Below, piece by piece: positions 1-64,000 of a stretch of 64,000 bases of DNA. This stretch comes from Cliona cf. orientalis. Lineage: Eukaryota; Porifera; Demospongiae; Clionaida; Clionaidae. The notes beneath the pieces are model-generated. The model had not been told where the DNA came from, made no database searches, and worked only from the letters and a program-made list of their open reading frames with translations. The position numbers were made by a program, and so were the translations under genes. Location of the stretch: positions 35,480,694 to 35,544,693 of the forward strand of contig OZ005689.1 in NCBI GenBank assembly GCA_963930775.1. Reading direction: 5' to 3'. The first letter of the stretch is position 1. Each line of letters starts with the position of its first letter.

Positions 1-1570
1 ACCCACTCCTTTACTGCCAGCATTAAACTGATTTGGCTAAGGTGGCTGTGGGTGACTAGTGACTCCACTCGTGACACAATCTCGGGTAAGGGTTTGAAGG
101 AATGTAAATCAGCAATAGAACATGGAGTGTGTCCAGTATGGGCTGACAATAAAGGAAAAGACACATACAAAATCTGATCGCCTGATTCTAGCTTAAGAAG
201 CCGTATGTTTATTGTTGCTTTGCACTCAGTGAGCCTTGTTCCAGGAGCATTGCGTGGCTTAACATTTTCTTTGTCACTGCCTTTCTTATAACGAGCTTTC
301 CCCCCACGGTGACACGTATACTGTTTCTGCCAGATAACTTTGTACACTTCTTGCTTTCCATTCATTTCTAATACGCCAGTGTTGGCTTCTTTGTTTATAT
401 TTTTGCCTGTACAAATCTTATATTCAGTACCTGTCTGCATGCTGAACGATTTCATCCACAGTTCCCATGTTTCATCGGAATAATTGGTAAAGTAGCCAGT
501 GCCATAGTCATGTGGAGATTGGGGTCCAGTGTATGCCATGCTTGTGGTTTGATCGACAGGGAGTGCTATTTGCATGGATGTCAGTGATACACTAGCTAGC
601 TGATAACAGCATGCTGGAAGATTCAAATCTACATTGTTCTCTTTTGCTTCTGTAATTGTAGTTGTGCACCAGGAAGCTCCAGGACCACAGTGGCGGAAAT
701 CTAGCCTGCATTCTGATACGGAAATTCCTTGCTCAAAGCACGAAGGACAGGGTGCTGCTTTATCACCTTTATGACCTTTAATTTGTCTACAATATTTTGT
801 ACTACGTTTTGCTTTGAAGCAACCAACACATCTTCCAAGTATTGAAATTTCTATGACATTGATAATCATTTAATATTAGGCCAAGCAAAGTTAATTAATA
901 GTTTCTCAGGCCCGCCCGCATCAAATTTTGAGAAAGCAAAACTTTTTTATTTATTTCTCACGTGAGCAGCGAGCAGTCACGTGCTAATTAATTTAATTAA
1001 CAGACAAAAATTGGAATATACAGTAAAGAGTTCATGAAACTAACTCTTTTCTGGCATCTCGAGACAGTATGGTTGACATCTCACAACTGAAGTCTCCGTG
1101 AAAGTGGTATTTAGCCAGCAGCTAGCTAGCTATTTTCTTCAAAGATGATGACGTCATCTGGTGCAGGCTAAATCTTGTCATCTTACAAGGTTAGTACGAC
1201 TGGTGAAACCTTTCTCTACTAAATAGAAAGCTAAACTTGATTGTTAGGCTAGATAATCTTTCTGGTTGGACTTCAATACTTGTATTTCAGCACTAGCTTG
1301 TGTATCAACCACGTGCAGCACTAGCGAAAATGGGCGTGGCCACTATCGCCACGCCCATTTTTCATTAAAAAATAAAATAAAAAGCCGCCTCCCGCATGGG
1401 TCTTGAAATTTGAAAGCCTGAGAAACTAGTAATTAAGTTTGTTTGGCCTTATATCATATTAATACATAACCCAAATAAATTATGATCATTCTACCTTGTT
1501 GGGTGGGACTGCTAGACGCCTGTTCAGCATTCATTTCAAGCTCACAGCTATCATCTGAAGCCTGCTCCAT
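1..1570 (-). CDS. Partial Cys-rich zinc-binding protein gene, 5' two exons
   Basis: Two exons are readable on the minus strand. Exon 1 (1570-1495) begins at an ATG, gives 25 acidic/Ser-rich codons and ends in phase 1 at a GT donor. Exon 2 starts after an AG at 850 and stays open to the window edge, about 283 further codons. Exon 2 has a Cys-rich start (CVGCFKAK, then paired C-x2-C motifs and a C/H-rich stretch near residues 60-80). A second region near residues 195-260 has the order YTC-H, basic loop, TECKA, then H-x2-H (HTGH), resembling FAR1/FLYWCH (WRKY-GCM1 clan) fingers found in MULE-derived and ZSWIM-like proteins. The rest of the gene lies beyond base 1, so a catalytic domain cannot be assessed. 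An in-frame stop precedes an internal ATG at 869, which supports the spliced start. The family is inferred; the gene model itself is well supported. Confidence 0.65.
877..1451. mobile_element. Miniature inverted-repeat element inside an intron
   Basis: The ends are inverted repeats of about 35 bp (left TTAGGCCAAGCAAAGTTAAT; right, reversed, TAAGGCCAAACAAACTTAAT, both followed by a TTTCTCAGG block). No coding capacity is seen. It lies within the 644-bp intron of the gene at 1-1570. Removing it leaves about 69 bp, the usual intron size elsewhere in the window. It carries a TGACGTCA CRE-like palindrome near 1148 and a GGGCGTGGC hairpin near 1330-1360. The superfamily is unknown. Confidence 0.6.
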
Positions 1571-1861
1571 TCGTACCTCCCCTAGTCACTGAGATCGATT
1601 GTGAAGAGACTAGTTTGGCGCTTTTTTTTAAGACATGCATGTAGCTAAAGTTGCATGTGCATGTACAGCTGCATGTAGCACGATAGGGCGCTAATACCAG
1701 CTCTACCGATACCAGTTCCAGTCGCGGTCGTATATTGGTACGCGGTCCCGGGCCGTACTAGTACGGGTGGCCGGCTATCTATGCCGTGCGGCGCCGCTGG
1801 CACACGTGCGCAGGTTGCCACTCCCACTTGCGGCATCCATCCTGTACCTAATAAGACCCCT

Positions 1862-2195
1862 TTCCACATACTACGCGTGGCCCGGAAATCAATTAAATGG
1901 ACCTGGGCGGAGCCATTCGAAATGAACGTAAAGATCGAGCAAGAGTTGAATTTCGTTGTTGGCGACAGCCGATTGTTCTTAGATGCCCAAGAAGCTAAAA
2001 AGGTGAGTGAACATACATTAGTTTGATGAATCTAGCTGTATCTAGGTAGAGAATTATAATTAGCGCCCATAGCAATGGGCTCCGTGTACGGCGGCTGTGC
2101 CGACTAGGTGGGTCAAAATGAAGGCTTATTTCGCCTTCGTATAGCACGACTAGCCTCCGTAGAAGACGGTAACAGTTAGTAGAACCCCCACAACT
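1862..2195 (+). mobile_element. Internal fragment of TGTGAC-ended miniature element family
   Basis: The sequence matches the interior of the complete copies at 4935-5593 and 13505-14159 (shared landmarks: GGAAATCAATTAAATGGACC, CGAGCAAGAGTTGAATTTCG, AGCGCCCATAGCAA). Both terminal repeats are missing, so it is a truncated copy. The small open frames crossing it are repeat-derived. Confidence 0.7.
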
Positions 2196-3224
2196 CCTTG
2201 TCAGGAAGCCTGGGTTCGCTTGGAGGTGACCACGACCATTGCCAGAAATGCGCGGCCATCCCATAGTTGGAATAGTGAAAATGTTTCATAATTCGTCTAA
2301 TTGGATGTGTACATTCTCTATGGGGATAAACCAAAACAAGCTACCCAACTTCCGATCATCTAGACTTCTTTGATACAATAAAAGGAAGCTCCTGATGATT
2401 TACGACTCTCCATACTGCATGCACAGAATTTACTATTTTAGCAAACGTACTTGATCAAGTTGTCCATAGAGAGCAATACATTTTTGCTGAAGTGACTGTA
2501 AACTTGCACGATTTTGCATCACAAGTAGCGTAAAATTCCGACTTCCGATATCTAGACTACTTATTTAGCTATGAAACCTCAGATCTAGCCTAAATTTCAC
2601 TTCGCCATTTCAAATTTTACTTTGTAAGGGCAAAGTTCAGAAATATTGCAGAATTTTTGCTGGCTCGGGAGTTAGTGACGTCATGACCTTTGAACTGGTC
2701 TATAGCTGAGGCCCTGAATCGTGGACAGGACTGCTGCGAGTGTCAAGATCAAGACTCTGTTGACTATTAATTTTAGATTGAAAATAGTATAGATTAGCCT
2801 ACTTTAGTACTTGAGTGTAGTTATCCATCAGTAGCTAGATTTAGCCGTCAAGTGTAAAATATCATTGTTGAACAGTTACTGCACTGATCTGCTGTGGACT
2901 ACATTATTTTATCACAAACGGCAACTGAAGGTACTATCTATTTTAAATTAAATTACATTGTAGGAGCCTACATATAATGATAAATAAGTTGATTTTTGTC
3001 GATCGTGAAATTTATAAGATATTCATGACTTCTTGTACGCTTGTAATTAGTAATTACAAGGGCTTGTATAATGCAAACATATGGATGTTCACTGCTCCAT
3101 AGGGCATTTCTGGCAACGTCCCTCCATCCTTCATTGGAGAGCTCTTTCTCTCTTGGTTAGTTGAAATTATTATATCTTGGTATGTCTTTCATCTGTCTTT
3201 ATCAATGACATAATATTATGTACA
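2196..3224. other. No feature recognised
   Basis: AT-rich sequence with many stops in all frames. No repeat pairing, splice-bounded exon or RNA gene could be supported. Confidence 0.4.
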
Positions 3225-3660
3225 GGCAAAGGAACATCAGATCATTTGTACAATGGTGCACCTATCAGCAAAGAAACCAGTTGTTTTTCAATTTATCGGT
3301 TTGCTGCTTCAAATCATCTTACCGACAAAGCTACCCAAGAGCTGTTGGACCTCATCAGTCTTCACTGTCCCACACCTAATTCTTGCCCTATTTAAGGTCT
3401 CTCCATTCCACATTCCAATGTATGAACCTGTTTTTATGATTTTCTCCGGATTCTGCATGCATTATAACCGAGAAAGTAGGTTCAAAGTGCAGCATCATAG
3501 GTACCATTGTGGTTGGCTTGAGAAGGGGATCTCTCCACCCCCTCATTTCTTGGGACAGAAGGATGGGAGACTGGACATCTTATCTTTGTTGAGAGTGGTA
3601 GATGCTGTGCTCAAGACAAACACTTCACAAGTAAGAAAAATACATACATACATTGTAACA
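3225..3660 (+). pseudogene. Decayed exon of a transposase-like protein
   Basis: An AG acceptor (TTATGTACAG) precedes an open stretch of about 55 codons with the pattern YNGAPISKETS, then HLTDKATQELLDLISLHCP. It resembles an N-terminal region common in uncharacterised invertebrate transposase-like proteins. Stops and frame changes follow after about 3394; a second frame continues with LDILSLLRVVDAVL to near 3640. No catalytic motif is visible. The assignment is weak and based on remembered pattern only. Confidence 0.3.
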
Positions 3661-3891
3661 TGCATGAAAGCAACATGATGGCAGGGATGAAAAGCTAGTT
3701 GTTGCACCTATTTCTGCATTTGCAACTCTTGATGGAGTTGGTGGTGTGATGTGTATTGGTGTAGTGAGGGTTACACAAGAGAGTTTTGTGATTGGGGAGC
3801 TAATAGGAGTAAGGTTGTATGTATGTATGTACAGTATATCGCATAATGTGACGGTGTTTAAACTTGGTGATTTCGTCTCTGGCCATATAGA

Positions 3892-4301
3892 ATACCGTAA
3901 ACTCTGCTTATTAAGCGCACATTATTTATTAAGCACATGCCCTCTTCTTGTCATAAACTATTGTTTATTAAGCGCATGCGCTTAATAGGCGTGGCGTTCT
4001 ATGAACCTGACCTTGACCGGCTGGAAAGTATTTGGAGTCAGGTATCTTTGGAGAAATGATGGCCACGAATAACGTTATCATGCAAGAAGATCGACAAATC
4101 GCCAGCACTCGTCATCTTGAGCGGCAACTGTAAACAATAAAGTGCTCGATCGAGCAAGCGCTAGCGGGCCTCGCATCCATCACATGCCCAAACGTGTGGG
4201 CGTGGTTATGTGCCATATAAGCTCATATCCTTTATTAAGCGCATACTGTCATTCCGTTTACTGCTATAAGCGCATGGCTTATTAACCGGAGTCTACGGTA
4301 T
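3892..4301. mobile_element. Miniature element, ATACCGTA-ended family, copy 1
   Basis: The terminal inverted repeats are ATACCGTAAACTCTGCTTAT and, reversed from the right end, ATACCGTAGACTCCGGTTAA. Both are followed by subterminal copies of TTATTAAGCGCATGCGCTTA. It is about 410 bp and non-coding. A second copy lies at 36369-36747. Confidence 0.75.
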
Positions 4302-4391
4302 TGGCGAAATTTAAATTTGGCGGTACTGACGACCCTATGAGCAGCAGTGCTCTTATCATGTGTATATGTTTCTGCTTGTTTCTACTTCTAA

Positions 4392-4670
4392 TGTGATCTG
4401 CTATGAGAAAAGGGACCACTCGGGATATTTTATAATATTGAGATTTTGGTATGGATTGATAACTCTAAAGATGTGTACTGAATCAATGGTGCCAGTTTCA
4501 TGAAAAAATATTGATCATAAGCTAAGTTATGACCATTTTTATGCACTCAGGTAGGTATATTCGTTTTTCGGAAAATGTGCATTAAATTTTTGAATTGAAA
4601 TTTACATTTTAGCAATTATTAGAAAATGAAAATTTATCCCAAGTGGTCCCTTTTCTCATGGCGGGTCACA
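4392..4670. mobile_element. Miniature element, TGTGAC..GAGAAAAGGG type
   Basis: A 279-bp foldback with about 30-bp termini: TGTGATCTGCTATGAGAAAA on the left and, reversed from the right, TGTGACCCGCCATGAGAAAA. Both continue into GGGACCACT. The interior shares text with the element at 20183-20543 (ATATTGAGATTTTGG and GAAAAATATTGATCA). Non-coding. Confidence 0.75.
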
Positions 4671-4934
4671 AATATTTGTTTTTTAACGTGTTCTGCCTAT
4701 GCATCAACTATTGGAGTTGACATGTTCACTTAGAGCTTGTATATAGTATAATCAATAGTAATCCAGTGGTACACACTTATAATTATCTTTTAGTCGCTTA
4801 CCCTTTGCTGAGCATTTTTTGCGTCCCAATTAGATATCAATTGCAATGATCTTTGTATCATTTCATACGATACAGATATCATTTGAATTATGATACTTGG
4901 GATTTGTTTTAGCATGAACTACCACTTGATCATA

Positions 4935-5593
4935 TGTGACTGGATTTGGGAAAACCCTCCGTATGGGATTTTTTCAGAAGATTGAGTTTGATGCATGGTT
5001 GATAAGCTCTAGCATAGAGCTAACCCATGTTCAAGTCTTAGGCCGATCACGCGCTTCATTGTTGAGATACAGCGCTTTGTTTGCGATCACGCCGCACCCC
5101 CAATAATCGAGAAATTACGGTCTAAAGGCATTGCTATGCACGCGTATGGCATTTCCGCATACTACGCGTGACCCGGAAATCAATTAAATGGACCTGGGCG
5201 GAGCCGTTCGAAATGAACGTAAAGATCGAGCAAGAGTTGAATTTCGTTGTTGACGACAGCCAATTGTTCTTAGATGCCCAAGAAGCTAAAAAGGTGAGCG
5301 AATATACAGTAGTTTGATGAATGTAGCTGTATCTAGGTAGAGAATTCTAATAAGCGCCCATAGCAACGGGCTCCATGTATGGTGGCTGTGCCGACTAGGT
5401 GGGTCAAAATGAAGGCTTATTTCACCTTCGTATAGCATGACTAGCCTCTGTAGAAGACGGCAACAGTTAGTTTATTCGACATATATATGACAAAATCTGG
5501 ACTTTGACAAATTTCGACCTTAGCTACTAAAAACGTGCATTGCGTAAATTGCGTGCGGATCCCATACGGAGCATTTCATCAAATCCGGTCACA
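4935..5593 (+). mobile_element. Complete TGTGAC-ended miniature element, copy 1
   Basis: A 659-bp element with inverted termini TGTGACTGGATTTGGGAAAA on the left and, reversed from the right, TGTGACCGGATTTGATGAAA, followed by GGATCCCATACGG-type subterminal sequence. No protein is encoded. Related copies are at 13505, 14193, 35783 and, as fragments, at 1862, 12812 and 35044. Confidence 0.8.
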
Positions 5594-7180
5594 TAATATA
5601 ATATTATATTAAATACTAGAGCTCTGTAGAGCACATACCCCGCGCGCACATTGTGCAATCTATAGATTTATTTTCAGTGCATTTTGTAATTTCAGAGAAG
5701 TAGTAATCAGTGCTGCTAGCCTACTGGGGGTTCCGGTGACACTTGAAAAAGCGCTCTCTGCACATAGACCTAGCCCAGACTAGGAAGATATGAATTTCTA
5801 CCTATATTTTTGTAACAATAGGGTTATGGTTATGTTTACTTTTAGCTACTACCGGGTTTCGGTAATCGGTTAGTGACGAGGGGTTTGGGTTTAGGCTATG
5901 GCTGTTGACGAAGGGTTAGTATTATAGTGACAAGGTGAAATTCTGACTGTGGTAGTACCTAAAAGTAAACCTAACCCTAACCAACAATAGTAGTATAGCT
6001 GTCTTACATCATGATTGGTTCCAGGTTTCAGTCACTATAGACATCACGAGCATTATTTAGAACATCGACGATCTTTACCAGTCATATGCTTGGTCACTTA
6101 GCTAGTTGTGCACATGAGCAGAAAGCACAGTTGGTGTGCATATACATTGATGGGCACTGTTGATAGGCATGGCTACGGTGGCCAATAAAAAGGCACTATT
6201 TGAGATGCTCGTGGACCGTATCCCTCAATTTGACATACTGAAGCCAGTTTTTCGCCGAATTCGATTGATTTGTTGTGATTACAAGTCGCTTAGACGCCTA
6301 TATCTCGAGATGTGGCGATATTTGTGCTAACGACAACGATGACGACAACGACGACGACACAACTGATTACTTTACCCCCTTGTGCATGCGCGCGGGGTAA
6401 ATATAGCCAATATGAAGGCGCAAGGCACTTAGAGCAATGTTTTTGAAAAAAATATCCTTTGAAAGTGTAAATCATGTGCCGTAGTGTGAAACTCTGCCTA
6501 GTATTTTGTTGTAGTATACCCAGGTGTGGCCACATGTATTGATTACCAATCCATCCTCTCTCTCTTATGTTTCCTCCTCTGGGATATTGCATATATATCA
6601 CTCTGTACGGTGAAGATCCCTGTGGACCCAGTGGTGAGGGTCATACTAGTACATGTATGTAGTACATGTATGTATATGTGTGTATGTGTGTGTGTGTATG
6701 TACGTATGGGTAATTATATCTTATCAGTGTTATTTCTCTTCATACCAGTGTTTTCTTGAGTGTTAAAGACATGTCAACTCAATAAGCCTGATGCAGGGGT
6801 TTATGCAGTTGTAGCCTCTACCTATCTCGTTTCTAAAATTTTGTTTTTGTGAAGCTCCCACCCTCAGGTGGCGTGATGAGTCGTTGATGGCTTCTGGTTT
6901 TCACATTGGAGTTATGTTTCTCTGACTTTCCACAAAAATTACCCACCATCATATTTTACCCTCAAAATTCAACTGCACATTCAAGCAACCCACTAAACAC
7001 AATGGTGCACGATACTGGGTGGATCCTATACAAGAGGCAAGGAAGAGAAAGAAGACAATCAAGTAAAAGCTCATAATCACTGCTCATAGCGATAGCTACA
7101 CTTCATGTTCAATTATAACTGGGGTGAAATAAATGTCAGCTTTTGATGAATATAATAATTATACTGACCACTCCCTAAGA
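5594..7180. other. Non-coding stretch with short repeats
   Basis: No gene is supported. It contains a palindromic TTACCCC..GGGGTAA motif at 6371-6400, recurring near 16762-16790, and a TG/TATG-rich microsatellite at about 6650-6705. Open frames here lack splice context or similarity. Confidence 0.4.
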
Positions 7181-7252
7181 TTGCCTCTATGGTGACATTT
7201 GGTAATTTTTTTGAACATAGAGAGAACCATAACTCTGATGGGAAAACTAGAA

Positions 7253-7865
7253 GCCATCATGGTAGTCACTACTGTCACATCAGTAACCACAGTCCTACTA
7301 GTCTCCATAGTCACATCAGTAGCTACAGTGCCATCAGTCACTACTGTCACATCAGTAACTACAGTCCCACCAGTCACATAGGTAACTAAACTACAGTCAC
7401 ATTAGTCACTACTGTCACATCAGTAACCACAGTCCCACCCGTCACATAGGTAACTACAGTCCCATTAGTCACTACTGTCATATCAGTAACTACAGTCCCA
7501 CCTATCACTACCGTCACATAGGTAACTACAGTCCCATTAGTCACTACTATCACATCAGTAACTACAGTCCTACCAGTCTCCATAGTCGCATCAGTAACTA
7601 TAGTTGCGTCAGTCACTACTGTCGCATCAGTAACTACAGTCCCGTCAGTCACTACTGTCGCATCAGTATCTACAGTCCCAATTGTCACATCTGTCTCGAA
7701 TGTCACATTAGTAACTACAGTACCATTAATCACTACTGTCACATCAGTAACTAATGGGACTGTAGGTAGTTACAGATGTGACTATGGAGACTGGAGGGAC
7801 TTTAGTTACTGATATGACAATAGTGACTGGCGGGACTGTAGTTATTAGTGTGATAGCAAATCTTG
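7253..7865. repeat. Minisatellite of about 30-bp units with terminal orientation switch
   Basis: Many degenerate copies of CACTACTGTCACATCAGTAA-type units of roughly 30 bp, built from two 15-bp halves. From about 7752 onward the same unit appears reversed, for example GTGACTATGGAGACTGG, so the array ends in an inverted arm. The divisible-by-three period keeps frames open on both strands and gives TVVTDV-type repeats. I read this as repeat-driven, not a gene. Confidence 0.75.
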
Positions 7866-8345
7866 GTACCGATGCCGGTACAGGAGACACAGTGTTAAAA
7901 TTTCATCTTTACTTACTTCTTACAGAGAGAAGAGGTTTTCGACAAAAGAAGATAGAGATCGAAGGAAACCGACAAAATTAAATCGAATGTTACAGTTGCT
8001 TCTGGTCACCTGATTTGCAAGTGTTAGTATCATCCAATGATTTGTAGCATATAGTATGAGTATAGAGCATGAGTATCATTGCAATAAAGCCATTAAATTG
8101 ATATTCGTATCAGTATTGTGAAATTTTAATGTGAAATTTTACGATTATGGCCACAACCAGGAAACTATACATAAGAAAAATCGAGAAAGGTGAGAATAGT
8201 AACTGATTACTTCTGAATCAGCGGTGGAGTTTGTACAACAGCATTTAATGTGTATCAAGGATACAACACGTGATGTTAACTAATAAGAATAAGATGCATG
8301 CGTAGATTGTGAACAGCCAAAACAGACCCAACATATTTAAAGCCA

Positions 8346-8697
8346 TTAATAGGTGAGTGAGCAATGAATCAGTCCAATCATTCTATCAACGAGAAGGCCA
8401 TTCACTTGGTACACTTCATCAACGGATTTCCTTTTAGAGATTCTACGAATACGTTTGCTCACTAAGAGCATGTACAGGCCTGCATAAACCTCACCCACTT
8501 TCTCAGGCAAGTCTGCGATAACTTTTGAGTTTCGTTGGTTGATGCGAATTTTCAATTAGTGCAGTCTCCACTGCTTTCCTCCTCCGCTATTCCAGGATTG
8601 GAAATTGAAATAAGCTTGTCAGAGTTGATTATAATATCTGGAGCCCCTCCTAGCAAGAAATAATCAGCCAACCTTGGGTCAACATCAAGCACTTTAA
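8346..8697 (-). pseudogene. Degenerate fragment of unrecognised protein, interrupted by a miniature element
   Basis: Two adjacent minus-strand frames read as one protein with a frame break near 8548. The first part has LKVLDVDPRLADYFLLGG; the second has LPEKVGEVYAGLYMLLVSK and a YQVNGLLVDRMIG ending. The composition looks genuinely protein-like. The apparent start codon lies inside the miniature element at 8698-9322, so the native N-terminus is lost. I do not recognise the family and infer no function. Confidence 0.4.
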
Positions 8698-9322
8698 GGG
8701 TGCTTCCCATAGCAACGCATTATAGTATGCAGGAATGTACTATCATGTTGCTATCTACATGCTACAAGATCACAAACTACACGCATAATGATATTCATGA
8801 TTGATAAGCACTATACAGCTCTATACTATACTATTACTAGCTGTACTCAGGACCCTTTACCTTGCATTCTAGTGTAAAACTCGGACTGTGTTCATCAGAA
8901 TGGGACCACGCTTGGAATGTAGACTATTGGTTGCATGCTCTAGACCGTAACGGAGAGTTTTTCCAAATAATATACACATCCAGTTTGTAAAAACGATGAT
9001 GTCATGTGTGAGAAATCGAACTTGCCAGTACAGCGCTGGCAAAAGCTCTCCGTTAATGGATTGCCCTTGTTGAGATATGCATGTAACAAAAATTTGAGCT
9101 TCTAAAAGTGTACACAAGGTGAGTTTTATCGATTTGAAGGTTGTAGCTGGTCGCATCTATAATATTACCCCCGTTATACTTCAAGAGCTTGGGATTGGCA
9201 TATAGAGTAGGCTCTACACTGTCTCCAAACTGGCGCTTGTTTCATTCAAGTAGCTGCTATAGTTTTTGAGAAAGTCCCTAGCAATCGCTCAAAAGATGTG
9301 CGTGGGCGGTGGTGAAGCACCC
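8698..9322. mobile_element. Kolobok-type miniature element with TTAA target duplication
   Basis: The ends are GGGTGCTTC (left) and GAAGCACCC (right). They are flanked by TTAA at 8694-8697 and 9323-9326. The TTAA duplication plus GGG termini is the Kolobok signature, as seen in the larger element at 30114. It is 625 bp; the 95-codon minus frame inside it has no recognisable domain. Confidence 0.7.
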
Positions 9323-9540
9323 TTAAGAACTTTTAATCATATCTGCCATTTGTTTATCAGAACTGAGATCAGTAAACTTGTTAAGGGGAAAACATTTCGC
9401 ATTTCTGAAACTTGTACTTTGAGATGAAGAAAAGAAAGACCGAAGTAGTAAAAATCTGCTTGAAAACAAGGTTTTTTGGTGGTGAAGCCAGGAGGTGGGA
9501 AAAAAGAAAAACTGTGGTAATAGTCAACACACACACACGC

Positions 9541-9800
9541 ACATCTCTTAATAAATTTCTAGTCTACTTCTAATAAACTTCTAGTGCTTCTAATAAACTT
9601 AAAATTTGACTGGAAGTTTATCAGAAGCACTGGAATAAACTTTATAACATAGTCTACTTCTAATGCTTCTAATGAATTTCAAGTCAAACGTCTAGTTTAT
9701 TTCTATTTTTCATAATATAATCAAATCAGAATAGACTTACAGGAAAGGTTACGTATGCAACATGCACAACATGAGTATCAAATAAGTTGACTAGAAGTAC
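9541..9800. repeat. Degenerate CTTCTAATAAACTTCTAGT satellite-like array
   Basis: Repeated CTTCTAATAAACTTCTAGT-type units. Related AGAAGTAGACTAGAAGTAC arrays occur at 19108-19212 and, in opposite orientation, at 19850-20035. It adjoins the LTR-like segment at 9830, just as the right-hand array adjoins the LTR-like copy at 20036. Confidence 0.55.
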
Positions 9801-9829
9801 TAAAATTCGATTAAAAGTACTTGTGGTAA

Positions 9830-9988
9830 CACTGAACATTACTAATTGTTTATTTCCTGTAATTACCTGTTGTGGTTTCCTTTTAATGGTACCTATAAAT
9901 CTGCATGCATTTTATTATTTTGTGAGCTGTCTATTGGAATGTATTGTCGACATTAAATATTGGCCAACCATTGGCGGCGACTGCATGC
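9830..9988 (+). repeat. LTR-like segment of the gypsy element
   Basis: About 155 bp (AATTGTTTATTTCCTGTAAT through ATATTGGCCAACCATTGGCG) recur in reverse at 20036-20182. Here the segment sits directly upstream of gag, as a 5' LTR end plus leader would. Exact LTR borders were not determined. Confidence 0.45.
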
Positions 9989-10650
9989 ATGGCTACCACA
10001 TTGGCAACGACGATAAAAGATGGCTACTCATGGATCTCTCACGCCGTTCGATTCCAATACGGAAGACTGGACGAGCTATATGTAACATATGAACTATTAT
10101 TTTGTGTCAAACGATGTAGCCGATGGAGCGAAGAAACGCTCAATTTTGTTGTCACCCTGTGGAGCGATGACATACAAGAATATCAGAGACTTGGTCGAGG
10201 AAGATAAATTGGACATGACTTCACACGATGATATTGTCAAGCTTGTCAAGGCTCACTTCGATCCGACGCCGTCCGCCATAATGCACCTACAAATTTAATG
10301 TACCTACAAATTTAACTCTCGAATGAGAAAAGCAGGCGAGTCAGTTGCGGCGTACGTAGCTGCACTCGTGACATCTATCAGCATTGTGAGAACAAAGAAA
10401 ACTTACAAGACATACTGCATGACAGGTTGGTCTGTGGTGTCAGGCACAAAGACATCACTAACCGGTTATTGGCCGAGAAGAAGCTCGACTACAATAAAAG
10501 CTTTGGAACTGGCTAAGGCCATAGAATCTGCTGAAACGAACACTAAGCAGCTAGAGTCGACCCCACCTACCGCTACAGGCACACCTCAAAACTCAGCTCG
10601 CAACACAGTCCACTGCCAGCGCTCCCTAAGTCAATCGTACCACGCATCCT
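9989..10650 (+). pseudogene. gag: Ty3/gypsy Gag (capsid part), frameshifted
   Basis: The frame opens at the ATG of GCATGGCTACC, then shifts several times. Readable Gag blocks are TEDWTSYM, then NYYFVSNDVADGAKKRSILL, then DDIVKLVKAHFDPTPS, then AGESVAAYVAAL. This is the capsid-region layout of K02A2.6-like (metazoan Ty3/gypsy) Gag, which packages element RNA in the cytoplasm. The next part (DRLVCGVRHKDITNRLL-like) needs another frame. No intact protein can be made. Confidence 0.7.
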
Positions 10651-10679
10651 AAGAAGGGAAGGGGCCAATGGAAACAAAA

Positions 10680-11194
10680 CGCGAAACAATCAAGTACGCT
10701 GATGCCCTGTTATAAATGTGGAGGTGATGAACATTCTCCCGCCCAGTGCAGATTTAAGGATGCAGTGTGTCACGCCTGTAAAAAGAGGGGGCACATTGTC
10801 AGAGCATGACTAAAGATGCCTAAGAAGACACACCACCTTCAGGAGGAGCATACAGACAGTGAAGATGATGGTGCAAACACACCGTTCACTCACTGTCAAC
10901 CAGCCTCTTGTAGGGAAAGTGACCATAAATGGTGTTGCTGTGCAGATGGAGCTGGACACAGGTGCTGCCTACTGTTATTACTCAAACCACATATCAAAGG
11001 ATTACACAGCAGAAAACCATCAACAGTCTGGAGCCCTCTGACCTTAGATTGAGATCTTATAGTGGTGATAACGTTCAGGTGTATGGTGTATGGTCAAGTC
11101 CCAGTGGTGGCTCGTTATACTCAGCAGGAATGTGAGTTGTATGTATGTGCAAGTTGTAGCAGGTAATAGGCCAGATTTAATGGGCAGAGATTGA
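10680..11194 (+). pseudogene. Gypsy nucleocapsid zinc knuckle and aspartic protease remnants
   Basis: A zinc-knuckle segment reads CYKCGGDEHSPAQC followed by CHACKKRGHIVRAC at about 10708-10810. The adjacent region at 10859-11041 contains VNQPLVGKVTINGVAVQMEL and then DTGA, the retropepsin active-site triplet in a variant context. Stops separate these blocks from gag and RT. The usual order gag-NC-protease-RT is kept. The protein is not functional as read. Confidence 0.65.
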
Positions 11195-12092
11195 TTGCCT
11201 GAATTAAAGGTCACCCTTAAGATAGGGGAGGTTAACACAGTGGAAGGTGGAAATTCACTTCAGACAGTCCTAGAGAGACACTCAGCAGTGTTTGAGAAGG
11301 GGCTGGGGTGCCTAAAGTGCATGACAGTGAACTTAAATGTAGACAACAATGCCACACCCAACTTTTACAAGGCCACAACAGTGCCTCTTGCCCTCAAAGG
11401 AAAAGTGGAAGCAGAGTTAGACAACTTGGAAACTATGGGGATCATTTCTCCAATTCAGTTCTCAAGATGGGCTGCCCCAGTAGTACCTGTAATTAAGCAG
11501 AAGGGGGGAGTGAGACTTTGTGGAGATTATAAGCTTACAGTAAATCAAGCCAGCCCCGTTGACTCTTACCCACTTCCCAGAGTGGATGAGCTCCTTGTTA
11601 GTTTGTCAGGGGGAAAATTGTTCTCCAAACTAGATCTCACAAGCATACCTCCAGCTGCCACTTGATGAGCAGTCCCGAGAGTACGTGACGGTCAATACCA
11701 ACAAGGGGTTGTACCGCTACAACCGATTACCCTTTGGGGTGTCATCCGCGCCTTCGATTTTCCAGCGAACGATGGATAACTTGATGCGAGGGATAAAGGG
11801 CGTGTCAACCTATATCGATGATATCCTCATTTCAGGCTCGACTATCAATAAGCATCTAGAAACGCTTAATGTAGTACTACAGAAGTTGGAGACGGCAGGC
11901 CTCAAGCTTAACAAATCAAAATGCTTCTTTTGCACTCCCAGGGTTGAATATTTGGGGCACATTATCGACAAAGTTGACAGCAGAGGTGCTAGCAATTCGA
12001 GAGGCACCGAGATCTCACAACATGAGCGAGCTCCAATCATTTTTTGGCATAACAAATTACTACAATCGTTTCCTTCCGAATTAATCCACTAA
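11195..12092 (+). pseudogene. pol: Gypsy reverse transcriptase, two frames
   Basis: RT is readable in two ORFs with a frame break near 11650-11685. The first (11195-11665) covers the approach and fingers/palm entry: VLERHSAVFEKGLG, WAAPVVPVIKQKGGVRLCGD and FSKLDLT. The second (11685-12092) holds YNRLPFGVSSAPSIFQRTMD and the catalytic YIDDILISG, then GLKLNKSKCFF and YLGHIID. Motif order and spacing are those of Ty3/gypsy RT, which copies element RNA. The break falls within the palm, so the copy is dead unless recoding occurs. Confidence 0.85.
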
Positions 12093-12805
12093 ATTAGCAC
12101 CTCTGTACCGACTTCTACAAAAGAACGTCCCATGGATGTGGGCCAATAGTGACAACCAAGCATTCGAAGCCGCAGAACGAGCGCTCAAAGACAATTCACT
12201 TCTAGTTCATTTCGACGGAAAAAAACCATTGGTACTCACATGTGATGCATCGCAGTACGGCCTCGAAACCGAGCTATCGCACGTGATGGAAGATGGGCAG
12301 GAAAGGCCTATAGCTTATGCCTCAAGGACGTTATCACCTGCCGAAAAAAATGACGCCCAGATTGAAAAGGAAGGGCTTGCAACAATTTTTGGAGTCAAGA
12401 AATTCCACTACTACCTTTATGGTAGACCCTTCATTATCAAGTCCGATCATCAGCCTCTCCCACCTCTTTAACGAGAAAGAATCTCATAAACGGCGTCTTC
12501 CGGAATACAGAGGTGAGCGCTCACCCTCAGCACCTATCAGTACACAATTCGCCACAAGGCGGGTGCTTTTCTCTCTAACGCTGATGCGCTTAGCCGCCTA
12601 CCAAGGCCAGTAACCACACATTCTGATCGTGTACCGGGAGATCTCCTTCACCTGTTTAACCACTTGTCAGCTACTACAGTGAGCGCCAAAGCCATCAAGG
12701 AATGGACGAACGGAGACCCAACTCTCTCAAAAGAACAATACGCCATGACTGGATGGCCAGTGACAACATTGGACCTACCAGTCGAGAGCTATACATGTCG
12801 ATCAA
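12093..12805 (+). pseudogene. pol: Gypsy RNase H and start of integrase linker, truncated
   Basis: RNase H is readable at 12136-12471: LVLTCDASQYGLETELSHVM, then PIAYASRTLSPAEKN, and KFHYYLYGRPFIIKSDHQPL. The frame then shifts. A short tail at about 12640-12795 (NHLSATTVSAKAIKEW, TGWPVTTLDLPVES) matches the RNase H-integrase linker of K02A2.6-like elements. At about 12812 the element is cut by a reverse-oriented miniature-element fragment. No integrase follows here; integrase-like pieces occur at 34384-35040. Confidence 0.75.
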
Positions 12806-12811
12806 CCCTTC

Positions 12812-13105
12812 TTCTAACTGTTGCCATTGTCTGCGGAGGCTAGTTGATCTACACAAAGGCGAAATAAGCCTTCATTTTGACCCACCTAGTCGGCACAGCT
12901 GCTGTACCCGGAGCCCGTTGCTATGGGCGCTAATTAGTATTCTCTACCTAGATACAGCTAGATACATCGACCTACTGAAAGTTTGTTCTTTTAAGCTTCT
13001 TGGGCATCGAAGCTAGAACAATCAGTAGTCGGTTTAGACGAAATTCAACTCTTGCTCGATCTTTATGTACATTTTGAATGGCCCCGCCCGAGGCCATTTA
13101 ATTCA
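12812..13105 (-). mobile_element. Reverse-oriented fragment of TGTGAC-ended miniature element
   Basis: The reverse complement matches the interior of copies at 4935 and 13505, including AGCGCCCATAGCAACGGGCT and CGAGCAAGAGTTGAATTTCG. It lacks both termini and marks the 3' break of the gypsy element. Confidence 0.65.
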
Positions 13106-13504
13106 TAATTGAAGCCCAACAATTTTACACATTCCCACCTACAACATGCACCCACCTGACAGCTGCTCACACACACATGGACGCAAGTGCAGGTTCCCAC
13201 GCTCAGCTTAGTCTAGACACTTAGATACCTTGTATGCTCTCTACCTAGTATTTTATCAATACTATTATCAATACTATACTACCAAGAATTTATAGCACAG
13301 TGAGTGTTGTAGTATAGCACATTTTCTCATAGTACTGATTAGTGTGGGGCTCACTCAGGCTCCCCCCTACAAGCCACAGACAACCAAGGCTGTGCCCATA
13401 ATAGATAAGGTATACAAGAATAGTCATTCTATGTTTGCCACAATATATCCCTCCTCCACTGATTGCTTCATATGGGAATACAATTTTTGGGGTAGTGATT
13501 TAAT

Positions 13505-14159
13505 TGTGACCGGATATGGGAACCCTCCGTTTAGGATTTCTTCTGAAAATTGAGTTTTATGTATGGTTGATAAGCTCTACCATAGAGCTGACCCGCGTTC
13601 AAGTCTTAAGCCGATCACGCGCTTCGTTATGGAGATACAGCGCTTTGTTTGCGATCATGCCACACTCCCAATAATCGACAAATTACGGTCTAAAGGTGTT
13701 GCTATGCATGCATATAGCATTTCTGCATACTATGCATGAACAGCAAATCAATTAAATGGCGCTGGGCGGGGCCGTTTGAAATGAACGTAAAGATCGAGCA
13801 AGGGTCGAATTTCGTCGTCTAAAACGACAGCCGATTGTTCTTCGATGCCCAAGAACCTTAGAAGGTGAGCGAGTTCGATGAATCTAGCTGTATCTCGATA
13901 ACCCGCTGGCGAGAATTGTAATTAGCGCCCATAGCAACAGGCTTCGGGTATGGCAGCTGTGCCAACTAGGTGGGTCAAAATGAAGGCTTATTTCGCCTTG
14001 GTATAGCACAATTATCCTCCGTAGACGACGGTAACAGAGGGGTTGTTGGACACGTATAATTATGACAAAATTTGGACTTCGACAAATTTCAACTTTAGCT
14101 ACTAAAAACGCAAATCGCGCGCGGATCCCATACGGAGGGTTTTCCCAAATCCGGACACA
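13505..14159 (+). mobile_element. Complete TGTGAC-ended miniature element, copy 2
   Basis: The termini are TGTGACCGGATATGGGAACC (left) and, reversed from the right, TGTGTCCGGATTTGGGAAAA. The interior is collinear with copy 1 (4935-5593), 655 bp. It lies about 35 bp from copy 3 in the same orientation. Confidence 0.8.
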
Positions 14160-14192
14160 TAATATGGAATGATGGACGGACGGTAGATATAT

Positions 14193-14834
14193 ATTTGATC
14201 GTCTCTGAGAAAACCCGGCATATGGGATTTTTGTTTTATGTATGGTTGATAAGCTCTACCATAGAGCTTACCCGCATTCAAGTTTCAGACCGACTGTGCA
14301 CTTCGTTGTGGAGATACAGCGCTTTGTTTGCAATTGCGCCACACCCCCAATAATCGAGAAATTACGGTCTAAAGGCGCTGCTATGAACGTTTCCGCATAC
14401 TATGCATGACCTGGAAGTCAATTAAATGGACCCGGGCGGAGCCGTTCGAAGTGAATGTAAAGATCGAGCAAAAGTTGAATTTCATTGACGACGGCCGATT
14501 GTTCTTAGATGCCGAAGAAGCTAAAAAGGTGAGCGAATGTACAGTAGTTCAATGAATCTATATAGCTGTGTCTAGTAGGTAGAGCATTCTAAGTAGCACC
14601 CATAGCAATGGGCTCCGTGTAAGGCAGCTGTACAGACTAGGTAGGTCAAAATGAAGGCTTATGTCACCTTTGCAACTTATGGTTAGCCTCTGTAGACGAC
14701 GGTAAAGGTTAGTAGAAAGGTTCTTTGGCATGAATATGACAAAAACTCAACTTTGACATTTTTTTATGTGAACGTGCATTGCACGAATTGCGTGCAGATC
14801 CTATATGCCGGGTTTTGTCAGATACGGTCACATA
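14193..14834 (+). mobile_element. TGTGAC-ended miniature element, copy 3
   Basis: The left end is degraded (TCTCTGAGAAAACCCGGCAT); the right end reversed reads TATGTGACCGTATCTGACAA followed by AACCCGGCATATAGG. The CCCGGCAT subterminal variant is shared with copy 4 at 35783. The interior is collinear with copies 1 and 2. Confidence 0.75.
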
Positions 14835-14942
14835 TACTTGTGTTAATGCAGGGCATTTGGGAGCGAGCCTGAGCGAGTACCGAATTCTGTCAAATTTCAC
14901 CTAGCTGCCATGTGATAGCCCCCTCCACGTAGTGTCTACTCT

Positions 14943-15330
14943 TATGCCGTGCCAGCATATGAGCGACCCAAAGGGCGGCGAAGGAGCGTCCGACTGCATG
15001 TCAGATGTGTTAGGCGAAGTTCATTAGTATTGCTTTACCTTATAAGGAGTGGCCAGTTGTAGGGTATTTCCATTGGTTAAGCTCTGACCGATCTCCCATA
15101 GTGATAGCACCGCCCGTAGTACAGTCTACAAACCACACTACAGACATAGTCAATTAGCTAGTACAGTGTGGCTTGTACAAAAGTAATCTGCTATGCACTG
15201 CACGTTCCAAATAAGGAAGTATAGTCTTAAGTACTTTGCCTAACACATACTACAGCCAACCCTACAGCAGTCTGAAGCTTCTTTGCCGCCCTTTGGGCGG
15301 CTCATCTTTTCCTGGCCGTACGTGTATGCC
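14943..15330. mobile_element. Miniature element with CCCAAAGGGCGGC inverted repeats
   Basis: The left arm ATGAGCGACCCAAAGGGCGG and the right arm, reversed, ATGAGCCGCCCAAAGGGCGG pair over about 35 bp, followed by GAAGGAGC/AAAGAAGC. Approximately 390 bp, non-coding. Outer borders are approximate. Confidence 0.6.
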
Positions 15331-15340
15331 AACAGTTAGT

Positions 15341-15388
15341 CTCGTCCCCAGGTCCCTCTCGGTGCGTAGGGAGGGGCCTGGGACGAGG
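15341..15388. repeat. Short GC-rich palindrome
   Basis: CTCGTCCCCAGGTCCCTC pairs with GGGAGGGGCCTGGGACGAGG across a 9-nt loop. It is probably the end of a repeat family; there is no U tract or promoter context to call it a terminator. Confidence 0.5.
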
Positions 15389-18009
15389 CTAGCCAACAGT
15401 TAATAGCTACGGGCCATAGTCTGGCAAGACTGAGCCGCATAGCTGCCTCTGTTATAGCTACAGTCTCAGTGAGCAGCAAGTTACTGTCTATCTTGATCGC
15501 CTTCTTAACCGCTCCTCGCACGGTTGAGCTGACTATGATTGACGAGCTCTGTCCTCCTTTGCATTTTCTCTGGTTTACATTTCATGCCACGATCATGGAT
15601 GGCAATATTGTACTAAAACCACGAGTGTAAATCTGCAATTCGCTAAATTAGAACAGCGTATATACGGCGTGTGGCCCAAGAATGAGAATGCGCAATGGAT
15701 TATTTCATGCTTATGTCCATAGAGCCATGCTGGGCATATACTTTGCGTGACCGAGGTACCATATGTATACAGCGAACATACATTGAGGAACCGTTTATGT
15801 GGGGCTCGCTCAGGCTCGCCCCAATAAACGATTGACATCACTTGTGTGGGGCTTGCTTCGGCTCGCCCCAATTATGGATACATCCACATTTGATAGTAAC
15901 CCAGTATTGTTCTGCAGACATTGCAATTATGAGAGCAAGACCACATGCTGAGCTAGTGAATATAGTTAACCCTCAGTTCTAATATCTGCTGATTTGGCCC
16001 AATAAGCTTCACACAGCAAAACAGTGCTAGTTCGTTGCTGATTGTCAAGATATCCGAGAAATTACGTGGTGTCTAGTTGCTAGCGCAAGTCACTCTGACG
16101 GCATTCAAGTAAGTGTACGCCAAAGCACATTCTTCACAAATATTCAACTAACATGTGCAGCTCTGTGCAACCAGATGGGTTAGTCAAATAGATAATTGGT
16201 AGCAGAGAGAGACTGAGGATAGTCCTATGGAACTGATATGTTTGCTGATATGCTGGAGACCTGAAATGCACTACCACTCACACGCAGAATGGCAGCGTTC
16301 AGCTGGTGGATAAAGGGGCCCGGATAATTGAGGCTGCACTGTAGTTCACTGTGAAGTATCCTACATAGTGTTGCATCGAATTCACATCTCTCAGTCACCA
16401 GTAGCAAGACAGTAATATTAGGTTTTTTGCTAACAGCCCCTCTGAAACACCAGACTCGCAATCTGGGCACACGGGATGCAAGTTTCTGTCAAAAGAATGC
16501 CATACATTCTAGTGCTGGTGCTATTCACCTGCTGTCTGTTCTACACACAAGCACCATACATTTGTACAAGATCTAGACTTACATGAATCACAAGCAGCTG
16601 AAATTTTAGAATTGGGATTGTGTTAGCGTGAAACAACAGACAAGATGTGCATGCATGCACAGGTAGACAGGGGAGGGGCTGGCTTGCTATGCATGTGCAA
16701 CTGACAGGGGTAGAAATGTTGTCAATACCAACACCTGTATATTTGTTAGTTTGGAACACATTACCCCGTGCACATGCACAAGGGGTAAAATAATCGGTTT
16801 TGTCCATCTGTCTGCCTGTCACCACAAAATCGCCTGATCTGGATATCTAGGCATCTGAGCAACTAGTGAATATTATAACAATCCACATAAGTCGTTGAAA
16901 ATTTGTCTTCATTATGCTTCAAATTGTTTGGCAAGGCCCACAAGCATCGTAAACACTATCTTTATTGGCGACACCTATCAACTCTACCCATCCACTGCAG
17001 GCCATGTGCATACGTCAGCTACATACGCACACTACTGCTGCAGCTCTCAAACAGATGTGGATGCAGATGCAATGTGCGACAGGGTATGTGTTCTATAGAG
17101 CTCAAATTGTTTCGTAGTGCACTGGGGGGGGGGGGGGTGGGGGGAGCTTCCCCCCTCCCCCCATAGATAGAACCCTGGCAAGATTATTCCTGCCTTTGAT
17201 TTGAAAGGCTTCCACAATATGCAGGAGTGTCCTTGAAGTAGCTGGTCCAAAGGAAGTTGATTGCTATTCATAACTCAGTCAGCGGTGGTGCTGTATGGTG
17301 CAATTCGCCATAGCCTCGCCAATTAACTAGCTAGTAGCGCTGTGTAAACAATGGAGCACTATAGTTTGTAGCTCAAGGTATAGCTAGCTTGTCTGCATGA
17401 TGAAGAGATCTAGCTGCTCCGGGCATATGGCAGTGACTCCCTTGTTGAGCACATAATTTACTCAGTTGGGCAAAGGGTAAACAATGTTCATCACATTGTC
17501 ACGCGCAAAATGTAGGCATTGTCAGGTGCGTTTTCATCAGTTCTTGCTTATACACGGACACAATGTATGGCCTAGTTTTAGTTTCTGCAGAGACTTCTTT
17601 CAATTGTTGCTGTTTAAGTTGGCACTGTACATCAATCTGTGATGGCAATTTTGATCTCGCAACAATACATGGTGCAAATACAAGCCTTATCGAGACGACT
17701 ATCCCTGTAATTAGTAGTCTCGTGCCCAGCCTCTTTGTTACATGCAGAAAATAAAAGTATGGTGAAATGCACATGGTTCCGGCTGGGTGTAAGGCTGTGT
17801 GAATGGTGCATATAAGCAAAACATCATGATCACACTACCACTGATATTTGCGTGTCATAATAATATTATGTTGTATACATCTGGAACAAAATTGAATAAA
17901 CATTTCACCACCACTCTTTCTGATCCGCGTGTGGGTATGACACTACATAATCAGGGACCTGAGGAAAACTTCCGTTCCGTTCGTATAGTCTGGTGGGCCA
18001 GGCACTTCA
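15389..18009. other. Mostly unassigned; scattered short repeats
   Basis: Contains TGTGGGGCTCGCTCAGGCTC motifs near 15799 and 15842 (also near 13344), a TTACCCC..GGGGTAA palindrome near 16762-16790, and a poly-G tract with adjacent C-rich run at about 17125-17162. A minus frame at 16225-16470 (LLVTERCEFDATLCRILHSE) looks mildly protein-like but has no recognisable family or firm splice sites. Confidence 0.35.
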
Positions 18010-18010
18010 C

Positions 18011-18206
18011 AAGGGAGGAGGAAGGGTCTGGTATTGTGCCCATACCGGAGTTGTACTAGTGCTTAGCTGTTACTCCTGTGTGCAAAACCTCACTCGTGAG
18101 ATGTAGTCAAGGGAGGAGGAAGGGTCTGGTATTGTACCCATACCGGAGTTGTACCAGTGCTTAGCTGTTACGCCTGTGTGCAAAACCTCACTCGTGAGAT
18201 GTAGTC
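18011..18206. repeat. Two-copy tandem duplication, 98-bp unit
   Basis: The unit beginning AAGGGAGGAGGAAGGGTCTG is repeated at 18011 and 18109 with only a few differences (for example TGTGCCC/TGTACCC). The flanks do not share the sequence, so it is a recent local duplication. Confidence 0.85.
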
Positions 18207-18611
18207 TAGCAGCCTAGCAAACCCTGGTGATTACGTGGAGCAATCAAACTGGCTCCACTCCTGGCTGCAGCAGGTACTAGTCTCATACACATATATAGGC
18301 ATAACACCAGATCTCGAAAGACAAGATCATCTTGCATCTGAGATTATTTACATGCTATTTATCATTACGATAATGGGACAAAACTTACCATTATCTCGCT
18401 GACAGCATTCACGTGGCACGATGGATGATATGCGCTGAAAGCACGGCCTTTGACCTTAAAAATTGACAACCGACAAACAGTCATTCATATCTCCTACAAC
18501 GCTAAAAATGCTCAAAAAAGGGTAAGCAGGTAAAAGAATTACGTGAGCGCTTCTGGGGGCAATTTGGGATATATCCACCCACGCAATTAGTAGGTACTTT
18601 AATTAGTAGTT

Positions 18612-18831
18612 ATGCACCTATCAATGTATTGCCCCACCTACCACCCTACTAGTAAAGGATGAGGATTTGACCAATAAGCATGCCCCAGGTCAGAGGGATT
18701 TGATCAATATTTATGGATATTAAACGGGAAAAGTACAGTCCTATGATGGGGGCATTTGACCCTAGTATTTGCTCCAATTGATTTTATACGGGTCAAATCC
18801 CCCACTCAGGGCAATACAATGATAGGTGCAT
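18612..18831. mobile_element. Miniature element with ATGCACCTATCA termini
   Basis: ATGCACCTATCAATGTATTG at the left mirrors ATGCACCTATCATTGTATTG read inward from the right, both followed by CCC. 220 bp, non-coding. No convincing target duplication was found. Confidence 0.65.
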
Positions 18832-18921
18832 TATAACAAGCTATGTGGCCACAACTTTAATTGGCAAGAGGTATATAGCCTAGTACTGGAAGTAGAGTAA
18901 CGCTTGATTAGAAGTACTGTA

Positions 18922-19101
18922 TAGCGGGAAACTTTCGAGGGAGAAAACTCATGAATTTCGCGATTTTTCAGCCATATGCGCAAGTTTTCTCCATGAAATT
19001 CTAGGTATGCCACACCCATTATGCGACCAGTTTTAGCATTCCGCGAAATGATCCTTTCCTATTGATCCGCAAAAGTTTTCTCCCTTGAAAATTTCCCGCT
19101 A
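18922..19101. mobile_element. 180-bp miniature element with 7-bp target duplication
   Basis: The termini are TAGCGGGAAACTTTCGAGGG (left) and, reversed from the right, TAGCGGGAAATTTTCAAGGG, both continuing AGAAAACT. TACTGTA flanks both sides exactly (18915-18921 and 19102-19108). Non-coding. Confidence 0.8.
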
Positions 19102-19108
19102 TACTGTA

Positions 19109-19213
19109 CTTGAAGGAGACTAGAGGTAGAGGTAGAAAAGGAGTGCTGGAATCAGAGTGGAAGTAGAGAAGACTGGAAGTTGATTGAAGTACTAGAAGTA
19201 GACTAGAAAATAC
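19109..19213 (+). repeat. AGAAGTAGACTAGAAGTAC-type degenerate array, left arm
   Basis: Degenerate repeats of GAAGTACTAGAAGTAGACTA. The same unit is found in reverse orientation at 19850-20035 on the other side of the miniature element at 19215-19844. Confidence 0.6.
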
Positions 19214-19214
19214 T

Positions 19215-19844
19215 ATATGTGACAGTTCACAAGAAAACCATGCATAATGTGCTGAAAAATTTTGAGTTTAGGCCATAATTACGAACTATAACCTTTGAAC
19301 TATTGCTCCAGCAAATTTGAAGTCTGTAGTCAAGGAGATATGAGCAAAAATATACCCGGATCGCCGGTACTAAAGTTTTGCAAAACAATTGCAATGAACA
19401 TTGCTACATACGTTGCACGTGGAAGTCCGTGCACTCACTGTTATGTTATGTGTCCCTGCCCACCAAGTAAATGAGCTAGCTGGCTGCCAAAACGCTTGAA
19501 GGAGAGCAGCAGCCGTTTCAATTAAAAAAAGAACAAGACAAGCATTTCTAAAGATCGTTAGTACAAAGAATCGAAGAAAGTGGCTGTCTTTTTTTGTGTG
19601 CGTGCAGCTGCCATGTTTAACCAACCACAAGGGCTCCGTATCGTGGCCGCTCTATGTAGCTTCTCGCCTGACTTCTTCAAGCTATAACTCGGTAAGTATA
19701 GCGTTCTAGACGCTTGTGTAGAGAAATATTGATCTATATAAAAAGGTGAAAATCGATAGTTATCACCATAGGCGACTATTTTGGCCTGTATCTCAGATTG
19801 ATATCCAGCACATTATGCATGGTTTCTCGTGGACGGTCACATAT
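19215..19844. mobile_element. Miniature element with TGTGAC..CCATGCATAATGTGCTG termini
   Basis: Left TATATGTGACAGTTCACAAG and right, reversed, TATATGTGACCGTCCACGAG, each followed by AAA-CCATGCATAATGTGCTG, give about 40-bp inverted ends. 630 bp. A related copy lacking the left end is at 56240-56757. The 86-codon minus frame inside is not a recognised protein. Confidence 0.75.
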
Positions 19845-19849
19845 AGATC

Positions 19850-20035
19850 AACTTAGTCTAGTATGTACCTCTACTCCACTTCTAGTCTAATTCTAGTACC
19901 GCTAATCCTCTCCTAGTCCACTTTTACTACCTCTAATCCACTTCTAGTACCTCTATTCACTTCTTGTCCACTGTTAGTACTCTAATCAACCTATAGTCCA
20001 GTAATAGTAATTCTAATCCACTTCTAGTACTGTGG
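19850..20035 (-). repeat. CTAGTCCACTTCTAATCC-type degenerate array, right arm
   Basis: About ten degenerate units of TCCACTTCTAGTACCTCTAA. Read on the minus strand they match the array at 19109-19213, so the two arrays are inverted around the element at 19215-19844. Confidence 0.6.
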
Positions 20036-20182
20036 TAGCCGTGCAGTCGCCGCCAATGGTTGGCCAATATTTAATGTCAACAATATATTCCAATAGACAG
20101 CTCACAAAATAACAAAATTCATACAGATTTGTACGTACCAGTAAAAGGAAACCACAACAGGTATTTACAGGAAATAAACAAT
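20036..20182 (-). repeat. Solo LTR-like segment, reverse copy of 9830-9988
   Basis: The reverse complement contains TGGTTTCCTTTTACTGGTAC and ATTAAATATTGGCCAACCAT, matching the segment upstream of gypsy gag at 9830-9988. It is cut by the miniature element starting at 20183 and ends in the satellite array on the other side. Confidence 0.55.
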
Positions 20183-20543
20183 TGTGACCTGCTCCAGGAA
20201 AAGCTAGGGACTGTTCGTAATTTTTCATGAATATTGAGATTTTGGCATGGATAGATAGCTCTGTCTATGCTGAGCAAACTGGTGCAAGTTTTGAAGAAAA
20301 ATATTGATCACAAGTGAATTTTTATACAGGCGGGTAGATCGGAGGTATTAATTGCGCCCATAGCTACATTTAATTTCATACAAGTGTATGAACATAATAT
20401 TATATCAAAATAAAGCCAAAATATTCCCTTGTTTGACAGTCTAAAAAACAGAAATTTGAAGAAAAAAAGATTTTTTCACATTTTGGCCATTATTGGAAAA
20501 TGATTATGCTGAATGATCCCTTTTCCTGGAGCATGCATGTCAC
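20183..20543. mobile_element. TGTGAC-ended miniature element inserted in LTR-like repeat
   Basis: TGTGACCTGCTCCAGGAAAA on the left mirrors CGTGACATGCATGCTCCAGG and AAAAGGGATC read inward from the right. The interior shares text with 4392-4670, so this is a diverged member. It interrupts the solo LTR-like segment. Confidence 0.6.
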
Positions 20544-21088
20544 GATTATTTAGTAATGTTCAGTGTTACCACACTTTCCCCCTTCTCAAGTTTATAACAT
20601 CTTAAATCTCATTCTGTCCATATCATGCTGGGGGTGTTGTGCTTCGAGTTGAACGGCGAAGTGTGGGATTCGGCTGATTTACGGAGGGTGGCACTACCGG
20701 TGGTCGACGTGGTAAGTTTAAAGCAGACGGATCTGCCTCGGGTGGAGAGTCTCCTCATGCATGTTAAGGCCTGGGCCAGGCCATACGCGCATGCGGAAGT
20801 ATACGGAGAAAATTAAATATTATACGGAGGTGTGGCTATAATATTATACAGAGGCGTGGCTATGGCTGACTTAATTGCAGTCCATCAAGAAGCGAGTGGC
20901 TAGTGAGTTTAGGAAATGTAGTTAGCTATCTACAATGTCAGTCGTTAGCTTAGGTTAGGTCTCTATTTAACGTGTAGTGAATAGTTTGAGTTCGTCGCTA
21001 GGCTTTTCTCGTTCTACAAACCGAGTCAAAGGCGGCAACCGTATCGAGCGATCAAAATATTCATTGAATACGGATTTGAAAAGAGCTA
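20544..21088. other. Left flank of the large transposon; nothing certain
   Basis: A 63-codon frame at 20625-20816 (LNGEVWDSADLRRVALPVVD) contains a good donor-like GTGGTAAGTT but has no recognisable family. ACGGAGGTGTGGCTAT is repeated at about 20823 and, varied, at 20848. The TA at 21087-21088 is the target dinucleotide of the element that follows. Confidence 0.35.
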
Positions 21089-21303
21089 GAGTAAGCGATC
21101 AATAACTGGCCGGACCAATTTTCGGACGCTCACTCCGGGAGAACGGAAAGAGATATGGACTCAGCTCTTGCACCAGATTGTAGCTCGGTCTCTGCGCTAC
21201 TTGCAAACCGGCGATGATCCCTGAGCGTTCATGCATAATGACGTCATCGCGCTAAATTCGCAGCGTCTGAAAACAGCAGTTTTCAGACAAAATAACCGAT
21301 TTT
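21089..21303 (+). repeat. Left terminal inverted repeat of the pogo-type element
   Basis: Matches the reverse complement of the right end at roughly 90% by eye. Landmarks: GAGTAAGCGATCAATAACTG, GGAGAACGGAAAGAGATATG, CTACTTGCAAACCGGCGATG and a TGACGTCA palindrome near 21240. Confidence 0.85.
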
Positions 21304-21518
21304 CGGACTCTGGCTGCGGAAATTGCCTACAGCATGGGCAAGCTCCATCGTTGGTACTCAAATAACCCTAAACCCTTCCCATTTTAACCCTCCAATAGTT
21401 GACCGCAGGTACGCTCTTTTGTGGTTTTACACATCCGGTTTGCATACGTTAAAACATAATCAATATTCGGACAGCAATATCTTTTAATACAAAACACCAT
21501 GCAAAATGATTTGATTGT

Positions 21519-24500
21519 TCAGGGCCCACAGCGGTTGCATTTCCACTGCTGTGGAGGTTTCTTGGCATTTACATGAACGCAAGTAGTATGAAACCATTCT
21601 TGACAAATATCACAAGATATCATTTCTTCATCATATTCTTCAGGCATTCTGCAGATACAGTAGAGCTGAATCTTGTGGACCACAGGAGTTGGACGGGGTA
21701 GCATTTCACTGTCAGATGTTATTGGAAAGGGAGTAAGCATTCCTTTTGTAAGACAAGCAAAGAGATGTTCACGCATTTTTTTCTGGATAAAGGAAGCACA
21801 TTGCGGCTTTCTGCCCAAACAAACTTCCACAGCATAGGCAATAGCAAATAGTCCACAGTCTAATGTTCCATGTTGTTGTTGAACAGACATCTTATGAATT
21901 TGCAAAACTGATTGAGATTTGGGAAGTGAATAAATCTTTGCTATTTGTAGGACAGTAAAGAGATTTAGTGACATGAACAGTCCAAGACTATCCATCACAT
22001 GCACAATAGATCCACCTTGGCGACTGGTGCATATCCAATGGTTGGACTTGCCTGCATTTGTGTGCATCTATTTTATCACTGTTACGCACATAAAAACAAT
22101 TATGCCTAACCTGTGTGTAGAATCTGAACACAATTAACATCACTTGATATTGGCATGTAATCAAGGTGATGACCTAGAAGAGTGTCCTGCAAGCCAGCAA
22201 TGTGAGGAAACTGTAGGCTCAGTAGAGTGTGCACCGCATTAATAATGTTCTCCGTCAGCTCCCCTTGAGATAATAGTGCAGTTTTGTCATCCTGATAAAG
22301 ACCAAGAGCTTGTATCCACCAATCAAACACAGGATCAGGATCAAATTCATTAATCTCAATTGGACTTAAGCTGCTTGCATATTCAAAAGCATTCCCCATT
22401 GGTTGATCAGAATAAGGGGAATTTCCCACAGCTGAATCTTCAAGATCTGATGGAGGAGAGGATGCTGCATCCGGAGATGCTGCCCTCTGACCTCTCCTGC
22501 TCCGCTTGGGTACAGTGACTCCAGCACGTGTGTCTGAAATTAACGATGACATGTTTACATGACATTTTACATGTTTCACATGTTTTCAACATTATATTAC
22601 CTTCTTTTGCTAGGACTGGCGGAGGTGAGGATGCTGCTACTGGAGATGCTGCCTTCTGACCTCTCCTGCTTCGCTTGGGTACAGTGACTCCAGCACGTGT
22701 GTCTGAAATTAACGATGACATGTCTACATGACATTTTACATGTTTCACATGTTTTCAACATTATATTAATTACCTTCTTTTGCTAGGACTGGCGGAGGTG
22801 AGGATGCTGCTACTGGAGATGCTGCCTTCTGACCTCTCCTGCTTCGCTTGGGTACAGTGACTCCAGCACGTGTGTCTGAAATTAACGATGACATGTCTAC
22901 ATGACATTTTACATGTTTCACATGTTTTCAACATTATATTACCTTCTTTTGCTAGGACTGGCGGAGGTGAGGATGCTGCTACTGGAGATGCTGCCTTCTG
23001 ACCTCTCCTGCTTCGCCTGGGTACAGTGACTCCAGCACGTGTGTCTGAAATTAACGATGACATGTCTACATGACATTTTACATGTTTCACATGTTTTCAA
23101 CATTATATGCACCTTCTTTTGTTAGGACTGGCGGAGGTGAGGATGCTGCTACTGGAGATGCTGTCCTCTGACCTCTCCTGCTCCGCTTGGGTTCAGTGAC
23201 TCCAGCACGTGTGTCTGAAATTAATGATGACATGTCTACATGACATTTTACATGTTTCACATGTTTTCAACATTATATTACCTTCTTTTGCTAGGACTGG
23301 CGGAGGTGAAGATGCTGCTACTGGAGATGCTGTCCTCTGACCTCTCCTGCTCCGCTTGGGTTCAGTGACTCCAGCACGTGTGTCTGAAATTAACGATGAC
23401 ATATCTACATGACATTTTACATGTTTCACATGTTTTCAACATTATATGCACCTTCTTTTGCTAGGACTGGCGGAGGTGAGGATGCTGTTACTGGAGATGC
23501 TGCCTTCTGACCTCTCCTGCTTCGCTTGGGTACAGTGACTCCAGCACGTGTGTCTGAAATTAACAATGACATGTCTACATAACATTTTACATGTTTCACA
23601 TGTTTTCAACATTACATTACCTTCTTTTGCTAGGACTGGCGGAGGTGAGGATGCTGCTACTGGAGATGCTGCCTTCTGACCTCTCCTGCTTCGCTTGGGT
23701 ACAGTGACTCCAGCACGTGTGTCTGAAATTAACGATGACATGTCTACATGACATTTTACATGTTTCACATGTTTTCAACATTATATTAATTACCTTCTTT
23801 TGCTAGGACTGGCGGAGGTGAGGATGCTGCTACTGGAGATGCTGCCTTCTGACCTCTCCTGCTTCGCTTGGGTACAGTGACTCCAGCACGTGTGTCTGAA
23901 ATTAACGATGACATGTCTACATGACATTTTACATGTTTCACATGTTTTCAACATTATATTACCTTCTTTTGCTAGGACTGGCGGAGGTGAGGATGCTGCT
24001 ACTGGAGATGCTGCCTTCTGACCTCTCCTGCTTCGCCTGGGTACAGTGACTCCAGCACGTGTGTCTGAAATTAACGATGACATGTCTACATGACATTTTA
24101 CATGTTTCACATGTTTTCAACATTATATGCACCTTCTTTTGTTAGGACTGGCGGAGGTGAGGATGCTGCTACTGGAGATGCTGTCCTCTGACCTCTCCTG
24201 CTCCGCTTGGGTTCAGTGACTCCAGCACGTGTGTCTGAAATTAATGATGACATGTCTACATGACATTTTACATGTTTCACATGTTTTCAACATTATATTA
24301 CCTTCTTTTGCTAGGACTGGCGGAGGTGAAGATGCTGCTACTGGAGATGCTGTCCTCTGACCTCTCCTGCTCTGCTTGGGTTCAGTGACTCCAGCACGTG
24401 TGTCTGAAATTAACGATGACATGTCTACATGACATTTTACATGTTTCACATGTTTTCAACATTATATGCACCTTCTTTTGCTAGGACTGGCGGAGGTGAG

Positions 24501-27500
24501 GATGCTGTTACTGGAGATGCTGCCTTCTGACCTCTCCTGCTTCGCTTGGGTACAGTGACTCCAGCACGTGTGTCTGAAATTAACAATGACATGTCTACAT
24601 AACATTTTACATGTTTCACATGTTTTCAACATTACATTACCTTCTTTTGCTAGGACTGGCGGAGGTGAGGATGCTGCTACTGGAGATGCTGCCTTCTGAC
24701 CTCTCCTGCTCCGCTTGGGTAAAGTGACTCCAGCACGTGTGTCTGAAATTAACGATGACATGTCTACATGACATTTTACATGTTTCACATGTTTTCAACA
24801 TTATATTACCTTCTTTTGCTAGGACTGGCGGAGGTGAGGATGCTGCTACTGGAGATGCTGCCTTCTGACCTCTCCTGCTCCGCTTGGGTTCAGTGACTCC
24901 AGCACGTGTGTCTGAAATTAACGATGACATGTCTACATGACATTTTACATGTTTCACATGTTTTCAACATTATATGCACCTTCTTTTGTTAGGACTGGCG
25001 GAGGTGAGGATGCTGCTACTGGAGATGCTGTCCTCTGACCTCTCCTGCTCCGCTTGGGTTCAGTGACTCCAGCACGTGTGTCTGAAATTAACGATGACAT
25101 GTCTACATGACATTTTACATGTTTCACATGTTTTCAACATTATATGCACCTTCTTTTGCTAGGACTGGCGGAGGTGAGGATGCTGCTACTGGAGATGCTG
25201 CCTTCTGACCTCTCCTGCTTCGCTTGGGTACAGTGACTCCAGCACGTGTGTCTGAAATTAACGATGACATGTCTACATGACATTTTACATGTTTCACATG
25301 TTTTCAACATTACATTACCTTCTTTTGCTAGGACTGGCGGAGGTGAGGATGCTGCTACTGGAGATGCTGCCTTCTGACCTCTCTTGCTCCACTTGGGTAA
25401 AGTGACTCCAGCACGTGTGTCTGAAATTAACGATGACATGTCTACATGACATTTTACATGTTTCACATGTTTTCAACATTACATTACCTTCTTTTGCTAG
25501 GACTGGCGGAGGTGAGGATGCTGCTACTGGAGATGCTGCCTTCTGACCTCTCCTGCTCCGCTTGGGTTCAGTGACTCCAGCACGTGTGTCTGAAATTAAC
25601 GATGACATGTCTACATGACATTTTACATGTTTCACATGTTTTCAACATTATATGCACCTTCTTTTGCTAGGACTGGCGGAGGTGAGGATGCTGCTACTGG
25701 AGATGCTGCCCTCTGACCTCTCCTGCTCCGCTTGGGTAAAGTGACTCCAGCACGTGTGTCTGAAATTAACGATGACATGTCTACATGACATTTTACATGT
25801 TTCACATGTATTCAACATTACATTACCTTCTTTTGTTAGCACTGGCGGAGGTGAGGATGCTGTAACTGGAGATGCTGCCCTCTGACCTCTCCTGCTCCGC
25901 TTGGGTAAAGTGACTCCAGCACGTGTGTCTGAAATTAACGATGACATGTCTACATGACATTTTACATGTTTCACATGTTTTCAACATTACATTACCTTCT
26001 TTTGCTAGGACTGGCGGAGGTGAGGATGCTGCTACTGGAGATGCTGCCCTCTGACCTCTCCTGCTCCGCTTGGGACCTGAGCCAGCAATGCATGACTGAT
26101 AAATTACCAACGATGTGTATGTTCAAATACCATTGCTTTGTTTTTCAAGAGCATGTCCACCTGTGCCATGGTTCCTTTTCGTCAAAATAGGTATATCAGG
26201 GGAAGTACAATCCTGTACAGCTGGCAGTAGTGTTCTTTGATCTTTTCCATTCTGCTTGTTGGCCATGGCTATAATACATACATGCATGATAGTTTAGTAG
26301 CCAGCTAGGAGGCCTTTATATGTACATGCACATGTATATGCACACTGATTTCTAACCTTTTCTGGAAGTACATCTCTTTTGCTGAGGTGAATCCAGTAAT
26401 GGTGACTGGATGAATCCTGCCCTATGACCTCTTCTGGTTTGAGTGGTTGCTGAGTCAGTAGTTTGTGGTTAATACACTGCATTATCATCTTCAGTAAACC
26501 TACCTTTATCCTTCTGAGAGTTAGGCAGAGGGGAATCCATTGATGCACATGTGGATAGTGCCCACTGATCTTTCCCGCTCTTCTGCTTGCATTGAGCTGA
26601 CCATACAAGGCAGTAATTGTGATATCATACATGTAGTATTGAATACGCAATACCACGCTTCTTGTATACTCACAAGCATTCTTGGACGGGAGGGTACGCT
26701 TATGAGGTTGACCGAAGGATGGCCTGTGCTTCTTGGAATCCCAAAGGTTATCACTCTTCTGATTCACCCTGTAAATATCTTCCTCTGAATCCCATGACTC
26801 AGTATCTGTATGATACAGTGTGTATGCATCATTGTGTATACATGTATACGTGCCAGGTTTAAAAAAAGCAACCTTACCATTGTCTCCAAAACTTAGACAA
26901 GAACTTAAGTCAGAAAGTATATGTACACTTTTTTTTGTCTGATGCACATGCTGCTGCTGCTTCAGACCTACAAATACATGTACATGTACATGTGCATGTA
27001 AGTATCGGAACTAGCACGGTTATTAGTGATACATTAATTTTGTTCTTATTAATTAATAATACCTTTTCCCTTTTGTTTAGTATCCATAATTTTTTTGTTT
27101 TCTCTCTCCTGTCTTAATCGTTTTCTCTCTTCCTTCTTTAGCGCTTCTTCTTGCTTGAGTTTTTCTCTCTGCTGAAGCACCTGCAAGTTCTCCAAACTAG
27201 TCAAAATTCGACCAGCAGATTTACCACGTTTAGTTGGGATCTGATTGGGAGGCTTGGGGAGTACCAGGAATTTGCTTATGACAGTAGCACCTGGAAGAGG
27301 AATTCTGGAAGGGGGGTTATCATATGTTTCAAACAGTGACTGGTCCAACAGGTTGGGCTCAGAGGAGGACAGTGGAGTCAAGCGAGATTGTGAATAGCCC
27401 AGTTTGTTCACTGGTGTGGAGTGCGACTGATGAGGAAGCCTCCTATTGACAGATTGCCCTACTGGTATGTGATCATCAGAGGAATGAGCTACAGAACGGC

Positions 27501-28818
27501 GTGCAGGACTGTAGAGTGGTATGTATGCAAGCCCCGTCCTCTCAGCAAGATTACTTGGCTTGAATGAGGAGAATTCATCATCATTAGACAGGTGAACAGC
27601 TCCACGGTTGAATGGACAGATGCCAGTAGCTTTGAAGCTCTTAATGATATTTTCCTGGCTGAAAGCCTTGTACCAAGCTTTAGAGAATAGTTCACAAAAA
27701 TCATGTCTACTCACTGTTCGTCCTGGATTTGATGCACAAAAGTGGTGACAAATTTCCCTCCAATTCACCTTTAAAGGTGAAAAACACCCTTTATCTAACG
27801 GTTGGAGGAGGTGGGTAGTATTTGGTGGCAAAGCACACAACACTACTTTGTCTTCAGCAGCCATCCGGATTGTTTCCGGACAATAATGGGAAGAATGGCC
27901 ATCAAGAAATAAAATTACTGGACGAATAGGTGGAATTGAAAGCAAGAAATGCTTAAACCATTCACGAAAGATATCCCTTGTCATCCATCCATTGTGGGAG
28001 AGGCCATAAACGGTTCCAGGCACTTCACCCTTGGTCATGGCATTATTTAGAGTCATTCTATCAAATATCACCAACGGAGGAATAGGATATCCTGCAGCAC
28101 AAGTACAGGCCATGACAGTAATTTGTGATTTGGAGCCACCAGTGAGATAGCTTGGGTTCTTTGATCCAACTTTATCCACAATCTTCATGCACTTTGGGTC
28201 TAGAGGAACACCCGTTTCATCACAGTTAAAGATGCAGGGTGCCTTATTCAATAGCCCATTAGATTGCAAACAATCTTCCAACATATCGAAGTATCGATCA
28301 ATAACTTCAGGGTCAGATGCCATTGCTCTGGCATACGAAAGTGGTACTGCAACTCGCAAAGTTAATTGCGGATGTCTTTTCAAAAATCGTTCCCACCACC
28401 CGTTAGTGACTGTGGTTGTTATGTCCTTGTTATGGACTATCTGCTGCACCAATGCAATGATTTGCTTTCGAGTATAGGGATAACCGATTTTGGCAGCTTG
28501 AAGGAGGAAACTTGTCAGCTCCTCCTCTTCCTCAGGTGATAAATAAGGTTGAGGCCCAGACCTTGCATCCTCGGCAGTTTTTCCACTGGCTTTATCATGT
28601 AGAGTAGAACGCGGAACATTGTATAGTTCTGCTGCCTTGCGGACACTCACCGTTCCTTTTTCTACAGCTTGCACCGCCTGTTTCATGCTTGTTTTGTCCC
28701 ATGATCGGTATGTGCCACGGCCATAACTGGTAGAATCACTGAATGTAAAAGGGGGTGGTTGTGATGAACTGGCCCTTATGATACGTTTAGAAAGAGGGAG
28801 ATTAAGAGCTGACAGCAT
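21519..28818 (-). CDS. Pogo/Tigger-type transposase fused to exon-repeat array, Ulp1 protease and PHD finger
   Basis: Conceptual 29-exon gene of about 1,780 codons. Exon 1 (28818-27063) holds a psq-type helix-turn-helix (VSVRKAAELYNVPRSTLHDK, residues about 57-76), a second DNA-binding helix region, and a DDE domain with FNCDETGVP, ILFLDGHSSHYCPE and LLQPLDKGC. It ends in phase 1 after a Lys/Glu-rich coiled segment. Exons 2-7 are at 26967-26878, 26805-26674, 26596-26504, 26449-26357, 26268-26161 and 26076-25996. Twenty 102-nt exons follow, then 22533-22111 and 22051-21519. The junctions I read are phase 1 and stop-free. The last two exons give a C48-like protease (His in SNHWICTS, Asp in VHVMDSLG, Gln in QQQHG, Cys in LDCGLF) and a C4HC3 PHD finger (YCICR, CDICQEWFH, CNRC). 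Predicted roles are transposition, deSUMOylation-type cleavage and histone-tail reading. The fusion is inferred from splice phase, not from transcripts. Confidence 0.7.
22440..26076 (-). repeat. Tandem array of exon+intron units, about 170 bp each, 22 copies
   Basis: Each unit holds a 102-nt exon (34 codons; TRAGVTVPKRSRRGQKAASP then VAASSPPPVLAKE) and a 66-71-bp intron with a GT donor and TTAATTTCAG acceptor. Exon starts are at 22533, 22702, 22875, 23044, 23214, 23383, 23553, 23722, 23895, 24064, 24234, 24403, 24573, 24742, 24911, 25081, 25251, 25420, 25589, 25759 and 25928; 26076 is a variant first unit. The lowest-coordinate unit runs on into the Ulp1 region. Each internal exon is a multiple of three and phase 1 at both ends, so any number can be included or skipped without breaking the frame. 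Units from 22770 to 23789 and from 23790 to 24809 form a 1,020-bp higher-order repeat. Confidence 0.9.
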
Positions 28819-29185
28819 GTTAAAAAATAATGCAAGGTTCAGTTGTAGCCAAGTCAGTCTTTCAGGCTCAAGATTTCAGCTGCCACACAGACTCTGCCTG
28901 GTGGAATATAAAGGCTATGATAGGCAGCAGATAATTTTATATCAATTTGAGCTTACCTACGTCCACAGCCAACCAACCAAAAACTGTCCAACTCCGTTGA
29001 TTTTTCAAAAATCACGTGTCCGAACATTGATCACGTGATAAGAACATTTTGCGACAAGCTAATAACCGCAAAACATGAGCCTTGCGGTCAAGCTCCGAGC
29101 TGCACTATCACCTCTAGTAGGCACAATAATAACCTGAATCCGAAGGCTGTGGGGCGCTCTCATAGATTTCTGCGAGCAAAGTTCG

Positions 29186-29400
29186 AAATTTGATCCTTTT
29201 GTCCGAAAACTGATCTTTTCAGCCGCTGCAAACTTAGCGCGATGACGTCACTATGCATGGACACTCCGGGGTCATCGCCGGTTTGCAAGTAGCGCAGAGA
29301 TCGAGCTACAATTTGGTGCAAGAGCGGAGTCCATATCTCTTTCCGTTCTCCCGGTATGAGCGTCCGAAAATCGGTCCGGCCAGTTATTGATCGCTTACTC
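29186..29400 (-). repeat. Right terminal inverted repeat, promoter-proximal
   Basis: Inverted partner of 21089-21303. It lies upstream of the gene's start (28818) and carries the TGACGTCA CRE-like palindrome near 29244, so it probably contributes to transcription; that role is inferred. Confidence 0.85.
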
Positions 29401-29402
29401 TA

Positions 29403-30113
29403 GTATAGGCTCGACATAGGAACTACTCAAGCTACTCTACAAGATGAGCTGCTGGGAGTTGGCATTCATCATCGTGCAAGTCTGTAAAACTCGACAGAAG
29501 GGTGCTCGAGGTAAGCAATTTTTATAAGTAAGTATAGTATGTCTAGCCTTCATGAAGCTTTGAAGCCACATTCCTAGCAGTTTATATTTACATAGCATTT
29601 AACATAAAAATACTAAATAGAAGCCTTCAAGTAAAATCCGTATTTGACATCATTTACCAAGATAGTCGATGACTTCAAAGCCACGCCTACCGATAGTTAA
29701 TATTAACTAAGAGGTGTGGCGAATGTTATTAAAGCAAAGGAAGGTCCACTCTTGTTTGATACCCATCAACTGCTTATAGCCTAGAGTAAAATCAAGTATA
29801 TTATTAACATTTAATGGGCTTTAGTGGCCGAGACAGACCTTAACACCCACGAGTCCATGGTGTGTTCACTTTGGGTGCCCGAGTAGGTCCAAGCAGCATA
29901 TCTGAGACTTCCGTTTCAGTGACCAGCTCAGGGGAACTTTGAACTTCGTGTTTTCTCACGTGATCATGTCTCTTCATCCCGAATTTCATACGATAATGGA
30001 CCTGTAACTTCGGTAATAGTACCAGGTATCCATCTCACCCTGTTTCAATTATCTTTTCTCCACTCTCTCTCCAATCTCAGGTCAAAGCGTGACCTCAACT
30101 TCCTCTTCATTAA
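29403..30113. other. Spacer between two DNA transposons
   Basis: No gene is supported. TTAA at 30110-30113 is the target site of the next element. The sequence from 29820 to 30000 has repeat-like text but no partner was found in the window. Confidence 0.35.
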
Positions 30114-30448
30114 AGGGCGCTTTCATAATAGAATTAAAAGATTATTTTTTTGGCCCATATTATACTTTCAAGGGTGTAGATTTCAGGAAAACAAAAAAAT
30201 TCTAAGATGATCCGAACATTGGAAAAATGCGTTCAAAAAACAAAGCGGAATTCGGATTGCAATACTCTTCCTTAATGGGTGGAGCATTTACGTGACGTCA
30301 CGGGGGGAACGCGTACTCTAGATCTGGCCAAGGCCATGCGTGTAAAGAAGAGTACAGCTCAGTGGTGTCTTCACACGAAGAGACCGAAAGCGACGATTCG
30401 AGTCGAACCAGCAGTGTTCTAATTCTTCGTTATTCATCGTCTCCATTT

Positions 30449-31110
30449 ATGAGTCACAATAGTAGTCCTGATGACAAAGACTCACATAGAGTTGAACCAT
30501 ACCGGTACGAGCCTGAAGCTCTCTTCTGAGGGCAGTTCTGAAGCTGCCGATGAATCTTCCGATGATGATTATCGAGCAGAGAGGCTGGGCAACACTGAAT
30601 GGTAAGCTCTATATTCTCAAAATTTTTTGTTCAAGCATTTGGAGAGGCCTAGACTTAAATATACTATGATCATACTAGGTGTCAGTGTGTGAAGTGTGAG
30701 GTGGTGCAACTGAATGTGTATGCTGCCAGGATATCTCAGCTGCAGCTGATAAGATTGGAACCTCAGAATCCAGTGCCATCTAGTGTATCCCTGACCATGA
30801 GGGATTCGATGCTGTATGTCTCAATGTGTGGGTCTTGCAAACCAGTTATTTTACCCATCGATACCACTATGGTACACGTAATGTTAGCGATGAACCACAG
30901 CACGAGTAAGCTATTGTCCACTGATTCTGTTCCATATAATGCACATCATTGTTACTATTCAATATAGGCAATACAGATTTATGGCGTATCGACTGTTAAC
31001 AGGCTGGTACTGGGGATGGCTGGGAAGAATGAGTTACACTGCCCAGTTGTGCAGTAAATAAAATTATAACAAAATTTCCGTCACCTGATGGGAACTACAC
31101 AGGATTTAAG
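30449..31110 (+). pseudogene. P2X7-intracellular ('ballast')-domain-like protein, frameshifted
   Basis: The first exon (30449-30601) has VEPYRYEPEA, then, after a one-base shift, a Ser/Asp/Glu-rich linker and AERLGNTEW; it ends at a GT donor. After a 77-bp intron the next exon (from 30679) gives CQCVKCE, then in another frame ECVCCQDIS, CIPDHEGFDAVCLNVWVLQT, and QYRFMAYRLLTGWYWGWLG. The Cys pattern (NTEWCQC-x2-C, ECVCC, CIPDHEGF-x3-C) and the YR-AYR-W-WG-LG block are those of the zinc-binding cytoplasmic domain of P2X7 receptors and many stand-alone invertebrate proteins. There is no channel region. Several frameshifts and a stop show decay. Its function in the element is unknown. Confidence 0.65.
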
Positions 31111-31223
31111 TACCCCACATTCATACCATGATGTAGTACACTCAAGTCTTTCTGTTCACCTTTAATATTCTGGCCAGCGTTATTGCATTGTTCTGTACAT
31201 ACATGTATTATGACTGCTACAAG

Positions 31224-34127
31224 TTATGCAAATCTGCTTTTGTGACTTTTAATAGCAATTGGCTTGTCTGGCCTTTCAAACTGGCTGCTTAGAGGTGCAG
31301 CGGTGTTGCTGGGAGGTGTTTCAATGACTCGTTCTTTACAGCGTCCCGAGGTCTCTTTCAGAAGGTCATCAACATATTCTATCAGCAGAAATAATAATTT
31401 ATTATAAAACACCCACACACTCAATACAATGTACTCAAGGTAAGTTGGGTTGACTGTGACCTTCCGTATAATGTGTCCTTTCTTGTACTTTGGGTACAGA
31501 ATGTCATAACGTTCCTCTCCTTTCGCAGTCACCGCTTGTTTCCTGCTGGCATTCTGGAAGTGAAGAGCTGCCAGTGCTAATCTATACAAGGAAAAGTAAC
31601 AATGAATACATGCACAGCACACACACACTCATTGGTGAATAGTAACCATGCATATTAATTTAGTTCTCTAATCAACTTACCTACAATTCATTCCATGGGA
31701 AGAAAAGGGAACATATTTGGGGGCAAAATGGATTATGATACTGTGGAATGCCTCCAGATTGGATGTTTGGTGTTTAGGGGACAACCTGGTGATGTCTTTG
31801 CTGAGGTACGAATTTGTTAGCAAATCAGGGAGTTTCTCTCGCCTTCTAATCTATAAAACATTATAGCAGTTTATATGACTGTTAAACAAATAATAATATT
31901 ATTTAATACGTCTTTGGAACCATTTCTTATTTCTGTCCGCACCCCTCAGCTTGCCATGTGCACACTTATGAGACTGCTTATCCTTTTGTTTGTGTATGTT
32001 GTGGACATGATCTTCAAGGTACAACCACTTGGCTAGTACAGTCTCGGCATCACCGTCAGGTGTGGAAGAAACACACCAATAAAGGTGATTGATGATACTT
32101 CTCTGCCAGTTCCCCTATAATCTCAGCCTTTCTGCTTAGCTGCATCATCTACATTTTACGAAATCCTATCAACCATAGAAAGTTAAAAACATAATATGAT
32201 TGATGACTCAATACCTTTAGCAACATGCCAGACATCATAATAGTGTGTAATGGCCGGATAACTTTCACGGAACCACTTGTTGATCTGCTTGTGCCTATCA
32301 GTCACAAGCACCTCGACTGTCAACTATCCCTGTTGCTTGAGAAAGAGTAACACCCTTTCTAGTCCTTCCTTTTCCATTTCATGACTACCACCAGCTTCGT
32401 TACTCTTATAATTTGGAGAAAGAGTGTATTCACACACATACACATGCATGTACACATAATATATAGATTGCATGCACACATACACATACAGACACACACA
32501 CACATTTTGTTGGTAGTTCACCCCAGTTCATCATTGGCCTACTTTATGATGACCCAACCCCTTCCCATAGTCGGCAAATTGCCTTTAAAATTTTGGTTGC
32601 TAGGCAACGCACGCACACATGCACGCACGCACGTGTACATATGCACACACAAGTACACATACCACACATGCACTCACATATACCTGTACCAATCTGTAAT
32701 GCCAGTACTTTATTGCAGGACATCTCAATAACAGTGTAAGGCCCACACTTAGTACTATGGCCCGGACTATCAGCTCTCCCATCTCCAGAAAGTACCAAGT
32801 TCTGAGCTTTCAAAGTAGATAGCAAAGCTAATTGTTGGCTTTTCCAAGTTGTAGATATGGCTGGTTGAAGGTACTGCTTTTGGTGTCGGAAGGTGTTTGA
32901 GGAGATGGTGTGACAGTTTAATATTCTAAAAATCCTGAGGGCTTGAGCTGGCAATGCGCCTGCATAAAGGATAGCAGCAGAGGTATAAATATTGCCTGCA
33001 GGTACATTTCCAACAGTTGGTTGGCTTTCCCAAATCCAATTCTGGTGACACCTTAAGCACTTCTGTTATACGGAGGAAAGAGCCAGTTACTACTTTCTTG
33101 ATGTCCACTGACTTGCTGGCACAGAATCTACAGATGGTGAACAGAATGGGGAGTGCTGACTCAAACACGATGTAGCATGAGCATGTGTCTGACAAAGCTA
33201 CAGATGGAGCACTAACAAGAGAGCATAAAAAACATTACTAGTTATCACAATATCTTGCATTATGTACCCCGAGGTATCCAGATCAGGAATTTCAAAGTCA
33301 CCCTGAGACGTTTCAGACTCTGATTGAGAAGCATCTGGTGGTAAAGGACTTGAGGCATAATAGGGGGGAAATACAGAATTAGAATGTCTAACAGGAGCCG
33401 TAAGAGAGCACTGAACACCAACATCTTGTACATGGGAATGAATTTGACTCTGAAGATTGTACACCAACCGAACAAACACCTGGCTTCACCTGTGTACCTA
33501 TAAATAGTGTCATCATCATTGTAGCTGAGCTCTTATTGGGTACACTCACCAATAGTCTTCATTTTGGTGCTGGTTTGAACTCGAGCGTTTTTCCTGTCTG
33601 GGGTCACTTGGATTTCAGCGTCACATTGAAGTGAACTTGGAGGTCGATCGTCTTGATATGCTTCTGTGTCCGAGTCTCTCATTGGACTGGCGTCAGATAA
33701 AAGTTGCAAAATTATCTATAGAATAATCGATATTCATTTAGTTCTTATCTTCTTTGATCTACCTGCATCAGCCAGAGATGAGCTGCCTGATGCTCTCTTT
33801 CGTGAAAGAGTGCCACTTGGGCCAGCATCAGCCTGAGACAGGTGTGACATTTGAGATCCAGGTCTCTCAAACAAAGTAGGGATAGCATCATCTTTGAGCC
33901 TTCTGTGTTTCTGTATACCCATCTGTGAAGCCAACTCCAAGTCAGGTTCAAAGCAGTTACTGTCAAAGTGTTACACTGTACTCACTTGGACCACTCCATT
34001 GGACCCTAGTTCTCTGAACATTCTTGACCCACTTCTGTCCTAATACAGGGTCCTTAGGAAACTTAAATAGGCTTACAGTATCGGTGTAAGTATTAGAGCA
34101 ACCTGCAGCAACGCAACACTTCACCAT
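31224..34127 (-). pseudogene. THAP-domain DDE transposase (Kolobok-like), frameshifted
   Basis: Starts at 34127 with a THAP zinc finger: MVKCCVAAGC, FKFPKDP, KWVKNVQR, then after a small deletion HFDSNCFEPDLELA and an IPTLFERP tail. Middle exons (about 33680-33250) carry KNARVQTSTKMKTI and VGVQCSL. The core follows: YIVFESALPILFTICRFCAS (33180-33130), then PAGNIYTSAAILYAGALP, FRHQKQYLQPAI, and GDGRADSPGHSTKCGPYT with the first Asp. Next are LVTDRHKQINKWF (second Asp) and NLEAFHSIIIHFAPKYVPFS (Glu). The tail near 31600-31240 has LAALHFQNASRKQAV and YPKYKKGHIIRKV. Frame breaks in the THAP region and near 32325 make it non-functional. THAP transposases bind the element ends and cut DNA in the nucleus. 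Confidence 0.75.
32400..32690. repeat. CA/TA-rich microsatellite tracts within transposase introns
   Basis: Runs of ACACATACACATGCATG at 32430-32515 and GCACGCACACATGCACGCAC at 32610-32690 fall in introns of the Kolobok-like transposase. The open frames they create are not genes. Confidence 0.7.
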
Positions 34128-34383
34128 AGTGAGTAGAATCCACAGTTAGCTCTCAGAAACTTAGACATGTGGCAGCTTTCAATGCGTTATATGCTAGCTG
34201 CGTTCCCCGTGACGTCATGTAAATGCTCTACCCATTAAAGAAGAGTATTGCAATCCGGATTCCGCTTTGTTTTTTGGACGCATTTTTTGCAATGTTAGGA
34301 TCATCTTAGATTTTTTTCGTTATTTTTCCTGAAATCAACGCCCTTGAAAGCATAATGTGGGGCAAAAATATGAAAGCCCCCCT

Positions 34384-35040
34384 CCAGTGGTGGTATGAGG
34401 GGTTATCCTGTAGTCAAAGAGAAACTTCAACAGTCGTTCTTGGATCGATCCACCTTGTGTGCATTTAATACCGAGTTTGAGAGTTTGTACGGCTCTTTCA
34501 GCTTGCCCATTAGACAATGGGTGGTTTGGTGCTGATTTTACATGTTTTCAAGCCATGAACTGAGCAAATTCTTCGCTGGTGAATGACGGACCATTGTCGG
34601 TTACAATGGTTTGAGGTAGTCCGTAAATTGCGAATACTGATCGTGGTACTTCAATCGTTTTCGATGATGTTGTTGCTGACATGATGTGGGCGTCAAGCCA
34701 CTTCTAATGAGCATCTACTATCACAAGAAACATGTGACCCATATATGGCCCAGCGAAATCAAGATGAACGCGGCTCCACGACTGACTCAGCCACTGCCAT
34801 GGATCATGGATGGAGTGGTGCTAGTGGTGGTGATGCTCAGCTTTCTTGACACACTGAACACTGCTTAACCGCTGCCTCAATTTCAGAATCCATCTTTGGC
34901 CACCACACGTAGCTTCTTGCTAGTGCCTTCATCTTTGTTGCACCGGGGTGTCTCATGGAGCTCCTCCAGTACAGCGAGTCTTCCTTGCAGTGGTATGACC
35001 ACTTGGGATCCCCACAAGACATATCCATCCTGTACACTCA
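34384..35040 (-). pseudogene. pol: Gypsy integrase fragments
   Basis: Two minus-strand pieces. At 35037-34840: SMRHPGATKMKALARSYVWW, then EAAVKQCSVCQES, the H2C2-type zinc-binding N-terminus of a K02A2.6-like integrase. At 34517-34384: SNGQAERAVQTLK and FLFDYRITPHTTTGG, the end of the catalytic core and the entry to the C-terminal region. The stretch between (about 34550-34830, TIVTDNGPSFTSEEF-like when reversed) carries the core with stops. The reading runs straight into the Kolobok-like end at 34383, so that element inserted into or deleted part of it. It probably belongs to a second copy of the family at 9989-12805. Confidence 0.7.
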
Positions 35041-35043
35041 ACT

Positions 35044-35154
35044 CTTAATAACAAAATCTGGACTTCGACAAATTTTGACCTGAGCTACTAAAAAACGTAC
35101 ATTGCGCGAATCTCGCACAGATCCCTTACGGAGGATTTCCCAAATCCGGCCACA
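35044..35154 (+). mobile_element. 3' end fragment of TGTGAC-ended miniature element
   Basis: Matches the last about 110 bp of copies 1 and 2 (AAAATCTGGACTTCGACAAA through TTCCCAAATCCGGCCACA). No 5' part is present. Confidence 0.7.
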
Positions 35155-35782
35155 ATTAGCAATCCTTTTACTGTTGCATGGGCATAGATTGAATGGGAGT
35201 GATTATGCTAGCACTTGAATGGCAATACCTGCACTCACTCATTCACACACACACACACTCTCTCTCCAATTCCAAGTCTGACCCTTTATCAAGCTACACG
35301 TACCTGCTACATACCTGGTTTATATTATGCGTGCTGTCATCATTTGCTGATGCTAAGCTTTTTGATATTCAACCTTCTATTTATATGCAAGGTCATGCAC
35401 GAGCAGTGCATATAAGGTATGTATGTTTTTAACCATCAGCACATGCGCGAGGGTTAGGCAGTAGTCGCACATGATCAGAGGCGCCTAGGCAGAGGTACTG
35501 GCAAATGTCGCCAAAATTAGCGTTTTCCACGAAATCCACACAACAAAGCATTTTTTGCGAAATGTACACAATACGTTTGGAACTACGTAAGGAACACGCA
35601 CGCACACACAGGAGTGTGTATGGATAACTATTAGTTAAAGCCAGGTTAAAGTGAAATAAATCTAATATATTTACTCTATCAACTATACTAGGGAACTGAT
35701 TATTGGTTGTATGAATGAACTGGCTATTTTATACAAGGAATAGGCAATGGGCTCACAAGTATAGGGCTTATAGACTGAAATA
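35155..35782. other. No gene recognised
   Basis: Contains a short (CA)n/(CT)n tract near 35242-35270. Open frames are low-complexity. Nothing else supported. Confidence 0.4.
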
Positions 35783-36811
35783 TGTGACTGGATCTGAGAA
35801 AACCCGGCATATTTGTCAAACGTACATACGGCGCAATGCACGTTTTTAGTTTTTAGTATCTTCAGTCAAAAAATATGAAAGTCCAGTTTTTGTCATATTT
35901 GTGTCAAAGAACCTTTCTACTAACTTGCCGCCGCCTACGGAGGGTAAACATAAGTTACCAAGGTGAAATAAGCCTTTTTTACCTACTTAGTCAGTACGGC
36001 TGCCGTACATGGAGCACGTTGCTATGGGCGCTAATTAGAATTCTCTACCAAGATACAGCTAGATTCATCGAACTACTGTATGTTTGCTCACCTTTTTAGC
36101 TTCTTGGGCATCAAAGAACAATTGGCAACCGTTGTCAACATCGAATCCGAACCTTGCTCGATCTTGACGTTCATTTCGAATGGCTCTGCCCAGGTCCATT
36201 TAATTGATTTCCGGTTCACGCGTAGTATACGGAAATGCCATACACGTGCATAGCAAAGCCTTTAGACCGTAATTTCTCGATTATTGCGGGTGTGGCGCGA
36301 TCGCAAACAAAGTGTTCTACCTCCACAGCCAAGTGCGATGTGTCTCAGACTTGGAGGCAGGTTAGCCCTATCTAAATATCATAGAAACTGTTTGTTAAGC
36401 GCATGCGCTTATAACACGCGGCAGCAAGAAAATATGTGCTTAACAAAAAGTATGCACTTAACAGGAAGTATGCGCTTAATTAAAAGTGCTAAAACACGGT
36501 AGGCAGGGTAGGTGGGGCGTGCAAGAACGTGTTGAGGGTAGAAAGGCCTACAACGGTGGCCAAGAAGCGACCAGAGAGTGTAATTCTCGACGTTTTCTTC
36601 TTCAGCCTACTTCTAGCCTTCCTTCTGGGCTCGTGTAACTGATGGCTTGTTCAGGTGGCTTGCTGGGTATATGCGCCTAACAAAGAGTGGTAAAGCTCGC
36701 ATGAAACTATGCGCTTAGCGCTTAACAACCAGTTTCTACGGTATACAGCTAACTAAAATTTCATGGATTGATGAATATTGAATATGGTGGGTTTTCTCAG
36801 ATCCGGTCACA
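35783..36811 (-). mobile_element. TGTGAC-ended miniature element, copy 4, with nested insertion
   Basis: TGTGACTGGATCTGAGAAAA at the left and, reversed from the right, TGTGACCGGATCTGAGAAAA. The interior is the reverse complement of copies 1-3. A second element (36369-36747) is inserted in it, so the host copy is the older insertion. Confidence 0.75.
36369..36747. mobile_element. Miniature element, ATACCGTA-ended family, copy 2 (nested)
   Basis: The right end reversed reads ATACCGTAGAAACTGGTTGT, then TAAGCGC. The left end reads ATATCATAGAAACTGTTTGT, then TAAGCGC. Subterminal TATGCGCTTAA repeats are shared with 3892-4301. Nested in copy 4. Confidence 0.7.
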
Positions 36812-37424
36812 TATAGACAATGGTACATGTACACAGGCAATATAGTTATACAATATACAACGAAAAATATTTTTCAGAGCGACAATTTTCTTATATAGTC
36901 CGTGTCATTACATGAGGGCATGGATACGCGTCGAGTTACCAGTAGCGATCGCGGATAAGTCATGGATACGCGTCTTGGACACGTCCAGTTGCTATGGACG
37001 CGCTGCGCCGCCGAGTGGGCGGATAGAAAGTCCGTCCGGCGTTGCTTTTATGACGCGCCTCATTGGTCAGAAATTTAGGGCCGTGTGCACAGCTACGTAC
37101 GTCACGTTTATCCATGGCAACCAGAGCGTCTTTCGAGATTTTGTGTTCTGAGAGCTGTATCTTGGTCATTGTTTGCGAGACAAACGAGTGATTTGTTTGA
37201 CAAAGAGTCGTTCTGAATTCGGAATAGTAAGTGGCTTTCTTCACTTTAGGCATGTTCATGGATTCTTCTCTTTCAACAGAGAGCTTAGCAAACTGGAGTC
37301 AAGTTTTGCTGCCTATCAAGGCAGTTCATTCAAATCAGTCAAGGTGTAGGACTGGAGTTCGGTTAGCTACCTCTACTGACACTTATTCTACAAAGGTATT
37401 TATCAACGACAAAAATATTTACTC

Positions 37425-38012
37425 ATGGGTAGGATAATATCCTGTTGTATTTGGGGCTTACTTTCAATTATTTTATATCTGTTTATTGTAGTTACCTTTA
37501 ACCAAGAGCATAGTTATCATACCGGTATTCCTGTTAGCATATACGTGTTAGTGGGGTGTTTTATTATTTGTGACGTGTATACTATTGGATCATTTGTGGT
37601 CATTGTACTATGGAAGCAGTGTTTAAGGCACGGTATTGCATGCAGTTATGATAAAAATAGTAATGTAGTGGCACATTTTATTGGTAGTATTTATCATGTT
37701 TGTATCTGTGGATATTATAGTGTTTTTTTGCTACTCATTGTTGGTAGTATTTTGTTCATTGCTGCTGGGTATGTAGCTTATCCTAAATGTTTTAAATATC
37801 ATACACTGATATGCTTAAAAGATTTCCTTAAAGCTGTACCATTTATAGCTCTGTTTCATTTACTCCTGATGCTAAGTGGTGATACAGAAGTGAACCCTGG
37901 CCCTAAGACCAATTCAAACAGGCGTACGGCAAAAAGTAGATTCATATCTGATTTGAACACTAATGCAAGCTTAGCTCACTCTGATCCCAAAGAAAGCTAC
38001 AAAATACCATAA
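37425..38012 (+). pseudogene. Helentron N-terminal membrane segment with 2A-like motif
   Basis: 195 codons. Hydrophobic spans lie near residues 8-25, 35-65, 85-118 and 135-152, suggesting about five membrane passes. They end at LLLMLSGDTEVNPGP (residues about 147-161), a 2A-type ribosome-skipping motif in which the usual Val/Ile before Glu is Thr. A basic linker and DLNTNASLAHSDPKE follow; the frame then breaks where the right copy continues into a helix-turn-helix. In 2A proteins translation skips between Gly and Pro, so the membrane part would be released from Rep. That function is inferred from the motif. Confidence 0.65.
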
Positions 38013-38779
38013 GTGGCTTAGGGATCGTTTACCATTAAGATTTACAAGTGATAATCCTTTTTTTGACAATCCTGAATTGATACTTGAGCGTGACGAGTTG
38101 CTATGTGAAAAATATGATGTACATGTTAGGTTAGGTTAGATCTGTTAAGAGATGGAAGCAAGACTACCAACATTCCAGGTTTGCATTTAGTGTTGATGTG
38201 GATAATGCTGATAATAAAGAGTTGGCAAAAAAGTATGGTGTTCGAGCAGCAACAATCAACGTATGGAAAAAGGAAGCGGACGCACAATGGTCAATTTGGC
38301 ATGAATACTGTGAACAAAATATTGATTGTAGTGATGGGTTTGAGAGTATGTGCGAGCCGATTTGTATTTGTTGTGAGTGTGGGATAATTTTGTTTCCATG
38401 TGATGTCAAATGGGTGGACAGTAGGAAGAAAACCTCTCCCTATAGAGCCTCCAAGTTTGAAAACCTATCCTACAGCCTAACTATTGTGACAATGGATAAG
38501 GATGGGGTGCTCAAAGTGGCATGTTGTAGACACTGTGGTAACCTTAACTCCAGTGAAGAGCTTTTTGATAATTTTGAGTCATTACCAGATTGTATTAAGG
38601 ATGTAGCTGGGTTTGGTGAATCCCGTAGGCTAGCAATAGGATCATTATACTGTAGCACATTCAAACCATTCAACTATTCCTATGTGCATAGTTCAGGTCC
38701 AATTGGATATGGTGTGTCTATAGATCATTTGAGGGCATGGCAGGGATACTTCAATTTCAAAAGCACATTGGAGACATAA
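38013..38779 (+). pseudogene. Helentron helix-turn-helix repeats and Cys-rich region
   Basis: From about 38198 the frame reads ELAKKYGVRAATINVWKKEA, the third of three HTH-like units (the first two are broken here but readable in the right copy). It continues to ICICCECGIILFPCDVKWV and VACCRHCGNLNSSEELF, which look like paired zinc-binding Cys clusters. The frame shifts near 38740 into the Rep ORF. It probably helps Rep recognise element DNA; this is inferred. Confidence 0.55.
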
Positions 38780-40250
38780 CTGTACCCTATGACAGAGAAG
38801 CCGTTTTGAAAGCCTTTCACTGGCTAAAGAAAAACAATCCCTTATATGAACAATTTTTGGCCCAGTTAGAAACACTATATGCTTACTTTCCAACAACAAC
38901 CATGAGTGGAGCTGGGAATCCTCTTCCTATGAAAACTGGTGATATTGAAATAGTATCCGGTAAACAGCTTTCTGCTGAAGATCTTGGACAATGTGAAGGA
39001 ATGATCATAGAAGCCGATCCACTAGCTGGCGTTGCAAATGCTCAGGTTCAAGGGATAAATGACTTGACATTGTTGGATAATGCTGGTGTACAAAGACATA
39101 GAATAGCTAGTGACGAAGATTTGAAACTCCTTAGTACGTCATACAAAATGAGCTTAAGAGATCCCAATATTGAGGAGAAATTGTTTCCACATCTATATCC
39201 ATTTGGTAGAGGGGGCTTTGACATGACTCTTCGCTCATCTTCAGTTAAGGTGGTAACCCATGGCCAGTATGCAAAAATCAGATTGATGCATGCTGATCCT
39301 AGATGGCGTCATGACAAAGTATGGCCTTTTTTTGCATATGATTGGGTCATGAAATTTAGAATATTAATGTACAATATGAAATGTCCTAGGATTGCCATTG
39401 AGAACGATAATCGTGACCTACCACTTACAAAAGAGTATGTTTTATCAGATTTGGGTAGTGGTGAGAAAGTGCACAACAAACTAGGTCAGTATATCCCCCC
39501 AACTCTACCAGGAACAAAAAAGTATTGGGCCAAAGAATACTTGGATTTAGCTGCATTTTGTGAAAGATGTGGGTGTGCCAGATTTTTTTTTGTTACTCTA
39601 ACGGCAAATGACAATTTGCCAGAACTGAAGAAGTTCCTTAATGGTGTAGCTCCACATTTTCGACCTGTGGAAACCACAGTCCTTTTCATGCAACGGTTTA
39701 GAGCTTTGAAATCTCTGTTATGGGGCAAAAAAAGTGTATTCCGACATGTTACTGATCACTGGCAGAGAATAGAGTTCCAGAATAGGGGGGCTCTTCACAT
39801 CCATAGGCTTTTGTGGGTGGATAATTCTGAATCGAAGGAATGTAAAGTGTCGGCAGTTGTTCCTAGGGAGGTTGGCGATGTCAATTTACGAGAAATGGTT
39901 TTAAAATACCAGATTCATAGCTGTCGACCTGGCCGTTGTTTCAAGAAAGATGCCAAGCATACATTGTGCAAGTATGGTTTCCTTATGCCTTAATAAAAGA
40001 AGATGGTCTAGATGAGTCTGGCATTCGATATAATTATACCAGATTCGAAAGTGAGGATGCCAAGGTAGTTCCGTACAATAGGGAGTTATTGAAGGCATGG
40101 GATGGACACATCAATGTACAGAGAGTTACTCAGTTGGGTTTAGTGAGGTATTTGGTTAAGTATGTGTCTAAAATTGAGCCTACATTTACACTGAGTGTAA
40201 AACAACAATTAATAAGACCGAAGTTGACAAGTACTTTACAACGAGACTAA
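38737..40250 (+). pseudogene. Helentron Rep (HUH/Y2 endonuclease), one frame break
   Basis: The main ORF (38737-39993) contains the Helitron-like N region, the motif-1 strand FFFVTLTANDNLPEL, and the HUH motif in GALHIHRLLWVD. After a frameshift near 39950 the second ORF (to 40250) has the double-tyrosine motif RYLVKYVSK. Rep nicks and rejoins single strands during rolling-circle transposition: the two His bind the metal and the Tyr pair attacks DNA. All signature residues are visible but not in one frame. The right copy has lost the HUH-bearing part. Confidence 0.8.
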
Positions 40251-40259
40251 TTGGAGCAC

Positions 40260-42409
40260 CTGAGGTAGCAACCACTTTGCTATCTTTTCAAATTGCTGGC
40301 GGTACCAGGCAAGTTTCTTTTTTGGATACCAATTTTGTTGAAAAAGAGGAAGCTGAAAAGTCTAGAGGAAATCAGTGAACTAGAACATGGAAGTAGTAAT
40401 GTGTTTTGTGATTCATTGAGGGAAAAATATGCGGATAGGCTAGTTGAACTAGAGGATGTGAGGTATCCTGACTATTTAGCAAAATGGGAAATTTTTAGTG
40501 ACTACAGCAGCATTCCCCAGAGTAGATGTGTGCATGTATACACTGATGCCCAAGGTAGACATGTATGCCAAAGGTTAAAGGAAGTCATCCCTAGGTGGAG
40601 GTTTCTTAGTCCATTGGATGGGGAACTGTACTACTATCAGCATTTATTATTAAATATAGCTTTTAGAAGTGAGAAAGACTTGCTGAGTAAAAGCAACATT
40701 TCCAAAACCTACAAGGAGGAGTGTTACCTACGAGACCTGATAAAGCAGGAGGAGGATGCCATTAGTTCCCTTGAAGATGCGGCGAAACGTAGTTTTAGTG
40801 TTCATTACATACACGGACTAGCTAAGATGCTGATCCTCCAAAACAGAGAGGCTAGTGAGGCTGTTAATAGCAAGCTGAGAGATTTAGGTTTGGGAGAAGT
40901 AGACCTGGATTGTGATGACAAATGCGATGACCAATCGCGCGTTGAGGGAGCATGTGTAGACCTACCTCCTGGGGTAGGACAATCTACAGATCTTCTCAGC
41001 TTAGTTGGGTGCAATCCAACTAGACTAGTGAAAGATGAGGAAGAGTTGCAGGCACGCATAAAGTCCTTGACTCCGTCACAGATAGAAGCTTTCCAACTAA
41101 TGACCAACTCTTCGCAGCAACGATTGCTGTTTGTGACTGGCCCTGGTGGTACCTGGAAAAGCTTCCTGATCCATACTGTAGTTGGTCATCTGACCTCTGT
41201 CAGGGAAAATTTGTTGAGGTTTTGGCTTCATCTGGCTCAGCAGCTTACCTTCTAGGTGGAAAGACGGTTCACAGATTTTTCAGACTCGGTGTCAACCTTG
41301 AATGTTTTCTTGAATGGGGGACTATTGACTGCAGTATAATCAATAATGCAGACGTGCTGATAATAGATGAATGTAGCATGATATCGGCAGGTCTATTAGA
41401 AACAGTCCATAAACTGTGTTGCTTTGCAACAAAGGATGCCGAAAAGAACACTTTTGTTTGCTGGAAAATCTGTCTATCTGTCTGTCTATCGCTCAAAGAA
41501 AACTGTAGGCAGTCTGAAGATTTGGTATATGCAGAACTCCTGAATCGAATTCGTATTGGCAACCATAGTAGTGATGATTTAGAAGTGCTATCAAAACATG
41601 TATGTGGTACAGGTCACCCTTTTGATCAAGAGTGTGCCATCACTGAAAACGCAACAGTACTGTGTTCAAAACATGAATATAAGGATCTCATAAATGAACA
41701 ATTATTGTCCACCTTGCCGTCAGAGGTAATAGAGTGCCACACTTCCGATAGTGATTGTTCGGGTGTTCCTTTGAACAAATTTCAAATAACTAAACTAAAT
41801 CAGAGCAAAAGTGCACCTCCACAAGTTTTGAAGCTCAAGTGTGGCGCTCGAGTAGTGATTACCAGAAATATTGATGTAGCAGGTGGTGTTGTCAATGGTA
41901 CTATCAGGACCGTAGAAAATATTCAGCCCAATTTAATCACTATTAGACGTCTTAAAGACAATGAGCTTATGTGCATTACCCGTATTAAACACTATGTTAG
42001 CTTGCGTCACAGTACAGACATTGCAATTAGGGAACAGTTTCCTTAGATTCTGGGTTGGGCAATAACTGTTCATAGAGTTCACGGTATGACTATAAGCAGC
42101 AATGTATTTATTGTGTTGGATTCAACATTCTTTGCCTCGGGGCAGGCTTATGTAGCACTAAGTAGGGTAAAAAAATCTGCCCAATTACATCTGCTAGCTT
42201 TTGATCCAGACAATGCAATTATTGTATCCAATAATGTCAGATCATTATATGGGTTACAGCCTATAATGCAGTCCAATGCTGTTCGCGTTGAGCCTACAAG
42301 TTCATGCATACACCCTAAAACCATTCAGCCTAGTCCCTGCACTGTCACAGATGTAGATACTTTGGTCCGTGCGAACCCTTCATCTGCTAAAGGAAGTTAC
42401 TGTAAATGA
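40260..42409 (+). pseudogene. Helentron PIF1-type helicase, inactivated
   Basis: ORFs at 40293-41255, 41222-42046 and 42086-42409 cover a PIF1-like SF1B helicase. Walker A reads GPGGTWKSFLI, with Trp where the right copy has the invariant Gly. Walker B is VLIIDECSMIS. Between about 41455 and 41490 the segment carrying the FGDLFQLPAVE motif is deleted and a CTGT-type tract remains. An early stop lies at 42046. The later motif AYVALSRVKKS is intact. As read it cannot hydrolyse ATP. Confidence 0.85.
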
Positions 42410-43206
42410 CATGGGCAGGATTGAATGCATTTTTAGACTTACAATGCTTTTTGCTACTAACAGAGCACAGTTTCAACTATTTTTTTATTGATAATGAGAG
42501 TACTATCCAGCTGTTGATCCAAAGACTTTATTCCCTACCAGTTCCATATTCCACACAACGCTCTGTAACCATGGATACATATACAGCTTCTCGGTTACAT
42601 CCTGCTATGTTAGAAGCACTCACTCCTGTGCGTACTACAGGGAATGGTGACTGTCTGTGGAATGGTATATTTAATTGTCTCTGTGGTAGTGAGAGATACA
42701 CGTACAGCTTGCGCTTACTAACTGCTTATGGTTCAACAAAATTCAAGGAGAGAATGGTTGCACAGCTTTGTGTGCAGTACCTTGGTGATACGGCTGGTGC
42801 TGATCGTAGATGGTCCGATTTGCTAAGAATTGCTATCACACCAACGGCGTGGGGGACAGACTTCCATGTATATGTGATTTTAGTAGTTTTGAATATTCCC
42901 ATTTTTATGTTTACGTCATTTGTATGTGAACAGGACAGAGTACCCAGTTATTACATTGATCCCTCATTAGATTTGACACAACTATCTGCTTATTTTCGTT
43001 CCCATGGTGAGAGATGTACAGCTCATCAGTTGCACTGCTCGGAAGAGCATGTTCAAAGCTTTCTAAATGAGCCATATGAAAGATGGATTAGAGATCGTAT
43101 ATGCATGTTTTTTCATATTGACCATTTTGTGGGGCTAATGTACACCGCGGAATCACATAAACAACAAATTCCAGTCCCCTACAGTAGGTGGTATCGTGAA
43201 AATTAA
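42406..43206 (+). CDS. Helentron C-terminal OTU-type cysteine protease (fragment of polyprotein)
   Basis: 266 codons in one frame, collinear with the C-terminal third of the intact ORF at 46490-49627. TTGNGDCLWNG carries the OTU Asp and catalytic Cys, and FFHIDHFVGLMY carries the His. OTU domains cleave ubiquitin-type linkages or polyproteins; in Helentrons the domain is a known but poorly understood passenger. The frame opens without an independent promoter and is separated from the helicase by a frameshift, so it is most likely untranslated here. Confidence 0.7.
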   Translation: MTWAGLNAFLDLQCFLLLTEHSFNYFFIDNESTIQLLIQRLYSLPVPYSTQRSVTMDTYTASRLHPAMLEALTPVRTTGNGDCLWNGIFNCLCGSERYTYSLRLLTAYGSTKFKERMVAQLCVQYLGDTAGADRRWSDLLRIAITPTAWGTDFHVYVILVVLNIPIFMFTSFVCEQDRVPSYYIDPSLDLTQLSAYFRSHGERCTAHQLHCSEEHVQSFLNEPYERWIRDRICMFFHIDHFVGLMYTAESHKQQIPVPYSRWYREN

Positions 43207-43235
43207 TGCCTGCATTTAATTAACCATGAATACAA

Positions 43236-43690
43236 GTATGCTTGATGTCACAATCATGGTAGTATGGCTAACATGTAATAATATGCATAAGCTACAATCC
43301 GGTACCCAGTGCCAGTTAGTACAGTGTGCATGCGCAAAATAAAGTAGCACCGAACTTTGAACCTATGCTATTATGGTGTAGACCACACCCCTCACTGCAG
43401 GCAGCTGATCAAATGGCAATGTTACATTGTTGCTCTGCTCGAACGTTGAGTCTACCACCAGACTATGACAAAGAACAGACCTCGCCTCTCACTTTGCTTG
43501 AGGCTTGGTGGCCTGCTGAGCAGGCCTATCGAAATGCCGCCCGTTTGCTCGAGAATGCGTCTCTATGCCCCTAGGCCCTCATTTGTGCACACAGCACGAC
43601 AATTCTGACTAATCGTGAACCTTCTGAACTTTTAGAAGAGCGCATCTTTTATGCCCTCCCGGGTAAGGATACGGACTATAATATAAGAAA
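43236..43690 (-). mobile_element. Non-autonomous Helentron-like derivative
   Basis: The reverse complement begins with the TTATAGTCCGTATCC end shared with the autonomous copies, and the other end is CTTGATGTCACAATCATGG. It is the inverted equivalent of 61235-61760. The segment 43236-43370 recurs, diverged, at 43691-43820, so there has been an additional partial duplication. Confidence 0.5.
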
Positions 43691-43820
43691 AATGTTTGAT
43701 GTCACAATCAAAGAATAGTGTGGCTAATCTGCATTGCATTAGCAATCAAGATTGCCCGTTAGTGTGCATGCATAGGTGGAAGCCACATTGAACTTTGAAT
43801 GATAATATTATAGTAGTTAT

Positions 43821-43975
43821 TATGATTTCATAGATAATGATAGATAGAAGAAATAATAATAATAATAATATTATAATACATATAGAGCTAATAATATACT
43901 ATTTATAGTTATACACATTAATTATGTGTCCTGCATTAACAGAGAAATAATTATTGAGTGAAGACAGGATCTTTA
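43821..43975. repeat. (ATA/AAT)n-rich low-complexity tract
   Basis: AATAATAATAATAATATTAT and neighbouring AT-only sequence; no coding content. Confidence 0.6.
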
Positions 43976-43984
43976 GTTATAACA

Positions 43985-44330
43985 ATGAGCACTTACTCTG
44001 CCCATAAGGGTGGTAGCGGGGCCTACGTCGGCCTCGACCCCGCCCACGCCACACGTTCTCCTGGAGCTGGTGGTTGTGGCGGGGCACTTGGAGTTGGAGG
44101 GGGTGGGGGGCACCCGCATTTGGAGGGAGTGGGGGTGGAGGAGGAGGTGGTGGCGGGGCACCCGGAACCGGAGGGAGTGGGGGAGGTGGTGGGGCATCCG
44201 GAGCTGGAGGGTGTGGGGGCCATTGTCAGCCGGAGCTGGAGGAGGTGGGGGGCATCATCGCCCGGAGCTGGAGGGGTGGGGGTGCACCTTCACCCAGAGG
44301 GGGAGGTGGTGGCGGGGCATCTTCTGGTGC
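43985..44330 (-). pseudogene. Proline-rich (FH1-like) coding remnant or GC-rich low-complexity tract
   Basis: On the minus strand three frames alternately read poly-proline text (EDAPPPPPPLGEGAPPP, GCPPPPPTPSAPPQPPAPGE), as if a formin/WASP-type proline-rich exon had lost single bases. The other strand is runs of GGGTGGGG and GGAGGTGG. No flanking FH2 or WH2 domain is visible, so a simple GC-rich repeat is equally possible. Confidence 0.3.
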
Positions 44331-44339
44331 TTGGACATC

Positions 44340-45540
44340 TATTTCCAATTTACGGACCAAAGCAATAAACAATAATTATTACTACCTAATATTGGAGACT
44401 CAATTTACCTTCTTTTTTGCCCCGGTAGCGCATAGATACTGCATGCAAATAATATTAGATCCTTGTAACACAGTGAACTGATTGGTTGAATTGCAGTTCC
44501 ATTATGACCTTCACAAACAAACAACAACAACAAAAAAAACCTTGGCTTTGTTGCTGAGATCTCAAGTAGTTAGACACTTCTACGGTGTGATTTATAAGAC
44601 CTTTAAGGCTCAGTAGAACCCTTGGGATTCCTTTGGGCTTTCTAATTCACGCAGAAACCTCCTAAATAGTCTCTATTATTTAGGAATGTGTCCAGCTAGC
44701 CTAACAGCAAGTGGCATAAGCATTCAAGGTTCTATATCAAATAATACACTTACATATGGATCTTACGATCCAGGGCCCTGCCACGGATGCGGCCAGCGTT
44801 AGCCAAGGTATCTATCTATATATACGTATACAATAGTACAGTGAAAAAAAAAATCATAGAATAGACGATGGATGAATTATTCATGCTTCGAACTTGCATG
44901 TTCCATGATCCATCAGATTCTTTCAATTTTTGGCGCGGCAGCTGCACTGCTCTCAAGGATGTTGCTAGGCAACACTGCACTGCGCAAGTGCAAACGCAAT
45001 CATAGACTACGACGTTACATCACTATTGACCTTTGAACTCATGGCTTCCATCGTATACGCGTACTGTACTGGTCTATACAATCATGCAAATTGACTTCCA
45101 CATATTATAATATAGAATTATAGCATCATAGACGAGGTAATCATGAAAATTGTATGAGATCACATTATACTTTGCTATAATATAAATATTCCACAAATTT
45201 TTGTAGTGATAACCATAATTATTATAATAATAAAATAACAATAGCTGTAATAGCAGGCTTTGCAGGGGGGGTATAATCATTTTTAAAACAGGCAGCTCAA
45301 TGGCAGATCAGAAATTGAGCAACACCAGACTTAATGCTGCCATTGTTCTTTGTACAGTATTGCACATTGCACCACATATTATTTTAGCTTGCCTGCACAC
45401 CCCCTGCAGTGGTGCTTTAATTTGCTGGTGTTGATCTGATGGAAACACAAATCAGAAAAAAAAATATTGCTTTACACTAACTGTGTGCGTATAGTTGATA
45501 ATTATTGTCTCTTGGACTACATCATTATATCCTGCATAAA
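44340..45540. other. No gene recognised
   Basis: AT-rich spacer with many stops. A minor ATAATTATTATAATAAT-type tract lies near 45160-45240. No supported feature. Confidence 0.4.
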
Positions 45541-45565
45541 AGTGGATAGTGCAAGTAAATACAGT

Positions 45566-46172
45566 TTAATCCATATCAAGTATTTCTTCAGATGTGGGTA
45601 AACAATGATGTTTCTTAAAGAATTTATCGGTGAGGTCACACTTAATCCTCCATATCCTCTCACTATCCCATGGACTAATTGGACAATCCCTAGAGTATGG
45701 TTGATCTAAATCAACAGTACTCCAATTTGATGGAGCATTATTCAGGGGTGGGAAGCTAGGAATGAACATACATGAAAGTTGGATCGGTATCATCATATTC
45801 AAACCCAAACACTCCATAGTCATCCCCATAGTGTTGCCATAAGGATTGGAGCTTACATCCCTGCTTCCTGGTTTCAGCTCCATAGTGACTAGCACTGGGG
45901 CATGCGATTTTCAATACCTGCCCACTCTCATGTCCTACCATATTAAAATCTCCCGTGTCCATTAATTGCCAATAGTTCTCCAAATACCATTCAAGTTCGG
46001 CAAAACTATCAAACTGCCTCGATACACAGAAATCCGTAATTACCTTGGCTCTAGTGTGTGCATGCAATACTTTAAGGAGCAGACTATCTGGCAAGATGAT
46101 TCCTTTATCGGCACCCAATACCGATCCAAAATCTAATTGTTTTCTATGTGAGAACACAATAAACCGCGTCAA
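45566..46172 (-). CDS. Hypothetical protein, two overlapping frames
   Basis: The first frame (46172-45756; no ATG, opens at TTG) reads RKQLDFGSVLGADKGIILPD, then ELEWYLENYWQLMDTGDFNM and SLWQHYGDDYGVFGFEYDDT. It stops shortly after the second frame (45895-45566) picks up with NAPSNWSTVDLDQPYSRDCP and LTDKFFKKHHCLPTSEEILD. A single frameshift near 45770 would join them into about 190 codons. An AG at about 46145 could be an acceptor and TATATACTC near 46193 a promoter element. I do not recognise the family. It lies between the two Helentron copies and may belong to another decayed element. Confidence 0.4.
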
Positions 46173-46489
46173 AGGTCACGGTTGATACTTGAGAGTATAT
46201 AAGGCATTCTCTTAAGTTCAATAATTTGGCGATCATAATATGAATATCTAGTGGTAATGTCTGTAACCCTGCCATGCTATTCACAGTACAATAGATAACT
46301 TATCTTGATAAGGTAATGATGATAGGATAGTGAGCGATATACAACACTAACAGTTGAGTATGTGATCTGCAGAAAAAGACTAAATTCAATGCAGGATTAG
46401 TCAAGAGATTCACACAAAATATAGTAAGGTTCACACCACAGAAATGGTTAACATTCCACTATATTGACATGGTTAATTAAATGCAGGCA

Positions 46490-49400
46490 TTAATTTTCAC
46501 GATACCACCTACTGTAGGGGACTGGAATTTGTTGTTTATGTGATTCCGTGGTGTACATTAGCACCACAAAATGGTCAATATGAAAAAACATGCATATAGG
46601 ATCTCTAATCCATCTTTCATATGGCTCATTTAGTAAGCTTTGAACATGCTCTTCCGAGCAGTGCAACTGATGAGCTGTACATCTCTCACCATGGGAATGA
46701 AAATAAGCAGATAGTTGTGTCAAATCTAATGAGGGATCAATGTAATAACTGGGTACTCTGTCCTGTTCACATACAAATGACGTAAACATGAAAATGGGAA
46801 TATTCAAAACTACTGAAATCACATATACATGGAAGTCTGTCCCCCATGCCGTTGGTGTGATAGCAATTCTTAGCAAATCAGACCATCTACGATCAGCACC
46901 AGCCGTATCACCAAGGTACTGCACACAAAGCTGTGCAACCATTCTCTCCTTGAATTTTATTAAACCATAAGCAGTTAGTAAGCGCAAGCTGTACGTGTAT
47001 CTCTCACTACCACAGAGACAATTAGATATACCATTCCACAGACAGTCACCATTCCCTGTAGTACGCACTGGAGTGAGTGCTTCTAACGTAGCAGGATGTA
47101 ACCGAGAAGCTGTATATGTATCCACGGTTACAGAGCGTTGAATGGAATATGGAACTGGTAGGGAATAAAGTCTTTGGATCAACAGCTGGATAGTACTCTC
47201 GTTATCGATAAAAAATTGTTGAAACTGTGCTCTGTTGGTAGCAAAAAGCATTGTAAGTCTAAAAATGCATTCAATCCTGCCCATGTCATTTACAGTAACT
47301 TCCTTTAGCAAGTCGGTGGATGAAGGGTTCACACGGACCAAAGCATCTACATCTGTGACAGTACAGGGACTAGGCTGAATGGTTTTAGGGTGTATGCATG
47401 AACTTGTAGGCTCAACGCAAACAGCATTGGACTGCATGAGAGGCTGTAACCCATATAAGGATCTGACATTATTGGATACAATAATTGCATTGTCTGGATC
47501 AAAAGCTAGCAGATGTAATTGGGCAGATTTTTTTATCCTACTTAGTGCTACATAAGCCTGCCCCGAGGCGAAGAATGTTGAATCCAACACAACAAATACA
47601 TTGCTGCTTATAGTCATACCCTGAACTCTATGAAGAGTTATTGCCCAACCCAGAATCAAAGGAAACTGTTCCCTAATGGCAATGTCTGTACTGTGACGCA
47701 AGCTAACATAGTGTTTAATACGGGTAATGCACATAAGCTCATTGTCTTTAAGACGTCTAACAGTGATTAAATTGGCCTGAATATTTTCTACGGTCCCAAT
47801 AGTACCATTGACAACACCACCTGCTACATCAATATTTCTGGTAATCACTACTCGAGCGCCACACTTTAGCTTCAAAACTTGTGGAGGTGCATGTTTGCTC
47901 TGATTTAGTTTAGTTATTTGAAATTTGTTCAAAGGAGCACCCGAACAATCAATATCGGAAGTGTGGCACTCTATTACCTCTGACGGCAAGGTGGACAATA
48001 ATTGTTCATTTATGACATCCTTATATTCATGTTTTGAACACAGTACTGTTGCGTTTTCAGTGATGGCACACTCTTGATCAAAAGGGTGACCTGTACCACA
48101 TACTCGTTTCGATAGCACTTCTAAATCATCACTACTATGGTTGCCAATACGGATTCGATTCAGGAGTTCTGCATATACCAAATCTTCAGACTGCCTACAG
48201 TTTTCTTTGAGCGATACCATTTGGAAATGTTTCCATAAAGGGCTTTGAAATACCTGTGGATTCTCAACAGCAGGAAGTTGAAACAAATCTCCAAACAGAT
48301 AGACAGATTTTCCAGCAAACAAAAGTTTGTTCTTTCCGGCATCCTTTGTTGCAAAGCAACATAGTTTATGGACTGTTTCTAATAGACCTGCCGATATCAT
48401 GCTACATTCATCTATTATCAGGACGTCTGCATTATTGATCATACTGCAGTCAATAGTCCCCCAATCCAGAAAACATTCAAGGTTGACACCTAGTCTGAAA
48501 AATCTGTGAACCGTCTTTCCACCCAGAAGGTAAGCTGCTGAGCCAGATGAAGCCAAAACCTCAACAAATTTTCCCTGACGGAGGGTGAGATGACCAACTA
48601 CAGTATGGATCAGGAAGCTTTTCCCGGTACCACCAGGGCCAGTCACAAACAGCAATCGTTGCTGCGAAGAGTTGGTCATTAGTTGGAAAGCTTCTATCTG
48701 TGACGGAGTCAAGGACTTTATGCGTGCCTGCAACTCTTCCTCATCTTTCACTAGTCTAGTTGGATTGCACCCAACTAAGCTGATAAGATCTGTAGATTGT
48801 CCTAACCCAGGAGGTAGGTCTACACATGCTCCCTCAACGCGCGATTGGTCATCGCATTTGTCATCACTATCCAGGTCTACTTCTCCCAAGTCTAAATCTC
48901 TCAGCTTGCTATTCACAGCCTCACTAGCCTCTCTGTTTTGGAGGATCAGCATCTTAGCTAGTCTGTGTATGTAATCAACACTAAAACTACGTTTCGCTGC
49001 ATCTTCAAGGGAACTAATGGCATCCTCCTGCTTTATCAGGTCTCGTAGGTAACACTCCTTGTATGTTTTGGAAATGTTGCTATTACTCAGCAAGTCTTTC
49101 TCACTTCTAAAAGCTATATTTAATAATAGATGCTGATAGTAGTACAGTTCCCCATCCAGCGGACTAAGAAACCTCCACCTAGGGATGACTTCCTTTAATC
49201 TTTGGCATACATGTCTACCTTGGGCATCAGTGTATACATGCAGATGTCTACTTTCGGGAATGCTGCTGTAGTCACTAAAAATTTCCCATTTTGCTAAATA
49301 GTCAGGGTACCTCACATCCTCTAGTTCAACTGGCCTATCCGCATATTTTTCCCTCAATGAATCACAAAACACATTACTACTTCCATATTCTAGTTCACTG

Positions 49401-49627
49401 ATTTCCTCTAGACTTTTCAGCTTCCTCCTTTTTTCAATAAAAATGGTATCCAAGAAAGAAGCTTGCCTGGTACCGCCAGCCATTTGAAAAGATAGCAAAG
49501 TGGTTGCTACCTCAGGTGCTCCAATTAGTCTCGTTGTGAAGTACTTGTCAACTTCGGTCTTATTTTGTTTTACACTCAGTGTGAATGTAGGCTCAATTTT
49601 AGAAACATACTTAACCAAATACCTCAC
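46490..49627 (-). CDS. Helentron Rep C-terminus, PIF1-type helicase and OTU protease
   Basis: One 1,045-codon open frame. It begins in the Rep C-terminus with RYLVKYVSKIEPTF (Y2 motif). The helicase covers about residues 300-760: Walker A GPGGTGKSFLI, Walker B VLIIDECSMIS, FGDLFQLPAVE, QSPLWKHFQ, ILGWAITLHRVQGMTI and AYVALSRIKKS. The OTU domain (about 835-1045) has TTGNGDCLWNG and HIDHFVVLMY. Helicase unwinds DNA for rolling-circle transposition; OTU proteases cleave ubiquitin-type bonds. The first Met is internal to the full protein, because the insertion at 49628 separates it from the rest of Rep. Selection or recent loss must explain the intact frame. Confidence 0.85.
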   Translation of the reverse strand: MRYLVKYVSKIEPTFTLSVKQNKTEVDKYFTTRLIGAPEVATTLLSFQMAGGTRQASFLDTIFIEKRRKLKSLEEISELEYGSSNVFCDSLREKYADRPVELEDVRYPDYLAKWEIFSDYSSIPESRHLHVYTDAQGRHVCQRLKEVIPRWRFLSPLDGELYYYQHLLLNIAFRSEKDLLSNSNISKTYKECYLRDLIKQEDAISSLEDAAKRSFSVDYIHRLAKMLILQNREASEAVNSKLRDLDLGEVDLDSDDKCDDQSRVEGACVDLPPGLGQSTDLISLVGCNPTRLVKDEEELQARIKSLTPSQIEAFQLMTNSSQQRLLFVTGPGGTGKSFLIHTVVGHLTLRQGKFVEVLASSGSAAYLLGGKTVHRFFRLGVNLECFLDWGTIDCSMINNADVLIIDECSMISAGLLETVHKLCCFATKDAGKNKLLFAGKSVYLFGDLFQLPAVENPQVFQSPLWKHFQMVSLKENCRQSEDLVYAELLNRIRIGNHSSDDLEVLSKRVCGTGHPFDQECAITENATVLCSKHEYKDVINEQLLSTLPSEVIECHTSDIDCSGAPLNKFQITKLNQSKHAPPQVLKLKCGARVVITRNIDVAGGVVNGTIGTVENIQANLITVRRLKDNELMCITRIKHYVSLRHSTDIAIREQFPLILGWAITLHRVQGMTISSNVFVVLDSTFFASGQAYVALSRIKKSAQLHLLAFDPDNAIIVSNNVRSLYGLQPLMQSNAVCVEPTSSCIHPKTIQPSPCTVTDVDALVRVNPSSTDLLKEVTVNDMGRIECIFRLTMLFATNRAQFQQFFIDNESTIQLLIQRLYSLPVPYSIQRSVTVDTYTASRLHPATLEALTPVRTTGNGDCLWNGISNCLCGSERYTYSLRLLTAYGLIKFKERMVAQLCVQYLGDTAGADRRWSDLLRIAITPTAWGTDFHVYVISVVLNIPIFMFTSFVCEQDRVPSYYIDPSLDLTQLSAYFHSHGERCTAHQLHCSEEHVQSLLNEPYERWIRDPICMFFHIDHFVVLMYTTESHKQQIPVPYSRWYREN

Positions 49628-50282
49628 CAGTGGCGTAGGAAGGGGGGGTGCTCCGGGTGCTGGAGCACCCCCTTATTTTCAGCTATACTTACCTACTTGA
49701 TCCTTGACTAGGGCTTGCTTGTAGTCAGTATTGTACATGCAGTGTCAACGCTTGAAGGTCAAACTACAGAGTTCAGAGGTCATGGTGGTTTATCACGTGC
49801 CAATACCTGCATGCGCATGCTGCATGCAGCTAGCTCTCTTGAGCTTGTACGTACATGTGCACGTGCTATCAATGGCTACACAAACGAGTCTGCTGTCCTT
49901 TTTTGTTGGAACAGAGAGTGCTAGTGAGGAGCAAGCTGAAAACAATAGTAAGTAACTTAGCAAGTGTATCTAAGCGTAGCCAAGCAACAATGAGTCTCTG
50001 ACCAGACTGTTGGTCTCTGGCTACATGCATGTACTTTGTGTCAGCTAACTCTCGTAGAATTAATTATTTTGGTCACTTTTAAATGTGTTTTGTTTTTTAC
50101 AGTACGTAAAATTGATGTTGAAAGTTTTGATAAAAAGTGGTTCAGAATGGCTCAGAATGCATCTCCGGGAATGTAGAATTCAAAATTTTCCGGGGGAGCA
50201 TGCCCCCGGACCCCCCTAGGGGAGGACTGGCCAAAGGCCAGTCCTCAGCACCCCCATCTTAAAACATCTTCCTACGCCTCTG
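49628..50282. mobile_element. hAT-like (5-bp duplication) non-autonomous element in Helentron Rep
   Basis: The termini are CAGTGGCGTAGGAAG and, reversed from the right, CAGAGGCGTAGGAAG. CTCAC flanks both sides (49623-49627 and 50283-50287), and the left Helentron copy supplies the empty site. 655 bp. Inside, a short plus-strand stretch from about 49871 (MATQTSLLSFFVGTESASEE) followed by a GTAAGT-like donor resembles the first exon of hAT-type transposases, so it derives from a larger element. Confidence 0.7.
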
Positions 50283-50287
50283 CTCAC

Positions 50288-50397
50288 TAAACCCAACTGA
50301 GTAACTCTCTGTACATTGATGTGTCCATCCCATGCCTTCAGTAACTCCCTATTGTACGGAACTACCTTGGCATCCTCACTTTCGAATCTGGCATAAT
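50288..50397 (-). pseudogene. Short Rep fragment between insertion and inversion
   Basis: The minus frame reads RFESEDAKVVPYNRELLKAW then DGHINVQRVTQLGLV, collinear with 40030-40145 of the left copy. It ends at the inversion breakpoint near 50398. Confidence 0.8.
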
Positions 50398-51432
50398 TGA
50401 TTTGTATTTGCTGTGAGTGTGGGATAATTTTATTTCCATGTGATGTCAAATCGGTGGACAGTAGAAAGATTACCTCTCCCTATAGAGCGTCCAAGTTTGA
50501 GAACCTATCCTACAGCCTAACTATTGTGACAATGGATAAGGATGGGGTGCTCAAAGTGGCATGTTGTAGACACTGTGGTAACCTTAACTCCAGTGAAGAG
50601 CTATTTTGAGTCATTACCAGATTGTATTAAGGATGTAGCTGGGTTTGGTGAATCCCGTAGGCTAGCAATAGGATCATTATACTGTAGCACATTCAAACCA
50701 TCCAACTATTCCTATGTGCATAGTTCAGGTCCAATTGGATATGGTGTGTCTATAGATCATTTGAGGGGGATGGCAGGGATACTTCAATTTCAAAAGCACA
50801 TTGGAGACATAACTGTACCTATGACAGAGAAGCCATTTTGAAAGCCTTTCACTGGCTAAAGAAAAACAATCCCTTATATGAACATTTTTTGGCCCAGTTA
50901 GAAACACTCTATGCTTACTTTCCAACAACAACCATGAGTGGAGCTGGGAATCCTCTTCCTATGAAAACTGGTGATATTGAAATAGTATCCGGTTAACAGC
51001 TTTCTGCAGAAGATCTTGGGCAGTGTGAAGGAATGATCATAGAAGCCGATCCACTAGCTGGCGTTGCGAATGCTCAGGTTCAAGGGATAAATGACTTGAC
51101 ATTGTTGGATAATGCTGGTGTACAAAGACGTAGAATTGCTAGTGATGAAGATTTGAAACTCCTTAGTACGTCATACAAAATGAGCTTAAGAGATCCCAAA
51201 ATTGAGGAGAAATGGTTTCCACATCTATATCCATTTGGTAGAGGGGGCTTTGACATGACTCTTCGCTCATCTTCAGTTAAGGTGGTAACCCATGGCCAGT
51301 ATGCAAAAATCAGATTGATGCATGCTGATCCTAGATGGCGTCATGACAAAGTATGGCCTTTTTTTGCATATGATTGGGTCATGAAATTTAGAATATTAAT
51401 GTACAACATGAAATGTCCTAGGATTGGCATTG
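50398..51432 (+). pseudogene. Inverted Rep N-terminal segment of the right Helentron
   Basis: Reads on the plus strand, opposite to the rest of this copy. It is collinear with 38364-39400 of the left copy: ICICCECGIILFPCDVKSV, VACCRHCGNLNSSEELF, then MIIEADPLAGVANAQVQG and HADPRWRHDKVWPFFAYDWV. A stop (GGTTAACAG) and a frameshift near 50605 are present. Breakpoints are sharp at about 50398 and 51432. Confidence 0.85.
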
Positions 51433-51990
51433 CTCGCACATACTTTTAAACCCATCACTACAATCAATCAATTGTTCAGAATATTCATGCCAAATTGCCC
51501 ATTGTGTATCCGCATCCTTCTTCCATAAGTTGATTGTTGCTGTTCGAACACCGTATTTTTTTGCCAATTCATCGTTGTCAGCATTATCCATATCAACGCT
51601 ACATGCAAACCTGGAATGTTGGTAGTCATGCTTCCACCTCCTAACAGATCTGATATGAACGTTATATTTTTTGCATAGCGACTCGTCACACTCGAGTAAC
51701 AATTCAGGTTTGTCAAAAAAAGGATTGCAACTCGTAAATCGTAATGGTAAACAATCCCTAAGCCACCTTTGAACAGTTTGAACATTCACATGATATTTTG
51801 TAGCCAATTCTTTGGGATCAGAGTGAGCCAAGCTTATATCAGTGTTCAGGTCAGATATGAATCTACTTTTTGCCGTACGCTTGTTTGTCTTGGACTTAGG
51901 GCCAGGGTTTACTTCTATATCACCACTTAACATCAGCAGTAAATGAAAAAGAACCATAAATGGTAAAGTCTTAAGGAAGTTTTTACGCAT
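51433..51990 (-). pseudogene. Helentron 2A-like motif and helix-turn-helix repeats, right copy
   Basis: One frame of about 186 codons ends in LLLMLSGDIEVNPGP (canonical D-I-E-x-N-P-G-P) followed by a basic linker. Three HTH-like units follow: ELATKYHVNVQTVQRWLRD, SLCKKYNVHIRSVRRWKHD and ELAKKYGVRTATINLWKKD, about 45-50 residues apart. The frame is cut by the inversion at 51432. The three units look like internal duplications of a DNA-binding helix pair. Confidence 0.75.
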
Positions 51991-52352
51991 ATCAGTGTAT
52001 GAGATTTAAACCATTTAGGATAAGCTACATACCCAGCAGCAATGAACAAAATACTACCAACAATGAGTAGCAAAAAAACATTATAGTATCCACAGACACA
52101 AACACGATGAATACTACCAATAAAATGTGCAACTAAATTATTCTTCTTATTGCAACTACACACAACACCCTGCCTCAAACACTGCTTCCATACCACCATG
52201 GCTAGATAACATCCAAGCGTGTACATATACATGTCATAAAAAATTAAATAGCCCACAAACGCGTATATACTAACAGGGATACTGGTATGATACTGATACT
52301 CTTGATTAAAGGAAACTACAATAAATAGATATAACATAATTGCAAGTAACAC
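51933..52352 (-). pseudogene. Helentron N-terminal membrane segment, right copy
   Basis: 139 codons, four or more hydrophobic spans (MLLAIMLYLFIVV; ILFIAAGYVAYP), collinear with the left copy's 37440-37850. A frameshift near 51985 separates it from the 2A-like motif. Confidence 0.65.
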
Positions 52353-53022
52353 CCAAACATAATAGGATATTGTCCTATAGTATACCCATGAGTAAATTTA
52401 CCTCATTGATAGATACTTCTTTTTTGGGGAAGATATAAATTAGTCAGTACACGTAGCCAACAGTAAAAGAACCCGAGAGCTCCAACACTCCTACCCCTTG
52501 AGTGACTTGTGTGATAGCCAGCAAAACTTGACTCCAATTTGCTGACCTCAGTGTTGAAAAAGAGAGGATAAATCCATGAGCATGCCAAAAGAGAAGCAGG
52601 CCACTTACTGTTTTTAAATTCCAGAACGAAACTTCGTCAAACAAATCACTCGTTTGTTTCACAACGACCAAGATTCAGCTCAACCTCAGAGACAAATCTT
52701 GAAGATACGTAGCAAGCAGGTGCAGAACGAATGGTTACCATGGCTAGCTAACCGCTCATATCATGCACGTGCGCACTCGCGCTGCGCCTCTGTGCACACG
52801 GCTCCACAGTTCTGACCAATGGGGCGAGAGGCCGCACCAACTTTCTCTCAGCCCACACTATCGCGCCGCGTCCATAACAACTGGGCGTGTCCAAGACACG
52901 TATCCATGACATATCAGAGATTGCTAATGGTAACTCAGCGCGTCTCAATGCCCTCCAGGTTAGGACACGGACTATATAAGAAAATTCTCGCTCTGAAAAA
53001 TATTTTTTGTTGTATATAGTAT

Positions 53023-53640
53023 AATTAATATACGTATTAGTAGTCAATATAGTGGAATGTATATAGTATAATAATTCAATCTACCATGGTATAATATACA
53101 GTATCATTATTATGATAGCTATAGCTAGTTTAATAGTATTTGCAGAAGAGAAAGAGTCACAGGAAAGCAAGAACTGAGGGTATCGGCTGGACTTGAGACT
53201 ACTTTGATTTACTGTGTACACTTATCAATGAACAGTATTCATGCAATACATAGTATTATGAGCCTTGTCCCAGACCCCGCTGTCGAGATAGTCACTACAG
53301 CCTTCCTACGAAGGGACTGACTACCCAGCTTGCCAGGCGCTAGGCCAGCAATTCCAAACATGCATCACTTGCCGTGGAAAGGAGTATGGCTTCCGGTATG
53401 TCCACTACAATGAGAGGTTTAATCGACAATCATTCGTTGTAGTGAATTGCGAGGTTGTCCGCTCCTCGGAGGTTTGTATGTAATGTACTACATCTATGGC
53501 AAATTCAATCCATTCAATAGTGGTTGTCCGTTACATAGTGGGTGGCCGCTCCTGGGAGGGTCCGTTATGAAAAGTTCCACTGTACATGCAGAGAGAGAGG
53601 GAGAAGGAGAGGGAGAGAAAGAAACAAAATTTGCCTAGGC
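53023..53640. other. No gene recognised; short repeats
   Basis: TATA/ATTA-rich sequence to 53130, then a GTTGTCCGCTCC / GGTTGTCCGTTACATAGTGG pair at 53453-53545 that looks like two units of a degenerate repeat, and a GAGAGAGGGAGA tract near 53590-53620. Confidence 0.35.
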
Positions 53641-53737
53641 TCAAGTAAGCGATCGCAAGCAAACTGATCATCAATCTGTTTATTCTCCACAAAAGTCCTA
53701 ACCTCGTCGTTCGACATACTCCACACAATGTCACAGT
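53640..53737 (-). pseudogene. Possible PP2C-like phosphatase exon fragment
   Basis: After an AG acceptor (GTTTCAG) the minus strand reads DCDIVWSMSNDEVRTFVEN, close to the PP2C signature CDG-W-VMSNDEV-FV but missing residues around the Gly-Ile-Trp-Asp core. No clear donor is seen. The assignment rests on this one motif. Confidence 0.3.
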
Positions 53738-53835
53738 CTGAAACAGCAATTACAAAAATTAATGCAGTATTCTCCCCAGAAGTAAGGCATAGCGGGAGGA
53801 ATCAACAGACACATCACGCAAACGAGTCGTACCTA

Positions 53836-54264
53836 TATGTGGTAGGATCTGAGAAAAGGGATAATTTCGCGCGCAGGCCGAATTTTCATTTTAAATCGCG
53901 CATATCTTCAAGGCTGTAGTAGCTACAATCTTCAAACCTGGTACAATGAATGATTCTTCAATCATTGCTCTACACTCGCTGAAATTTCGTGCCACGCCCA
54001 CTTCCGGTGTGGGCGTGGCGATCGCCGGTATCGCACGCGGTCGAAAATCGGCCGTTTTATGCCTCACTTTGGAGCTCCAACATTTCAGGTAAGAACATAG
54101 CTAGGCTTTCTAACGTTGAATTTCTTTAGTAGAGGGGCTGGGGTGCTTATAAACCAAGAATAAAGTCTATGGCTCTTGGTATCTTTGAGTGGTGGCAACT
54201 TAAAAAATGTCAAAATTTAGCGTTTTGCGCGAAATTATCCCTTTTCTCAGATCCTATCACATAT
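53836..54264. mobile_element. Miniature element with near-perfect 38-bp inverted termini
   Basis: ATATGTGGTAGGATCTGAGA and, reversed from the right, ATATGTGATAGGATCTGAGA, each followed by AAAGGGATAATTTCGCGC. 429 bp. Same terminal style as the 4392 and 35783 elements. Non-coding. Confidence 0.85.
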
Positions 54265-54607
54265 CAAGACCAAGGGAAACTGTCCACTAAAAGCCCTTAC
54301 ATAAAGTATACTGAGGAGAACACCAATATACATATACGCTGTGTGTTTATGCTAATAGAACACAAGCTAAAAAGATAATTACAATCTTAAAATTTTATTT
54401 TGCATGATTATCTGGTAAAGGTCATCACACACTCCATTAAGATACACTATGAAAAATCCTAGAACGCCAATTTTCTAACGCTAATTAGATCATGCGTTTT
54501 ATTAGCACAAACACGGTATAATATTCTAGCAATCAGATACCAGTAAGATAAAGGAAGCAATTCAGAGGTAGCTTCAAAGACTGAGGAGGGAAGACATAAA
54601 AGCTTAC

Positions 54608-56130
54608 CTTTGCAGTGTCCTTGTTCCACGTGCCCTTGCCGGAAGCCTTGGCAGCTGCTTCAAGGGCTCCTAGAGGCTGCAGCTCACTAACAATGAACAA
54701 TACAAGGTAAGTAGAACCAATTAACACAAAACACTTTCTGACTGACTGCATATACAAGGTGTATCTCAACAGAATGAACAGTGCAGGGTACATAAAACAA
54801 CATACACTTCCCAGAGTACATGCACAAAGGCTTACCAACCATCACTAGATATCAACACTTAAGTGGCTATGCTTTTCGTTGGGAATAGGTTTGCCTGAGC
54901 AGGCAATTAATGGGATAGTTGCCCCTTACGTTGAGGGAAGCTCAATAATATTTTCCATGTACATGTATAGGTGAGAATAACAGTGCAAGGTACAATCACT
55001 TCACACAAACAAGACCACAACACCGATCCCACAAGTATGTGAAGACAAACGGCAGGAAATTGTTAAGTGGTTCAATTTCCACGGGATAGGCGGTCTTTAC
55101 CATTTCATTGTGTTGGGAGAGTGTCTACTAACGGTATTGGTGTGTAGGGAAGTTGTATTGGGGGGAGAAAGTGGTGTGACCAGCAGCCTTCCCTCCCGCT
55201 CTATACCACCATTAAGAGCAGAATTAAAAATTTAATAATTAATAGAGAGCAGATGAATATTCATGAATACACTACTGTACATAGACATACAATGATGCAG
55301 AATGGAGTGTATGTACTCACTCGCTTGCTCTTCCAGCCTGACAAACCTCAATCATGCCTTCAGAGATGAGAGTATCGGTGATATTCTGAGGCTGACCATC
55401 AACCTTCAGCCAGTCACAGTCTTGCAACGGATCATCGGCACCTGCAACCATTAGTAAGAACAACTGTCATCATCATCACAGTGTATATATATACTTCACA
55501 CAAACAAGACCACACAAACAAGACCACAACACCGATCCCACAAGTATGTGAAGACAAACGGCAGGAAATTGTTAAGTGGTTCAATTTCCACGGGATAGGC
55601 GGTCTTTACCATTTCATTGTGTTGGGAGAGTGTCTACTAACGGTATTGGTGTGTAGGGAAGTTGTATTGGGGGGAGAAAGTGGTGTGACCAGCAGCCTTC
55701 CCTCCCGCTCTATACCACCATTAAGAGCAGAATTAAAAATTTAATAATTAATAGAGAGCAGATGAATATTCATGAATACACTACTGTACATAGACATACA
55801 ATGATGCAGAATGGAGTGTATGTACTCACTCGCTTGCTCTTCCAGCCTGACAAACCTCAATCATGCCTTCAGAGATGAGAGTATCGGTGATATTCTGAGG
55901 CTGACCATCAACCTTCAGCCACACTGAGCCATACTCACCACCACTGGATGGTAGAGAACAAACTTGAGTAATGGCAGGGAAAAGAGAGTGAGGGGAAGAG
56001 AGAGAGGAAAGGAAGAAGATATAGAGAGTTGGATGGGAAACCCCTAACTTACCTTGTATTCAACACTGAACATGATTTATTTTCCAATGAGCATCTTCCT
56101 CAAGAACTCACGGGCTTCCCAAGCAAACGG
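54608..56130 (-). pseudogene. SND1 (Tudor-SN)-like staphylococcal-nuclease repeat, pseudogene fragment
   Basis: Exons in order: 56130-56053 (PFAWEAREFLRKMLIGK, then a TAA where SND1 has Glu); 55962-55830 (SSGGEYGSVWLKVDGQPQNI, TLISEGMIEVCQAGRAS); and 54686-54608 (DELQPLGALEAAAKASGKGT, W). This is the first SN-like domain of SND1, a nuclease scaffold in RNA silencing and splicing complexes. The second exon carries a 2-nt excess near its start that breaks the phase. A duplicate of it lies at 55441-55321 with a different 5' end. With the nonsense codon this copy is unlikely to be functional. Remaining SN and Tudor domains are absent from the window. Confidence 0.7.
54998..55922. repeat. Tandem segmental duplication (about 420 bp) copying an SND1-like exon
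   Basis: 54998-55413 and 55493-55922 are nearly identical, from ACTTCACACAAACAAGACCA to ACCTTCAGCCA, 495 bp apart. The second copy has an extra 15 bp of CACACAAACAAGACC. The exon part (SEGMIEVCQAGRAS) is duplicated with its downstream intron. Confidence 0.9.
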
Positions 56131-56239
56131 CTACAAACAAACATAGAGTACACTAACAACATAATGTTATTATCATGACGCTCTCAAATGTACACATACA
56201 GATGACTCAGTCAAGTAACAATAGTTACTAGTTACTACT

Positions 56240-56757
56240 ATGAAAAATATACCCGGATCGCCAGTACTAAAGTTTTGCAAAAAATTGCAATGAACATATG
56301 TTGCACACAGAAGTCCATTTATTGTAAATACGTGGCCCCGCCCACCAAATCAATGAGCTAGCTGGCTGCCAAAATGCTCAATTGAGAGCAGCAGCCAACA
56401 TTTTGATGGAAAGGAACAAGAACACAAGCGTTTCTAAAGATCATTAGTACACAGAATCGAAGATAGAAGTGGCTGGAGATTATTTTTGTGTGTGCAGCTG
56501 CCATGCTTGCCTACCTGCAACTACGGCAACGGCCCCGTATCATGGACGGCCAATGTTAGCTACACGGCCGACTTCTTCGAGCCATAACTCGGTTCATATA
56601 GTGTTCTAGAAGCTACGAAGTAGAATTTTGTGTAGAGGAATGATTCCTCTATCGATTTACACCAAAAAGTGAAAATCACCATAGGTAACTATTTTGGCCT
56701 GTATCTCGGATTGATATCCAGTGCATTATGCATGGCTTTCTCGTGGACGGTCACATA
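56240..56757. mobile_element. Second copy of the CCATGCATAATGTGCTG-type miniature element, left end missing
   Basis: Collinear with 19345-19844 (AAATATACCCGGATCGCC through GTGGACGGTCACATA). The first about 130 bp of the family are absent. It sits within an intron-like stretch upstream of the SND1-like exons. Confidence 0.75.
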
Positions 56758-57012
56758 CGTGTGTGAGACAAAATCACTCATCTGATCGCTCCATCACTCT
56801 TACTGTCATCACTCACACACTATCACAAATATGTTATATTAATGTGTGGTGTATGGTGTATGGTGTATGTGTACCACACATTACTATTGTGGAAATGACA
56901 TGAGCTTGCTGTCATTAAAGTTGGTCGTGACCCAGGACTCCCTCTATACAGTATAGTACTGGTCACATGCCTCGACTAATGACGTACATACACTATCCTG
57001 TACCATACATAC

Positions 57013-57163
57013 CTGGAGCTGTTGCTGTCAGACAAAGATGCCGTGGTTTTCTCGGCAATTGAAGTAGGTCTTGCCCTGGACCACTCCATTGTTCTTCCCG
57101 AGAGTTTCATCCAGCTCCACACCAACCCACTTCCCAGGCGCAAACGTCGTAGAACCAACATAC
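57013..57163 (-). pseudogene. CAP-Gly domain exon (dynactin p150/CLIP type) with nonsense codon
   Basis: The exon is bounded by TTCCCAG and GTATGT splice signals. It reads [20 protein letters not shown] then [20 protein letters not shown] and GIFV, followed by TGA and QQQLQ. The [15 protein letters not shown] and YF-C blocks define a CAP-Gly domain, which binds microtubule plus-end tails; the order HGIFV-x-QQQLQ is closest to dynactin p150, where the replaced residue is Arg (CGA to TGA would explain it). No other dynactin exon is visible. It is either a pseudogene or a pseudo-exon. Confidence 0.75.
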
Positions 57164-57216
57164 CTGGGAATAATAATTATAAAGGGTGTTACATGTACAA
57201 CAGTGGAACCCCTCCA

Positions 57217-57610
57217 TAAGGAAACCCCTGAAATGAGGACATCTTATACCATGCGTGGTCCCATGCAGCTCCATATAATTTAGAGCATCCGTGGGTATCC
57301 AGTTCTCAGAGCCATATAGCAGCACTGGCATCACACAGGACTCTATCACCTCTCTAGATGATAGAGGACTGATGTCACCTCGGAAAACACCAATGCTGCC
57401 GTAGTGGAAAAATGCACGATGTGCCTTCTTATGTTCTCCTCAACTGACCTTGAAGCTGAGAGGTCACCTTTCCACCAATAACCCAGGCATTTTCCGACAT
57501 CACCAGCAGGTAGAACTGATCCATCCACCTCACACACTGGGAGAGCACTAGAGCTTGCTTGCTTCAAGAACAATACTATTTCACACTTGCTGATGTTAAG
57601 TTTCAGAAGG
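57217..57610 (-). pseudogene. LINE reverse transcriptase C-terminal fragment
   Basis: Two frames with one break near 57348: LNISKCEIVLFLKQASSS, VGKCLGYWWKGDLSASRSVE and FSEVTSVLYHLER; then VIESCVMPVLLYGSENWIPT. The C-LGYWW and PVLLYGSENW motifs are typical of the RT thumb/connection of sponge and cnidarian non-LTR elements. No catalytic palm or endonuclease remains. Confidence 0.7.
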
Positions 57611-57744
57611 TTCTGCTCCTGCTCAGCAGAGATTAGGTTTTTAGTTTTAATTGCGCATGCGCACCAGCCGAGCTGTGTATCTAGAAATTTTCCGCTTATT
57701 AATATTTTTTTTGGATGTTTTGCACGTCAACATTAGTATAAGCC

Positions 57745-57850
57745 AACTGGAAGTGAAAAAACCCACGGGAACCGCTGGGAATCGAACCCAGGCCCTCCTG
57801 CTTTAGCTGCAGATGCAAATACAAGAGCCAGTATGCAGTGCTTGCAGTAA
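57745..57850 (-). repeat. tRNA-derived (SINE-like) fragment
   Basis: The minus strand carries GGTTCGATTCC (box B consensus) at 57788-57778, preceded by GCAGCTAAAGCAGGAGGGCC, which looks like a collapsed box A region. The spacing is too short for an intact tRNA gene. Confidence 0.3.
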
Positions 57851-58645
57851 CAGACAATTTCCGAGCAAATTTCCTGTTTGTGTAACCCCAGCGGTATTTG
57901 GTCGGAGATAATAATATTATGTCAGTACATGAAAGCTTGCTATGTAGCAACTGGCCACAGCCTTTTTTTCTGCCACAAACAATACTCACATCATGAGGTG
58001 GCTCACAGTTCACACCAGTAGATGATGGTGGCTTGCTGCTAGATAAACGTGTATTAATAGTTACAGCCACCTGGTTCTAAACATTTAACTTGAAGTTGAA
58101 TTGTCACTATTTTAAGTTAGGGTAAGCTAACTATAGGCCAATGATAAGCCTCTTGATAAAAGATAAGACATCATTCCATGCATATGCCAAAAATGATTGC
58201 ATGATGTCCAATCAAATTTTAAATGTGTCTGACCATTTTGAAAACACCAGGACACTTTGCCCTTACATCTGAAAGTTATTGCGAGCACTGAGTATGACAA
58301 GTATAAAGTTATGTAGCTGCTGTGTACGCATTCTCTATTCCTTTTTCCATTTCGTTAGTACCAAAAGTGTCAGGAGTATTAACTTTAATTGCTTGCTTTG
58401 AGCAGATTCCAAATGCAACATAGATATACTAGGTAGATTATACGTGGTTAGCAATAAAAATTGGTGGCCAATAATATTCACTTTTCTAACTGCCAAATAA
58501 TTATAATATTATTGTTATAAATTTAGCCTTACTTCTCACTCACATAACTTATCCATGGTATAATTATATTATGTACGCACCCCAGCAATAACTTCCAATG
58601 AGCGTATACATGTACACTGCCAAACATACACTACCACCATGAAGC

Positions 58646-58727
58646 GGTAAACGGTTTTCTGTATGTTATTCACAAGCACGAGGCACTTTTTGAGTGCTTG
58701 CGAATAGCATAGAGAAAACCGTTTACC
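58646..58727. repeat. 82-nt perfect-style hairpin
   Basis: GGTAAACGGTTTTCTGTATG followed by TTATTCACAAGCAC pairs with GTGCTTGCGAATAGCATAGA and GAAAACCGTTTACC around a loop of about 14 nt. The stem is about 34 bp with three or four mismatches. It could be a tiny foldback element or a small-RNA precursor. Confidence 0.6.
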
Positions 58728-58893
58728 ACTGAGCTTGTGGAGGTCTCCTGGCAATGGGGCTTGAACCACTGGACAGTAGAAGAGTTGCTCTATCTTCTGG
58801 TTTATGTTTGGAGTCCTGAAAGTGAAAGATGTCCTAGATAGAGCAGGTAATGTGTCCCCGGATGCACTTCCTGGGTCTGCAACTATTGGACCG
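58727..58893 (-). CDS. Candidate internal exon of unrecognised protein
   Basis: Bounded by ACGCCAG acceptor and CAGTG/GTAAAC donor. About 55 codons: GPIVADPGSASGDTLPALSR, then FRTPNINQKIEQLFYCPVVQ and PLPGDLHKLS. Composition is protein-like and Ser/Pro-rich. The donor lies at the base of a strong hairpin (58646-58727). No family recognised; no partner exons identified. Confidence 0.4.
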
Positions 58894-58935
58894 CTGGCGT
58901 AACGGCTGTATGCATAAAAAATACTTACCATTCAC

Positions 58936-59092
58936 ATACGGTAATTCATGAAATTTTCATTGTTAAAAATTTTTTGTCTCTTGCAAAGTCACGAAAATAA
59001 TATTACTATATACATTGGATATGAACAAAAATGTTGTCACACAAACTTTCTAACACAAACATTTCGTGAATTACAGTACCGTAGGTTGGGTT
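58936..59092. mobile_element. Miniature foldback with TACGGTA..AATTCATGAAAT termini
   Basis: TACGGTAATTCATGAAATTT on the left mirrors TACGGTACTGTAATTCACGA (then AATGTTTG) read from the right. About 157 bp, AT-rich, non-coding. Confidence 0.55.
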
Positions 59093-59239
59093 TTCAATGA
59101 TTGTGAATTAAAAGTTTCTTTTAGTGTACTACAATTATGCAGTACGGGGTCGACCATCGCAATTATTGTTGTCTTCTGAATGTACATGTGTATCCATGGT
59201 AGCTGTGCCCACGGGATATAAGAATAGTTATATCACAGG

Positions 59240-59505
59240 TGCGAGGGATGTATGGCATTTACAGTCGATTTCGAATGCGTTTGAATGTGCGTGTGTGCGT
59301 GGACACGCTGTGTACCAATGTATGAAGAAGCTGGCCATTCATGCAAGTACCTAAATTCATAAATTTGTCAGAATGATCCACTAGGAGGCATAAATTGCGT
59401 GAAGTTGGTGGCCTCCCACATGCTCCCACGCACTAGTGCAAACATGTTCAAACGCAGCCGAAATCGACTGTACTACACTCCCCGAGGGTGCAAAGATCAC
59501 ACTCT
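59240..59505. repeat. Imperfect inverted duplication
   Basis: TACAGTCGATTTCGAATGCG at 59261 and, in reverse, TACAGTCGATTTCGGCTGCG ending near 59475 pair over roughly 100 bp with many mismatches. Followed at 59558-59577 by a poly-C run. Confidence 0.5.
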
Positions 59506-59890
59506 GCAATATGTATTGGTATAATACTTGGCATATTTCAAGGGGGAAATCCCTGCCCCCCCCCCCCCCCCCCCCCATCCGGGTGAAAGACGGACTCTCC
59601 TCCGTGCTGTAGGTTAATAGTGTTCTGACTGTATATGCTGTACCTGGATTGCAATGCTTGTGGGTACGAAGTAGAAATGTTAATCACCCGCAAGCACTTC
59701 CTATGTGGCTCACACCATCTGAGTATGCATATGCACAGTACAGCTCACTGAAAGGTTGTGAAAGGAAAAACGCTACAGACACGTTTTGCATTACCTCTAG
59801 ACGCTGTATTCTTGCATCAACTTATTTTGCTATTGCGGTTGTGTAATGCTGTAAGCCACATCCTACATGTATGTGCACCTTGACCTTGTA

Positions 59891-60006
59891 CTTGCACCAT
59901 AGAGCTAGCTAGATCTTGCACCATGGACCTTGCACGATAAACAGCATGGTGCAAGACCTAGCTACATGTAGTACGTAGCTCTATGGTGCAAGCTGTATGG
60001 TGCAAG
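59891..60006. promoter_or_regulatory. Palindromic cluster of CTTGCACCAT motifs upstream of a small gene
   Basis: CTTGCACCAT occurs at 59891 and 59915, with CCTTGCAC at 59928. The reverse ATGGTGCAAG occurs at 59946, 59983 and 59997. The two halves fold into a stem of about 35 bp with a bulge (AGAGCTAGCTAGATCTTGCA against TAGCTACGTACTACATGTAG on reversal). It ends 65 bp before the start codon at 60071. It could be a binding-site array or a foldback element; function is inferred. Confidence 0.45.
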
Positions 60007-60018
60007 GTCATTTCTCAT

Positions 60019-60028
60019 TATATAAAAA
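60019..60028 (+). promoter_or_regulatory. TATA box of the small basic-protein gene
   Basis: TATATAAAAAG lies about 50 bp upstream of the ATG at 60071, a usual TATA-to-start distance allowing a short 5' UTR. Confidence 0.5.
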
Positions 60029-60070
60029 GAATCTTGGATTAGGGATTAGCAACGATTACAAGAAGTAGTA

Positions 60071-60587
60071 ATGGGTGATATTTTGAGCGGTACGTAAGTA
60101 AACACGGTATTATGCAGTATCACTAACCTCTAGGTATTAGTAGTTGCAGTTAACGAGCTCCACTATCTTCAGTGGCGGCTGGCTGAAAGGGAGAGAATAT
60201 TGACTGAGATTGAGAGGAGGTGGAGAGCAGGAGAGCGAATATCTCATGCAGGTAAAACTGAACGAAGTATAAACATTCAATATTAACTCACTCACCTACA
60301 TGTATAACAGCAGATCATCATCCAAAGAGGAGCAGTAAACATAGAAGAGGGAGGCGTAGGAGAGGGCGGCAAAGGCATCCTCCATCTTCCCAGCCTCCTA
60401 CTGCTGGCAACTCTCTTACTGGGCCCACTCCCACTGGAAGCAGTAGTCCTGGGCCTTCTACCCCTCACTATAGTTGCCTCCTCTTCCTTCTCCTCCAGAG
60501 AATCTGATTAACCTCGATGTAGACATACCACAACCTACACCTGGACAGTCAATGGAGGGACTAATGGCTACTTTGAATATTCATTGA
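60071..60587 (+). CDS. Small arginine-rich protein, 4 exons
   Basis: Exons 60071-60089, 60150-60251, 60314-60442 and 60499-60587, with GT/AG introns of 60, 62 and 56 bp, all phase 1. The product is 112 residues: MGDILS, a charged helical segment (LQWRLAERERILTEIERRWR), a basic cluster (HRRGRRRRGRQRH), a Ser/Pro/Thr-rich linker, and an acidic-hydrophobic tail (NLINLDVDIPQPTPG). The third intron has a strong pyrimidine tract (CTCCTCTTCCTTCTCCTCCAG spans its end). The basic cluster suggests nucleic-acid binding or nuclear import. No family recognised. The consistent phases, TATA box and tidy splice sites argue it is real. Confidence 0.5.
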
Positions 60588-60646
60588 AAGCGAACTATCC
60601 AGTGACTGATACATAATAATTTATTACATTTAAAATTTTGAAAACA

Positions 60647-60720
60647 AAGATTCTCCATGGACAACTTAGTGATTGGTGGCAAGTTGTACACCGACCACTA
60701 AGTTATTCACAAAGAATCTT
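60647..60720. ncRNA. Candidate miRNA-like hairpin
   Basis: AAGATTCTCCATGGACAACT followed by TAGTGATTGG pairs with CCGACCACTAAGTTATTCAC and AAAGAATCTT. The stem is about 30 bp with scattered mismatches and a loop of about 14 nt, the size of an animal pre-miRNA. It lies 60 bp downstream of the small gene's stop, possibly in its 3' UTR. No expression evidence. Confidence 0.3.
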
Positions 60721-61234
60721 CGTTGTCTTATTTACATTTCGTGTTTATTGTATTTATGAAAAACTTGACCACATCCCCAGTAGCTGCATAGTTCTAATGG
60801 TGCATGTGGTAAAGGTCGTCAATACACACATCGATGCCGGGGCCTCAATCACAGAGATGGAGTCTAAGATCAACTTTGAGTTTCGATGCTTCGATCAAAG
60901 GAGATGAACTCGACAGCACAGTACAGCTTCCGAGCTTCAGATCGGTCATGGCATGACGCGTGCTATAAATAGTGCAAGGCTAGCTTTATTTATCCACAGG
61001 ATTACGTCAGCCAAGAGAACGCATGAAGTTCGGCCAGCATTGCTTGTCGGAGAAAGTAGCGCTCAGCTTTTAATGTATTCGCTGGATATGTATGTAAGTT
61101 AATATATGATTCTGTGGATTTTCAGGTCTCAGAAGTGTTCTGTAAAGGCTCTGAATTTTAGCGCTATGACGACATAGGTTACATCATAATTACAACATAA
61201 TTACCTAATAACCGCAAAAAAGTAAATTTATACT

Positions 61235-61760
61235 GGTTATAATACTATCTATAAAAAATTTTTTTCAGACGATCAATTTTTTTTATATAGTCCGTGTCAT
61301 AACCTATGATTGGTCAGAACTGTAGGGCCATGTGTACAAATAAGGGTGGCCATAGAGATGCATTCTTGAACGAGCGCACAAAGCACCACACGTTTTGAGA
61401 GGCCTACTGAGCAGGCCACCGAGCCTTGAGCGAAGCGAGAGGCGAGGTGGACTGTTCTTTGTCATACCTGTCAATAGTCCAGCAGATTCGACATTCTCGG
61501 TCTGCTCGAATGTCTCCCTTGCACACTTCTTAGTGGTGGTTCGAGCATACAGCTACTGTTGGCCTGAGAGGTGTGGCCTACGCGATATTAGGTTCAAAGT
61601 TCATTTACTTTCATCTGTGCATGCGCACTGTACTAATGTGCTATCTACTGTTGAGTTAATACCATTTGGATTTTCTCTTCTGACCACATACTGTCAATAG
61701 CTCGTGCACACTATCCCATTATTGTGACATCAAACATACATACTTGTATACTATCACATT
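61235..61760 (+). mobile_element. Non-autonomous Helentron-like derivative, second copy
   Basis: Starts with AAATTTTTTTCAGACGATCA and TTATATAGTCCGTGTCATAA, the 5' end of the autonomous copies. It then follows the reverse complement of 43236-43690 (CCTACTGAGCAGGCC, GGCGAGGTGGACTGTTCTTT) to ATTGTGACATCAAAC. It lacks Rep and helicase. Confidence 0.6.
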
Positions 61761-62185
61761 TCGTTTGATGACACAAACACATAATTCTATTCAGTGGACT
61801 CTATACAAGTAGAGATGGCCCGGATATGCCCATAATATACACATGTAGTATCATACCACGGTCCTAAAATTCAACTGAAATAATATGGTTAACCTTGATT
61901 ACAGCCTGATTTTCTACCTAGAAGCCCTGGTATATAATGCAAGTATACTGTATAAGTAAGTCTCATAAATGGGGTCGATAAAAATTAATGGTTAAGTTGT
62001 CAACCTCCAAATGGATCAGAATGGCCAACTTGACACAGCCACCCTGGTTACCATACAATAAAAACTTCACTAGGAGAAAATTTTTGTCATCACTACTTAT
62101 GGACATCACTTGGGAGGGGGACTTTGTGCTATCCTCCACAGAATTCAGTGCGATCTCTTCCGTCAGGGGGTGCAACTAGTAAATA
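61761..62185. other. No gene recognised
   Basis: Open frames at 61963-62179 occur on both strands without splice context or similarity. Nothing else supported. Confidence 0.35.
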
Positions 62186-62186
62186 G

Positions 62187-62340
62187 GAATGGCCACAAAC
62201 AAGGCTATGAACAATGCACACATAAGATGCATCCCTACACACTTTTTCAAAGAAACTGTTGCTTGAACCGTGTAGGGATGCATCTTGTCTGTGCATTATC
62301 CCTACTAGTCTTGTTTGTGTACTATTAGGTCCTGCCATCC
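62187..62340. repeat. Long hairpin with GTGTAGGGATGCATCTT core
   Basis: AAGATGCATCCCTACAC at 62224-62240 pairs perfectly with GTGTAGGGATGCATCTT near 62270-62286. Outer segments (GGAATGGCCACAAACAAGGC and, reversed from the right, GGGATGGCAGGACC with ACACAAACAAGAC) extend the fold to about 60 bp per arm with bulges. It could be a miniature foldback element or a small-RNA precursor. Confidence 0.6.
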
Positions 62341-63247
62341 CTATACTTACTTCTAAAACTCAAGCACTGAAGCCCCAGCTGACCTAATGTAGAGGCTATG
62401 CAAGGTTCTATCTTTGACTAGAAAAATAACACGACAGTGAGTGTTATCAAGAGCTACTGGCCACAAACAAGAAAACTGCAAGCTTTATTACTAAACTTGA
62501 TAAATTTCATTAACTCACTTGAGGAAAGAGAAAAGAGAAGAAGAAAGCGGCCACAGAGAGGGGTGGAAAGCTCTGGCTCAGTTACTCATACTGATGCAAA
62601 CTATCTTCCCATCACAGATATCAGCACACTATGCCTGAATGGAAGGAATGTGATGGATCATGTATGTCCATACATGTATTGGTTTACTAAAAGAAAGCAG
62701 TATACACACTGAACTAGAAACACTGGCCACATCCCCAGGCTCCCCCATCCAAAGCATAGTACAGAATGCTTCAAGGGACAAGTGCTTGATACCCTGCGTG
62801 CATGCACAAGAGGTAAAGTAAGCAGTAATGTCCTTGTCAACAAAATATCACGGCACCTGTGCGAGCTGTAAGAATAAATCTGTCAAATTTGAAAAAAACT
62901 TGAATTGAGTGGTAAGACCTACAAGTCACAAATAGTGCATTTTGGTTGGCCATTGTAGCCATGCTCACTGACCGTGCCCAGGAGCAGCGCATGCATGCAT
63001 TTATGCATGTTCTTTCTGCTCATGTACAATCGTCCTAGGTAAAGGTCGTCTTCAGCATAATATTATTATGTCAAGGCGTGTGGGGTAAACAAATCTCAGG
63101 CTTGGTGTATATTGTATAGCTCAGCACCAAGGAGTGAGCCACTAATCCCCCACCACCTGCCTACTCCTGTGGTGTAACATGTCCCCACCTCTCACCCAAG
63201 CGAATACACGTATTTTTCAACACAAATTTACGTTCTAGTTCTCTGAC

Positions 63248-63334
63248 CTGGCTGCCAAAAGGCATAGCGGCCATCCCGTGCGATGGGCTGTCCCGCTAGA
63301 CTATCATCTTGGTACTTCGGCACATAGTCACGTT
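63248..63334 (-). CDS. Internal exon of unrecognised host gene
   Basis: An 87-nt exon, phase 1 at both ends, between ATTTTCAG and GGTCAG splice signals. It reads RDYVPKYQDDSLAGQPIARD then GRYAFWQP. No stop, no repeat similarity, and protein-like composition with good splice sites. I do not recognise the family. Neighbouring exons are presumably beyond or in the unresolved 62.3-63.2 kb stretch. Confidence 0.45.
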
Positions 63335-63750
63335 CTGAAAATTAATTACAGTACTAAGGTAGGTAACTTGCCTAACTGCCACCAGCCTGTTGAGTACTTT
63401 GACCCAGGCCATGTGTCGATTTGTGCAATTGCGCGTGCACAAACCTGATCCTACAACCCCGCCCAGCTAGTTATCAATAGTTATTTATAGTTAAAGCGTC
63501 ACATCTGCGCACGTGCACGAAGGCGCGGCGCGCGCAGTGTGGCTATAATACTTTCAAAAGTGATGGCCCTAACCTCCGAGAATCTCTTCTACTGGACTTG
63601 CAGAAGATGGGAGTGCGGTGTTTTAACAAGCTAGTTGAGACGATCTAAAAGGTATATTTTCCATTGAATTTGGTGAATATCCACCCACGCATTTTTTACT
63701 CAATCAAGATTGGACCTTAATATGCCATGTTTTTGATGAGCAGGCATTTA

Positions 63751-64000
63751 CAGTGGCGGAACTAGGATTTCTTGAAGGGGGGTTCTGTTATGCTCTTGCG
63801 TGCGAAATTTTAGAAACCACGCCCACTTCCGGGTAAACCATGCCTATTTTGATCGTTTGAGAGCAACTACCACTGGTACAAGCCCAACCATGCAGTTCAG
63901 TCGATCGATTTTTAATAAATTTTCTGCTGAAGCATGCTAAGGTGAGCCACAAAAACAGTTTTCTTTGTTCTGCAGCCAGAAAGGGGGGTTCCAGTTCAGT
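63751..64000 (+). mobile_element. hAT-like miniature element, running off the right edge
   Basis: Starts CAGTGGCGGAACTAGGATTT, the CAGTGGCG terminus shared with the element at 49628. An AAGGGGGGTTC block at about 63775 recurs inward of the window edge at 63981-63990, consistent with an approaching right terminus. Truncated by the window. Confidence 0.5.

Follow-up and report, generated by a model that had tools for sequence, protein, structure and literature searches.

The pogo superfamily is the source of CENP-B and of other domesticated host proteins. Elements of the pogo/Tigger kind encode HTH_psq, HTH_Tnp_Tc5 and DDE_1 domains and duplicate TA at the target, and the third catalytic residue of the superfamily is an aspartate, with a DDxD spacing of about 30 to 36. 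Among other cut-and-paste elements, Ginger1-9_HM of Hydra has a gene with introns for a transposase that carries a C-terminal Ulp1 protease and a PHD finger (PMC2836005). The same paper names Ulp1 for Mutator-type elements, and one of its figure legends aligns both Ulp1 and PHD with Mutator transposases. Crypton and NeSL/Utopia elements are likewise selfish elements with C48/Ulp1-like proteases (accessible parts of PMC3212892 and PMC4640811), but they are tyrosine-recombinase or non-LTR elements; no PHD finger was found for them in these parts, and the word is absent from that of PMC3212892. The main texts of two pogo papers (PMC7386202 and PMC7325037) contain none of the words protease, peptidase and PHD, and that of PMC7386202 also lacks Ulp1. 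The original prediction knew of no Ulp1 in the pogo group, and there was none among the matches listed from the open-access literature. For its statement that Zisupton-type elements carry Ulp1 there was no backing: no paper in the literature searched joins the two. Ulp1 with PHD was already known on the Ginger1 transposase (PMC2836005), which the original prediction missed, and as far as we searched it is new on pogo.

Here, we describe an autonomous-looking pogo transposon of the sponge Cliona cf. orientalis whose single spliced gene probably encodes one multidomain transposase. Its predicted domain order is pogo transposase, basic linker, Ulp1-like protease, and PHF2/BPTF-like PHD finger, and we hold the anatomy and the fusion with high confidence. 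With it, the pogo superfamily joins the transposases that carry their own predicted protease for ubiquitin-like tags together with a histone reader. The window, the whole stretch of 64,000 nucleotides that was analyzed, contains the element at 21089-29400 as a single transposon of 8,312 bp, with the following features:

21087-21088, no strand: TA target-site duplication, left (copy comparison and empty sites)
21089-21323, plus strand: left terminal inverted repeat (88% complementary arms; start from copy comparison)
21519-22051, minus strand: last exon, in which the C-terminal half of the Ulp1-like protease is followed by the PHD finger (Pfam PHD; SENP1 and PHF2 alignments)
22111-22533, minus strand: exon that combines the final array unit with the Ulp1 domain's N-terminal half (gene model; homologous exons in related families)
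22601-25928, minus strand: 20 tandem array exons, each 102 nt, with introns of 67, 68 or 71 nt
25996-26967, minus strand: six linker exons, all phase 1, at 26967-26878, 26805-26674, 26596-26504, 26449-26357, 26268-26131 and 26076-25996, the last a shortened array unit (gene model)
27063-28818, minus strand: exon 1, pogo-type transposase (Pfam domains, gene model)
29166-29400, minus strand: right terminal inverted repeat (arm match and copy comparison)
29401-29402, no strand: TA target-site duplication, right (copy comparison and empty sites)

The element moved as one piece between its terminal inverted repeats and duplicated TA. Comparison of copies placed the ends at TA-GAGTAAGCGATCA..., with TA at 21087-21088 and 29401-29402, and all three fetched paralogous copies of the repeat into which the element inserted have an empty site with a single TA. 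Inverted termini of about 215 bp with TA flanks had been predicted; the termini and the TA were borne out, but the arms are 238 nt, TA included (21086-21323 and 29166-29403), and 88% complementary. Moreover, exon 1 matches HTH_psq (residues 43-76, E 5.8e-10), HTH_Tnp_Tc5 (residues 95-155, E 5.8e-8) and DDE_1 (residues 230-395, E 1.9e-24), all above the Pfam cut-off. With the catalytic residues D200, D306 and D342 (DD35D), the transposase exon is intact as predicted. The CENP-B-type N-terminal helix-turn-helix, the DDE_1 core with an aspartate as third catalytic residue, the terminal inverted repeats and the TA duplication are those of pogo, and what the window element adds to pogo/Tigger is the C-terminal Ulp1-PHD tail, long terminal inverted repeats and up to 29 exons. 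Ginger1 resembles it as a cut-and-paste element with introns and a C-terminal Ulp1 and PHD, but the Ginger1 core is Gypsy-integrase-like (PMC2836005), and neither such a core nor any integrase model was found among the Pfam matches of the window protein. Mutator-type elements likewise have Ulp1, apparently with PHD (same paper), but their transposase superfamily is different.

Whether a Ulp1-PHD gene of the host or of another transposon merely adjoins a pogo element was addressed by other copies. Of the 19 matches from the terminus search, 14 were followed up. All three other two-ended copies that were fetched (L009, L010 and L013) have the transposase and Ulp1-PHD in identical order inside matching termini. 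With the window's copy included, four of four two-ended copies therefore enclose both halves between their termini. Copies without Ulp1/PHD inside the same termini, named beforehand as the finding that would overturn the prediction, were absent among the three compared. One damaged, one-ended match (L015) has the transposase without Ulp1-PHD within the stretch fetched. Matches to Ulp1-PHD are numerous, with 165 in the list used to count pairs, and chance neighborhood might be expected on that ground. Nonetheless, 24 of the 48 long pogo transposase matches in the genome are followed on their own strand by Ulp1-PHD at a distance of at most 10 kb, and each of three control arrangements paired 0 of 48. 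Given this difference and the exact empty sites, we rejected chance adjacency, which we consider exceedingly improbable.

The minus-strand gene is modeled with 29 exons and 1,792 amino acids in one frame. Each of the 28 introns has GT-AG borders and lies in phase 1, in keeping with the single protein of about 1,780 residues and the phase-1 junctions first proposed. Alternatively, the element might hold two genes, and the transposase and Ulp1-PHD would each be translated from a start of its own. In the three families read, the frame meets a stop 4 to 10 codons past the exon 1 donor, and an in-frame ATG (DQPMGNAF) precedes the protease domain in the window exon at 22533-22111, which by sequence leaves room for a separate protein in this family. 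The unbroken phase and frame of 28 introns speak against two proteins, however, as does L040, in which a similar cassette is fused without introns. The distantly related L038 family, with three exons and 960 amino acids in frame, also argues against separate translation: the frame continues from the transposase into the protease exon, and the first Met of that exon is residue 194, behind His 106, Asp 124 and Cys 167. Even so, L038 may have a further 5' exon that does not belong to the transposase. We therefore think two proteins improbable and one chimeric protein the better account. Because of the early stop in intron 1, a transposase-only product could still arise by intron retention.

The tail consists of two predicted domains. 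The predicted His-Asp-Gln-Cys residues of Ulp1 are present in the last exon, which is conserved across families (codons at 22040-22038, 21992-21990, 21875-21873 and 21857-21855, minus strand). The last exon of the window alone matches the Ulp1 Pfam model below the cut-off (E 0.018), and a profile of eight family members over the catalytic half matches SENP1 (E 4.1e-5) and a Ulp1-like SUMO protease (E 9.1e-5), with H, D, Q and C aligned in order, as expected of Ulp1/C48. As single sequences, all five proteins for which C48 is listed fall below the Pfam cut-off, and C48 is not listed for L013. For L038, a YopJ acetyltransferase model scores 22.5 bits versus 17.2 bits for C48, both below the cut-off. 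C48-type chains called OtDUB and RickCE likewise match the Ulp1 profile. Thus, the domain may act on something other than SUMO, or even catalyze a different reaction. An AlphaFold2 model of the last exon, made from a single sequence, had a mean pLDDT of 36.8, too low to interpret. The C4HC3 PHD finger was also correctly called: it lies at about 21659-21528 on the minus strand, matches Pfam at 1.5e-9 and has its zinc ligands, and its solved relatives are PHF2, PHF8, EBS and BPTF. In the profile alignment with PHF2, the Tyr before the first Cys, a Met and a Trp align, and the fourth cage position is shifted by two residues; the three aligned positions may belong to an aromatic cage that would bind H3K4me3.

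The nearest intact copy to the window's is L009 (17 exons, 1,399 amino acids), and a comparison of the two shows purifying selection on both halves of the gene. Here, Ulp1-C plus PHD had a dN/dS of 0.096 (Fisher p 0.0003), the transposase gave 0.21 (p 1.1e-6), and the unique part of Ulp1-N had a pN/pS of 0.19 from only five differences. The ratio for Ulp1-C plus PHD was 0.54 between L013 and the fragment L016. In three of three comparisons with other families (L013, L039 and L038), dS of the transposase exon was saturated, and dN alone was therefore used across families.

How the domains might cooperate can be proposed. The psq/CENP-B-type helix-turn-helix and the DDE core would cut and paste the element, the basic Ser-Pro-rich linker would hold the protein on chromatin, and the PHD finger would dock on histone H3 tails, as those of PHF2, PHF8 and BPTF do. 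The tethered protease could then act at the element or its target and free silencing factors, repair factors or the transposase itself of SUMO or of another ubiquitin-like tag, which may help with expression, excision or repair of the element. We assign this local tag removal as the role tentatively, with somewhat more doubt than belief, and we infer that the cassette may cleave SUMO and counter silencing. Perhaps, instead, chromatin silencing is not the target: the protease would process its own transposase or serve stability in general (through autoregulation or nuclear residence, for example), and the PHD finger would steer integration. The protease is positioned in cis on the same chain, and a PHF2/BPTF-like finger could bias insertion toward H3K4me3 chromatin. 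In the first 600 residues, however, classic psi-K-x-E sites number only two, and both of them fall in the basic tail; we regard this alternative as a whole as rather unlikely.

The association is not confined to one family, as about nine groups of pogo elements in the Cliona cf. orientalis genome share the order of transposase, Ulp1 and PHD. Not every related pogo transposase is accompanied by Ulp1-PHD, which is absent from the 5.9 kb behind that of L046, and thus the cassette is not essential to all. The L038 family has terminal inverted repeats of 441 bp that start TA-GAGTAAGC. In a tree of elements from this genome alone, the Ulp1-PHD sequences of its group (99/98) stood apart from those of the window's group (88/96). 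Pogo possibly captured the cassette twice, independently, but AU tests did not reject monophyly of the pogo cassettes as a whole (p 0.18) or of the L038-type transposases (p 0.074). Moreover, L040 carries a related tail within a single intron-free open reading frame of 1,145 amino acids in another element type, and related cassettes end further open reading frames of 1.1 kaa like it. The front part of the L040-type frame has no Pfam match, and we presume a likeness to Mutator. The presence of related tails on more than one kind of transposase within a single genome argues for a function in transposition or in escape from silencing. We speculate, with considerable doubt, that Ulp1-PHD is a portable counter-silencing cassette that passes by symmetric phase-1 exons among unrelated animal cut-and-paste transposases (Ginger1, a Mutator-like type and pogo, possibly captured twice), and that the accompanying basic linker changes length through expansion of the exon array. 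Such a cassette would spread because it equips any transposase with a SUMO eraser guided by chromatin, and SUMO serves as a mark in the silencing of transposons. Confirmed relatives of the Ulp1-PHD exon or of the transposase were absent from viral contigs.

Finally, the original prediction did not mention that about 21 exon-plus-intron units are repeated in tandem in the middle of the gene. This array encodes a long, basic, Ser-Pro-rich linker with a net charge of about +100 and 44 SP motifs. Purifying selection was not evident on the array peptides, with pN/pS of 1.29 within the window, 0.73 within L009 and 0.59 between the two. The number of units varies among copies, and the frame is kept in the intact sibling L009. 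The array is an example of a transposon gene that changes the length of its protein by whole phase-matched exons, with the frame unbroken.

The pogo-type transposon of the window moved as a single unit comprising the transposase, a tandem array, an Ulp1-like protease and a PHD finger. Its parts are as follows (window positions).

20720-21086 and 29403-29700: dispersed repeat that was the insertion target (11 other long copies, 79-90% alike)
21089-29400: transposon, gene on the minus strand, delimited by inverted arms and comparison of copies
28818-27063, minus strand: exon 1, transposase with HTH_psq, HTH_Tnp_Tc5 and DDE_1 (Pfam)
22452-26074: tandem array, about 21 copies of a 169/170-bp unit, each comprising one phase-1 exon and its short intron

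The two inverted arms measure 238 nt and are 88% complementary, and alignment of the ends of related copies gives the tip as TA followed by GAGTAAGCGATCA. Wnt matches at three places show the searched genome (216.8 Mb, 149 contigs) to be an animal's; its size and a set of three Wnt genes would be consistent with a sponge. TA was found at both ends of all four two-ended copies (the window element, L009, L010 and L013), the flanks differing in each, and at five of six one-ended pieces, the sixth (L014) having TT instead. The left flank of the window element is a dispersed repeat with 23 matches, itself and the long copies included. The three copies of this repeat that were fetched (L080 to L082) all have an empty site, in which a single TA spans the insertion point and is followed by the right flank of the window; the base after TA differs in L081, and about 11 bases nearby are missing from the window itself. 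Thus, transposase, array, Ulp1 domain and PHD finger came in together.

The gene of the window element chains 29 exons through 28 introns, all of them GT-AG, with every junction in phase 1, and the predicted product of 1,792 residues has its sole stop at the end. The transposase has the catalytic residues D200, D306 and D342. The array in the middle of the gene supplies 20 exons of exactly 102 nt, whose introns measure 67, 68 or 71 nt. Ahead of these exons lies a shortened unit, and another unit is fused to the Ulp1 exon. Ala, Pro, Arg and Ser abound in the 734-residue stretch so encoded, which has a net charge of about +100 and 44 SP motifs. Positions 22769-23068 and 23789-24088 are 100% alike, and a six-unit block (1,020 bp) looks recently duplicated. 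The pN/pS of the array peptide was 1.29 among window units, 0.73 within L009 and 0.59 between the two elements. The frame of the array is preserved and its sequence far less so, with little constraint on the letters.

L009, the nearest intact sibling, is open throughout its 17 exons (1,399 residues; array exons of 102, 105 or 108 nt). L010 is 97% like the window element in the transposase yet broken, with an 89-nt second exon and one TAA in the last exon. Nineteen terminus matches comprise eight from the two-ended copies, six from one-ended pieces (about 9 kb fetched for each) and five others. No tail-less element was seen among the four two-ended copies. Besides a terminus, L011 holds a fragment of the transposase start, and L014 holds an Ulp1-PHD in damaged form; fragments of a transposase lie just beyond the stretch fetched for L014. 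Within their stretches of about 9 kb, L012 and L017 gave neither transposase nor Ulp1-PHD, L016 gave Ulp1-PHD and no transposase, and L015, which may be a copy without the tail, gave a damaged transposase and no Ulp1-PHD.

Selection has acted on the tail as well as on the transposase. Between the window element and L009, the exon with the C-terminal half of Ulp1 plus the PHD finger has 8 synonymous and 3 nonsynonymous differences (dN/dS 0.096, Fisher p 0.0003), the transposase exon has 24 and 18 (dN/dS 0.21, p 1.1e-6), and the unique part of the N-terminal Ulp1 exon has 3 and 2 (pN/pS 0.19). The C-terminal exon gave a dN/dS of 0.091 in another close pair, L029 and L039. Between the window element and L013, dN was 0.19 in this exon and 0.23 in the transposase, with dS 3.2 or saturated. 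Less strong cases are L013 against the fragment L016 (dN/dS 0.54 for the C-terminal exon, 0.135 for the N-terminal one) and the window element against the distant L038 (0.37 at dS 2.0).

The last exon of the window gene matched PHD at E 1.5e-9 and the C48 peptidase model at E 0.018, the latter under the Pfam cut-off, which the C48 scores of the other members tested likewise failed to reach; L038 scored higher with a YopJ acetyltransferase model than with C48, both under the cut-off. A profile of eight members matched PHF2, PHF8, EBS and BPTF in the finger part. A profile of the protease part matched SENP1 (4.1e-5) and a Ulp1-like SUMO protease (9.1e-5), and its His, Asp, Gln and Cys line up with theirs. 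Chains named OtDUB and RickCE matched it too, and thus the predicted protease may act on SUMO, on ubiquitin or on some other tag. All eight members share the Asp, Gln and Cys as well as zinc ligands one to six of the finger; one member is truncated ahead of the His and another ahead of the final ligands. In a 13-row alignment, L016 has lost cysteines from the finger.

Pogo with Ulp1-PHD is a lineage, not a single copy. At least 24 of 48 long transposase matches (covering at least 360 query positions) are followed on the same strand, within 10 kb, by an Ulp1-PHD match; the control placements gave 0 of 48 for the upstream side of that strand and 0 of 48 for either side of the opposite strand. 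The count is a lower bound, as the 165 Ulp1-PHD places (listed matches minus overlapping or second pieces) derive from searches that each scored 150 of 315-375 candidates. Including a stop-riddled match at C17:3777683 gives 24 of 49. By identity, we sort the 24 pairs into about nine groups. In a tree of 22 transposases, the 14 with Ulp1-PHD fall within one 17-row set (91/91, not starred) that also holds three others (L045, L046 and L075); in the 5.9 kb following L046, no tail was matched. The pogo cassettes split into two sets in a tree built from 30 Ulp1-PHD sequences, and the L038 set falls to one side of the midpoint together with cassettes of the L040 type; a single origin of all pogo cassettes was not rejected (p 0.18). 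Many of the listed Ulp1-PHD matches belong to open frames roughly 1,100 residues long. Weakly PHD-like sequence also forms an ORF behind the pogo transposase of L042. Features of these relatives are as follows.

L038 with L084 and L085, C14:2581882-2589990: 8.1-kb element, 441-bp TIRs, gene followed by an array of tandem repeats (about 230 bp each)
L040, 347-3781: intron-free ORF of 1,145 residues in a repeated element of another kind, ending in Ulp1-PHD, front part without a Pfam match
L041, 788-4174, and L043, 675-3500: pogo transposase ORFs with another type of Cys-rich finger, RING/PHD-like, at their end (RING and PHD scores weak)

The L038 group, with transposases at 41-45% identity, is very different from the window group, and its TIRs also begin TA-GAGTAAGC. 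The L038 gene reads in three exons (960 residues) from transposase through PHD. The first Met of its protease exon is residue 194, past all of His 106, Asp 124 and Cys 167; the 39-nt exon ahead has no Met. A protease begun within the protease exon would lack the active site. In the related L039, the transposase exon likewise exits in phase 1 and the second exon is in phase 1. A tandem array with a 227-bp unit lies behind the L039 transposase exon (3358-3951), and perhaps its units bear exons too.

Ulp1 has been described on Ginger1 transposases by Bao and colleagues, together with PHD in Ginger1-9_HM; their paper also includes a figure aligning both domains with Mutator transposases and suggests a role in transposition or repair (PMC2836005). 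Among the open-access matches listed, we found no report joining pogo or Tigger to Ulp1, C48, PHD or a SUMO protease, and the words protease, peptidase and PHD are absent from the main texts of two pogo papers (PMC7386202 and PMC7325037). Unit movement, one open frame, conserved catalytic residues and selection are established for the window element; its putative H3-reading finger and its basic linker would put a putative SUMO-type protease where the transposase acts. A transposon could gain by erasing SUMO, since HDAC1 SUMOylation is reported to promote Argonaute-directed silencing in C. elegans (PMC8131101). Repair signaling would be an equal candidate, beside silencing, as the target of tag removal. 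Finally, in three families a stop lies 4 to 10 codons past the exon 1 donor, and thus a transposase-only form through retention of intron 1 is possible.
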